Of a DNA stretch of 35,546 nt, positions 1-35,546 are shown piece after piece. How positions within the stretch are numbered: position 1 is the first letter of the stretch; the number at the start of each line of letters is the position of its first letter. The stretch spans positions 1 through 35,546 of the IMG/VR virus record IMGVR_UViG_3300025000_000272; one strand, written 5' to 3'. The notes beneath the pieces are model-generated. The model saw only the letters and a list, made by a program, of their open reading frames with translations, was not told where the DNA came from and searched no databases. The stretch comes from a virus. The position numbers were made by a program, and so were the translations under genes.

Positions 1-2
1 TT

Positions 3-36
3 AAAATGTACACCCCTCAAAACAAAATGTACATAA
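3..36 (+). repeat. Left-end transposase sites L1 and L2
   Basis: The 9-mer AAAATGTAC occurs at 3-11 and again at 24-32, with GTAC cores 21 bp apart, about two helical turns. L2 is followed by ATAA. The same core in inverted orientation occurs twice at the right edge with 22-bp spacing. By analogy with Mu attL/attR these are probably the sites bound by the N-terminal domain of the transposase. The binding role is inferred from position and symmetry. Confidence 0.75.
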
Positions 37-91
37 TATAATTTTGCCTAAAAATTGATTATCAAACACTTATAAATTTTGACCATAAAAC

Positions 92-118
92 GAATTGTAC
101 ATAAGTTTTAATTTTGCT
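92..118 (+). repeat. Left-end transposase site L3
   Basis: GAATTGTACATAA at 92-104 repeats the site core, and the following bases (TTTTAATTTTGCTT) also match the sequence after L2 (TATAATTTTGCCT), so L2 and L3 share about 27 bp. The GTAC core lies 68 bp from that of L2. Its variant AATTGTAC is the one seen in the inner right-end site. Three left and two right sites is similar in kind to Mu, where the left-end sites are unevenly spaced. Confidence 0.65.
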
Positions 119-546
119 TGAATTCATATTAAACAATTTAAACGGTTTATTTAAACACACAGGGCATAAGTTAAACTATATTGCTAATATAGCTAAAATG
201 CTTTAATTATAGGCGTTAAAGCTATATTGTAATTTACTGAAAACCTACTTTTGTAGCATAAAATTTAATAGTAAAACATAGAAGTATTTAAATGATATTT
301 TATGCAGTAATTTATTTACGGGCACTCTTACGGGCACTCTTACGGGCTCTCAAAATAAAGGAAACATACAAAGGTTAAAAGGGATATAATAACATTAAAT
401 GACTAAGAAAAGAGGTGATATATAATATAAGAAGGGGGTTAATACCAGTGTATAATTAATATTAAAATAGCATATATATAAGATATACAACGAATTAGCT
501 GCACAATAACTTGTTTATAAAAATAATATATATGTGTTATGGAAAC
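119..546. other. Non-coding left end with nested inverted repeats
   Basis: No gene is seen here. Visible structure: AATATAGCT at 186-194 pairs with AGCTATATT at 220-228, and inside it GCTTTAA (200-206) pairs with TTAAAGC (216-222). GCATAAAAT at 256-264 pairs with ATTTTATGC at 297-305. A tandem 12-bp repeat follows at 316-350. The rest (351-546) is very AT-rich, with no ORF or clear promoter. In Mu-like phages this zone carries transposition-enhancer or regulatory sites; that role is only inferred here. Confidence 0.5.
316..350 (+). repeat. Three tandem 12-bp repeats
   Basis: TTACGGGCACTC is present twice back to back (316-327, 328-339), followed by a third diverged copy, TTACGGGCTCT (340-350). 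They stand out as GC-richer sequence in the AT-rich left end and do not lie in a gene. A protein-binding array is plausible, with the period close to 1.15 helical turns; the binding protein is unknown. Confidence 0.8.
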
Positions 547-960
547 TTAACCTTTAAGTTTGAGGTATTTTTCAAGCAATAAATCGTATGCTTTTTTACA
601 CTCCTCTAAATCCTTTCTAACTATCCTGCAATGCTCCTTTAGTATATTGATTGTTTCTTCCTTTGATCGTAATGTACGTTCAAGTGGAGATAATTCTGTA
701 TCTATATTTGAAGGCTCTTCAACAATATCTGTTTTGTAATCATAATCATATTTATTTTTTAACATATTCCCCTTTCCTGTAAGAAGCCAATTGGCATCAA
801 TTAAGTCGCATTTAGACATAATTATGTCAATGTCTATAGTATTTCTTTTTTTCCACGTGGCAACTGTATTGGGTTTAATTCCCAGGAAATCAGCTAACTC
901 TTTATCGAATTTAATATTCAAGTGCTCTTTTAATTTGTTAATTATCAAAGTTATATCCAT
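547..960 (-). CDS. CI-like phage repressor (HTH, no peptidase domain)
   Basis: Predicted lysogeny repressor of 137 aa. Residues 4-65 look like the bacteriophage CI-repressor helix-turn-helix domain: an ELADFLGIKPNTVATWKKR helix-turn-helix followed by the family's typical ending ANWLLTGKGNM (56-66). The C-terminal 50 residues form a charged, leucine-containing coiled coil, presumably for oligomerisation. There is no LexA/CI S24 peptidase domain, so SOS self-cleavage is not expected. The frame stays open to an ATG at 1020, but the extra 20 residues are encoded by a 30-bp tandem operator-like repeat (they read MTFCD twice). I therefore prefer the ATG at 960. It is divergent from the early operon, the classic switch arrangement. 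Confidence 0.8.
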   Translation of the reverse strand: MDITLIINKLKEHLNIKFDKELADFLGIKPNTVATWKKRNTIDIDIIMSKCDLIDANWLLTGKGNMLKNKYDYDYKTDIVEEPSNIDTELSPLERTLRSKEETINILKEHCRIVRKDLEECKKAYDLLLEKYLKLKG

Positions 961-975
961 GTTTTTAAAATAAAT

Positions 976-1020
976 GTCGCAAAATGTCATTATAAATTTT
1001 GAAAAGTCGCAAAATGTCAT
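976..1020. promoter_or_regulatory. Two operator-like direct repeats in the switch region
   Basis: GTCGCAAAATGTCAT occurs at 976-990 and again, identical, at 1006-1020, exactly 30 bp apart. The second copy fills the spacer of the predicted early promoter. The repeats lie between the repressor start and the early operon, so they are the best candidates for repressor operators. Their core AAAATGT is also part of the end-binding site AAAATGTAC. Confidence 0.7.
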
Positions 1021-1028
1021 TTAATTTG
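998..1028 (+). promoter_or_regulatory. Predicted early promoter (Bacteroidota type)
   Basis: TTTG at 998-1001, a spacer of exactly 19 bp, then TTAATTTG at 1021-1028, which differs from the consensus TAnnTTTG at one position. Transcription would start near 1035, giving a leader of about 30 nt before the ATG at 1064. The operator-like copy 1006-1020 lies wholly within the spacer, so a bound repressor would block RNA polymerase. Confidence 0.6.
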
Positions 1029-1046
1029 TCTTAATAAAAAGACTAA

Positions 1047-1054
1047 CAAAAGTA
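1047..1054 (-). promoter_or_regulatory. Possible -7 box for the repressor promoter
   Basis: On the minus strand these bases read TACTTTTG, a full match to the Bacteroidota -7 consensus TAnnTTTG. TTTG-like elements upstream occur at spacings of about 16 or 21 bp rather than the ideal 19. The transcript would run leftward across the two operator-like repeats into the repressor. Confidence 0.35.
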
Positions 1055-1063
1055 AATCAAAAA

Positions 1064-1273
1064 ATGAATACAAAACAAATTTTAATTAAAAAGGAAGTGG
1101 GCGACATAAAAGAAGTATCAAAAATAATGGGAATTTCCAGTGATTATACGCTAAAGATATTAAACAGACCAACCGCAAAACTTCATCATACAGCAATCAA
1201 TATTTTAAAAAAAATAATTGAAGCACGAGAGAAACTATACGAGGAAGTTAAGAACGAGATAGTAAATCAATAA
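1064..1273 (+). CDS. Small early DNA-binding protein (HTH-like)
   Basis: A 69-aa basic protein and the first gene of the early operon. Residues 15-38 (KEVSKIMGISSDYTLKILNR) resemble a helix-turn-helix, followed by a long charged helix. By position directly after the repressor and before the transposase it could be the counterpart of Mu Ner, the Cro-like early regulator, but I do not recognise the family itself. It is followed after 2 bp by the next gene. Confidence 0.6.
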   Translation: MNTKQILIKKEVGDIKEVSKIMGISSDYTLKILNRPTAKLHHTAINILKKIIEAREKLYEEVKNEIVNQ

Positions 1274-1275
1274 TT

Positions 1276-1545
1276 ATGATATCTGCATTTGAAATTTACG
1301 ATAATGTTTTATGTGTTAAAGCCGGGTGGCTTATAAGTGAAGGAATAATGACTAAACCCATCTATGATGCAGAAAGCAGAAAAAGATTGCTCCATATTTT
1401 AAGAAGGGGAGGTAATTCTCATCCAGCTTTAGTTTGGTATGATAGTATACCCTTGCGTTTCAAGGAGAAAATAATAGAAAAAATAGGAGGAGACCCTAAT
1501 AAGATATTTGAATTTGACGAATTAAAAAAGACTAAAAACCCATAA
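1276..1545 (+). CDS. Stand-alone copy of the transposase N-terminal domain
   Basis: An 89-aa protein whose residues 10-74 closely match the first 72 residues of the transposase that follows. Both share AGWLISEGI, PAL..YDSIP and FK.KIIEKIG.DP. In Bacteroidota Mu-like transposases this segment precedes the catalytic core and probably binds the element ends. The gene is in the same reading frame as the transposase and is separated from it only by the TAA at 1543-1545, so stop-codon readthrough would yield a 748-residue protein with two end-binding domains. As a separate protein it could compete with the transposase for its sites. ATG start at 1276 is unambiguous. Confidence 0.8.
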   Translation: MISAFEIYDNVLCVKAGWLISEGIMTKPIYDAESRKRLLHILRRGGNSHPALVWYDSIPLRFKEKIIEKIGGDPNKIFEFDELKKTKNP

Positions 1546-3522
1546 TTGGAATACTGCAATAACATATTATGCATTGAAGCTGGCTGGCTTATATCAGAAG
1601 GAATTGTAACAAAGTCTAATTATGATAATTTGTTAAGTCGTGGGTGGATAAAAAGAGAACGAAGGCCATCTAAGCATAAACCCGCACTAATATCATACGA
1701 CAGCATCCCTCAACAATTTAAAAACAAAATCATTGAAAAAATTGGTGATCCATACAAAGTTAGTCAGGAAAGCAACCTGAAAGAACATATTAAGCCGGAC
1801 ATGGAGGCTATGGAATATTTCACCACATATCAACTTGATGATGGCCGGTTCCTGCCAGAAGAAAGCACAAAAGAATATCACAATAACGTAATTATACTAA
1901 ATGCGGTTCATGCGATTATAACCAAGCGTATAGCCAAGAGACGTAATTTAGGTGGAAACACCACCGAGATGTGGGAGCACTTAATCAAGTCCATCGCCGA
2001 AATAAAAGGGCATGGAGTTGAGCAAATAAACCATACGCTTCCAACAAACATCAGGCGATTTAAAGACAGGTATAACTTATACCTGAAGGAAGGATACGCT
2101 TCAATAATTCATAAAGGCTTCCATAACAATAACAGCCGAAAAGTTAACGATGACATAGTGCAAGTGCTTATGTCGATTAGTGCAATGCCCAACAGGCACT
2201 TTAATACAACTGTTGCTGAATATTACAACCAATTTGTTAACGGACAAATTGATTTATTCAACGAAAACACAGGTGAGCTGTATGATGCCAATAAATTTAA
2301 GGACAAAAACGGCAATCCAATTGAAATTAGCGAAGCAACAGTATGGAATGTGCTCAACAATCTAAAAAACAAACAGGAGCTTCAAAAAGTACGTAAATCG
2401 GCCATTGATTTTAAAACCAGGTCAATGCCACACAACCACAGACACCGTCCACAGTACTCACTAAGCAAAATAAGCATGGATGACCGCGATCTTCCGCGTA
2501 AAGCTAAGGATGGTACCTGGATAAGTGCATACTATGCATACGATGTAATGAGCGAATGCTTCATTGGCTGGACACACGGCAAGGAGAAAAACACCGAAAT
2601 GGTTTACGATTGTTTCCGTAACATGTATCTAAACTTGTCATCAAATGATTTGCCCTGGCCAGCCGAGGTTGAAGTTGAAAACCACCTGATGAAACAAATA
2701 AGTGATAAGCTACATGCTATGTTTGGGTTTGTAAGGTTTTGCAACCCGCAAAACTCGAGAGAAAAAAGAGCAGAGCATGCCATTAAATCGAAAAAATATA
2801 CCGACGAAAAGAAATACCAGCCAAACATTGGCCGCTGGCATAGCAAACATGATGCCTACCAAACAAACCAGGACTATACCCAAAACCTAACCACTGCGCA
2901 ACTTATTGCCGATGACATTGAGAGTATAAGACGATACAACAATGCCCCGCACAGCATACATAAAGATAAATCACGCTGGCAGGTATTGCTCGAAAACCTC
3001 AATCCTGAACTCATTAAACCACAAGAGAGAATATTATTCCGACACATTGGTAACCGCACACAAACAAGTGTAAGAAACAACGACTTCGTGCGAGTTCAGT
3101 ATGCCGATTATGCAATAGACACTATGAACATAATGGCAAGAATGAAACCCAATAATTATACAGTTGATGCATACTGGTTGCCAGACACTAATGAAACTAT
3201 AAGAAAAGTTTACCTGTACCAGGATGATAACTTCTTGTGCTCAGCAACCAAATACGAAACATATAACGAAGCACAGGCAGAGCGAACGGAAAAGGATGAA
3301 ATGATACGTATTGAGCAAGCTAAACGACAAACATCTGCACGTAAATCAGTTAAAGATGGCCTGGCAAAGAAAGTGGTACCTATTGGGATATTGCCGAAAA
3401 CAGACTATTCATCTGTTGAAGCTAATGCAATTGAAACTATACCAAATAATAACGCCAGAACCGGATTTGAAGTTGATGGAGACGATGATTACTACACACA
3501 ACGCGCTTTAAATGACTTTTAA
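1546..3522 (+). CDS. Mu-type DDE transposase
   Basis: DDE recombinase (MuA equivalent) that inserts and replicates the phage by transposition. The product is 658 aa, normal for the Bacteroidota branch. Order: putative end-binding domain (about 6-72), helical linker, integrase-like core (about 305-430), Mu-transposase C-terminal beta-barrel (about 500-580) and a charged tail. In the core, D312, D313 and D315 supply the first catalytic Asp. The position usually DN reads VEN (E378-N379), and the last acid lies in SREKRAEH (E406 or E410). The Glu at the second catalytic position is notable; I believe relatives share it, but I cannot check. The start is TTG immediately after the preceding stop. 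The first ATG is at about residue 84, beyond the end-binding domain, so TTG initiation or readthrough is required for a full protein. Confidence 0.9.
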   Translation: MEYCNNILCIEAGWLISEGIVTKSNYDNLLSRGWIKRERRPSKHKPALISYDSIPQQFKNKIIEKIGDPYKVSQESNLKEHIKPDMEAMEYFTTYQLDDGRFLPEESTKEYHNNVIILNAVHAIITKRIAKRRNLGGNTTEMWEHLIKSIAEIKGHGVEQINHTLPTNIRRFKDRYNLYLKEGYASIIHKGFHNNNSRKVNDDIVQVLMSISAMPNRHFNTTVAEYYNQFVNGQIDLFNENTGELYDANKFKDKNGNPIEISEATVWNVLNNLKNKQELQKVRKSAIDFKTRSMPHNHRHRPQYSLSKISMDDRDLPRKAKDGTWISAYYAYDVMSECFIGWTHGKEKNTEMVYDCFRNMYLNLSSNDLPWPAEVEVENHLMKQISDKLHAMFGFVRFCNPQNSREKRAEHAIKSKKYTDEKKYQPNIGRWHSKHDAYQTNQDYTQNLTTAQLIADDIESIRRYNNAPHSIHKDKSRWQVLLENLNPELIKPQERILFRHIGNRTQTSVRNNDFVRVQYADYAIDTMNIMARMKPNNYTVDAYWLPDTNETIRKVYLYQDDNFLCSATKYETYNEAQAERTEKDEMIRIEQAKRQTSARKSVKDGLAKKVVPIGILPKTDYSSVEANAIETIPNNNARTGFEVDGDDDYYTQRALNDF

Positions 3523-3561
3523 ATAAAAATTATCTCGATTATTAATTAATAAATATGAATT

Positions 3562-4434
3562 ATGATTACACAAGAAGGTAAAACTAAAATTGTTCTGGCC
3601 ATAAAGGCCAATGAACCAAATTATGCAAGTGCATCAAAGTTCGCGGTTGCACTTGACATAAACCCGGCGCAATTAAGCCGGATTAAGAAAGGCGATACCG
3701 ACAATGTATTATCTGATGCCAAGTGGATTAGCATAGCCCGCAAGCTGGCAGTTGAATTAGGCAGCAAGGCTGAATTAAAAACAGCCAATACCCCGGTATT
3801 TCAATTTATAACTACACAGTTGGCAGCTTGCCAGGAAAATGCAATGAGCGGTTTGCTTTGCGATATTGCGGATATAGGAAAGACTTATGCCGCAAGGTAT
3901 TACGCACGCACGCACAAAAATGCGGTTTATATTGATTGCAGCCAATGCAAAACCAAGCAGAAACTTGTAAGAACAATGTCAAAGGAACTGGGCCTTAATA
4001 ATTCAGGCAAATATGTTGATGTGTACGAAGATTTGGTTTATTATATAAAAACAATTCCAAACCCGGTAATTATACTTGACGAAGCCGGTGATCTTGACTA
4101 TTCCGCTTTTCTCGAATTAAAAGCAATGTGGAATGCTACTGAACATTCATGTGGCTGGTACATGATGGGTGCCGATGGCCTAAAAGCTAAAATTGATGGC
4201 AATATTGGACGTAAAAAAGTAGGTTATACCGAAATATTCAGCCGGTACGGAAACCGTTATCAGAAGATAACTCCTGCAGGCGATGGTGAAGACAAAGAGT
4301 TTGCCAAACACCAAACCGCCATGATAGGCAAGGTGAATGGTGTAACCGATATCCAGGCATTGTATGCGAAAACGCAGGGTTCGTTACGTAGAATTTACAT
4401 TGAACTTCAAAAACAAAAACAACTTGCGCTATGA
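3562..4434 (+). CDS. MuB-like transposition target ATPase
   Basis: A 290-aa AAA+ ATPase that would deliver target DNA to the transposase and give target immunity. An N-terminal helix-turn-helix (about 15-50, with INPAQLSRIKKGD) precedes the ATPase domain, as in MuB. Walker A is degenerate: DIADIGKT ending at T108 keeps the GKT (106-108), but the glycines at the first and fourth positions of GxxGxGKT are Asp. Walker B is intact (VIILDEAGD, D173-E174). It lies directly after the transposase gene, the order seen in Mu. The stop overlaps the next start (ATGA). Confidence 0.88.
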   Translation: MITQEGKTKIVLAIKANEPNYASASKFAVALDINPAQLSRIKKGDTDNVLSDAKWISIARKLAVELGSKAELKTANTPVFQFITTQLAACQENAMSGLLCDIADIGKTYAARYYARTHKNAVYIDCSQCKTKQKLVRTMSKELGLNNSGKYVDVYEDLVYYIKTIPNPVIILDEAGDLDYSAFLELKAMWNATEHSCGWYMMGADGLKAKIDGNIGRKKVGYTEIFSRYGNRYQKITPAGDGEDKEFAKHQTAMIGKVNGVTDIQALYAKTQGSLRRIYIELQKQKQLAL

Positions 4435-4727
4435 GAGCTTTATACGGACATCAAATTAAGGGTGAAACCTGTAAGTATGTTGTAATATATGATCGTTACC
4501 ACGAAGTTGGCGATAATATAAGCATGAAGCATTACACCATATTGGCAGAAAGGCAAGTGACCGATTTTGAACGCAAGGAAATAGTACTTGCTATGAAAAA
4601 CGGATATCGCATTTATCGTTACGATTCAATTGAACACCTGGTTGATGATGAACTAAGATGCTTAGTGATAACTCCACAGGAAGTGGTCGAAAATTTTAAA
4701 ACAAATGAGCAGAGCCGTATCAGTTAG
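4431..4727 (+). CDS. Hypothetical early protein
   Basis: A 98-aa protein that I do not recognise. It is mixed alpha/beta by composition, with a tyrosine-rich central part and no membrane segment or signal. It is translationally coupled at both ends: its ATG overlaps the MuB-like stop by 4 bp, and its last 23 bp overlap the next gene. The position between two ATPases suggests a role in early DNA transactions, but nothing in the sequence shows it. Confidence 0.7.
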   Translation: MRALYGHQIKGETCKYVVIYDRYHEVGDNISMKHYTILAERQVTDFERKEIVLAMKNGYRIYRYDSIEHLVDDELRCLVITPQEVVENFKTNEQSRIS

Positions 4728-5319
4728 TCAGTTATATAACGCTAATCATTATCCTATGTCGTTTTCGGAGCAATGGTTTAACCTTATGGGAAACCCTCAG
4801 CGCACCGGGTCAATAATTATCTGGGGCAATTCCGGGAATGGCAAAACAAGATTTGCTTTGCAATTGGCGAAATACCTTTGCGAGTTTGGCAGGGTTGGTT
4901 ATAATGCCCTGGAGGAAGGCGCAAGTTTATCAATGAAAAAAGCATTTATCGAGACCGGTATGCAGGATGTGAAGCGCAAAATAGTGCTGTTGGATAAGGA
5001 ACCGATAGTAGATCTATTTACGCGCCTTGAAAAAAGAAAATCACCGGACTTCATATTCATTGACAGCCTTCAATATTCAGGGATGAATTATAAGCAATAC
5101 CAGGCATTAGTGAACGAATTCAGAACTAAATTATTTGTATTGGTCAGCCATGCCGATGGTAAACATCCGGCAGGAAGAGTAGCAAAAAGCATCCGTTTTG
5201 ACGCTAACGTGAAAATTTATGTTGAAGGCTACAGAGCTTATGCAGCCAGCAGGTATGGAGGTACAGGAGAGCCTTATACCATATGGGACAAAGGGGCTAT
5301 TGATTATTATGGATTTTAA
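4705..5319 (+). CDS. RecA-like P-loop ATPase
   Basis: A 204-aa ATPase with a clean Walker A (GNSGNGKT, residues 41-48) and a Walker B strand (DFIFIDS, 115-121). The layout resembles the RecA/RadA/DnaB-type ATPase core. E70 and E71 after the second strand could serve as catalytic glutamates. The C-terminus (from about 145) contains SHADGKHPAGR and a glycine/tyrosine-rich tail, as seen in phage ATPases related to RadA. The exact role (recombination, helicase loading) is unknown. It is a second ATPase beside the MuB-like one, which is not part of the Mu plan. Confidence 0.75.
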   Translation: MSRAVSVSQLYNANHYPMSFSEQWFNLMGNPQRTGSIIIWGNSGNGKTRFALQLAKYLCEFGRVGYNALEEGASLSMKKAFIETGMQDVKRKIVLLDKEPIVDLFTRLEKRKSPDFIFIDSLQYSGMNYKQYQALVNEFRTKLFVLVSHADGKHPAGRVAKSIRFDANVKIYVEGYRAYAASRYGGTGEPYTIWDKGAIDYYGF

Positions 5320-5329
5320 AACTACTAAA

Positions 5330-5755
5330 ATGGACATAAAAGAAAAAAGAATAATTGTTCACCGCTTACTCTGGAAACTGGGAGCGGTTGAAAATAAAGC
5401 AGACCTCCTGGAAGCTTATGGGGCAAAGAGTACCACAGAGCTGACCGATAAGCAAATTGATGATCTTATATACCGGTTAAAACTTGGCCTGCTAAGCCGC
5501 ACCGAGGCACCAAAAGAGCTACGCACCTGGCGAAGCAATGCGCTGACATTACTCAATAAATGCGGTGTATATGCAACCAATAGCGACTGGAGCTCAGTTA
5601 ACCGCTTTATGCTTGACAAGCGTATTTGCGGCAAGCTATTATATGAACTAACGGTTGATGAATTGAAGGTATTGAGCAGGAAGCTTCGCTCCATTGCCGA
5701 AAAAAAGGAAACCAACGACAAACACACAATGCTAAACTCTATAAACTTGAACTAA
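5330..5755 (+). CDS. gp16/GemA-like early regulatory protein
   Basis: A 141-aa protein with the layout of the Mu gp16 (GemA) family: an N-terminal helical part with a STTELTDKQIDDLIYRL motif (about 34-50) and a C-terminal part ending in ELTVDELKVLSRKLRSI (about 112-128). In Mu, GemA modulates host gene expression and DNA topology; the function here is inferred from the family. Two starts are possible: ATG 5309, overlapping the previous gene by 11 bp, and ATG 5330, 10 bp after it. The similarity begins with the second, which I use. The stop overlaps the next ATG (TAATG). Confidence 0.65.
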   Translation: MDIKEKRIIVHRLLWKLGAVENKADLLEAYGAKSTTELTDKQIDDLIYRLKLGLLSRTEAPKELRTWRSNALTLLNKCGVYATNSDWSSVNRFMLDKRICGKLLYELTVDELKVLSRKLRSIAEKKETNDKHTMLNSINLN

Positions 5756-5970
5756 TGGAAAAGAAGTATCAATTTGACAGCACAGAAATTTGTAAAAACT
5801 GTAAAGGCGAAGGAGAAATTATTACTCCGGGCATACATATAGGGCATGGCAAATTTTCTGAGCCGGAAGTAAACTTGTGCAACGTGTGTAATGGAAGCGG
5901 CATGGTTTCTATACATAAAGAAATTAATGTTTTTATCAAACCAAAACAGCCCAAGCCTTATGACAGATAA
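5755..5970 (+). CDS. Small zinc-finger protein, DnaJ CXXCXGXG type
   Basis: A 71-aa protein with two CxxCxGxG motifs, CKNCKGEG at C13/C16 and CNVCNGSG at C42/C45. Four cysteines in this arrangement form one zinc site in the DnaJ cysteine-rich domain. There is no J domain, so it is not a DnaJ chaperone. Stand-alone proteins of this kind are frequent in phages, and their roles are mostly unknown. It is coupled by a 1-bp overlap to the gene before and by 11 bp to the gene after. Confidence 0.7.
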   Translation: MEKKYQFDSTEICKNCKGEGEIITPGIHIGHGKFSEPEVNLCNVCNGSGMVSIHKEINVFIKPKQPKPYDR

Positions 5971-6334
5971 CAAAACATTTAAAGAAACAAAACGGCTGAT
6001 TGACCGAAAATATAAGCTTGAAAGCTGGCTGTTAAGCCACGGCTTAGATCACCCGGACAGGTACCAGAACCTTATTGATTTAAAAGATGTGAAAAACAAA
6101 ATTGAGCAATTGAATGCAAAGGAAACAACGGATGCTAAACAAGTTACACATTGGCTAAATCGCAGAAACAACCTTGAGCTTTGGCTTAACAAAAACAGTT
6201 CTGATCATCCGGACTGGGATCAGAACCTTCGTGATTTGAATATTGCCAAATACAAGGTTGAACAAATGCAGGAACGCGAACACCGCACCCCGGTGAATGT
6301 TACTGAAACATACACTTTACCACGTAAATATTAA
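5960..6334 (+). CDS. Hypothetical protein with a 40-residue internal duplication
   Basis: A 124-aa, charged and probably all-helical protein. It contains two copies of a roughly 40-residue unit (about 16-55 and 68-107). Each has a LE.WL helix, a DHPD turn, a QNL.DL helix and a K..EQ helix. I chose ATG 5960, which overlaps the previous gene by 11 bp; an in-frame start at 5891 would overlap by 80 bp and add a segment unlike the repeats. The family is not recognised. Confidence 0.65.
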   Translation: MTDNKTFKETKRLIDRKYKLESWLLSHGLDHPDRYQNLIDLKDVKNKIEQLNAKETTDAKQVTHWLNRRNNLELWLNKNSSDHPDWDQNLRDLNIAKYKVEQMQEREHRTPVNVTETYTLPRKY

Positions 6335-6353
6335 TTTTTAAACAAACAGAAAA

Positions 6354-7049
6354 ATGGAAACAACTGCAAAAAAAGCAAATGAGCTTACAAGCCAGGAGTT
6401 AAAGGCCCTACTGGCAGAAAGAGAAAAAGCTGAAAAGCTTGAGAAGAAAAAAGCACGAGAAGATTACGAAAGCACTCGTGATGATCTCATTGAAATGGTG
6501 ATGATAAAAGCAAAACGCATGGAAGCCGAGTTAAAAGACTTCAAGTCATTTGTGCTGAATAAACTGGAAGGATTTCGTGATATGGCCAATAATTATGGCG
6601 ATATAAGAAGCAATAGCAAGGGTGGCTTTTCGTTGCGCCACAGTTTGTCGCAGGAAATGGTGAGGCTTGACCGAAACATTAACACGGAATATGACGAACG
6701 TGCATCGCAAGCGGAAGCCTTGCTAAAAGACTTTCTTGAAGATCAGGTGAAAAAGCGCGACCTGGCAACATTCAGAACTATTACCGCACTATTATCGCGT
6801 AATAAAGCCGGTGATTTTACCCCCGGCCAAATTGGTGCACTCTTAAAAATTCGTGACAATTACGAAGACAGCCGGTGGCAGAAAGCAATGCAACTGTTTG
6901 AGGAAAGTTACCGGGTTAGGGATATAAGTTATTCCGTATCGTTTTTTAGAAAAGATACACTGGGCAAAGATGTGGCTATTATATTATCAATGGCATCGCT
7001 CCCGGTTGAACTGGAAGACATTGAAACTAAAGTGAAAGAAGATAAATAG
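6354..7049 (+). CDS. DUF3164-like transposable-phage protein
   Basis: A 231-aa, highly charged protein. An N-terminal coiled coil (about 10-50) is followed by a helical domain. Such DUF3164 proteins are regularly found in the early region of Mu-like phages, between the transposition genes and gp16 or late regulators; their biochemical role is unknown. Recognition rests on length, the helical charged layout, the GFSLRHSL motif near residue 92 and position. It is followed by a hairpin at 7057-7083. Confidence 0.7.
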   Translation: METTAKKANELTSQELKALLAEREKAEKLEKKKAREDYESTRDDLIEMVMIKAKRMEAELKDFKSFVLNKLEGFRDMANNYGDIRSNSKGGFSLRHSLSQEMVRLDRNINTEYDERASQAEALLKDFLEDQVKKRDLATFRTITALLSRNKAGDFTPGQIGALLKIRDNYEDSRWQKAMQLFEESYRVRDISYSVSFFRKDTLGKDVAIILSMASLPVELEDIETKVKEDK

Positions 7050-7056
7050 TAATTAT

Positions 7057-7083
7057 TAGCGGCTTCTCTTGCGGGAGTCGCTA
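7057..7083 (+). terminator. Stem-loop after the DUF3164-like gene
   Basis: TAGCGGCTTCTC pairs with GGGAGTCGCTA around a TTGC loop, with a stem of about 10 bp including a G-T pair. It lies 8 bp after the stop at 7049. No T-run follows, so strong intrinsic termination is doubtful. It may protect the upstream mRNA or attenuate readthrough into the next gene. Confidence 0.45.
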
Positions 7084-7114
7084 AACTTTAAATCATAAAC
7101 TAAAACTAAAATAA

Positions 7115-7402
7115 ATGTTAATAATATTCAGTAAAAAAAAGAAAAGGCTGGTTTTAAAAGCCATTGCCAATACTATTATTTTTTGTACCACCAACCAAAA
7201 TGGCAAAACCACTTTTAATTACCAGGCCGCCAACCTTATTGGAATTACTCTTAAAGATTTGGAAACATTGTCGAAAATTGGCCGCAGGTTCGATTCCAGG
7301 TTAGAGCGGGCCCAAAAGCAACGTGAGATATTAAAAAATAAGGTTAACCGTGAGATATTAAAAAAGAAGGCTAACCCGGCTAAAATGGAAATTAAGCGAT
7401 GA
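7115..7402 (+). CDS. Small basic hypothetical protein
   Basis: A 95-aa, strongly basic protein with a lysine-rich N-terminus (FSKKKKR) and a lysine/arginine-rich C-terminus. The last third contains a duplicated nonapeptide (REILKNKVN and REILKKKAN) from a 27-bp tandem repeat in the DNA. The middle (LIGITLKDLETLSKIGRRF) is helix-forming and may contact DNA. The family is not recognised. The stop overlaps the next start by 4 bp (ATGA). Confidence 0.6.
   Translation: MLIIFSKKKKRLVLKAIANTIIFCTTNQNGKTTFNYQAANLIGITLKDLETLSKIGRRFDSRLERAQKQREILKNKVNREILKKKANPAKMEIKR
7322..7375 (+). repeat. 27-bp tandem duplication inside a gene
   Basis: Positions 7322-7348 and 7349-7375 are two adjacent 27-bp copies that begin CGTGAGATATTAAAAAA and differ at two positions (7340/7367 and 7344/7371). 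The unit is nine codons, so the frame is kept. This looks like recent slippage. Confidence 0.85.
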
Positions 7403-7659
7403 GCGTTTATAGTGACATAAGCAAGCGCATTGGATGGGAAGGTAGCAGCAGCATCCCTTCTGTTGAACTTGCACAAGAATTGCTCGAGAAAGTTACCAGG
7501 CAGCATTGCCAGGTTGCATTTGAACAGGTGTTTAGAATACACCGTTTTGCGCCAACCTCTGAAACCGAAGAGGAATATGAAGCTATGCTCATAATTTATG
7601 AGGCATATACTAAAGGTACATCAATATTTAACAGGCCATATTATGATTATAGCAATTGA
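7399..7659 (+). CDS. Hypothetical early protein
   Basis: An 86-aa protein, mostly helical by composition and acidic near the end. I do not recognise a family. It is coupled to its neighbours: the ATG overlaps the previous stop, and its 3' end overlaps the HAD phosphatase gene by 17 bp. Confidence 0.65.
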   Translation: MSVYSDISKRIGWEGSSSIPSVELAQELLEKVTRQHCQVAFEQVFRIHRFAPTSETEEEYEAMLIIYEAYTKGTSIFNRPYYDYSN

Positions 7660-8002
7660 CTTTGACGGCACTATAGTGGAGCACCGTTTTCCTGAAATTG
7701 GCAACCCACTGCCCGATGCCTTCGAAACCTTGAAAAAATGGCAATTTAAAGGGCATGAATTAATACTCTGGACATGCCGTGAGGATAAACTACTGCTTGA
7801 AGCTTTATATTTCTGCGAAGGAAACGGACTTTATTTTCATGCCATAAACGAAAATGTGAAAAGCATTAAAATAGCTCCACGAAAAGTATATGCCGATTGG
7901 TATATAGATGACCGTGCCATGTTAAAAAAAATTGACTGGAAGTTTTTAGATACCATTTTACAAATAAAGGAAATTAAGCATACAAACTCAATTATTGAAT
8001 AA
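7643..8002 (+). CDS. HAD-superfamily phosphatase, BT0820-like
   Basis: A compact 119-aa HAD hydrolase. Motif I is DFDGT, with nucleophile D6 and acid/base D8; motif II is the Thr of LWTCRE (T44); motif IV is the DD of WYIDDRA (D89-D90). This is the minimal HAD type of the Bacteroides BT0820 family, small phosphatases without a large cap, probably cytoplasmic; the substrate is unknown. I use ATG 7643 because motif I then starts at residue 6, as is usual. A longer in-frame start at 7598 would overlap the previous gene by 62 bp. Similar genes are common in Bacteroidota phages. Confidence 0.85.
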   Translation: MIIAIDFDGTIVEHRFPEIGNPLPDAFETLKKWQFKGHELILWTCREDKLLLEALYFCEGNGLYFHAINENVKSIKIAPRKVYADWYIDDRAMLKKIDWKFLDTILQIKEIKHTNSIIE

Positions 8003-8214
8003 TGGCAGGCTACAACGTTAACTACTTGCGTAAAATAATAACCGTGCAGGATATTACACTCGAACATACACGGCGAGGTGTAACCCAGCAATGGGTATTC
8101 GATAATATTGTAAACCCGCAATTTTTTATAAGCCAAAGTACCTATTACCGCTATTTACGCATACCAGCGAAAGCCCTGATTAAACAATACGAAAAAACTG
8201 CTAATGCTTTATAA
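8002..8214 (+). CDS. Hypothetical small protein
   Basis: A 70-aa basic protein with no recognised family. The central segment (WVFDNIVNPQFFISQSTYYRYL) resembles a short DNA-binding helical pair in which a recognition helix would follow ISQSTYYRYL, but this is weak. The start overlaps the HAD stop by 1 bp (TAATG). It is followed immediately by another HTH-type protein. Confidence 0.6.
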   Translation: MAGYNVNYLRKIITVQDITLEHTRRGVTQQWVFDNIVNPQFFISQSTYYRYLRIPAKALIKQYEKTANAL

Positions 8215-8215
8215 A

Positions 8216-8803
8216 ATGGCTTTAACCGAAAAGCAACAAAAGTGGATTATTAACCATTTTAAGAACACTAAAAACGATGTAATTATGCATAAGTTGAACA
8301 TAAAGCACTCAACATTGCACCGTTTTGCACGCGAAGCCGGACTTAAGAAAACAAAAAAGTTTCAGCAGCAATGTCAGTTAAATGCCTCTAAAGAAGCCGT
8401 TTTGGCAAATAAAAGAAACAACTGGCCGCCCAAAGGTTATATTATACCCCGCAGCGCAGAATTCCGGCTTAAAAGCGGAATTACACCTGCAAAAAGACTT
8501 GGCAAAAAAAGAAACCAGGAGCGCATCAGAAAATCTGCCGAAAAACGCCGCCTTACGGTTACTGCAGAAAAACGCCGGGTGTTGTTTGGCTTAGAGCAAA
8601 AAACAAAACTAAAGGTAGTTGCAGCGGCACCATCAAAAAATGCATATAGGTATACGTTAAAAAAAAGAGGCTATATAGTAGGCCGGGCCGCACGTATTAT
8701 TTTGTTTGACCAAAACACTAACCGCAGCAATACCGTTGAACGCACGGCAACTGAAAAGTACAAATTTACGATTAAGCAATTAGAAGAAACTTCACTAATT
8801 TAA
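8216..8803 (+). CDS. Basic HTH DNA-binding protein
   Basis: A 195-aa protein with a very high lysine/arginine content. The N-terminus (about 3-45: EKQQKWIINHF, NDVIMHKLNIKHSTLHRFAREAGL) forms a helix-turn-helix of the kind that recognises DNA. Residues 60-130 resemble the basic region of phage and homing-endonuclease-associated proteins, but I see no HNH or GIY-YIG catalytic motif. It stands near the end of the early operon, where Mu has its middle/late activator Mor, so a late-gene activator is one possibility. ATG 8216 is preferred; ATG 8204 in the same frame is the alternative. Confidence 0.6.
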   Translation: MALTEKQQKWIINHFKNTKNDVIMHKLNIKHSTLHRFAREAGLKKTKKFQQQCQLNASKEAVLANKRNNWPPKGYIIPRSAEFRLKSGITPAKRLGKKRNQERIRKSAEKRRLTVTAEKRRVLFGLEQKTKLKVVAAAPSKNAYRYTLKKRGYIVGRAARIILFDQNTNRSNTVERTATEKYKFTIKQLEETSLI

Positions 8804-8814
8804 AAAACGCCGCT

Positions 8815-9009
8815 ATGAGTTTTAAATATGCCATACGTGTACTTAATAAAAAGGTAAACGAAATTGAATATACCCTCGGTTGCATTGGAGAAGTGGCGTA
8901 TGAAGATTTTGAAAAAATACAAACAAAAAAACAGGAGCTAATACAAGCCATTGAACAGCTTACGCTGCTCGACAATGTGTACGGAATAACTCCTTTAAAA
9001 AATGAATAA
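8815..9009 (+). CDS. Small coiled-coil hypothetical protein
   Basis: A 64-aa protein consisting almost wholly of two amphipathic helices (about 8-20 and 30-52, with EKIQTKKQELIQAIEQL). No family is recognised. Its end overlaps the following gene by 8 bp. Confidence 0.6.
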   Translation: MSFKYAIRVLNKKVNEIEYTLGCIGEVAYEDFEKIQTKKQELIQAIEQLTLLDNVYGITPLKNE

Positions 9010-9424
9010 CATGAGAGAATTTGTTTTTTACAGCCCAAAAATTGATGGCGAAATATTATTCACTTATAACGATGAAGGTTATTTGTGCAAATATGTTTTA
9101 AAAACAAAATTAGCCATAAAGCAATTTGAATGGTTAACCACAAAATTTCCTTTTACACTTGAACAGCTTGCCGAATTAAAAGCTTTTAAGGATATTAAAA
9201 TAAAAGAAGTTGAGCCGGACTTAAGTTTTGAGCGTTTTTGGAAAGAATATGGCAATAAAAAAGGCAAACTTAAAATGACAGAAAACACCTGGAACCGCTT
9301 AAGTAAGGCCGACAAAACCCGCATTTTTGCACATATACCTGTATACAGGCAACAATGCTACAACGACGGTGTGCAGATGGCATACCCAAGTACATACCTT
9401 AACCAGGAGTATTGGAAATATTAA
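9002..9424 (+). CDS. Protein with a replisome-organiser-like C-terminal domain
   Basis: A 140-aa protein. Residues about 78-140 match the short C-terminal domain found in phage replication-initiation and primosome-like proteins. They show FERFWKEYGNKKGK, then W.RLSKADK, then IPVYRQQ, then a PSTYLNQEYW ending. The N-terminal half (1-75) is unassigned. A transposing phage has no known need for its own initiator, so the role may be replisome recruitment after strand transfer; this is inference. Start: ATG 9002, or the in-frame ATG 9011. It is the last gene of the dense early operon. Confidence 0.6.
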   Translation: MNNMREFVFYSPKIDGEILFTYNDEGYLCKYVLKTKLAIKQFEWLTTKFPFTLEQLAELKAFKDIKIKEVEPDLSFERFWKEYGNKKGKLKMTENTWNRLSKADKTRIFAHIPVYRQQCYNDGVQMAYPSTYLNQEYWKY

Positions 9425-9448
9425 TGTTTTAAAGTAAACAAATTAGAT

Positions 9449-9622
9449 ATGATAGCAAAAACAAGGGATGAAGCACACGAAAAAATGAAGTTAGGCGAAG
9501 CTTTTGAAGCTCCAAGCAATTTATCGAAATTCAATAAAAGTATGCTTGATTTTTGGGCTGTAAAGTATAATTACAAAAAAGAAAAATCGAGACGTGGTTA
9601 TCATATTTACAGTCCCTCTTAA
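9449..9622 (+). CDS. 57-aa cassette-like hypothetical protein
   Basis: A short gene with start ATG 9449 and stop TAA 9620-9622, just before the first attC-like palindrome. The protein is basic at the C-terminus (YKKEKSRRGYHIY) and has no recognised family. It lies 24 bp after the early operon. It is the first of four tiny genes in an island with cassette architecture. The complementary 5' boundary expected for its own cassette (GTTACCATT) is not found upstream, so that end may have been lost. Confidence 0.55.
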   Translation: MIAKTRDEAHEKMKLGEAFEAPSNLSKFNKSMLDFWAVKYNYKKEKSRRGYHIYSPS

Positions 9623-9624
9623 AT

Positions 9625-9759
9625 AAATGGTAACGATGGCGGTATGAAATCGGTTGGGCTGCGATGTTCGTACCTGTCAAAATAAACGGACTTTGAAACT
9701 GGCTGAAACGCTCGATTAACCACGGATGCCAAACTGTTTTATACCGTGTGTTACCGCCC
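9625..9759 (+). repeat. attC-like palindromic element 1
   Basis: A long imperfect palindrome. The left arm (9629-9659) contains GGTAACGATGGCGGTATGAA, and the right arm (9728-9755) contains TTTATACCGTGTGTTACC. Read against each other, GGTAAC pairs with GTTACC and CGGTAT pairs with ATACCG, with unpaired bases between, and a loop of about 70 nt. The layout (outer AAC/GTT boxes, inner boxes, asymmetric bulges) is that of an integron attC site. The flanking bases differ from the class 1 consensus. Its right end GTTACCGCCC (9750-9759) is the exact reverse complement of 10415-10424. Confidence 0.7.
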
Positions 9760-9796
9760 GTTTTTCTTTGCGTTCTTATTTAGAATTAAAATAAAT

Positions 9797-9853
9797 TACG
9801 CAATTGAGTAAAATAAATTAAAAAAAGCTTGTTTTGTATTACGCAATTGCGTA
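9797..9853 (+). promoter_or_regulatory. Promoter with two palindromic operators
   Basis: TACGCAATTGCGTA at 9840-9853 is a perfect 14-bp palindrome; TACGCAATTGAGTA at 9797-9810 is the same with one change. The first overlaps a possible promoter: CTTG at 9828-9831, about 20 bp spacer, then TATTTTTA starting at 9852. This suggests an autoregulated promoter for the two genes that follow, of the kind common in toxin-antitoxin-type operons. Confidence 0.6.
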
Positions 9854-9897
9854 TTTTTACTTCATCAAATTAATACTAACAATTAAAATTTAAAACG

Positions 9898-10125
9898 ATG
9901 AAAGCAAATTACAAAAAACACACAGCAAACAGCGAAAACTTTAACTGTTTACAAGCTTTAAGAGGTATTATTAAAGATTCTTTTTACGTAGCTAATGTAA
10001 AATGGGGCGGTTTTTGGAATGGCATGAATTGGGAAAACTTTTCATTTTACTGTACACCTGAAACTTTAGCAAAGATTGAATCTTTCTGTAATGAAAATGA
10101 ACTTTCAATAGAATTTTCAAAATGA
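9898..10125 (+). CDS. Cassette protein, first of a coupled pair
   Basis: A 75-aa protein, aromatic-rich in the middle (WGGFWNGMNWENFSFY), followed by a helix (PETLAKIESFCNENEL). The family is not recognised. It has its own promoter with two palindromic operators upstream. Its stop overlaps the start of the next gene (ATGA), so the two are translated together. A small coupled pair with an operator-bearing promoter inside a mobile cassette suggests toxin-antitoxin or defence, but neither protein shows a known motif of such systems. Confidence 0.65.
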   Translation: MKANYKKHTANSENFNCLQALRGIIKDSFYVANVKWGGFWNGMNWENFSFYCTPETLAKIESFCNENELSIEFSK

Positions 10126-10412
10126 GATACGAAAGAGAATTTTTACAGCAAAAAGGAATCCCACACCTACCAGGTGATTGGGATTTCCGTTCTGAAGCTC
10201 AACAAGTAAATTGGATTTCAGAGAACTACCCAAATGTTTTTATAGAAATATTTGAGCCTGAAAACATTATAAATTGGTCTGAACTAAGTAGATTTTTGAA
10301 TAAAGGCGACCGTAATGGTATTAGAAAAAACAAATGCCCTGAAATTCATAAAAAGAATGTTCAAAATCTGGTCAAAGCTATTAGAAAATGGCAGGACTCT
10401 TTGCGCTCTTAA
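10122..10412 (+). CDS. Cassette protein, second of a coupled pair
   Basis: A 96-aa protein with a basic C-terminal half (KNKCPEIHKKNVQNLVKAIRKW) and an acidic middle (FIEIFEPENIINW). No family is recognised. It overlaps the preceding gene by 4 bp. The stop is 2 bp before attC-like element 2, the tight spacing usual for integron cassettes. Confidence 0.65.
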   Translation: MRYEREFLQQKGIPHLPGDWDFRSEAQQVNWISENYPNVFIEIFEPENIINWSELSRFLNKGDRNGIRKNKCPEIHKKNVQNLVKAIRKWQDSLRS

Positions 10413-10414
10413 AT

Positions 10415-10513
10415 GGGCGGTAACGGCTGGCGGTATGAGCTGACCGCCTTATTAGACAGCTTAAAATTAATAATACGCTCATTGGCGGTTTGCTTATACC
10501 GCTTGTTATGGGC
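10415..10513 (+). repeat. attC-like palindromic element 2
   Basis: The left arm (10415-10448) contains GGTAACGGCTGGCGGTATGA, and the right arm (10484-10513) contains GCTTATACCGCTTGTTATGG. They pair imperfectly along about 30 bp with bulges. The left arm shares GGTAACG..TGGCGGTATGA with element 1, so the two are one family. The left boundary GGGCGGTAAC matches the start of the cassette it follows; the right boundary GTTATGGGC (10505-10513) matches instead the far end of the next cassette. Confidence 0.7.
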
Positions 10514-10530
10514 AGTTAATATTTAAAACA

Positions 10531-10713
10531 ATGGATGATAAATTTGAAAAATTAGGACAATTGATTGATTCAATCGACAGTTTGGCACATGGATTAAATA
10601 TGCCAATGTCAGCAGAATTTCATATTCAACAATTAAAAACAATTTTGCCAGAAAAAGTAAAAGAACTTAAAGAATCGTTTATTGAAATAGCTGGTGAAAA
10701 TCCGTGGGACTAA
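10531..10713 (+). CDS. 60-aa cassette hypothetical protein
   Basis: A small acidic, helical protein ending in PWD. The family is not recognised. It is flanked exactly by GTTATGGGC (10505-10513) and GCCCATAAC (10716-10724), which are perfect reverse complements. That makes it a single-gene cassette with 17 bp before the ATG and 2 bp after the stop. Confidence 0.65.
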   Translation: MDDKFEKLGQLIDSIDSLAHGLNMPMSAEFHIQQLKTILPEKVKELKESFIEIAGENPWD

Positions 10714-10715
10714 TT

Positions 10716-10757
10716 GCCCATAACTACCGTATAGTCTCAACTCAGTTGAGACTATAC
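10716..10757 (+). repeat. Left boundary of a third attC-like element and a near-perfect hairpin
   Basis: GCCCATAAC at 10716-10724 is the expected 5' arm of the attC-like site belonging to the 60-aa cassette. It runs into a 29-bp palindrome at 10729-10757 (14-bp arms GTATAGTCTCAACT, one central base). No matching GTT-type right boundary follows, so this third element is either truncated or of a short hairpin form. There is no T-run, so it is not a typical terminator. The remaining 10758-10894 shows no gene. Confidence 0.6.
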
Positions 10758-10894
10758 AGCCAAATGAAGTTGTATAGTATCAGTTTTTATAAAGTAATAA
10801 CCAAACATTTAAACACAAATACAATAGCCTTGAAACCTTATTTAAAACTCATTTTTGTATATTCACTTATTGTTTAATTTAATACTTAGAAATT

Positions 10895-11179
10895 ATGAAA
10901 AATTTTATCTATTTATTGCTAATAACAGGATTACAAGCATGCGGGTTAGAAGCTGTTGAATTTAATAATGGCAGTATTTCTGGCCCACTACATGTAGCTG
11001 ATCCTTCGATTAATTTTACCAATTTATTGTTAATTATTATAATGATTACCCTGTTTGTAATTTCCCATGATCTCAGCAAGATTGTTAATAAAAAACAACA
11101 CGAGTTTAAACAGGAAAAGGAACGCTTAACTGAAGATGAAATTGAAGATATAATTAGCAATTTGAAAATAAAAAAATAA
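10895..11179 (+). CDS. Putative lipoprotein with one membrane segment
   Basis: A 94-aa protein. The N-terminus is a lipoprotein signal with lipobox LQAC (C16). A hydrophobic segment of about 15 residues (about 43-58, LLLIIIMITLFVIS) and a charged C-terminal helix (KQHEFKQEKERLTEDEIEDII) follow. A lipid anchor plus a second membrane span is unusual; a role at the envelope (exclusion or spanin-like) is possible but unproven. It is probably accessory, since it lies between the cassette island and the antirepressor genes. Confidence 0.6.
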   Translation: MKNFIYLLLITGLQACGLEAVEFNNGSISGPLHVADPSINFTNLLLIIIMITLFVISHDLSKIVNKKQHEFKQEKERLTEDEIEDIISNLKIKK

Positions 11180-11196
11180 TTATTACATTTGCTCCT

Positions 11197-11339
11197 GAAT
11201 TCCAATTTGAACAAGGGGCAAATCCTTTGAACAAAGTTTATTTAAAATAAAGCAAAGCTGCTACGGTGGCCAGAACGAAAGAACTGGCTGGTTCAACGCC
11301 CAGCGTTCGAATTGGAATTCACACCTAAGGCGGCTTTGC
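11197..11339 (+). ncRNA. Structured intergenic segment, possible pseudoknot
   Basis: Interleaved inverted repeats. GAATTCCAATT...GAAC (11197-11212) pairs with GTTCGAATTGGAATTC (11305-11320), and GCAAAGCTGC (11252-11261) pairs, with one mismatch, with GCGGCTTTGC (11330-11339). A short hairpin GCCAG...CTGGC lies between (about 11269-11288). The order A-B-A'-B' allows a pseudoknot. It could be an attC-like relic, a small RNA or a leader for the antirepressor gene 28 bp further on. No promoter or terminator fixes its ends. Confidence 0.45.
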
Positions 11340-11366
11340 CCATTTAATAACTTAAATTCTTTTACA

Positions 11367-12053
11367 ATGAATTCCAAAAAGAATGAAAAGCAAACCATGA
11401 GTTTGCAGTTGTCAAAAAGCTCCACCCCGGAGCAGGTAAAGAACTACTTTCAGCAAGTGTTCGAGTTAAAACAATCTGGCAAAGAGTTTCCGGTTAACCT
11501 GGATGAAGTTTGGCCCCTGGTTTACAGAAGAAAAGAAGAGGCTGTGCGGGTTTTAAAATCTGATTTTATTAAAAATGAGGATTTTAACATGCAAGTTGTT
11601 GAAAATCAATTTTTACGCAGAAATGCGGAAAAATATAAACCAGGTAGGCCAACAGAAAATTACTATCTTTCAGTTGGGTGTTTGGAATATTTCATTGCTA
11701 AAAAAGTAAAACCGGTTTTTGAGGTTTACCGTAGGGTATTTCATGCAGCCGTAGAAAACAGGTATATGCCTATTATGGGCCTACAGCCGGTGTACATTGA
11801 TGGCAAACCTGTTTATAATTACATTGAAGTATTAAAAAAACTCGATTATAGTACCACCAGCGGATCCGTTTCTGCACGCAGGAGAAATAATCCACAGGAA
11901 TTCAGTAATAATTATGGCTACTGGCAGATAACTGAGTTTTATGCATTATACCTTGCAGGAATGGTAAGCCAACGTAAAACGCAAAAGCATTTAAAAGTAG
12001 AGCGCGAAAAGTACCTGTTGCGAAAGAATAATCAATTATCATTAATCTTATAA
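11367..12053 (+). CDS. Antirepressor-like protein (AntA/KilA-N type)
   Basis: A 228-aa protein. The N-terminal part (about 25-125) looks like a phage antirepressor DNA-binding domain: FPVNLDEVWPLVYRRKEEAVRVL, then a PGRPTENYYLSVGCLEYFIA segment in which a phage KilA/AntA-type domain is expected. The C-terminal part (about 145-215) has YNYIEVLKKL and is basic, resembling Bacteroidota phage antirepressor C-termini. Such proteins relieve repression to trigger lytic growth or switch regulons. It is placed at the end of the plus-strand early/accessory block, ahead of a BRO-like gene. Confidence 0.65.
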   Translation: MNSKKNEKQTMSLQLSKSSTPEQVKNYFQQVFELKQSGKEFPVNLDEVWPLVYRRKEEAVRVLKSDFIKNEDFNMQVVENQFLRRNAEKYKPGRPTENYYLSVGCLEYFIAKKVKPVFEVYRRVFHAAVENRYMPIMGLQPVYIDGKPVYNYIEVLKKLDYSTTSGSVSARRRNNPQEFSNNYGYWQITEFYALYLAGMVSQRKTQKHLKVEREKYLLRKNNQLSLIL

Positions 12054-12062
12054 AAAGGAGGT
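12054..12062 (+). promoter_or_regulatory. Unusually strong Shine-Dalgarno
   Basis: AAAGGAGGT lies 4 bp before the ATG at 12067. Most genes in this window have no such site, as is usual in Bacteroidota. The only other strong example is before the holin-like gene at 30268. Confidence 0.7.
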
Positions 12063-12066
12063 TGTT

Positions 12067-12327
12067 ATGTTTGATGCTAATTTTATAAGACAAGATAATG
12101 AATTTCAGTATTTTGAAGCTGATTATAATGGAATTAACGTGCATATAACGCGCCGCATATCTAATGGTGAAGTTTTATTTAATGCTGAAGATGTTGCATT
12201 ATGTTTGGGATACAAAAACTTAGAAGACATGATGAGCGATGACGATGTATTGGATGCATATAGTGAAGTGATAAAAGAACAGGGAAAAATAATGTTTATT
12301 GCTGAAGATATGGGAGGGCGCAAATAA
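12067..12327 (+). CDS. Short BRO-N/antirepressor-domain protein
   Basis: An 86-aa protein. The segment VHITRRISNGEVLFNAEDVALCLGYKN (about 25-50) resembles the N-terminal BRO domain of phage antirepressors, where a strand pair is followed by the (F/L)xAxDVAxxLGY motif. It is only about a third of a full BRO protein and lacks the C-terminal domain. It has a strong ribosome binding site and is coupled to the next gene (TAATG overlap). Confidence 0.65.
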   Translation: MFDANFIRQDNEFQYFEADYNGINVHITRRISNGEVLFNAEDVALCLGYKNLEDMMSDDDVLDAYSEVIKEQGKIMFIAEDMGGRK

Positions 12328-12545
12328 TGGATGATATAACGATAAAACAGTTTGAAAAGCTTACGCAGTTTTTAAACTCAGAGATAAGCCCCGCTCAACT
12401 GGCCAGCATGCTTGACGATGCCTATTACATTATTACCATGCAAATGGCAGAAAATGACGGACAGGTTCCGATGGGCGCAAACCACCCGGGAGAGGTTATA
12501 TTTAACCTGTACCGCTTGCGGAATATATTAAACGAATGCGCGTAA
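12327..12545 (+). CDS. Hypothetical protein, last gene of the plus-strand left block
   Basis: A 72-aa acidic, helical protein with no recognised family. The ATG overlaps the stop of the BRO-like gene by 1 bp. It is followed after 3 bp by an intrinsic terminator. Confidence 0.65.
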   Translation: MDDITIKQFEKLTQFLNSEISPAQLASMLDDAYYIITMQMAENDGQVPMGANHPGEVIFNLYRLRNILNECA

Positions 12546-12548
12546 ATT

Positions 12549-12580
12549 AAAAAGGGCTCCTTAAACAGAAGCCCTTTTTT
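12549..12580. terminator. Bidirectional intrinsic terminator
   Basis: AAAAAGGGCT (12549-12558) pairs with AGCCCTTTTT (12570-12579) around an 11-nt loop, followed by a T. The A-run on the left makes it usable in both directions. It separates the plus-strand early/accessory block from the convergent minus-strand late block. Confidence 0.85.
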
Positions 12581-12591
12581 GTTTCCCACGT

Positions 12592-12613
12592 ATTACCCAC
12601 CCTTAGCGGGTAA
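12592..12613 (-). terminator. Hairpin at the end of the minus-strand late block
   Basis: ATTACCC (12592-12598) pairs with GGGTAAT (12607-12613) around an 8-nt loop, 5 bp after the stop of the last minus-strand gene. It is a weak hairpin that may work together with the terminator beyond it. Confidence 0.4.
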
Positions 12614-12618
12614 TGTTT

Positions 12619-12864
12619 TTAATCGGCATACAATTGCCACGATGCGCCTGCCTCTATAACTGAGGCATGGCATACAGAAGTATCCCAATCAATTTCTGTA
12701 CTATCTAATAATATTTTTAAATTTAACAAACGCTTTTCAATGGGTTCATTACCCTCGTGCCCCCAATCGGTAACCACTATGGCCGGGCATGTTGCCTGGT
12801 GGTTGTTTAAGTAACGTTTGCCTTCGGGAAGGTTATACCGTACTGTTTTTCCTTGCAGGTTCAT
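12619..12864 (-). CDS. Hypothetical protein, last gene of minus late block
   Basis: An 81-aa protein (from ATG 12864; an in-frame GTG at 12888 would add 8 residues). It begins MNLQGKTVRYNLPEG and contains two cysteines (TCPAIVVTDWG, SVCHASVIEAG). The family is not recognised. It is separated from the next minus-strand gene by about 55 bp. Confidence 0.55.
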   Translation of the reverse strand: MNLQGKTVRYNLPEGKRYLNNHQATCPAIVVTDWGHEGNEPIEKRLLNLKILLDSTEIDWDTSVCHASVIEAGASWQLYAD

Positions 12865-12920
12865 ATATATAGTTTTTACGCATCGCACAATAACCCGGAT
12901 GCATAGGTTTAATTATTATA

Positions 12921-13112
12921 TTATTTAATTTGTTCTCCGGCTTTTTCTACAACTCTCAAAAGCAATCCTAACAAACGCTCTTCCAAATTCTCAAACTGCT
13001 TATCGAGGTGTTCATTTGCGTGATTACATTCAACGCAAGGATGAGTTGTTATCTCAACTTTCTCAATTAGCTTCTCAATGTTAATTGTAATTTGTTTTTT
13101 GTCGTTTTCCAT
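12921..13112 (-). CDS. Small acidic hypothetical protein
   Basis: A 63-aa protein with a predicted amphipathic C-terminal helix (FENLEERLLGLLLRVVEKAG) and a CVECNH motif (C26, C29) with a nearby histidine, a possible half zinc site. The family is not recognised. It lies between two minus-strand genes. Confidence 0.5.
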   Translation of the reverse strand: MENDKKQITINIEKLIEKVEITTHPCVECNHANEHLDKQFENLEERLLGLLLRVVEKAGEQIK

Positions 13113-13133
13113 TTTGTAATTTTTAGTTATGAT

Positions 13134-13682
13134 TTAAAAAGTATCAATATCAGTTGGTAATTGAGTCTCTTTGTATTTTATGCCACCGCTTAAGGTCATA
13201 TCTAATAGCTCAACATTGCTTGTGCTGCCTTTTGTAAAGCTATCGTCAACCTTATCAACAAAACATTGGTAGCTTAGTATATGGTACCTGAAAAAAGGAG
13301 TAACATTAGGCCTTTCGCCTATGTATTTTAACCCGGTTGTATTGCTGGCCCTTAGTTTGTTAAGTATATATTTTATGGTTTTAAGCATAAGTATATACTC
13401 GTAACCTTCGGTAAGGCGGGTACTGTAATTTTCGGTATGTGCCCCGGGTTCTTGCAATACATGAAAATCGAGCGTAAGCAAATTAGGTTCGTTGCTTTGC
13501 AGCTCGGAAATATTCCAGCTTACATATATGCCCGGTAAAAATACTTCAAAAGCTTCAGGGTTCTCAGGCTGGCCGTAATTAATATCAATTTGTTTAATAA
13601 GCGGTAGGCTTCGGTCGATGAATACCTGTTGTACATCTTCATCATTAAAGGTGTCGATGATTTTTTTGTAGATTATTTCCAT
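13134..13682 (-). CDS. Putative tail completion protein, gp37-like
   Basis: A 182-aa protein of mixed alpha/beta type. Its content (PGIYVSWNISEL, a beta-rich middle, then a helix EGYEYILMLKTIKYIL) and length fit the tail terminator/completion proteins that accompany gp36 and gpG in Mu-like phages. The assignment rests mainly on context, because the block otherwise lacks this function. It starts at ATG 13682, 22 bp from an opposite-strand gene. Confidence 0.45.
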   Translation of the reverse strand: MEIIYKKIIDTFNDEDVQQVFIDRSLPLIKQIDINYGQPENPEAFEVFLPGIYVSWNISELQSNEPNLLTLDFHVLQEPGAHTENYSTRLTEGYEYILMLKTIKYILNKLRASNTTGLKYIGERPNVTPFFRYHILSYQCFVDKVDDSFTKGSTSNVELLDMTLSGGIKYKETQLPTDIDTF

Positions 13683-13704
13683 TATATTTATCTTAAAAAA
13701 AGTT

Positions 13705-14127
13705 ATGGATATTGATAATGATTATTATAAAAATGAGTTTAACAAACTCTACGACATGAACAAAGAGGGCAACAAATACCGCACTGAGTGGATGCGTGGC
13801 TTTCTTTTAATTCAGTCTGCAATTTTTGGCTTTCAAGTTGCTTTTTATGGCAATAGCACTCATAAGGCAGGTTATCTATATATGATGGCCATGACATTAC
13901 TATCCATGTCACTCCTTTTTGGAATTGCTGCATCATATCTTCAAGTTTCGCTTCATAACCGGCTGCACTCATATGGTAAGGAAAAGATATTACAAGCCAT
14001 TGCTCGTAAAGCTCGGGTAGAACCATGCGGAGAAAACCCTGGAAAGATTTTTTTAATTTCAGAAAAGATTTCATTTGTTTCTTTTTCATTATCAGTAGTT
14101 TTATTTGTGATTGATATTATCCTTTAA
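13705..14127 (+). CDS. Three-helix membrane protein, probable moron
   Basis: A 140-aa protein with a charged N-terminus and three hydrophobic segments (about 31-49, 57-78 and 121-140), so an inner-membrane protein. It is the only plus-strand gene within the minus-strand late block, divergent from the gp37-like gene (22 bp) and convergent with the gpG-like gene (11-bp overlap). This insertion-like placement suggests a lysogeny-expressed accessory gene, such as superinfection exclusion or immunity to the MuF toxin-like domain. No homology supports either. A minus-strand ORF over the same DNA (13739-14089) looks like a shadow. Confidence 0.65.
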   Translation: MDIDNDYYKNEFNKLYDMNKEGNKYRTEWMRGFLLIQSAIFGFQVAFYGNSTHKAGYLYMMAMTLLSMSLLFGIAASYLQVSLHNRLHSYGKEKILQAIARKARVEPCGENPGKIFLISEKISFVSFSLSVVLFVIDIIL

Positions 14128-14611
14128 TCGCTTTAATAATTTCACTTGTCATCATGCGTTGCAATTGCTGCTCTAATACGGCAGAATTGCCCATAAAACG
14201 GCGCTTGGGAATATTCTGGTTAATTACCCTTGTATGTGCCTTAACCGGCTTATTTGCCCTTGTATGTGCCCTTACGCTTTGCCTTACATTTCCCCGAAAG
14301 CCTTCGTTGTGAGCCTGCGCGTAAGGTACATCGGTGCCAATTGTGGCCGAATTGGTAGTTACCCTTATGGTGCGTATGCTGCGGCGTAATCTTCCGGTAT
14401 CAACCAATATTGCCCTGCCGGCACGCTTGCGGCTTTCGCCACGTATAGGTTTGCGTTGTTTCCAGGGCAACGTATTGGAATCAACCCAGTTTTGCGCTGT
14501 AAACCGCTGCTTGCTAAAATTAACGGCAACGGTAGCAGCCCTGCGGGGAAGCGTTTCAATGATTTTGCTTACCCTGGTTAACATATTAAAATATGGTGTT
14601 AATTCCTGCAT
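14117..14611 (-). CDS. Phage virion morphogenesis protein, Mu gpG-like
   Basis: A 164-aa basic protein. It shows the family signature VDTGRLRRSI (about 70-79) followed by a beta region with IGTDVPYAQAHNEGF (91-105), typical of the Phage_tail_S/gpG family. In Mu, gpG acts in head-tail completion. It sits 5 bp after the tape-measure gene on the same strand, in the head/packaging block. Confidence 0.85.
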   Translation of the reverse strand: MQELTPYFNMLTRVSKIIETLPRRAATVAVNFSKQRFTAQNWVDSNTLPWKQRKPIRGESRKRAGRAILVDTGRLRRSIRTIRVTTNSATIGTDVPYAQAHNEGFRGNVRQSVRAHTRANKPVKAHTRVINQNIPKRRFMGNSAVLEQQLQRMMTSEIIKAIKG

Positions 14612-14616
14612 GTTAG

Positions 14617-16395
14617 TTAATAACTTAATTCAACGTTACGAATAACCCGCAACATCATATCATTAAACCACTGTTCAATTTGCTCGGCATCCATTTGCTG
14701 AAGGTTGGTATTTTGGGTGTTTATTCCTCCTTTGTTAAACGAATCGATATTTACGGTAATGTTTCTTATTTGCTTTGCACTGCCTACTATTTTGTTAATT
14801 GAATCGGATGCTAATGGATTGATATCATCCGGATTATTGGCATTACCATTACCTGTTAACAAATCGTCATGATTTTGAGGTAATTTTGATTGATACTCTA
14901 ACAATTTAGAGTAAACATCATCAATTGTTTCTAAGGCTCCTTTGCTAAACAATGCGTTAAACCTTTCATACGTCTTATGATATTCATAAAAATTACCCTT
15001 GTACTTTCTATTTTCGTCATATGATTTTTGATATATTTCTCGTAGGGACTTAAGCTCACCAAATGTTTTATCAAATTCTGTTGTTTTAAACTTACCCGGA
15101 TCGTTAATTATTCCAGAAAATTTTTCAAGAACAGAATCAGTACCAAGTTGTTTATATCGCTCTCCTGCTCCTGTTGGATTTAAAAACGATCTTGTATTGC
15201 CAATAAAGTCTAACTTAAATTGAGCCCATTCTATTTTTGTTGGCAACAATGATTCACCAATGTCTGTTTTTAATATTTTTAACCTCGCCTCAAGCTGTTC
15301 ATTAATATATGTAATATCTTTTTTAGATATTTCGAGCGCTTTAGATAAATCGAGGCCAGAAGTATCAAAGCTGTTTATCATGTTTTGCAGCTGCTCTGTG
15401 CTGCCCATTGCCGCCTGAATAAATGCAATTAACCCTTCAGATCCTGCAAATTGGTTTTTAAGGTTAATTAATGCTGCATCGTTATCACCCAAATCTTTAA
15501 ATTTGTTACTTAATTCAAGCAACAGGGCATCGGCTTGTTTAAATTTATTGTTATTGTCGTAAACGTTTATACCAATGTCTTTAAACGATTTAATTACACT
15601 GCTCTTGGTTAAATCTGTAAATAATGATTTAGTTAGGGTTGCAGCTTCATCAACACTTTTCACTTTAACTGTAAATAATGAAAATATTTTATTTGCCGCT
15701 GCAAAATCTTGTTTGGCAGATGATGCTGAACCGGCAAATACGCTCATTACTTTTGATAACTGGTCAAAGGTTGTAACACCTGTTTTTACGGTTGCAAATG
15801 CCGCCCTGTTAAATTCATTTAGCCTTTCTGCTCCAAAGCCATAGTTTGCCATTGCTTTAGCTGTACCTTCTATCCAGCTATTAAAATCGGCTTGCATTAA
15901 CCTGGCAAATTCTCCTTGCTGTGCTACTATCTTCTTAACTTCATGCCCATATTTCCCGGTAACAGATTGAACATCAAAAAAAGCAGTAGAAGTTTTATTT
16001 AGGTCAAACCCTTTTTCAAATGCAACATTTTTGACCATAAACTTTAGGTTACCCATACTCTCAATTGATTTATCGAGGTTTAGCATTTGTAGTTGCCTAA
16101 AATTCTTTTGAAAATTGGCAGCTTCAACAGTGGCTGCATTTAATGCCATTCCAACACCCACAATTAAGCCCGTGGCCAATGTAATTGGATTTTTAAGCAA
16201 GCTAAAGGCTGTGCCAATAAAAGGCACTTCGCCAGCTACCGATCGTAAAGAATCAACCGCATGAATTTTAAATTCTGAAAACCTGGTTTTTATATCGCGT
16301 ACATTGGAATTAACACTTTCCTTCGCTTTACTAAGCCCGGTTTTCATTCGGTTTTTTAGCTCCAGGATAAGTTGAATTTTTGCCGATCCGTCCAT
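14617..16395 (-). CDS. Tail tape measure protein, TP901 type
   Basis: A 592-aa protein, predominantly helical, with a hydrophobic membrane-like segment at about 65-90 (PFIGTAFSLLKNPITLATG). The middle carries the TP901 tape-measure core, recognisable by FQKNFRQL, the WIEGTAKAMANYGFGAE region and LKNQFAGSEGLIAFIQAAMG. It sets tail length and is expelled on infection. At 592 aa it implies a short contractile tail. It is unusual that this tail gene lies on the minus strand with the packaging genes while tube, sheath and tail chaperones are on the plus strand 10 kb away. Confidence 0.85.
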   Translation of the reverse strand: MDGSAKIQLILELKNRMKTGLSKAKESVNSNVRDIKTRFSEFKIHAVDSLRSVAGEVPFIGTAFSLLKNPITLATGLIVGVGMALNAATVEAANFQKNFRQLQMLNLDKSIESMGNLKFMVKNVAFEKGFDLNKTSTAFFDVQSVTGKYGHEVKKIVAQQGEFARLMQADFNSWIEGTAKAMANYGFGAERLNEFNRAAFATVKTGVTTFDQLSKVMSVFAGSASSAKQDFAAANKIFSLFTVKVKSVDEAATLTKSLFTDLTKSSVIKSFKDIGINVYDNNNKFKQADALLLELSNKFKDLGDNDAALINLKNQFAGSEGLIAFIQAAMGSTEQLQNMINSFDTSGLDLSKALEISKKDITYINEQLEARLKILKTDIGESLLPTKIEWAQFKLDFIGNTRSFLNPTGAGERYKQLGTDSVLEKFSGIINDPGKFKTTEFDKTFGELKSLREIYQKSYDENRKYKGNFYEYHKTYERFNALFSKGALETIDDVYSKLLEYQSKLPQNHDDLLTGNGNANNPDDINPLASDSINKIVGSAKQIRNITVNIDSFNKGGINTQNTNLQQMDAEQIEQWFNDMMLRVIRNVELSY

Positions 16396-16457
16396 ATTGT
16401 TTATTATTTAAAAATTTGTATATTTGTACTGTTGTTGGGATTCGTCCCTATGACACC

Positions 16458-16492
16458 CAAAATCCGGGTTACTTTTTGTAATTCGGATTTTG
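16458..16492 (-). terminator. Inverted repeat across the end of the MuF gene
   Basis: CAAAATCCG (16458-16466) and CGGATTTTG (16484-16492) form a perfect 9-bp stem whose loop holds the MuF stop codon at 16469. A small GGGA..TCCC hairpin lies just beyond (about 16437-16448). No T-run follows. It may attenuate transcription between MuF and the tape measure or protect the mRNA end. Confidence 0.45.
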
Positions 16493-17743
16493 CATTTTAA
16501 TCAATTCTTTTCCATTAATAACCCATACTTTATTAAGTGATTTTGAAATATTAAATTTGCCGTTAACAACGCGCTGTATTTCAAAATTGTTCATACCATT
16601 TGTAAGCTTTACAATTAAATTATTTGCTTGTTTGGTATTGCGCATAGCCTTATCCTTAATTTTACCGCTCAAATGTTTCATATCGGTATTTTCAAGGCCT
16701 GTAAATTCAAACAATTCATTATTTACCAATGCATCAGGATTTTTGCCCGGGAAAAAAGCCTCTGTTTTATACAATTGCTTACGTAATTCATCATCGGCCA
16801 AGCTCAGTATCGGGAGCAATTTCACCTTATATCCATCATCGGCAAGTATTTTGCCAATAGCAATATTCTGTTCCATTTCTGTTATGCCGTGCAATAAGTG
16901 CATTTTAACGCTGCCTTTGCTCTCCTGGTTAACATATACACTTTTATAAGCCACTTCATCAGGAAGTGTTTGTATGGCTGCATACAATACCGTTTTAGGT
17001 ACTCCCTCATAATAGGCATGCCCTTCAGGAAAAACGAGCCCTTTCTCGGCCAGGTTGGTTCTAAACATTTGAGGTACCGGCACATTGGGTATATCTTTTG
17101 TTTCAACTGCTGTGCTGCCTGCAAGCTGATCGGCACTGCAACGGCACCGCCAGCCGTTTGGCGGGAAGTATTGTTTCCAGAACTCGCCACTAATTTTACG
17201 CACAATGCCATTAAGTAACTCATGTTCTGCCCGCACATTATCGTCGCCAACGGTTGAATATTTAAGGTAAGGTTGCGTGTCGGCATTGGCCTTAAACTCA
17301 GCCCAGCGAGATGCCATTGTGCTTGCACCAAGAGCCTGGTCGTATTCAACTTTTAACCAGGTTTGGTTATACTGGCCATTAATTTTTTTTGCAGCATCCT
17401 TAAAATCGGCAAAACTCCTGACCTTCCCTGATTCGTCAATTAGTGCCAGGGTAGTATCGCGTAATTGCTGGTAATTTTTTGCGGCTGAAAACTGCCACAC
17501 ATCACGAGTTAAGCGTGTAAGCATTTCTGCATCGGGTGTGGTATAATCAACTTTGGCAAATGATTTTCCGTAACCTGATATCACCTGGCTCTCGACAGCC
17601 GAGCCAACTAATTTTAAAAGCCTGGCATCAATATTACCGGTTATAATGTTTCCGGCATAAACATCGTCAATAATGCGTTTTATCTCGCGGTTCAGGTTTT
17701 TGTCAAAATTAAGTGGCAAATCAACTTCGTTAACCGGAAGCAA
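16469..17743 (-). CDS. MuF head protein with C-terminal nuclease-like domain
   Basis: Head morphogenesis protein of the Mu gpF family, 424 aa from a TTG at 17743. Residues about 95-215 are the MuF domain, with RAEHELLNG and the hallmark PPNGWRCRCSA. The region after residue about 290 is unlike a head protein. EQNIAIGKILADDGYKVKLLP, then GKNPDALVNNELFEFTG, then a KAMRNTKQANNLIVKL helix-strand follow the pattern of the CdiA C-terminal tRNA-nuclease (PD-(D/E)xK-like) toxins. The acids are D337 and E346, but the expected Lys two residues on is Thr (T348), so activity is uncertain. MuF-toxin fusions are known in temperate phages. The frame is open upstream of the TTG into the portal gene and encodes an ICPHC zinc-knuckle-like segment, with no ATG; see the frameshift entry. 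Confidence 0.8.
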   Translation of the reverse strand: MLPVNEVDLPLNFDKNLNREIKRIIDDVYAGNIITGNIDARLLKLVGSAVESQVISGYGKSFAKVDYTTPDAEMLTRLTRDVWQFSAAKNYQQLRDTTLALIDESGKVRSFADFKDAAKKINGQYNQTWLKVEYDQALGASTMASRWAEFKANADTQPYLKYSTVGDDNVRAEHELLNGIVRKISGEFWKQYFPPNGWRCRCSADQLAGSTAVETKDIPNVPVPQMFRTNLAEKGLVFPEGHAYYEGVPKTVLYAAIQTLPDEVAYKSVYVNQESKGSVKMHLLHGITEMEQNIAIGKILADDGYKVKLLPILSLADDELRKQLYKTEAFFPGKNPDALVNNELFEFTGLENTDMKHLSGKIKDKAMRNTKQANNLIVKLTNGMNNFEIQRVVNGKFNISKSLNKVWVINGKELIKMQNPNYKK

Positions 17744-17785
17744 TTTGCTGCAATGCGGACAAATATCGCCATAAAGCGCGGGCTT

Positions 17786-17833
17786 ATGTTGGGGAGCAAT
17801 TGTTGCCCTTGGATTACTCCCTACCGAAAATTT
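17786..17833 (-). other. Candidate -1 frameshift site joining portal and MuF
   Basis: Read on the minus strand, the portal ends GCA AAT TTT CGG TAG. In that frame the heptamer A AAT TTT (17833-17827) fits the X XXY YYZ slippery form two codons before the stop. A -1 slip continues in the MuF frame with no stop, giving a fused product of about 861 aa. Five nt after the heptamer, GGGA can pair with TCCC enclosing a GCAA/TTGC hairpin (about 17820-17790), a possible stimulator. MuF has no ATG in this region, so either this fusion or TTG initiation must be used. Confidence 0.5.
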
Positions 17834-19053
17834 GCCGTAATTCCGTTTCCCCCGGCAACCGGGGTTGTTTTTTTTCCAATAACAGGTATGTTAAAATAAC
17901 GTCCAATCCACTCCTGGTCAACTTCAAAATGTTGCAATGCGCCGCTAACAATTTCCCAATGTTCTTTTAGGCCAAGCTCTTCGGAGCGGTCGAAAACAAA
18001 GCGATCGCCCTCGTTAAATTTGAATCCCCAGGTTTGCAATAGAGGGATAAGCTTATTGTTAACAGCAAACTCTATCATCCGCCGGTCAGATTCTGCAATT
18101 TTAAAATCCAGCGTACGCTCATGCACTTCGCCCAGGCTTCGGGAACTGCCGTTATCGGTAATCATTGTGCCACCAAGTATGCGTTTGCTCATTTCTTCGT
18201 TGGTAACCGTAATTTGCTCCTTAAAAACATTGTGCGGATCTCCTTTGGTATTTCCATCGTGAATGGTAATTTTTGTGCCCTCAGGCAAAACAGCTTGTGC
18301 AGCCTGTCCAAGTTTGCTTAAGGCATCTTCAATAATGCTCAGCTCTTTGTCATCGGTTTTCATGGTTTCGGCTGTAACCAGTGGTATGCCGAAACGCTCC
18401 GAAAAATCGGCCCATACCTGTTGGGCGTTTCTCTTCCATATTAATTGAGGGATAATATCATTCATGTAACCATAAGGATGCATGTTATGCAGGTAAATTA
18501 CATTGCGGGCAAATGCCGGATCGGTGTAATTAATTGATTTATCGCCGCCAACTTCAAAGTAAATAAGTTTTTTTTGAGGGCATACATTTCGGCGCGGTAT
18601 TAATTGCCATGCCATAGTTACCGGATCAACCAATTCAATTACCGAATAACCTTTAGCAACAGCATCGAGCAAATGCTCCATGATGTTATAAAACCATTCG
18701 GTTTGTAATTGCTGTGTAGCTTCCTCATTTTCATTGCCTTTGATGTCACGCATGTAGAACCTTCCGCCCATTACAGCAGCTTTTCTAATTTGTATGTTAG
18801 CCATCAGATGACCGTCAGTCATAAGGTTATCGTACAAATCCTGCAAAAGAAACCAGCGCGGGTTTTCAGGATTTTCGGCAGTTTGGAGCGCGTCTCTCCA
18901 TTTTTTAACATCAGACCGGCTCCTGTCCTGAAACTCTTGTATAAGCTGGGTTACTATGCCGTTGCTTTTTTTGCCCAAACTGGGCTTCTTTGTTTCAGAT
19001 TTAATTAACCCGAACAAATAGCTTTTAGTGGTTGTAATGTAGTTTGCTATCAT
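17821..19053 (-). CDS. Portal protein, DUF935 family (Mu gp29-like)
   Basis: A 410-aa portal that forms the dodecameric DNA gate of the head. It matches the DUF935 plan: an N-terminal helical wing with RNPRWFLLQDLYDNLMTDGHL-like sequence (about 62-82), a central GYSVIELVDP..W..IPRR segment (about 138-160), AEERFGIPLV-like SERFGIPLV (about 224-232), and the late EVHERTLDF and NNKLIPLLQTWGF helices (about 310-345). It follows the gp36-like gene by 2 bp and precedes MuF. Its stop codon is preceded by a slippery heptamer. Confidence 0.9.
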   Translation of the reverse strand: MIANYITTTKSYLFGLIKSETKKPSLGKKSNGIVTQLIQEFQDRSRSDVKKWRDALQTAENPENPRWFLLQDLYDNLMTDGHLMANIQIRKAAVMGGRFYMRDIKGNENEEATQQLQTEWFYNIMEHLLDAVAKGYSVIELVDPVTMAWQLIPRRNVCPQKKLIYFEVGGDKSINYTDPAFARNVIYLHNMHPYGYMNDIIPQLIWKRNAQQVWADFSERFGIPLVTAETMKTDDKELSIIEDALSKLGQAAQAVLPEGTKITIHDGNTKGDPHNVFKEQITVTNEEMSKRILGGTMITDNGSSRSLGEVHERTLDFKIAESDRRMIEFAVNNKLIPLLQTWGFKFNEGDRFVFDRSEELGLKEHWEIVSGALQHFEVDQEWIGRYFNIPVIGKKTTPVAGGNGITANFR

Positions 19054-19055
19054 AA

Positions 19056-19493
19056 TTAATAACGATTATCTGTACGTTCATACTGACTGCTTATTTTTAC
19101 CTGGCTTTTCATTTCACCATCATCGTCAACAATTAATGGTAAGTTTGTTGCTGCCCCTTTTTGCACGGCTTTTAACCAGTCTAAAATATCGGCATAGCGC
19201 AATTCCCTTGTTTTTGGGATGTTGTTACCGCCCTCTTTGCTCCACAAATGATACAGGGCCATGTCGATAACCGACATAACAATAAACTGATCGCGCAGAT
19301 CTTCCTCGCCTGTTCCCGGAGCATCAATAAAAATGGCATCAACATCGTAGCGGCCCCCGAGGTAGTTTTTCATTTGTGCCACCGCCATGTCAACAGCTCT
19401 TTTAAGCTTTGTTTTTTCGGTGGTTTCATCAATAATTTTTGATATTTCAGCCCTTATCTGGACGTTGTAATCACTGTCTGCTATAAATGCCAT
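19056..19493 (-). CDS. Head-tail connector, gp36-like (DUF1320)
   Basis: A 145-aa, mostly helical acidic protein. FIADSDYNVQIRAEISKII at the start, AVAQMKNYLGGRYDV in the middle and DWLKAVQKG later follow the DUF1320/gp36 pattern of Mu-like phages, an adaptor at the head-tail junction. It is coupled to the terminase gene by a 1-bp overlap and to the portal by a 2-bp gap. Confidence 0.8.
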   Translation of the reverse strand: MAFIADSDYNVQIRAEISKIIDETTEKTKLKRAVDMAVAQMKNYLGGRYDVDAIFIDAPGTGEEDLRDQFIVMSVIDMALYHLWSKEGGNNIPKTRELRYADILDWLKAVQKGAATNLPLIVDDDGEMKSQVKISSQYERTDNRY

Positions 19494-21016
19494 TAGTAAC
19501 GATTTTTAGAATATTGACGTAAACTTGATTTGCTTTTTGTACGCGGGCTAAATGCATCGGTGCGTACATAAGTGCTTAACATATTTATAGCCTGCTCATC
19601 AGCATCAGGGCTATCATCAGGGGTGCTGTAACCGGGTTCAATACCCTTAAGGTGCGAAATACCAACCTGCATATCGTTATTGGCTTTTTCCCTGTCGTCG
19701 TAATATATGCGGTTGTTTTCATAATACGGATGCAAGCCGGCAACAATACGGTCATACTTGCGCATTTTTGGCCTGTCGACAATGCTTATGTTTAGTGGCC
19801 GTTTTTTTTCTTCAGCTACTAATTTTAATGCATCGCGAAGTGGATCATTCCAGAACTGGCTTTCAACCTTCCAGTGAATTACCACCGTATCGGGCAGGCT
19901 TTCTTCGTAATCGTACATAAACCTAATGGCAGTAACCATTTTACATTGCTTAACAAAAGCCTTCAACAACCAAAAGTTACGGCCATGCAATCCCCATACT
20001 TTTACGGCATTGTAATCGCTTTGCCCTGAAAATGCAACGTCCCAAAAGCCTATTATAATTGAAAAGTGATTAAAAGCAGGAGGTTTGGCCCATTGAATCA
20101 TTTCATCTTTGAAAATTTTACCTGCAATATGCTTCTCATGATTATACTCAGCACGAGCTGCCAATGAGCCAATGTCATCCTCAACTTCCTGATAATAGAA
20201 AGGTGGGTATTTTTCCTTCCATGCAGGCTCGTAAGTTTCCTGGTTGTAAGCTTTTATAAGATGCACTTTCCAGTTAGGATGCTTTTGTTGAAGCTGGTTT
20301 TGAATTGAGCGGGGCCAAGGATCATTATTAGGATGCAGGTATCTTCTTGTTTCGCCGTCCATGGTTGGAATAAGGTCGCGCTCTACCCAGGTAACTACAT
20401 CATCCTGTCGTTTGGGATTGCGGGAAGTATCTTTATCCTCAAGATCATCGCAAACTAAAATGTTTGGCCTCTTTTTGCCTTTTCGCAACCCTCTGGGGCT
20501 TTGGCCCATACCCAGGCTTTTGCCAAGAAACCGGTTATCGCGTGTGCAGAAATCACCATCAGTCCAGCTCCCTTCAAGTTTTTGCTCGCCAAAGTCGTGT
20601 ATAAGCATTTGGTTTGCTTCAAATTCGGCCTGTATATCGCCGAGCAGTATGGTTGCTTTATCGTAATTGTTGCCAACAATAACCAGGTACACATCTTCGC
20701 CGTTAATCCACAGCCAAAGCGGTATTAATGTATCGCACACAACAGATTTTGCAAGCCCACGGCCCCAACGAACAAGATACCGGCAAGTTTTGTTTTTCTT
20801 AACCTTGTTGGCCAGGTCAATATGAAACCAGGGGCTTTTGGCATCGGCATAATGCTTAAAATAGGTATTTACAAAAAAACCGAAATCATTCCTGGCTTTT
20901 TCTATGCGTAATTTCTGCTCATCCTTTGTTTCATTGGCAGAAATTTCCTGTCCGGAGCGAATAAGGGTGAGTTTTTCCTTGTATCTGGCTAAAGCTTGTT
21001 TATCCTGTATTTTCAT
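19493..21016 (-). CDS. Terminase large subunit (Mu gp28-like)
   Basis: DNA-packaging motor, 507 aa. The ATPase domain has a Walker A of the viral type WGRGLAKS (84-91) and a Walker B ILVCDDLED (186-194). The nuclease domain starts at IIGFWDVAFSG with D326 as a metal ligand and continues to the DSPDADEQAINML segment near the end. It cuts and packages phage DNA from integrated copies, headful-style in Mu. ATG 21016, just after the small subunit gene. Confidence 0.9.
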   Translation of the reverse strand: MKIQDKQALARYKEKLTLIRSGQEISANETKDEQKLRIEKARNDFGFFVNTYFKHYADAKSPWFHIDLANKVKKNKTCRYLVRWGRGLAKSVVCDTLIPLWLWINGEDVYLVIVGNNYDKATILLGDIQAEFEANQMLIHDFGEQKLEGSWTDGDFCTRDNRFLGKSLGMGQSPRGLRKGKKRPNILVCDDLEDKDTSRNPKRQDDVVTWVERDLIPTMDGETRRYLHPNNDPWPRSIQNQLQQKHPNWKVHLIKAYNQETYEPAWKEKYPPFYYQEVEDDIGSLAARAEYNHEKHIAGKIFKDEMIQWAKPPAFNHFSIIIGFWDVAFSGQSDYNAVKVWGLHGRNFWLLKAFVKQCKMVTAIRFMYDYEESLPDTVVIHWKVESQFWNDPLRDALKLVAEEKKRPLNISIVDRPKMRKYDRIVAGLHPYYENNRIYYDDREKANNDMQVGISHLKGIEPGYSTPDDSPDADEQAINMLSTYVRTDAFSPRTKSKSSLRQYSKNRY

Positions 21017-21017
21017 A

Positions 21018-21515
21018 TCATTTAAATTTCATGGAAATATGATTTAAATGAATCTCCTGGAAATCGAGGGTTTGAAAAAAAAGCGCTTCATCAAATTGCT
21101 TAAGGGCATCAAACAGCATTTCCATAACCGAGATATAAGTGCTCAGGGTAACCTGGTTATCTTTGTTTACTGTTTCCAGTGTTTTATTCCATTTGCTAAC
21201 CGCGTCATCAATCTGGGCAATGCGTGTACGTAGCTTTTTGCACTCTTCAATATCTCCTGTTTTTTCTGATTCCTTTAAAGTCCTGGCTTCCTCAAGTCGC
21301 TGTTCAGAAAGATCATTGATTATCTGTTTTATGTTATCAATGCGGGCAGCCGGTGTATTGGTACGTGCGTTTCGCTGATCTTTCCAGCCGTAAGCATTAA
21401 CCCACTTGCTAAGCGTAGGTTCGCTAACACCTATAAGCTGGCTTATTTCTTTTGCATCTTTTTGCTGTTCAACATAAAGGATGCGGGCTATTTTTTTTTC
21501 TTTCTCCTTAGCCAT
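21018..21515 (-). CDS. Terminase small subunit (HTH)
   Basis: A 165-aa protein. The N-terminal helix-turn-helix (about 8-42: ARILYVEQQKDAKEISQLIG, SEPTLSKWVNAYGW) is typical of small terminases and of DUF1804-like Mu packaging proteins. A coiled-coil oligomerisation region follows (about 60-120). It recognises the packaging start site. I use ATG 21515; an in-frame TTG at 21521 would add two residues. It is the first gene of the minus-strand late block. Confidence 0.85.
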   Translation of the reverse strand: MAKEKEKKIARILYVEQQKDAKEISQLIGVSEPTLSKWVNAYGWKDQRNARTNTPAARIDNIKQIINDLSEQRLEEARTLKESEKTGDIEECKKLRTRIAQIDDAVSKWNKTLETVNKDNQVTLSTYISVMEMLFDALKQFDEALFFQTLDFQEIHLNHISMKFK

Positions 21516-21709
21516 TTTCAATTATTTAATTGTAAAGGTGTTGTATTATGGTTTAAAAATTAAATATATATATTAATACAGCATAGAATTATCTCATTAT
21601 GAGACAATTAATAGATTATGTGCACAAAACGTGTTAAAATTGTTTTGCATTTTACATGGAAGAAACATGAAATATTTAAAATAAACGTTATGATGATAAT
21701 TTAAGAGGC
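21516..21709. promoter_or_regulatory. Divergent late promoter region with a 23-bp palindrome
   Basis: A spacer of 194 bp between the two late blocks. AATTATCTCAT (21587-21597) and ATGAGACAATT (21599-21609) form an inverted repeat around a single base with one mismatch in 11. It lies about 70 bp from the minus-strand start and 100 bp from the plus-strand start. I find no good TTTG-N19-TAnnTTTG promoter in either direction, which fits activator-dependent late promoters. A purine-rich AAGAGG precedes the plus-strand ATG at 21710. Confidence 0.6.
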
Positions 21710-22834
21710 ATGTTTAAACTGGATAAATTAATTGACAAGGTTATTCTAACCATTTATGGCTACATAGGTGGGTATTACTTTGATTACCGCACCGTATCTG
21801 ATGCATTGAATGAAATTACCCGCGAAGGATATACCAGGCTCGATTTGCACATGCATACCTATGGTGGTTTTGTTTTTGATGGAAATTTGATTCACAACTT
21901 CCTGTCATCATTTAAGGGCGACCTAAATATATATATTGACGGTGTGGCGGCCAGCATGGGTGCTGTACTTATTATGTCCGGTGGCAAGGTACATATAGCC
22001 GAAAATGGATTTATTATGATTCACGCACCTCGCGGTGGAGTTGATGGTACAGCCAAAGACATGGAGCAATACGCCAAACTATTGCGATCGATGGAGAAAA
22101 ATTTCAATAAAAAGCTAAAAGAAAAAACAGGGAAAACAGAAAAAGAAATCAATGCCTGGATGGATGGTACCGACTATTGGTTTGATGCTGAAGAAAGTTT
22201 GAAACTTGGACTGGTTGATTCCATCTTTGAGACAAAAACAAAAGACAACACATTGCTGAACAAAACAGAAGTGGCAGAGCTTGGCGCGAAAGCAGTATAT
22301 GACAAGTTTGTTGCACTCACTATACCTCAAAATTCAAACAAAAACAAAAACGAAATGGACAAAAAGGCACTTATTGCAAGATACGGATTAACAACCGTAA
22401 CCGAAGCCAGTACTGACGATCAGGTAATGGCTGCTATTGACACAAAAATACAGGAGGGCAAAGATCAGGCTCAAACAGCTGAAAGAAAGCTACAGGAAAC
22501 CCAAAAGGCTTCTATTGCATCGGCTGTTGATGCTGCTATTTCAGCATCTAAAATAAGCAAGGAAAAGAGAGAGGAATATATTGTGAGGGGTGAAAAAATT
22601 GGGTTGGATGAATTGAACTCAATATTTAACGACATGCAGGTTTATCAGACCATTACCGATAAACTTGATGGTAAAAATACGCAAGGTAATGGATCAAAAC
22701 CCGACCGTAAAGGCTGGGATTGGGATAAATACCAAAAAGAAGCATCGGCTGAGTTGGAGGCAATGGCCAAGACCGATCCGGAAACATTTAAGGCCCTTTA
22801 CAAAGCAAAGTTTGGTAAAGAGACTGAAATTTAA
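21710..22834 (+). CDS. ClpP-type prohead protease fused to scaffold
   Basis: A 374-aa protein. Residues 1-185 are an S14/ClpP-like protease. The nucleophile is S82 in GVAASMG, the base is H105 in MIHAPRGG, and the acid is probably D152 in the AWMDGTDYW segment. Residues 216-374 are a charged, helical scaffold ending in a WDWDKYQKEA tail, which would be removed when the prohead matures. This fused arrangement is the Mu gpI/gpZ type. First gene of the plus-strand late block. Confidence 0.88.
   Translation: MFKLDKLIDKVILTIYGYIGGYYFDYRTVSDALNEITREGYTRLDLHMHTYGGFVFDGNLIHNFLSSFKGDLNIYIDGVAASMGAVLIMSGGKVHIAENGFIMIHAPRGGVDGTAKDMEQYAKLLRSMEKNFNKKLKEKTGKTEKEINAWMDGTDYWFDAEESLKLGLVDSIFETKTKDNTLLNKTEVAELGAKAVYDKFVALTIPQNSNKNKNEMDKKALIARYGLTTVTEASTDDQVMAAIDTKIQEGKDQAQTAERKLQETQKASIASAVDAAISASKISKEKREEYIVRGEKIGLDELNSIFNDMQVYQTITDKLDGKNTQGNGSKPDRKGWDWDKYQKEASAELEAMAKTDPETFKALYKAKFGKETEI
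22355..22834 (+). other. Possible internal start giving scaffold alone
   Basis: An in-frame ATG at 22355 (M216, MDKKALIARYGL) falls precisely at the boundary between protease and scaffold and follows a low-complexity asparagine/lysine linker. In Mu the scaffold is made from an internal start inside the protease gene. A 159-aa scaffold protein could arise here likewise. No strong ribosome binding site is visible. Confidence 0.45.
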
Positions 22835-22857
22835 TATTAACCTTGAAAATTGAAAAA

Positions 22858-23922
22858 ATGAGAACCAAATTGATTGTAAGTATTTTGTTTTCACTCATTG
22901 TGAGTGTGTTTGCAGGAGGTAGCATTGCCATGATAAGTGGTTTTAATCCTGTGTTGTTATCGGGCGCATTATTTGCAGCCCAGTTTATTCCACTTGACGT
23001 AGCCGGCATCACAATGGCAACTGTTTACCGTGAGGTATGGACAGGACAGGTTAAGGAGGAATTAAGTACCCTTGAGAACGCCTCATTTTTGGACGGAATT
23101 GAGGATTTTAGCCGTTATGTTTCAAACTCAGGAGACGAAATGCAGGTAATTCACCTGGTATATATGGGTGTATTGCCGGATGTATTGATAAATAACACAA
23201 CTTACCCTATTGCTATTCAGGTGTTAGACCAGGAAGATATCCCTATCAGCCTTGACAAATTTCAGACCAAAGCAACGCCCGTTACAGATGACGAGTTATA
23301 CGCATTGAGTTATGATAAGATTGCCACAGTAAAAAGGAAGCACGCCAAAGCAATTAATAAAACAAAATTCCAGAAAGCGATACATTCATTTGCTCCGGCA
23401 GATGCTACAAACGCAAATATGCCTGTTTTATTAACTACTGGTGATAATGACGGCACAGGAAGAAAAAGGCTTACCGTTATTGATATCATCACCCTGAAAA
23501 AAGCACTGGATGATTTACAGGTACCGGAAGATGGTAGAAGGCTTGTTCTTTGTGGTGATCATGTAAATGACCTGTTGTTAGCTGATCAGAAATTTAAGGA
23601 TCAGTATTACAATTACACCACCGGTAAGGTTAGTAATTTATATGGGTTCCAGTTGTACGAATATGCCGGCAATCCATATTACACGGTAGCAACAAAAGTA
23701 AAACTTGCATTTGGTGCCGTTGCCCAAGCGGGTGATTACAAGGCCTCCATTTTCTTCAGCATGGAACGCGTTGCAAAAGCTGTTGGCTGGACTAAAATGT
23801 ATTACAGCGAAGCGAAGAGCGATACATTGTATCAACGCAACCTCATTAACTTCAGGCATAATGCAATTTATCTTCCTACTCGCGAAGAGGCCAGAGGTGC
23901 AATTATATCAGCAACTGTTTAA
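22858..23922 (+). CDS. Major capsid protein
   Basis: A 354-aa protein that forms the head shell. From about residue 60 it reads as a capsid fold: VYREVWTGQVKEEL, HLVYMGVLPDVLINNTTYPI, LDKFQTKATPVTDDELYALSYDK and a C-terminal MERVAKAVGWTKMYYSEAKSDTLYQRNL region, typical of Mu-like phages of Bacteroidota. The first 50 residues are strikingly hydrophobic and signal-like (about 4-20 and 33-47), odd for a cytoplasmically assembled capsid; proteolysis by the neighbouring protease may remove them. ATG 22858 is preferred over an in-frame TTG at 22843. Confidence 0.85.
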   Translation: MRTKLIVSILFSLIVSVFAGGSIAMISGFNPVLLSGALFAAQFIPLDVAGITMATVYREVWTGQVKEELSTLENASFLDGIEDFSRYVSNSGDEMQVIHLVYMGVLPDVLINNTTYPIAIQVLDQEDIPISLDKFQTKATPVTDDELYALSYDKIATVKRKHAKAINKTKFQKAIHSFAPADATNANMPVLLTTGDNDGTGRKRLTVIDIITLKKALDDLQVPEDGRRLVLCGDHVNDLLLADQKFKDQYYNYTTGKVSNLYGFQLYEYAGNPYYTVATKVKLAFGAVAQAGDYKASIFFSMERVAKAVGWTKMYYSEAKSDTLYQRNLINFRHNAIYLPTREEARGAIISATV

Positions 23923-23938
23923 TTTAAAAAATAGCTCT

Positions 23939-24397
23939 ATGAAAAAAACTAAATCATTTGCATTCGTACTCGTATTATTCACCATAATGCTTGTAGGTAC
24001 GAATGCATTTACCCAATCGTACGATGTTGCTTTTAATAAAACGGAAGTATATCGTACTGCAGTAGCCTTTGATACTGACACTGTTGAAGGTACAACCGTA
24101 ACTGCAAGTAAGGTGTTTAAGGTTGCAAGACCGTATAATTACACCTATATGTACCAAATGTCTGGTGATTCAGTACTGGCCGATAGCACAGCTTATTTTA
24201 TTTTAGCTGGTTCCCTGGACGGATTAACCTATTACAACCTTGATACAGCAACCTGGTATTTGTCAACGCCCGACACTACTGTTATATTTAATAGTGGGTC
24301 TACAAAAATTGGCTGGCAATACCTGAAGGGAACATTACAAGGAAATGATAGTACCAAGGCAGCATTAGGTAAACAGCACTTACAGGTTTTACAGTAA
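23939..24397 (+). CDS. Structural protein with apparent signal peptide
   Basis: A 152-aa protein. The first 24 residues form a classical signal peptide (basic KK, hydrophobic FAFVLVLFTIMLVG, small residues before SYDV). The rest is beta-rich and threonine/tyrosine-rich (VAFDTDTVEGTTV, AYFILAGSLDGLTYYNLD), resembling a beta-sandwich decoration or fibre-like domain. It lies 16 bp after the capsid gene, where Mu-like phages encode head decoration proteins. Why it has a signal peptide is unclear. I use ATG 23939; an earlier in-frame ATG at 23705 lies inside the capsid gene. Confidence 0.65.
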   Translation: MKKTKSFAFVLVLFTIMLVGTNAFTQSYDVAFNKTEVYRTAVAFDTDTVEGTTVTASKVFKVARPYNYTYMYQMSGDSVLADSTAYFILAGSLDGLTYYNLDTATWYLSTPDTTVIFNSGSTKIGWQYLKGTLQGNDSTKAALGKQHLQVLQ

Positions 24398-24407
24398 AAA
24401 ACCAGCT

Positions 24408-24650
24408 ATGAGCCATACCAATAGCGATGTGGTGGATAAGAATAAGCTCACGCAACGTGAGCTTCTTATCCTCCTATCCGAAAATGTTGAGAGAATGAAT
24501 GATGTGCTTAATAAGTTAAGCAGCGATTACATTGATTTGCACGTTCGCCTTAGTAAGGTAGAAACTAAATACAAAATTATTCTATCGATAGCAGTTGGTA
24601 TAAACTCAATAATGATAACCATAATATTAAATTTTCTTAACATAATTTAA
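24408..24650 (+). CDS. Small membrane-anchored coiled-coil protein, XhlA-like
   Basis: An 80-aa protein: charged coiled coil (about 15-53, with VERMNDVLNKLSSD) and one C-terminal transmembrane helix (about 56-78). This is the shape of hemolysin XhlA/holin-associated proteins, though such genes usually sit with lysis genes. A hairpin with about 15 bp of stem overlaps its first codons. The function is unproven. Confidence 0.55.
   Translation: MSHTNSDVVDKNKLTQRELLILLSENVERMNDVLNKLSSDYIDLHVRLSKVETKYKIILSIAVGINSIMITIILNFLNII
24435..24470 (+). promoter_or_regulatory. Strong hairpin within the start of a small gene
   Basis: AAGCTCACG (24444-24452) and CGTGAGCTT (24456-24464) pair perfectly around CAA; GATAAG (24435-24440) and CTTATC (24465-24470) extend the stem past a 3-nt bulge. 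It lies 27 bp inside the gene at 24408 and has no T-run. A control point for translation or mRNA processing between head and tail genes is possible. Confidence 0.55.
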
Positions 24651-24652
24651 AA

Positions 24653-25048
24653 ATGTTGAAACCAGATTTAAATAAAAAATTGCAAGTATTACAGGATGCC
24701 TTAACAAAGGCAACCAATAAACTTGAGGCTGCCAAAACCGAAAAGGATAAGGCAGATGCAAAAAACGCCATTGAGGCAATAAAAAAGCAAATTGCCGACA
24801 CTCAAACCGCTATTGAGGAAGCTGTTGTAAATGCAGGTATTTCTACGGAAATAAATGATAACGACTCAAAAGGGTTAAAAAAAGCAAAAAATGAGCTTGC
24901 CATGATGAACAAATACAAAGTGAACCAGTTATTTGTTAACAAGCAAGGTCATTATTTCTTAAGCCAGAACCTGGCTGAATTATCTGTAAAAGATAAAAAG
25001 GAAGTAAAAACGCTCACCAGGGAAATTGTTGAATCACAAATAAAATAA
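24653..25048 (+). CDS. Coiled-coil structural or assembly protein
   Basis: A 131-aa protein. The first half is a long alanine/lysine-rich coiled coil (about 8-60: DALTKATNKLEAAKTEKDKADAK). The second half is globular (NKYKVNQLFVNKQGHYFLSQNLAEL). The family is not recognised. It is situated just before the sheath gene, where a head-tail or sheath-assembly role is plausible. Confidence 0.6.
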   Translation: MLKPDLNKKLQVLQDALTKATNKLEAAKTEKDKADAKNAIEAIKKQIADTQTAIEEAVVNAGISTEINDNDSKGLKKAKNELAMMNKYKVNQLFVNKQGHYFLSQNLAELSVKDKKEVKTLTREIVESQIK

Positions 25049-25050
25049 TT

Positions 25051-26340
25051 ATGGGAAGCTTACGAGGTGTAATAGTTGAAAAGGGAAGTGTTGGCGCAAA
25101 TGTTGAAAACCTTGATGGTGTATCAGCTTTGCTTATTAATGCCCCTGCAATTGCACCGGCTACCGGTATAACAGGTATTGTCCTGGCCACAGTGTATTTG
25201 TTGGAAAAACACAAGGATGCTGAGGATCATGGAATAAATGCTGCTTACGATTCTGCTAACGATGTGTTGGTTTACCGGCATATTTCAGAATTCTACCGTA
25301 TGGCGGGTGATGGAACTAAATTGTATATCATGTTTTGCGATCCTGCAAAGGACATGGAAACAATGATGACAGATCATGGGCATGCCCTTATTGCAGGAGC
25401 TGACGGAAACATCCGCTACCTGGCCGTTGGTTATAATACACCGGCATTGTACGCACCTGCCTATGTTAACGGACTTGAGGAAGTTGTACTTGATGCAATA
25501 CCAGTGGCTCAAACATTGGCAGATTGGGCATTCACTACCGACAGGCCAATTCATGTAATACTTGAAGGAAGGGGAGTAAATGGCTTAGTTGCCAGCATGC
25601 AGGATTTACGAGCAATAGAAGTTGAGGCAGTGGTGGTTGAATATAATAATGTTTCGCTATGCATAGGACAGGATTGGGATTATGCTGATGCACTCGCGGG
25701 TGAATATCAGAACTATGCTGATATAGGAACCCTGTTAGGTACTAAGGCATCAATTCCGGTTAATTTCAATATTGGCGAAGTTGGCGAAGATGGCGTTGAT
25801 GATAACCTCGATTTAAGCGACACCAAATTACTTACCTGGTTAACAGCCGGATTAAGTAATCATAGTAAAATATCTGCTGTTGAAGATGACCTTGCTACCT
25901 ACGACGAAAAGGGTTATATATTCGGTATATCATATACAGGGTTTTCAGGATACCGGTGGAATGATGATCATGTTTGTGCACCAATTGTAATTGATGCTAA
26001 TGATAACATGAACATACACACAATGGCCCTAAGTGCAACGCTTAATAAATTAGCCAGGCTAATAAGAAAATACCTTTTGCCAAAGGTTAAGGCAACAGTA
26101 CCAGCAGATACTAAAACCGGTAAATTAACAATCGGCATGATAAAGTACTTTGAGGGCATTGGCAACAGAGCCTTTAATGAAATGTTATCAGCCGGTGAAT
26201 TATCAGGAGGTAAAACAATTGTTAATCCTAATTCTGATTTGTTAACCGGAGACAAGAATCTTATTACCAGCTTTATTATGGTACCTACAGGCGTGGTTGG
26301 TCAAATTAATGCAACTATTAATATTCGCAAAACCTTATAG
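25051..26340 (+). CDS. Contractile tail sheath protein (DUF2586-like)
   Basis: A 429-aa protein that forms the outer contractile layer of the tail. It has a sheath-type N-terminal strand (GSLRGVIVEKGSVG), a large variable middle domain, and the C-terminal region (about 340-429) with NTMALSATLNKLARLIRKYLLPKV-type helices and a final beta arm VPTGVVGQINATINIRKTL. The pattern fits the DUF2586/gpL-like sheath seen in Bacteroidota Mu-like phages. The tube gene follows after 2 bp. Confidence 0.8.
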   Translation: MGSLRGVIVEKGSVGANVENLDGVSALLINAPAIAPATGITGIVLATVYLLEKHKDAEDHGINAAYDSANDVLVYRHISEFYRMAGDGTKLYIMFCDPAKDMETMMTDHGHALIAGADGNIRYLAVGYNTPALYAPAYVNGLEEVVLDAIPVAQTLADWAFTTDRPIHVILEGRGVNGLVASMQDLRAIEVEAVVVEYNNVSLCIGQDWDYADALAGEYQNYADIGTLLGTKASIPVNFNIGEVGEDGVDDNLDLSDTKLLTWLTAGLSNHSKISAVEDDLATYDEKGYIFGISYTGFSGYRWNDDHVCAPIVIDANDNMNIHTMALSATLNKLARLIRKYLLPKVKATVPADTKTGKLTIGMIKYFEGIGNRAFNEMLSAGELSGGKTIVNPNSDLLTGDKNLITSFIMVPTGVVGQINATINIRKTL

Positions 26341-26342
26341 TT

Positions 26343-26756
26343 ATGATATACAGAAATGGAAAAGCATATGATAGTGGCGATGTACATATCGCTATGTTTG
26401 GAAGTATCAGCTACGAGGTAACTGAAATTACTTACAATACCGAGCAGGAACATCAGAGTAACTTTTCGCTGGGAAGCAATGAAAAGACTTCTTACAGCAT
26501 GGGGAAGGTGAATGATTCTGCAACCATGACCTTGCGCTTAGCAAGCCTAAGCGCAATTGAAAAAGCAGCCGGCGGCAATTTATTAAGGGTAAAGCCTTTT
26601 GACATTAACGTGACCTTCACCAACGAAAACAACGACATTGTGAATGATACCTTAACCGTAAAATTCATGAACCAGGGAAGAGACGTTGGAGGCGACATGG
26701 ATTTGAAAAAACAGTATAATCTATTCGTGCTCGGCATAGATTACAATAATGCGTGA
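26343..26756 (+). CDS. Tail tube protein
   Basis: A 137-aa, beta-rich protein (YRNGKAYDSGDVHIAMFG, EITYNTEQEHQ, KDSATMTLRL-like strands) of the size and position of the tail tube in Mu-like phages (gpM). The tube polymerises inside the sheath. It lies between the sheath gene and an intrinsic terminator. Confidence 0.75.
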   Translation: MIYRNGKAYDSGDVHIAMFGSISYEVTEITYNTEQEHQSNFSLGSNEKTSYSMGKVNDSATMTLRLASLSAIEKAAGGNLLRVKPFDINVTFTNENNDIVNDTLTVKFMNQGRDVGGDMDLKKQYNLFVLGIDYNNA

Positions 26757-26783
26757 TTTATTTTTAATTGTGTATATCTTTTG

Positions 26784-26817
26784 AAGCCTCTCTCTCGTGT
26801 AGCGAGAGGCTTTTTTT
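26784..26817 (+). terminator. Intrinsic terminator after the tube gene
   Basis: AAGCCTCTC (26784-26792) pairs with GAGAGGCTT (26804-26812), 9 bp, followed by seven Ts. It stands inside the late operon, after capsid, sheath and tube, which are needed in high copy, and before chaperone and baseplate genes, needed in low copy. Partial termination could set these ratios. Confidence 0.85.
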
Positions 26818-26838
26818 AAACTTCAAAAAACTATTAGT

Positions 26839-27198
26839 ATGGACGGAAAAAAAGCAAATCAATCAAATTTATCGTTACCGCAGGGTGTTACCACCGACAT
26901 GATTAATGCCTGGAAGGAGCGATATGGACAAAATAAAATAAAACTGGCAACCCTTTCGAGCGATGCCGATGTATTTGACGCCTTTGATGTAGTTATTCGG
27001 GTTCCCGACCGTGTAGCTATGGGCGAATTTGAGAAATGGGTGGATAAAAAACCAGACAAGGCAAAAGAGATTATAATTAAAGCCTGTTTGTTAACGCACA
27101 CAGAAGAGGTATTGCTTAGTGATGACAAGTTTCTTGCATGCTTTAATGCCATAGCAGAAATTTTGCCAATACAGAAGGCAATCATAAAAAACTTATAG
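26839..27198 (+). CDS. Tail assembly chaperone, short form (gp41/gpG-like)
   Basis: A 119-aa helical protein. The sequence DAFDVVIRVPDRVAMGEFEKWVDKKPDKAKEII... is typical of tail assembly chaperones that coat the tape measure. It ends at TAG 27196-27198. The preceding codons hold the slippery heptamer for the long form. In phages of this type the short and long forms are made in a set ratio. Confidence 0.8.
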   Translation: MDGKKANQSNLSLPQGVTTDMINAWKERYGQNKIKLATLSSDADVFDAFDVVIRVPDRVAMGEFEKWVDKKPDKAKEIIIKACLLTHTEEVLLSDDKFLACFNAIAEILPIQKAIIKNL

Positions 27199-27416
27199 AG
27201 CATTACCCCAGAATAGATGTAGTTGATGATGACGAAAGCATCGAACACTGGGTATCAAATTACATCAGAAGGGGTAATGCTCTGCTCTCATTTTATTTTA
27301 AAATTCCATTCCCTGAACAGTTGTCAGATGATGTGTGGATGGAAAAGTTGAGACAAATTCACTGGCTTGCAGAAAAGGGCCTATTAGGTATAAAAAATGG
27401 CGAGAATAATACTTAA
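26839..27416 (+). CDS. Tail assembly chaperone, long form by -1 frameshift
   Basis: In the short-form frame the codons ATA AAA AAC TTA TAG contain A AAA AAC (27186-27192). A -1 slip reads on as CTT ATA GAG CAT and stays open to TAA 27414-27416, giving about 192 aa (118 + 74). The added part (IEHYPRIDVVDDDESIEHWV, later FPEQLSDDVWMEKLRQIHWL) has no own start codon and is protein-like, which supports the fusion. The same arrangement exists in lambda G/GT and Mu gp41/42. The end overlaps the next gene by 20 bp. Confidence 0.85.
27186..27283 (+). promoter_or_regulatory. Frameshift signal: slippery site and long-range stem
   Basis: The slippery heptamer A AAA AAC is at 27186-27192. Only 4 nt later AGAGCATTACCCC (27197-27209) begins; its perfect 13-bp complement GGGGTAATGCTCT is at 27271-27283, leaving a 61-nt loop. 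Distance and stem strength suit a frameshift stimulator. The stem also covers the short-form stop codon edge. Confidence 0.8.
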
Positions 27417-28041
27417 CGAAATATTAGAGAGGTACAATAGCGCATTTGGTTATATGGCCATGAAAGTAGCTCCTCGCTTAATTCAGGAAGGTTTTATTAA
27501 GCCGCAAATGTTTTTAAATATACCGGTTTACGCCGCAAGCGAAAGCGCTTATGCCCAAATGACTTTTGAAAACCAATTAACAAGCAAAAGATACAGCTTT
27601 GGCATAGACGAACTCGAAAAAGGCGTACCGGCATTTCCTTTTTTACAAAAAACCGAAGGAGCAGCAAAAAAGTTTATTGCACCACCGCCAATGGTAAGCT
27701 TTACTCGTGGCAAATATGTGGTGCGTACGGCCATAGACCGGAGCAATGCAGATGTAATTGAAAACTTTGGTAATAAGCCATATGAAATTAACATACAAGG
27801 CATTTTAGTTGATGTTGAGGAACATAATTACCCGGGTGATCTCCTGAAGCTGTTGCATGAAATGTTTGAAGCAAACGGTACTTACAAAGTAGAAGGAGAG
27901 CTGTTCAATACCCTGGGTATTATGGAAGTATTTTTCGACAGTAATTTTAAAATCAGTTTTGTTGAGGGATATGTTGACACAGTTAAATTTAATGTAAATG
28001 CAATAGCTGTACAAGCAGCTGAATTCTTAATTAAGAGCTAA
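27397..28041 (+). CDS. Tail/baseplate protein (DUF6046-like)
   Basis: A 214-aa protein with NKPYEINIQGILVDVEEHNYPGD (about 126-148) and a beta-rich C-terminus, resembling Bacteroidota phage DUF6046 proteins located between the tail chaperones and the hub. Probably a distal tail or LysM-like tube-end protein; the exact role is inferred from order. It overlaps the frameshifted chaperone by 20 bp and the next gene by 1 bp. Confidence 0.65.
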   Translation: MARIILNEILERYNSAFGYMAMKVAPRLIQEGFIKPQMFLNIPVYAASESAYAQMTFENQLTSKRYSFGIDELEKGVPAFPFLQKTEGAAKKFIAPPPMVSFTRGKYVVRTAIDRSNADVIENFGNKPYEINIQGILVDVEEHNYPGDLLKLLHEMFEANGTYKVEGELFNTLGIMEVFFDSNFKISFVEGYVDTVKFNVNAIAVQAAEFLIKS

Positions 28042-29000
28042 TGTATTACGAGCCAAACGCAAGAGTGACTATTGGTAATGTCATCTTTAACCAGGTGAGC
28101 CGGGTTGTTATTTCCGAATCGGTGAAGGAACTTGGCGATAAGGCAATAATTACCCTGCCGCGTAATTACAAGCTTCTTAAGGATAATAGCGTGCTTGATT
28201 ACATCCAGTCCGGCAATGCAGTTATTATTGAACTTGGTACTAATGGAAACTACTACACTGAATTTACAGGCTATGTTGATATTATTGAAGCTGATGCCCC
28301 ACTTGTTATTCATGTTGATGATGAATTTTATCCATTAAAAAGAAATTCATTCAAAAAAACATGGGGAGCTGTTACACTTAAAGAACTTTTAAAGTATGTA
28401 GCTTCAAATTATACAATAGATTGTGCTGATGTCAACTTAGGTCAATTTGAAATTAATGGTTCAAGCTCATATAGGGTACTAAAACAAATAGTAGAACAAT
28501 ATGGTTTTTATGCGAAAATTATTGAGGCTGAGAATACATTGAAATGTTATTGGCCTTACGATTTTAGAACTGGAATTGACCATGTTTATTATATCGGAAA
28601 AAACACAAAGGCAGGAGGGAATAATTTAAAATATCATAGAGCTGAAGATGTAAAATTACGAGTTAAAGGTATTGCGAACCAGCGTAATGGTACAAAAATA
28701 GTTTACGAAACTGGAAGCCAGGATACAGATGCAACATTGAGAACCCGTAATTATAAATCAATTACAAAAGCTGAATTGATCGAGAATGTTGAAAAGGACT
28801 ATAAGATGTTTGCTTTTAATGGATATAGCGGTTCTATAAAAGGATTCGCATTGCCCAGGACACATGCAGGAGACAATTTAAAGATAATTAATAATGCAGT
28901 CCAGGATATGGAAGGTAAATACCTTATTGAAAAAACCATTATAAGGTATGATTTAAGGTCAGGTTTTGAACGTGAAAATACATTAAGCTATAAAGTATGA
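28041..29000 (+). CDS. Baseplate hub protein, gpD/gp27-like
   Basis: A 319-aa protein in the position of the baseplate hub (Mu gp44/P2 gpD). Beta-rich N-terminal domains (VTIGNVIFNQVSRVVISES, TGYVDIIEADAPLVIHVDDE) and a central part with SSSYRVLKQIVEQYGFYAKI resemble the gpD/hub organisation. The C-terminal GDNLKIINNAVQDMEGKYLIEKTIIRYD is also typical. It is followed by the spike gene with a 4-bp overlap. Confidence 0.7.
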   Translation: MYYEPNARVTIGNVIFNQVSRVVISESVKELGDKAIITLPRNYKLLKDNSVLDYIQSGNAVIIELGTNGNYYTEFTGYVDIIEADAPLVIHVDDEFYPLKRNSFKKTWGAVTLKELLKYVASNYTIDCADVNLGQFEINGSSSYRVLKQIVEQYGFYAKIIEAENTLKCYWPYDFRTGIDHVYYIGKNTKAGGNNLKYHRAEDVKLRVKGIANQRNGTKIVYETGSQDTDATLRTRNYKSITKAELIENVEKDYKMFAFNGYSGSIKGFALPRTHAGDNLKIINNAVQDMEGKYLIEKTIIRYDLRSGFERENTLSYKV

Positions 29001-29491
29001 AACTGGAAGAGACATTACAGGATTTAATTGAAAAGATGATAAAAAAGGAGTTGCCTCTTTTTATAACTGAAGGTGAAGTTACCTCAGTTGATAAAGGTGC
29101 AAACACTTGTGATGTTAACCGAGGTGAATTGTCTGAGCTTAAAAAAGCACGTTTAAATGCCATACTTGAAGCGGGGCAAAATGTTATTACCGTTTATCCT
29201 TCAGTTGGCAGTAAGGTACTATGTGCACTTATAGAAAACAACCCAACAGATGCATTTGTATTGTCAACTAATAATATCGATGAAATAATAATAAACGGTG
29301 GCAATAATGGTGGAATGTCAATAGTTGGTAAAATATTGGAGAAATTAAATAATCTTGAAAATGCATTTAACGCACATATGCATGCAACGGCAGCCGTTGG
29401 GCCTCCTTCCATACCAACACCAATCCCTGACGTGATACCTCTGACATCAACGGTACTGGAAGAAATAGAAAACACTAAAATTAAACACTAA
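28997..29491 (+). CDS. Baseplate spike protein, gp45/gpV-like
   Basis: A 164-aa protein. After a short N-terminal helix comes an OB-fold-like domain (about 22-92: EGEVTSVDKGANTCDVNRG, YPSVGSKVLCALIENNPTDAFVL). A glycine/asparagine turn region, a helix and a histidine-containing tip (HMHATAAVGPPSIPTP, about 128-143) follow. Such HxH tips bind iron in gpV-type membrane-piercing spikes. It overlaps the hub gene by 4 bp. Confidence 0.75.
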   Translation: MKLEETLQDLIEKMIKKELPLFITEGEVTSVDKGANTCDVNRGELSELKKARLNAILEAGQNVITVYPSVGSKVLCALIENNPTDAFVLSTNNIDEIIINGGNNGGMSIVGKILEKLNNLENAFNAHMHATAAVGPPSIPTPIPDVIPLTSTVLEEIENTKIKH

Positions 29492-29793
29492 TGCTACGCC
29501 AGGATATATTATTAGACACCGATTTTAACCCGCTGTGCGCAAATGGTGATTTTGTTTGCGGCGATAGCGACGAGCAACATGTTGAGCTAATTCTTATATC
29601 TGCAAAAAACACATTTAAAGAGTCTCCAATGGTTGGGGCAGGATTAGTTAGCTATTTAAAATCAAAAGATACGTCAATTGACAAAATGAAAAGGGAAATT
29701 AGAGTGCAGATTGAAGGCGATGGCTACAAATACAACAGTTTTGATATTGACAAAGAAGGCAATTACGCATTAGATTACGAACCAAATTACTGA
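29491..29793 (+). CDS. Baseplate wedge protein, gp25/gpW-like
   Basis: A 100-aa protein. DILLDTDFNPLCANGDFVCGDSDEQHVELIL followed by FKESPMVGAGLVSYLKS matches, in layout, the short gp25-like wedge proteins (Mu gp46). These connect sheath and baseplate. It overlaps the spike stop by 1 bp. Confidence 0.7.
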   Translation: MLRQDILLDTDFNPLCANGDFVCGDSDEQHVELILISAKNTFKESPMVGAGLVSYLKSKDTSIDKMKREIRVQIEGDGYKYNSFDIDKEGNYALDYEPNY

Positions 29794-29794
29794 T

Positions 29795-30247
29795 ATGAAA
29801 ATAATTAACAAGAGAGTTTATCATACAAATGAAACAACATTGGGCATTATGAGCATCGACAGTAAGCCGTATGCATTCGTTATAGAGGATGAACCTCGTG
29901 AATTTAAAGTTAAAGGAGAAACCAGAATTCCGGCAGGCAAATACAAGCTTGCTTTACGAAAAGTTGAATCACCCTTAACGTTAAAGTACAGAAAGTTATT
30001 CCCCTGGTTTACCTGGCATATTCAGTTAATGGATGTACCCGATTTTAAGTATGTATATGTACATATTGGTAACGATGAAGGCGATTCAGATGCGTGTCAG
30101 GTAATTGGCTTTAATGCACACATTAAAAAAGCAGATTTCAGGAATAGCCAAAGCAGGGAAGCATACAAAGAATTTTATGAAAAGGTAACCCCATTGCTAC
30201 AGCAGGGCATAGAGGTTACTTACATTATACTTGACGAATTTGATTAA
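29795..30247 (+). CDS. DUF5675 protein, candidate lysis enzyme
   Basis: A 150-aa protein with the DUF5675 pattern: TLGIMSIDSKPYAFVIEDEPRE, then KGETRIPAGKYKLALRK (about 39-55) and VYVHIGNDEGDSDACQVIGF (about 87-106). The family is frequent in phages and mobile elements of Bacteroidota. The fold has been compared with cell-wall enzymes, and its catalytic role is not established. The next gene is a holin-like membrane protein, which supports a lysis role. The usual GC in the late motif reads AC here. Confidence 0.65.
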   Translation: MKIINKRVYHTNETTLGIMSIDSKPYAFVIEDEPREFKVKGETRIPAGKYKLALRKVESPLTLKYRKLFPWFTWHIQLMDVPDFKYVYVHIGNDEGDSDACQVIGFNAHIKKADFRNSQSREAYKEFYEKVTPLLQQGIEVTYIILDEFD

Positions 30248-30253
30248 TAACTA

Positions 30254-30262
30254 AAAAGGAGG
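30254..30262 (+). promoter_or_regulatory. Strong Shine-Dalgarno before the holin-like gene
   Basis: AAAAGGAGG ends 5 bp before ATG 30268. Strong sites are rare in this phage, so this gene may be translated at an unusually high or independently controlled level. Confidence 0.7.
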
Positions 30263-30267
30263 AAAAA

Positions 30268-30477
30268 ATGAAAGAATTTTTAATGGAACATGGTGCTGTG
30301 CTGATTTCAGGTGGTTTAATTCCCCTGATATGGTTTGTTGTACGTTTAACTCCATCTAAGAAGGATGATGTTATCATGAAGGCATTAATTGCAATTTTTC
30401 AGGCAGGAAAAGGAGCACTTGATGTACTTGTGCCTGACAGAAAAAAAGGTGGTGGAAAACATTCTACTAAAAGTTAG
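30268..30477 (+). CDS. Holin-like small membrane protein
   Basis: A 69-aa protein with one membrane helix (about 9-26, AVLISGGLIPLIWFVVRL), a helical middle and a basic C-terminus (RKKGGGKHSTK), the shape of a class III holin. It sits after the DUF5675 gene, forming a likely lysis pair within the baseplate region. It overlaps the next gene by 1 bp (TAGTG). Confidence 0.6.
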   Translation: MKEFLMEHGAVLISGGLIPLIWFVVRLTPSKKDDVIMKALIAIFQAGKGALDVLVPDRKKGGGKHSTKS

Positions 30478-30989
30478 TGGATACTACAGCAAGCATAAGG
30501 CCAAATGAAAACATCATTGATGTAGCCATACGCGTGTATGGCCACATCAATGGTTTGTATTTTTTGGTTAAAAAAAACAATTCAATCAGTTTTTCAAGTG
30601 AATTAAGTGCAGGTACCGAATTAATTATTGACGATAGTCTTGATTTTTCGGAAGAGAAAACCATTGACCTGACAAACATAATAGAGCAGGCCCCACAAGA
30701 ATTAAGCATTGAAAGCAATCAAAATATATTTGACATTTCAATAATTGCCTTTGGCAGCGTTGAAGGTCTGCAAAATTTGATTAAACGAAACAACATTAGT
30801 GCTTCAGAAATATTACTTCCGGGAACAATTTTAAATTCCAAAGGAAACATAAGCAATAAATCAATAGTTGATTATTGGAAAAACAAAAAAACAAAGCCAG
30901 GTACCGGTAATGCGGTGTTGGTAAATAACGAACCAGTACTCGAAGGCATTGGGTATTGGGCTATTGCAATTGATTTTAAAGTTAGCTAA
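30477..30989 (+). CDS. Tail protein with two LysM-like repeats
   Basis: A 170-aa protein starting with GTG. Residues 10-51 (NENIIDVAIRVYGHINGLYFLV, then SAGTELII) and 81-119 (NQNIFDISIIAFGSVEGLQNLI, then LPGTIL) are two copies of a LysM-like unit. In phage tails LysM-like modules occur in baseplate and tube-linking proteins; in lysis enzymes they bind peptidoglycan. Both are possible given its neighbours. Confidence 0.65.
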   Translation: MDTTASIRPNENIIDVAIRVYGHINGLYFLVKKNNSISFSSELSAGTELIIDDSLDFSEEKTIDLTNIIEQAPQELSIESNQNIFDISIIAFGSVEGLQNLIKRNNISASEILLPGTILNSKGNISNKSIVDYWKNKKTKPGTGNAVLVNNEPVLEGIGYWAIAIDFKVS

Positions 30990-30990
30990 A

Positions 30991-31803
30991 ATGGCACGAA
31001 CCGTAAACGAAATACACCAGGGAATACTTGATAGCATTGCAGCTGATGCTGTACTAAATGCAAAATTGAACAGTACCAGTAAAACTGCAATTTACAGGCT
31101 ATTTAGTTATGTAATTGCAGTGGCAATTTGGTTGCACGAAATTCTGTTTGATGAACACAACGATGAAGTAAATGCTTTATTGTCGGCTAAAGCAACCCAT
31201 AATTTAACCTGGTATGCAAACAAAGCAAAGGAATTTCAGTACGGCGATGCACTTGCTGAAGACATGGACTATTATGATGTAATTGACGAAACTAAGCAAA
31301 TAATTAGCAATTCGGCTGTAACAGAAAATGTAGGCCATTTAATTATGAAAACAGCAAAACTTAACGGCGACGAATTAGCTGCCTTAACTACGGCCGAACA
31401 TGATGCCTTTCAGCAATTTATGGAAGATGTGAAAGATGCCGGTGTTATTATTGATTACATCAGTCAGGTTGGCGATGATCTTCGCCTGGTCATGGATATA
31501 TGGTATAATCCGTTAGTTCTCGACGCTAATGGAAAATTACTTTCTGATAGCGAGGTTGAGCCGGCAAAAGATACGGTGAAAGAATTTATAAAAAACCTGC
31601 CATTTAACGGCAAATTCATCCTGGTTGAATTAGTAGATGCTCTACAGGCAACCAACGGTATAGATATTCCAACGATATTGAGTGCAGAGAGTAAATTCGG
31701 GGCAAATGATTATGCCATAATCGATGCCCAGATAATACCAGAGGCCGGTTACCTGGTAATTGATGATGCTGATTTAACAATAAATTACAGGGCAAATGTT
31801 TGA
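30991..31803 (+). CDS. Baseplate protein J-like
   Basis: A 270-aa protein. It begins RTVNEIHQGILDSIAADAVLNAKL and contains TAIYRLFSYVIAVAIWLHEILFDEHNDE, the N-terminal signature of Bacteroidota baseplate J-type wedge proteins. It is shorter than Mu gp47, and the C-terminal end is beta-rich. ATG 30991 is preferred; an in-frame ATG at 30949 lies in the previous gene. It overlaps the next gene by 8 bp. Confidence 0.65.
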   Translation: MARTVNEIHQGILDSIAADAVLNAKLNSTSKTAIYRLFSYVIAVAIWLHEILFDEHNDEVNALLSAKATHNLTWYANKAKEFQYGDALAEDMDYYDVIDETKQIISNSAVTENVGHLIMKTAKLNGDELAALTTAEHDAFQQFMEDVKDAGVIIDYISQVGDDLRLVMDIWYNPLVLDANGKLLSDSEVEPAKDTVKEFIKNLPFNGKFILVELVDALQATNGIDIPTILSAESKFGANDYAIIDAQIIPEAGYLVIDDADLTINYRANV

Positions 31804-32272
31804 TATTAACTGGGCTAATATTATAAATTGGTTGATGCATCCGGCATTACGAACAGAGTTTAATGTAAACTTTATTAATGCCTTGTTATGGCCATTTCAG
31901 GAACTTTATAATTTATTCACCAATTTTCGAAATGATAATATTTACAGGCTCAATCATTCAAGCCAGGTGTGCTATATAAGAGCCGTATTAAACGATGCAT
32001 TTGATATTACCGAAAGGCGAATTACTGTTGTAAATGCCGGGGGATTAACCGTTAATTTACTATATCCCGATTTGGATTTAAAAGAAATATTATTGCAGCC
32101 CGACCCGGACGACACGTTATTAATTTACCAGGATAGTGCCTATAATGGAGGAGAATATGATTTTATTGTAAATGTGCCATTTTCTGTATCAGAGGCTCAA
32201 TTATATCAAATGGAATCACTATTGAATAAATATAAATTAGCAAGCAAACGCTACGACATTATAACAATTTAA
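31796..32272 (+). CDS. Baseplate/tail protein I-like
   Basis: A 158-aa protein found after the J-like gene, where gpI-type proteins (Mu gp48) link baseplate and fibres. It has a tryptophan-rich N-terminus (WANIINWLMHPALRTEFNVNF) and an FDITERRITVVNAGG beta region. The assignment rests on position and size. Confidence 0.5.
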   Translation: MFDINWANIINWLMHPALRTEFNVNFINALLWPFQELYNLFTNFRNDNIYRLNHSSQVCYIRAVLNDAFDITERRITVVNAGGLTVNLLYPDLDLKEILLQPDPDDTLLIYQDSAYNGGEYDFIVNVPFSVSEAQLYQMESLLNKYKLASKRYDIITI

Positions 32273-32276
32273 AAAT

Positions 32277-33008
32277 ATGGATAATTTAAAATTAGCAGGC
32301 GAACAGGATTTTGCATTAACAGTAGATGCACTGGCATTTATGCAATCCTCATATGCATTATTAGAGCAATTAGGTGCAATTGCAGGTGTAAATTACATTT
32401 TAAGCGGCTGCGTAGTTACAGGAGGATCTGCAGCATCGGGGTATATGGTTTTAAATGGCATTTTAATGCCATTTACAGGCGGAGCAATCGGTACAACAGT
32501 AAAGATAAAAGAAACCGTTACCGTAGTTGCAGTGGGTACTGGTTCGCGTGAGGAAACCGTTTACAATGCCGAATTTGGTACATCCGGCAACCCGGCTTTA
32601 AACTTCAATTGGGGAGCGCTTGATGCAGCAAGAATAAAAACCAATCAGGCATTAAATACGCTTATTGATGCAATAAATACAAGGCTTCCGTTAACTGAAA
32701 CCACAATTGAAATAGGGCCATGGGACATGGATACAACCACTGGAGACGGCGATGAGTTTATAGCAGTGGCTCACGGTTTGGATTTGTCTAAAATAAGACA
32801 AGTTGAAGGAATTATTTATAATGATGCTATGACAATAGGACATCTTCTCCCAACGGTAAGAGTTAGCGGGGATATACAGGTATGTATATCAAGCATCTCT
32901 GAAACCTTAATTTATCTTGAACGGTTAACCGGAGGAGCATTTGACAGCTCGCTATTTGATGATGATACGATGAATAGAGGCTACATAGTTATTAAACATT
33001 TACCATAA
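32277..33008 (+). CDS. Tail fibre-region protein
   Basis: A 243-aa protein, glycine/threonine-rich and beta-rich in the middle (SGCVVTGGSAASGYMVLNG), with a C-terminal domain containing MTIGHLLPTVRVSGDIQVCISS. Composition and position identify it as a host-contact or fibre-attachment protein. No specific family was recognised. Coupled to the next gene (TAATG). Confidence 0.6.
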   Translation: MDNLKLAGEQDFALTVDALAFMQSSYALLEQLGAIAGVNYILSGCVVTGGSAASGYMVLNGILMPFTGGAIGTTVKIKETVTVVAVGTGSREETVYNAEFGTSGNPALNFNWGALDAARIKTNQALNTLIDAINTRLPLTETTIEIGPWDMDTTTGDGDEFIAVAHGLDLSKIRQVEGIIYNDAMTIGHLLPTVRVSGDIQVCISSISETLIYLERLTGGAFDSSLFDDDTMNRGYIVIKHLP

Positions 33009-34219
33009 TGTCTATACAATTACGAAATACGATTAAAGGCTGGTTTCAGACCGGGTTAAAACCAACACAGGCACAATTCCGCGATTGGATTGATTCATTT
33101 TTTCATCTCAGCGAAGATACGTTACCGGCAGCGCAAGTTGATGGCTTACAGGCTTTGCTTGATGCAAAAATTGATGAAGCCCCGCAAGATGGAAATCAAT
33201 ATGCCAGGATTGATGGCGATTGGCAGGTAGTTGAAGATAAGCGATACAAAGGATGGTATGCTACTGAGGCCGCATTAATTGCAGCCTATCCGGCAGGTGC
33301 TGATGGCTGGTCAGCCCAGGTAGGCACAACCGACACATATTGGGTGTGGGATAGCGATACATCAGCCTGGGTAAATTCAGGACAGGCAGCCTCCGGTGTA
33401 GCAACTGAAATTCATGCCGCAACCGTGAAAGCTACTATCGCCGATGACGATGAAATGGGATGGATTGATAGTGCTGCATCCTGGGTACTTAAAAAACTGA
33501 CTTTTGGCGGGCTAAAAACTAATTTAAAGGCATATTTTGATACGATATATAGTGCGGCATCATCCTGGTTGGGATTATCAGACACACCAAATGCTTATAC
33601 AGGGCAATCAGGGAAAGTAGTTGCAGTAAAAAGTACTGAAGATGGGCTTGAGTTTACCACACCTTCAGGTGGATCAGGTGGGCATGAAATACAAGATAAT
33701 GGCACACCAATGGCAACCGAACCAGCACTTAATTTTATTGGGTTTGATGTTGGAGATGATTCAGGTGTTGCTACGGAAGTAACAGGAAGATTTGGGGCAT
33801 TAATAGATGTTGATGAAACATTGAAAGAAGAAGGTTCTATTCCTGCTTATGATTCCATAAGTGGAAAAAGAATAGACCAACCACAGGAGGAATTTGATTT
33901 AATTTTAAATCTTGTTGTGACAAATTTGGATTCAACAGCCGATCAACTCCCTATCTACGTGCCAGCAGGATATAAGATAGCGGATATACACGCAAAAGAA
34001 AAAAGCGGAAATGCTTGTACTTCATTTAATATGGGAACAGTTACAACAGGAGTAGATATAATTGATGGGAGTGTAGCAATTGGAGCAAGTGGAGACCAAG
34101 ATTTAACAAGTGAAGTATTGCTAAAATATTTTAGCTCAACAGCCGATCAGAATTTATTCGTAGTAATTGTTGGAAGTGCTGTTATTGATCTGATGATTAG
34201 ATGCATTAAAATTTGGTAA
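33008..34219 (+). CDS. Tail fibre protein
   Basis: A 403-aa protein. The N-terminal module (about 1-55: IKGWFQTGLKPTQAQFRDWIDSFF) is a conserved attachment helix of Bacteroidota phage and tail-like fibres. A WYATEAALIAAYPAGADGW segment (about 83-101) with an adjacent TYWVWDSDTSAWVNSG module follows, typical of phage carbohydrate-recognition fibres. A glycine/serine linker (about 215-230) leads to a beta-rich C-terminal domain from about 290. Probably trimeric and receptor-binding. Confidence 0.8.
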   Translation: MSIQLRNTIKGWFQTGLKPTQAQFRDWIDSFFHLSEDTLPAAQVDGLQALLDAKIDEAPQDGNQYARIDGDWQVVEDKRYKGWYATEAALIAAYPAGADGWSAQVGTTDTYWVWDSDTSAWVNSGQAASGVATEIHAATVKATIADDDEMGWIDSAASWVLKKLTFGGLKTNLKAYFDTIYSAASSWLGLSDTPNAYTGQSGKVVAVKSTEDGLEFTTPSGGSGGHEIQDNGTPMATEPALNFIGFDVGDDSGVATEVTGRFGALIDVDETLKEEGSIPAYDSISGKRIDQPQEEFDLILNLVVTNLDSTADQLPIYVPAGYKIADIHAKEKSGNACTSFNMGTVTTGVDIIDGSVAIGASGDQDLTSEVLLKYFSSTADQNLFVVIVGSAVIDLMIRCIKIW

Positions 34220-34232
34220 AAAAATAGAAATC

Positions 34233-34619
34233 ATGTTAAAATTCAACAAACCATTATTCCGTATCGCTGACAATAGTGAAATAACTAATTGTTATGTAAA
34301 AGCCATGTCTTATATGGCAGTAGACCTTGATCACAGCGTAAAGATGCAATATATTTTCATGGCTGATCCGTTGAAATATACTAAGGAAAATTTGCCTTTC
34401 ATTAAGGAAAGCATTAAAGGAATTCATGATAATAAGAATGAACGTGGGTATTTTACAATTGAGAATTACTTTCCTTTCAATGAAGATGGAACAGTTAACA
34501 TAAGTCAAGCGTGGTTATTGTGGCATGCCCATGAAGCATATCGGTTACACCTGGTTGAATTACTTGGCCTGTTAGATACTGATATTGAAAACTTAATACC
34601 CACAATACAAGGACAATAA
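34233..34619 (+). CDS. Hypothetical fibre-region protein
   Basis: A 128-aa soluble protein, no signal or membrane segment, with no recognised family. It lies between two fibre genes and is coupled to the second (stop and ATG overlap, TAATGG). It could be a fibre chaperone or adaptor, which is inference from place only. Confidence 0.6.
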   Translation: MLKFNKPLFRIADNSEITNCYVKAMSYMAVDLDHSVKMQYIFMADPLKYTKENLPFIKESIKGIHDNKNERGYFTIENYFPFNEDGTVNISQAWLLWHAHEAYRLHLVELLGLLDTDIENLIPTIQGQ

Positions 34620-35395
34620 TGGCTATAAAAACGCTAAATAATAAGATTGTAAATATTAATAAAGGTAGCATATGCTCAGGTGCATCATTGCCTTATGGTT
34701 ATGCTGATACTACAAAGTCACCAATCCTTCAGCTTCAGGCAAACGTCCTTAGTCGGCAGGGAATTTTGTTAGACGGAAGTAATAATGTACTTCAATGGAA
34801 TGATGTTAGGAATAAAAACATAGCTGTTGAAGGAGCAAATGCACCTGTTTATAATTTTACAGAAATTTCTGTTTATGGTGCGATAAATGAATCATTAAAT
34901 ATTAAAGGAAATGTAGAAGAATATGGGTTTGATTCGGACATGACCTTTCATTTATGGTTTAATACACCCTCTGTTGCAGGCACGGTTTATTTAATGTCTA
35001 AATATGTAGACACAAATAATTTTTGGGGAGTTTTTTTTTCTGGAACTTCTATTGCTTTTGCAAGGCGTTATTTAGGTTCATATAATTATTTACAAGGTGT
35101 TTTGAACAATTATTTTACAATAAATGAATGGCATTTATTATCCCTTGTCATTAAAGGAACTAACGCTATGGCATTAATGGACGGAATTGTTCGTAATAAA
35201 TTTTCGATATCAGGAACTGTAGGTTCTTTAGGAGGTTCTTTTTCTCTATTTAACAGAGGTGGCGCGTTATACTCAACATATCATTGCAATTCCATATTTT
35301 TATATAATTATGCTAAGTTTGATCCTGTTTTATTTGTTAATGGTGATCAAGTATTCACACCTAAAGCTCGTAATTTTCCACGATTAACATCATAA
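34619..35395 (+). CDS. Fibre/receptor-binding protein, LamG-like
   Basis: A 258-aa protein. The middle (about 95-230) follows the concanavalin/LamG jelly-roll pattern: MTFHLWFNTPS, VYLMSKYVDTNNFWGVFFSG, INEWHLLSLVIKG, ALMDGIVRNKFSISG. Such domains bind sugars. It is the last large gene before the right end, where Mu carries the variable fibre genes. I see no inversion cassette around it. Confidence 0.75.
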   Translation: MAIKTLNNKIVNINKGSICSGASLPYGYADTTKSPILQLQANVLSRQGILLDGSNNVLQWNDVRNKNIAVEGANAPVYNFTEISVYGAINESLNIKGNVEEYGFDSDMTFHLWFNTPSVAGTVYLMSKYVDTNNFWGVFFSGTSIAFARRYLGSYNYLQGVLNNYFTINEWHLLSLVIKGTNAMALMDGIVRNKFSISGTVGSLGGSFSLFNRGGALYSTYHCNSIFLYNYAKFDPVLFVNGDQVFTPKARNFPRLTS

Positions 35396-35398
35396 GTT

Positions 35399-35515
35399 AT
35401 GAAAGTACTTGAAATAAGCAGTAAATATATATATGGCGCGACAAAGATAATGATAAGATGCAATAAAAAAACATTAGTTTTGAGTGTTATTTTTTATGTA
35501 CAATTTGATTTATAA
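35399..35515 (+). CDS. Very short ORF at the right end
   Basis: A 38-aa frame from ATG 35399 to TAA 35513-35515, 3 bp after the previous stop. It ends in a hydrophobic stretch (TLVLSVIFYVQF) and runs through the inner right-end transposase site, so its 3' codons are set by that site. Weak support; it may be fortuitous. Confidence 0.3.
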   Translation: MKVLEISSKYIYGATKIMIRCNKKTLVLSVIFYVQFDL

Positions 35516-35528
35516 ATAAGTACATTTT
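35494..35528 (-). repeat. Right-end transposase sites R2 and R1
   Basis: On the minus strand, R1 reads AAAATGTACTTA (35528-35517) and R2 reads AAATTGTACATAA (35506-35494); GTAC cores are 22 bp apart. R1 matches L1/L2 (AAAATGTAC) and R2 matches L3 (AATTGTACATAA). The bases outside R1 (35529-35546) may include the terminus and some host DNA. Confidence 0.75.
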
Positions 35529-35546
35529 GATTTGACGATTATAAAT

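Follow-up and report, generated by a model that had tools for sequence, protein, structure and literature searches.

A putative integrase-less array of integron-type gene cassettes in a Mu-like phage

Introduction

Bacteriophage-borne integrons as such are already known. Clusters of attC sites that lack an integrase (CALINs) occur in phage genomes, and some of them recombine with IntI1 (Qi et al. 2023, PMC9892861), the survey that described them having relied on canonical attC and IntI detection. In ordinary attC sites it is the bottom strand that is recombinogenic (PMC8946536), and in the chromosomal integrons of Treponema, intI, attI, and the cassettes all run in one direction (PMC3607928). 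The additional domain was a requirement in surveys of intI (PMC2426708), and the IntI insertion is not fully conserved in an integron-like subgroup (PMC8138268). For Bacteroidota, generally regarded as almost devoid of integrons, IntegronFinder 2.0 reported nothing beyond integrase-only elements and one complete integron, in Salinibacter (PMC9024848). Within an open-access subset of PubMed Central, we found no literature on the Bacteroidota class considered below, its insertion-less integrase, or the reversed phage cassettes.

Here, we scrutinized a viral contig of 35,546 nt (IMG/VR record IMGVR_UViG_3300025000_000272, positions 1 to 35,546), hereafter the window. Positions 9629-10733 are likely a cassette array of integron type that has no integrase and takes the form of a CALIN, within a Mu-like phage of Bacteroidota. 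Like canonical integrons, arrays of the family to which it belongs have R''-spacer-L''...L'-spacer-R' hairpins, AAC/GTT cores, and complementary ends that are specific to each cassette; they likewise have a tyrosine recombinase beside attI, one attC strand that folds better than the other, and cassettes that have been duplicated and shuffled. Unlike canonical integrons, the family recombinase is without the IntI-specific insertion, the window is without an integrase, and ORFs of the phage arrays point toward attI. The family also differs from the CALINs of Qi et al. in being concentrated in Bacteroidota and their phages, in having its own phage-borne recombinase, in its inverted ORF polarity, and in its Mu-like carrier. 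Polaribacter phage P12002L, from the same study, was considered as a family member and rejected by our covariance model (R1, below), to which it gave no match.

Results and Discussion

Two attC-like sites in a Mu-like phage

Judged by its genes, the carrier is a Mu-like transposable phage, encoding MuA- and MuB-type proteins (Table 1) as well as a terminase (PHROG 38), portal (PHROG 113), sheath (PHROG 907), tape measure (PHROG 991), and protease; its assignment to the phages of Bacteroidota is likely, as part of the explanation given above. Repeats containing TGTACA lie at 1-40 and 35440-35546, as expected for Mu-like transposase-binding ends.

Table 1. Features of the window, by position
Feature	Position	Strand	Remarks
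MuA-type transposase	1546..3522	+	PHROG 310, E=2e-43
MuB-type transposition protein	3562..4434	+	PHROG 296, E=1e-35
57-aa ORF	9449..9622	+	left of W1; AAATGGTAAC without a partner on the 5' side of the ORF
attC-like site W1	9629..9755	+	R1 46.5 bits, E=2.7e-7; folds; R'' GGTAAC, L'' GCGGTATGAAA, L' TTTATACCG, R' GTTACC; + strand folding includes G.T wobbles
Cassette 1	9634..10423	+	palindrome W1, leader, 75-aa and 96-aa ORFs; ends GTTACCGCCC and GGGCGGTAAC
Cassette 1 leader	9760..9897	+	inverted repeat ATTACGCAATTG.../...CGCAATTGCGTA at 9793-9857; promoter/operator-like
75-aa cassette ORF	9898..10125	+	no Pfam or PHROG match
96-aa cassette ORF	10122..10412	+	PHROG 34662 (function not known); 91% identical relative in L196
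attC-like site W2	10419..10510	+	R1 50.7 bits, E=3.9e-8; DNA fold
Cassette 2	10424..10723	+	palindrome W2, 60-aa ORF; ends GTTATGGGCA and TGCCCATAAC
60-aa cassette ORF	10531..10713	+	no match recorded (Pfam/PHROG search)
attI-like acceptor AACTACCGTATA	10722..10733	+	no integrase gene beside it; suggestive only
Perfect inverted repeat, 14 bp	10729..10757		immediately right of the attI-like site; no subsequent T run

A preliminary description of the locus had proposed scoring its palindromes with an attC covariance model and folding both strands. R1, a covariance model built from 56 sites on other contigs and trained on none from the window, called exactly two sites there, W1 and W2, both on the + strand and at 46.5 and 50.7 bits, everything else reaching at most 14.4 bits. 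Both are imperfect palindromes of R''-spacer-L''...L'-spacer-R' architecture with a common layout, namely xxxAAC, a 4-5 nt spacer, GCGGTATGA..., a variable loop, ...TTATACCG, a 2-3 nt spacer, and GTTxxx; the AAC/GTT R boxes, L boxes, unpaired spacers, and variable loop of an attC site are thus all present in the R1 matches and in the consensus structure behind them. In folding, W2 had a DNA z of -3.5 on the + strand and -2.35 on the - strand, and an RNA z of -4.1 on the + strand; W1 folded only weakly better than its shuffles. The array has no third full palindrome, and the boundary GCCCATAAC stands by itself.

R1 had no match in the control loci L010-L016, L100, and L101 or in three non-Bacteroidota genomes. 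Lone matches of 48-52 bits did occur in five of 379 genomes from two other phyla (1/190 and 4/189), given which the E-values of the window sites are somewhat optimistic. We estimate the chance of one such site at about 1e-4 per 35 kb and that of two less than 1 kb apart as negligible.

Boundary pairing and cassette contents

The preliminary description had treated the pairing of cassette boundaries as decisive. The quoted strings sit exactly where it placed them, GTTACCGCCC (9750-9759) pairing with GGGCGGTAAC (10415-10424) and GTTATGGGC (10505-10513) with GCCCATAAC (10716-10724), and the second pair lengthens to 10 nt (GTTATGGGCA, 10505-10514; TGCCCATAAC, 10715-10724). As statistics, however, such pairs are insufficient by themselves: the window + strand holds 13 GTT/AAC-anchored inverted repeats of nine nucleotides against 7.9 expected and four of ten against 2.1, so that short boundary pairs alone are unremarkable and were dropped as sole evidence. 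They become meaningful because they coincide exactly with the R boxes of W1 and W2, which R1 scored independently. The near-chance frequency of the short repeats is also what an origin of the palindromes by chance has in its favor; we give that explanation almost no weight, since two adjacent R1 matches of 46-51 bits on the same strand, the specificity controls in other phyla, and the family-wide pairing described below exclude it.

From left to right, the window reads AAATGGTAA/C, W1, the leader, the 75-aa and 96-aa ORFs, GGGCGGTAA/C, W2, the 60-aa ORF, GCCCATAA/C, and TACCGTATAG, with slashes at the presumed crossover. On sequence grounds, this is an array of two complete cassettes with phage polarity and an attI-like end. 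The extent of cassette 1 is defined from attI junctions and duplications elsewhere, and its exact crossover base (AA/C) is putative. Four tiny genes between palindromes of one family had been described; three of them lie in intact cassettes, and two palindromes accompany them. The exception is the 57-aa ORF, which, having no matching 5' boundary, is either an old truncated cassette or a native gene.

Parts of the window cassettes recur elsewhere. Two copies of ATTACGCAATTG(a/c)GTA form a 25-nt inverted repeat in the leader (9793-9857). The leader is found near-identical before other genes at two places in L196, and a more diverged copy occurs in L199, which suggests a regulated promoter common to several cassettes. 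The 96-aa gene of L196 is followed by attC-like matches, and in L198 and L199 the 3' part of this gene is followed by a different palindrome and then by a leader resembling that of cassette 1. The homologous leaders of the window and L199 lie in units with different yet matching ends (GTTACCGCCC and GGGCGGTAAC; GTTATGCCCC and GGGGCATAAC), so the paired ends covary. Together with whole-cassette duplications in the family, these loci place cassettes in varied orders and contexts, as had been anticipated; the empty sites also anticipated in related phages were not found, the sequence GGTAACTACCGT being absent from all loci examined. The empty junction of the window array is predicted to read AAATGGTAA/CTACCGTATAG. 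Relatives of the 96-aa protein were absent from 375 Bacteroidota genomes in a search that had no positive control.

The site family in viral contigs

A pattern scan of IMG/VR returned eight contigs with a palindrome of the W1/W2 type, and the record of an uncultured huge phage (LR756500, L001; 462 kb) has three sites. An initial genome scan by DNA pattern was rejected, its matches being coincidences in coding DNA only. In a 207-kb viral contig (L002), the array adjoins a tyrosine recombinase of 269 aa. Relatives of this recombinase, sought by protein scan, occurred in 180 viral-contig stretches, from which 80 loci were kept. Most recombinase loci with upstream sequence have palindrome arrays on a single strand, shuffled sequence giving 0.1 per 10 kb. 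A terminase scored above cut-off in 15 of 40 records bearing an array or recombinase; many array-bearing records are clearly phages, and some IMG/VR contigs may be misclassified.

Across these arrays, boundaries match within a cassette and differ between cassettes, as had been claimed for the window. All six outer boundary bases were identical in 114 of 220 adjacent comparisons vs. 13 of 517 non-adjacent ones, counts that include redundant loci. Pairing of cassette ends is therefore seen both in the window and family-wide. Fifteen of the 22 pairs in the consensus structure have two-sided, compensatory changes. Stems recovered with a symmetric finder contain 272 G.T and 23 A.C pairs, with spacers of 5-7 nt on the left and 2-3 nt on the right; given this G.T excess and spacer asymmetry, the sites are polar and the strand modeled by R1 folds better. 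Elsewhere, in other phage genomes and on bacterial chromosomes, palindromes of the family stand beside different genes, whole cassettes recur among new neighbors, and the Mu-like relatives searched lack the sites, contrary to what a set of palindromes fixed to the same genes in homologous phages would give. Between GTTAGCGGTA and TACCGCTAAC, LR756500 has a cassette (L001 5938-6985) for a radical-SAM, RlmN-like protein. L002 contains an identical cassette twice (8399-8751 and 11401-11753), consisting of a palindrome and a 76-aa membrane-protein-like ORF, the second copy directly adjoining attI and the recombinase.

At 48 of the 80 recombinase loci, the array ends in a lone xxxxxxAAC that matches the GTTxxxxxx of the last palindrome at 5-6 of 6 bases and has no palindrome after it. 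In nearly all cases this terminal AAC runs into a conserved stretch of the TATNATATA or TATNATATATA type, about 30-80 nt before the recombinase start, and by its sequence and position we regard it as attI. Duplicated or shared units span AAC to AAC and never GTT to GTT, examples being 394 nt at 100% identity in L017, 794 nt at 99.7% in L115/L116, and further units in L119, in L131, and in the two phages L027/L067. Because attI junctions and duplicates both break at AAC, the unit is a palindrome plus its downstream gene segment, as read on the strand modeled by R1, with crossover on the AAC side. The mobile cassette proposed for the window accordingly exists, although it includes the upstream palindrome rather than the downstream one.

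Array-associated recombinases

The phage array recombinases (~257-270 aa) have archaeal XerA as their best match in sequence and predicted fold. An alignment of 31 members contains the conserved tyrosine-recombinase motifs R134, K159, HxLRH at 219-223, H245, and Y254 (L017 numbering), and the IntI-specific insertion is absent, residues 179-213 of the query aligning with 180-261 of IntI4 (2a3v), or 34 residues facing 81. The NCBIfam integron-integrase model gives 132-199 bits, below its cut-off of 265; the NCBIfam XerA model scores higher, with one member above the XerA cut-off. The predicted fold (pLDDT 86.6) is nearest to archaeal Xer 4a8e (Z 22.2), followed by XerA 5hxy (Z 19.3) and IntI4 2a3v (Z 18.2). 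The array recombinases are thus similar to simple XerA/XerC-like tyrosine recombinases in size, sequence, and predicted fold; unlike XerA/XerC at dif, they sit at the end of an attC array beside attI.

Chromosomal arrays and gene direction

R1 matches were found in 179 of 395 sampled Bacteroidota genomes, vs. 1 of 190 and 4 of 189 in the two other phyla. The chromosomal arrays are long and their boundaries pair, and a related, chromosomal-type recombinase, present in 91 of the 395 genomes (E<=1e-60), stands at the array end. Some 100 nt separate its stop codon from an attI that reads AAC-T(T/C)GTTTATA; of 30 loci examined, 28 had this attI, vs. a control rate of 11.5%. This layout resembles that of Treponema, whose integrase is a canonical IntI; unlike Treponema, the phage arrays transcribe intI away from attI and cassette ORFs toward it.

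The longest ORF pointed away from attI in 60 of 64 chromosomal cassettes and toward it in four. Among phage cassettes (n=124), 113 pointed toward attI and 10 away, and both the window and L199 have this phage-type polarity. ORFs reading away from attI are hence a feature of the chromosomal arrays that neither the window nor the phage arrays share. An earlier view that all arrays of the family have reversed ORFs was wrong; the ORF census assigned the reversal to phage arrays only and ordinary direction to chromosomal ones. Since chromosomal arrays encode their cassette genes on the other strand, the R1 strand is the counterpart of the bottom strand, the recombinogenic one, in ordinary attC sites (PMC8946536).

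The polarity also bears on a rival reading, in which the palindromes act as RNA elements, for instance as transcription terminators, in the gaps between small early genes. They are intergenic, the + strand folds well as RNA (W2), and G.U pairs are preferred on the coding strand, all as such elements would have it. In chromosomal arrays, however, the equivalent strand is noncoding for the cassette genes, so polarity follows attI and not transcription. No T run follows the palindromes, Rfam contained no match to them, and RNA elements predict neither boundary pairing, whole-unit duplications, nor association with attI and a recombinase. Strongly disfavored by these observations, the terminator reading is very improbable, and we retain that of recombination sites.

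From these arrays, it seems fairly probable that Bacteroidota and their phages share a hitherto undescribed integron class, with a short XerA/IntI-like integrase that lacks the IntI domain and with its own attI and attC, occurring in roughly a quarter to half of the sampled genomes and missed by standard surveys. A phage branch, comprising contigs of >200 kb and the present Mu-like phage, would have genes inverted relative to attC and attI. The arrays suggest that a large integron-type system was overlooked in Bacteroidota because its integrase is without the additional domain. In phages, such a system would let small accessory genes be exchanged as cassettes, and it would extend even to transposable phages without an integrase. 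Phage and chromosomal arrays consistently differ in gene direction, which poses a puzzle: by what means are cassette genes expressed, and what keeps the two pools separate?

The window array and its proposed mechanism

As the preliminary description had noted, no integrase gene was matched in the window, nor was an IntI-type integrase present in the record. With two attC-like sites called by R1 less than 1 kb apart, the locus falls within the CALIN definition used here (at least two attC within 4 kb, integrase absent). Among the 1424 AAC sites of the window, the attI-like AACTACCGTATA ranked second with a position weight matrix (PWM) for phage attI and 17th with the chromosomal PWM, its score lying below all or nearly all attI training sites; it differs by one base from AACTACCTTATA of L154 and L156. 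The sequence shows two attC-like sites belonging to a large family, mutual pairing of the ends of each cassette, and relatives of the cassette parts in other arrays. That the locus works like an integron is well supported, and the original proposal of integron-like cassettes inside a transposable phage was essentially right; a canonical integron is not supported, because an integrase was lacking and the ORFs run in the other direction.

In the mechanism that we propose, a XerA/IntI-like integrase of the type accompanying arrays elsewhere would act in trans on the window sites, taking the folded + strand of attC as substrate and cutting at the AAC-side R box. Circular cassettes, each an attC plus gene, would join at the right-hand attI-like AAC (10722), and the newest cassettes would therefore be rightmost. 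Cassette genes would point toward attI, in line with the early genes on the phage + strand, so that transcription could reach them by read-through or start from their own leader. Recombination of the window cassettes is itself deduced from sequence comparison. Counting against this mechanism are the missing integrase, the low score of the attI-like site, the first gene without a proper 5' boundary, the lack of an empty site in the related phages, and the weak folding of W1.

The integrase had been expected to come from the host, and insertion of the cassettes by a host chromosomal integron integrase would agree with the frequency of the chromosomal-type recombinase (91/395) and of the attC type (179/395) in Bacteroidota genomes. 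Chromosomal ORFs are, however, oppositely directed relative to attC and attI (4:60 toward vs. away), whereas the window and L199 are of phage type, and we consider host-driven insertion unlikely. More probably, the integrase acting in trans is of phage type, because ORFs inserted by the chromosomal integrase of a host should point away from attI. As their ORF direction matches that of phage arrays, the cassettes probably came from a phage-integron pool rather than directly from a host chromosomal integron.

The Mu-like relatives searched had no attC sites, and the array is therefore an acquisition of this phage lineage. It may have been carried in once from a phage integron by homologous or illegitimate recombination and be a true array that is now a frozen relic, no longer a substrate. 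Such a history, possible though rather less likely than not to apply, would account for the absence of an integrase beside the array, the weakly conserved attI-like site, the degenerate left end, and the other Mu-like phages without an array; against it, each R-box pairing remains free of mismatches over 10 nt, and with scores of ~50 bits the two attC sites still fall inside the range seen in long arrays. We favor an array that would still be acted on in trans.

Two further observations concern the window outside the array. Near the phage left end, 508-519 (+) is an exact copy of the chromosomal attI consensus, AACTTGTTTATA, preceded by GCACAAT, for which we estimate ~0.02-0.05 occurrences by chance. 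The noncoding segment 11190-11345, located before a 228-aa gene, has no Rfam match and an RNA fold z of -4.0, and it is conserved in the Mu-like relatives L163 and L165 and partly in L016 as TATTTGCTCCTGA ... GGTGG ... GAAA ... TCACACCTAAGG ...; it is possibly a conserved structured RNA of this group of Mu-like phages.

What the first reader, a model, noticed from the sequence alone, without database searches (positions are those of the whole stretch)
16469..17360. MuF carries a CdiA-type nuclease-like C-terminus with a changed catalytic residue
After the MuF domain the protein continues with a segment built like contact-dependent-inhibition tRNA nucleases: N-I-A-I helix, GYKVKLLP strand, NPDAL, then E-F-x with a following KQANNLIVKL element. 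The acids D337 and E346 are present but the usual Lys is Thr348. Phage-borne MuF-toxin fusions are an established class; here the toxin could be injected with DNA, act against competitors or be inactive. No obvious immunity gene lies directly downstream, since the tape measure follows.
Basis: partly seen in the sequence, partly recalled or inferred. Interest (0 to 1): 0.72.

Follow-up and report, generated by a model that had tools for sequence, protein, structure and literature searches.

The report
Phage head toxin with RNA partner
A capsid protein of this bacteria-infecting virus carries an RNA-cutting toxin domain at its tail end, and in place of the usual protective protein gene there is a tiny, previously unnamed structured RNA gene that occurs only beside such toxins and probably works as the antidote.

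Summary
The MuF protein (window 16469-17743, minus strand) ends in a PD-(D/E)XK nuclease domain. Its AlphaFold model (pLDDT 94) has one significant PDB match, the tRNA-cleaving CdiA-CT of Burkholderia pseudomallei 1026b (VIA Z 13.5, rmsd 2.4 over 120 residues). It is not a fixed head domain: of 114 related MuF proteins, 30 stop before it, 63 carry it, 21 carry something else. Thr348 is real, but position 348 is not Lys in 21 of 63 relatives, and the 1026b enzyme also keeps its Lys on the next helix, so loss of activity does not follow. "No immunity gene" needs revising. In the gap after muF, on the opposite strand (16431-16498), lies a ~68-nt RNA gene with Bacteroidota sigma-A promoter boxes, a covarying hairpin and a terminator overlapping the muF stop. 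The promoter box follows muF in 56 of 62 such loci (0 sense; 22/390 at other gene ends; 1/28 bare MuF), and an RNA model hit all 12 loci fetched later. The RNA is gone in the lineages whose catalytic site is most decayed, and a second swapped domain (LPD3) has a different RNA. Most likely it is an RNA immunity factor for an injected RNase toxin. Function is inferred, not shown.

The parts
16469..17743 (-). MuF minor head protein with C-terminal nuclease domain, 424 aa from TTG (true start not established; frame is open upstream towards the portal gene)
17135..17374 (-). MuF domain (PF04233)
16472..16900 (-). CdiA_C-type PD-(D/E)XK nuclease domain. Candidate active site E289 (16877-16879), D337 (16733-16735), E346 (16706-16708); Thr348 (16700-16702) at the usual Lys position; candidate relocated Lys K356, K361, K365 (K365 = 16649-16651)
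16397..16399 (+). -33 element TTG of the small-RNA promoter, ends 19 nt before the -7 box
   Evidence: sequence
16419..16426 (+). -7 box TATATTTG (consensus TAnnTTTG) of the small-RNA promoter
   Evidence: consensus from PMC9723704
16431..16498 (+). small structured RNA gene (~68 nt; +1 predicted from the box position), transcribed against muF
16431..16454 (+). 5' hairpin: 5 bp, U.U mismatch, 4 bp, UUCG tetraloop
16458..16492 (+). terminator hairpin of the small RNA; overlaps the muF stop codon and its last codons
17821..19053 (-). portal protein (PF06074), directly upstream of muF
14617..16395 (-). tape measure protein (PF10145), next gene after muF; no protein immunity gene in between

Best explanation
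The locus is a phage-delivered toxin with an RNA antidote. Shown by computation: a MuF minor head protein carries an exchangeable C-terminal PD-(D/E)XK nuclease domain of the CdiA-CT 1026b (tRNase) kind, and a small structured RNA gene with its own primary-sigma-type promoter lies convergent to it, ending at the muF stop codon. Inferred: MuF-toxin is made late, packed near the portal and injected with the DNA, and the nuclease cuts RNA (probably tRNA) in a naive cell. Lysogens transcribe the small RNA all the time from their prophage, and the RNA binds the nuclease domain as a decoy or inhibitor, protecting the lysogen and the producing cell. The RNA thus takes the place of the immunity protein.
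For: Nuclease fold. Exchangeable domain. RNA gene real: box in 56/62 CdiA_C loci against 7.7 expected and 0 sense, 22/390 other gene ends; TTG peak 18-21 nt upstream, as a -33 element; covariation on a sequence-only alignment, score 0.673 against 0.208 shuffled, falling when slid by one column; window RNA folds at z -5.3; model R1 found the RNA at the muF stop in 12/12 loci not used to find or build it and in further untrained loci, with no hit there in bare-MuF loci. Tied to the toxin domain: bare MuF 1/28 boxes; LPD3-class domains have a different RNA; 8 of 9 peptidase-like, ART-like and other domains lack the box, and several have small overlapping ORFs instead. Tied to activity: L004/L107 and, independently, L112 have lost several catalytic residues and the RNA, while L122, the sister of L004/L107, has both. 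An orphan RNA copy lies 2.5 kb from a toxin remnant in one genome, as orphan immunity genes often do.
Against: No experiment: neither toxicity, transcription, RNA binding nor protection is shown. L044 lost D337 yet keeps an RNA. A Mantel test does not separate co-evolution of RNA with the toxin domain from shared descent with MuF. The catalytic Lys of the window protein is not settled. Two independent losses is a small number (Fisher p 0.002 counts related loci). LPD3's own RNase nature rests on weak fold matches only.
Confidence: 0.6

Rival explanations
1. The RNA is a cofactor, guide or cargo of the nuclease domain (it activates or targets the enzyme, or is carried in the virion with it), not an inhibitor.
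For: RNA tracks the domain and its active site; structured RNAs can guide nucleases.
Against: The homologous CdiA-CT acts without RNA. The RNA has its own primary-sigma-type promoter opposite to the late head genes, which suits constitutive expression better than co-packaging.
Confidence: 0.13
2. The RNA is a regulator of late-gene expression (antisense or collision with muF transcription) or an unrelated lysogen-expressed sRNA, unconnected to the nuclease activity.
For: It is convergent to muF and its terminator overlaps the muF end.
Against: Absent after bare MuF with the same neighbours; different RNA with a different domain; lost with the active site; the hairpin part lies outside muF and is not complementary to it.
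Confidence: 0.12
3. The window's own nuclease domain is inactive (Thr for Lys) and now serves as an RNA-binding or structural part.
For: Thr348; only one relative (L011) shares Thr.
Against: Acids E289, D337, E346 kept; 1026b also lacks Lys at this place and uses K242 on the next helix, matching window K365 in a gapless alignment; promoter, hairpin and terminator of the RNA are intact, unlike in relatives with a decayed site.
Confidence: 0.15
4. Immunity is by an unlinked protein gene and the lysogen has no need of the RNA.
For: Protein immunity is the rule in CDI and in studied MuF toxins (PMC5576092, PMC11699363).
Against: No small ORF follows muF in this group; the suggested 13705-14127 has no homologue in related loci.
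Confidence: 0.1

Closest known systems
MuF polymorphic toxins of temperate phages (Jamet et al. 2017, PMC5576092; includes the 1026b-like cd13442 domain; Bacteroides Bxa, PMC11699363)
   Same: MuF gene just after the portal gene, temperate phage, exchangeable C-terminal toxin domain shared with other toxin systems, including this very nuclease type
   Different: Those toxins are mostly followed by small immunity protein ORFs (89% in that study). Here none follows and a structured RNA gene on the opposite strand takes the place.
CdiA-CT of Burkholderia pseudomallei 1026b (PDB 4G6V), Pfam PF18451 CdiA_C
   Same: Fold, the acidic residues, and Lys displaced from the E-x-K position
   Different: About 20% identity; carried by a phage head protein, not CdiA; no CdiI protein found
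Type III toxin-antitoxin systems (ToxIN, CptIN) and AbiF with its ncRNA (PMC12373285)
   Same: An RNase-type toxin next to a small structured RNA; in those systems the RNA binds and neutralises the toxin
   Different: Unrelated toxin folds; here no repeat array, the RNA has its own promoter and runs against the toxin gene, and the toxin is part of a virion head protein

Membership tests
MuF polymorphic toxin | MuF domain at the N-terminal side | tested here: met
   PF04233, 46.1 bits over cut-off 29.6
MuF polymorphic toxin | Gene directly downstream of the portal gene | tested here: met
   Portal_Mu E 2e-70 at 17821-19053
MuF polymorphic toxin | Exchangeable C-terminal toxin domain | tested here: met
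   30 bare, 63 CdiA_C, 21 other among 114
MuF polymorphic toxin | Carried by a temperate phage | tested here: met
   Transposase, DNA transposition protein and repressor families
MuF polymorphic toxin | Small immunity protein ORF directly downstream (usual, not universal) | tested here: not met
   Tape measure starts 73 nt after the stop; none in the related CdiA_C loci
CdiA_C (1026b-type CdiA-CT) | Same fold as 4G6V | tested here: met
   Foldseek E 3.8e-5, prob 1.00; Z 13.5, 120 of 132 residues
CdiA_C (1026b-type CdiA-CT) | Pfam PF18451 above its cut-off | tested here: inconclusive
   25.7 bits against 26.6, E 1.3e-5
CdiA_C (1026b-type CdiA-CT) | Acidic metal-binding residues | tested here: met
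   E289, D337, E346
CdiA_C (1026b-type CdiA-CT) | Catalytic Lys | tested here: inconclusive
   Thr348; K365 aligns with K242, K356 with lysines of relatives
CdiA_C (1026b-type CdiA-CT) | tRNA cleavage | not testable with these tools
   needs an assay
Type III toxin-antitoxin | RNA beside the toxin gene that neutralises the toxin by binding | not testable with these tools
   RNA gene shown; neutralisation not tested
Type III toxin-antitoxin | Toxin of ToxN/CptN/TenpN or AbiF family | tested here: not met
   PD-(D/E)XK fold
Known RNA family | Match to an Rfam 15 family | tested here: not met
   No match at gathering in 12 loci; nothing meaningful at relaxed threshold

The most novel reading that the evidence does not exclude
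Temperate phages of Bacteroidota inject an exchangeable RNase toxin from the capsid and protect their lysogens with a matching, constitutively made decoy RNA; each RNase class has its own RNA class, so this is an RNA-based immunity system for polymorphic toxins.
Probability: 0.5. Interest if true: 0.88.

Novelty: new variant of a known kind. Interest (0 to 1): 0.74.

Why it matters
All polymorphic-toxin immunity factors I know of are proteins. An RNA immunity factor that has co-spread with a phage head toxin would join two fields (MuF toxins and RNA antitoxins), explain why these toxins appear to lack immunity genes, give a new way for a prophage to protect its host, and supply a compact marker (promoter, hairpin, terminator) for finding RNase toxins in phage genomes. 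It is testable in a laboratory strain with one toxin domain and one 68-nt RNA.

Tried and rejected
Single-protein scan of viral contigs and C-terminal domain alone against phages, plasmids and genomes found nothing usable; an alignment of full MuF proteins worked. A protein immunity gene right after muF: none. 13705-14127 as immunity: no homologues in related loci. 13134-13682: shared with 16 CdiA_C loci, but it sits in the conserved tail-completion position, so taken as structural (inference). Folding the gap on the muF strand gave nothing unusual (z -0.15); the signal is on the other strand (z -5.3). Mantel test for RNA/domain co-evolution was not decisive. tRNA acceptor mimicry (hairpin followed by CC(C)A) holds in only 21 of 54 RNAs, so it is not claimed. 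Foldseek did not give a confident fold for LPD3; weak top matches under VIA are mostly RelE/BrnT/CDI-type RNases. The hit L137 in one genome is unlinked to any toxin and left open.

Full report
OBSERVATION. The ORF lies on the minus strand at 16469-17743 (424 aa from a TTG). PF04233 covers the MuF domain. PF18451 CdiA_C matches the C-terminus with E 1.3e-5, just under its cut-off. The portal gene (PF06074) lies directly upstream and the tape measure (PF10145) 73 nt downstream. The phage is a temperate transposable phage: transposase, transposition protein and repressor families match.

WHAT THE C-TERMINUS IS. [quoted passage not shown] Foldseek against the PDB found one significant match, 4g6v_A, CdiA-CT of B. 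pseudomallei 1026b (E 3.8e-5, prob 1.00). VIA-align gave Z 13.5, rmsd 2.4 over 120 of 132 residues, next row 6.9. The 1026b active site is E187, D214, D223, K242 (PMC9086364). The phmmer alignment, E=1 and so weak by itself, is gapless from NPD on and pairs D337 with D214, E346 with D223 and K365 with K242 (spacing checked against the published numbers).

IS IT A FIXED HEAD DOMAIN? No. From, 114 distinct relatives were aligned: 30 end within 30 residues of the MuF domain, 63 carry the same C-terminal family by iterative HMM, 21 carry other domains. The sample was ranked by similarity to the full query, so the share with this domain is inflated. Other domains include LPD3 (PF18798), an ADP-ribosyltransferase, and zincin-like sequences.

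THE CHANGED RESIDUE. In the 63 relatives, position 337 is D or E in 59, position 346 E or D in 62, position 348 K in 42, E in 12, T in 2, the rest S, V or gap. The window and L011 share Thr plus extra residues in the following helix. Relatives with E348 mostly keep a Lys at the start of that helix. Thr348 is thus a real deviation, but no proof of inactivity.

THE MISSING IMMUNITY GENE. No small ORF follows muF in the window, and in this group the next gene is almost always the tape measure or neck gene after a gap of about 70-115 nt. Bare MuF genes instead mostly overlap or abut the next gene. Read on the opposite strand, the gap holds a TAnnTTTG box, a hairpin, and a terminator hairpin with a T-run that ends at or inside the muF stop. 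TAnnTTTG is the -7 box of the primary sigma factor in this phylum, at -12 to -5 (PMC9723704), and TTG peaks 18-21 nt upstream of it. Counts: antisense box in 56 of 62 CdiA_C loci, 7.7 expected from shuffles, 0 on the sense strand; 1 of 28 bare (1.7 expected); 13 of 21 with other domains. At other same-strand gene ends of the same loci it is 22 of 390.

THE RNA. In the window the RNA is 16431-16498 (+), with the box at 16419-16426. It folds into GUUGU-U-GGGA-UUCG-UCCC-U-AUGAC plus a 15-bp terminator, -27.5 kcal/mol, z -5.3. On a sequence-only alignment of 30 relatives the 5' hairpin has 78% of cells paired (49.5% shuffled), 71 double changes (29.6), covariation 0.673 (0.208), and drops to 0.318 and 0.245 when slid by one column. 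A covariance model from 20 sequences (R1) was run on 95 loci outside the training set. The hits with E below 0.1 lie at the muF stop, antisense, in CdiA_C loci, and no bare-MuF locus has one there; weaker hits (E 0.1 to 1) are mixed, for example L007 at E 0.11 elsewhere in its locus. Loci fetched afterwards with toxin-domain queries gave 12 of 12 hits at the expected place (some near-identical; 10 distinct) and none elsewhere in 82.7 kb, with covariation in them too, though that alignment was fitted to the model. Rfam has no such family.

LINK TO THE TOXIN. (1) No RNA after bare MuF. (2) LPD3-class domains have the same box but a different RNA (one long interrupted stem), which R1 does not find. 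(3) Of nine loci with neither nuclease nor LPD3-class domain, eight lack the box and one (L006) has a distant match; several have 57-66 aa ORFs overlapping the muF stop. (4) Among CdiA_C loci without RNA, L004/L107 have lost E289, D337 and K348, and L112, only 20% identical to them, has lost E289, D337 and E346; L122, 54% identical to L004, keeps site and RNA. L044 lost D337 alone and keeps an RNA. L017, L052 and L096 have a box off by one or more bases but hairpins remain; L108 ends at a contig edge. Fisher p 0.002 ignores relatedness. (5) In 296 Bacteroidota genomes R1 found four places at E<=1e-3: one at a MuF toxin gene, one after a toxin remnant, one orphan 2.5 kb from that remnant, one unlinked.

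MECHANISM. Shown: fold, exchangeability, RNA gene, its association. Inferred: delivery with DNA (known proposal for MuF toxins, PMC5576092), RNA cleavage, constitutive expression of the RNA in lysogens, neutralisation by binding. The closest precedents for neutralisation are type III systems and the prophage AbiF/RCd22 pair (PMC12373285). Library searches for an RNA immunity factor of MuF or other polymorphic toxins found none; subscription papers and preprints were not covered.

LIMITS. No coordinates of the models were available for distance measurements, so the position of the candidate lysines is from alignment only. Loci are mostly metagenomic. No expression data were seen. The RNA's 5' end is predicted from the box position.

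Noticed in passing
14617-16395 (-): The tape measure gene lies inside the head module, between muF and the neck gene, on the strand opposite to the sheath and other tail genes (25051 onward); the same displacement is seen in ~20 related loci.
   Followed up: partly
L031, L038, L050, L055, L064, L066, L083, L097, L098, L118, L126, L002: MuF proteins ending in LPD3-class domains (PF18798), a domain of unknown function, with their own antisense RNA gene. AlphaFold model pLDDT 92.7; weak top fold matches are mostly RelE/BrnT/CDI RNases.
   Followed up: partly
L138 1501-1561: Orphan copy of the RNA 2.5 kb from a toxin remnant (L136) whose MuF part appears displaced by an inserted gene in a bacterial genome.
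   Followed up: partly
L137 1501-1581: R1 match (42 bits) in a bacterial genome with no MuF or toxin nearby; orphan or chance.
   Followed up: no
13705-14127 (+): Membrane-protein-like ORF on the opposite strand inside the late module, weak match to PF24838; looks like an accessory gene of unknown role.
   Followed up: partly
L006, L042, L061, L075, L116: MuF proteins with other C-terminal domains (peptidase-like, ADP-ribosyltransferase and unassigned) are followed by 57-66 aa ORFs overlapping the stop codon, candidate protein immunity genes.
   Followed up: no
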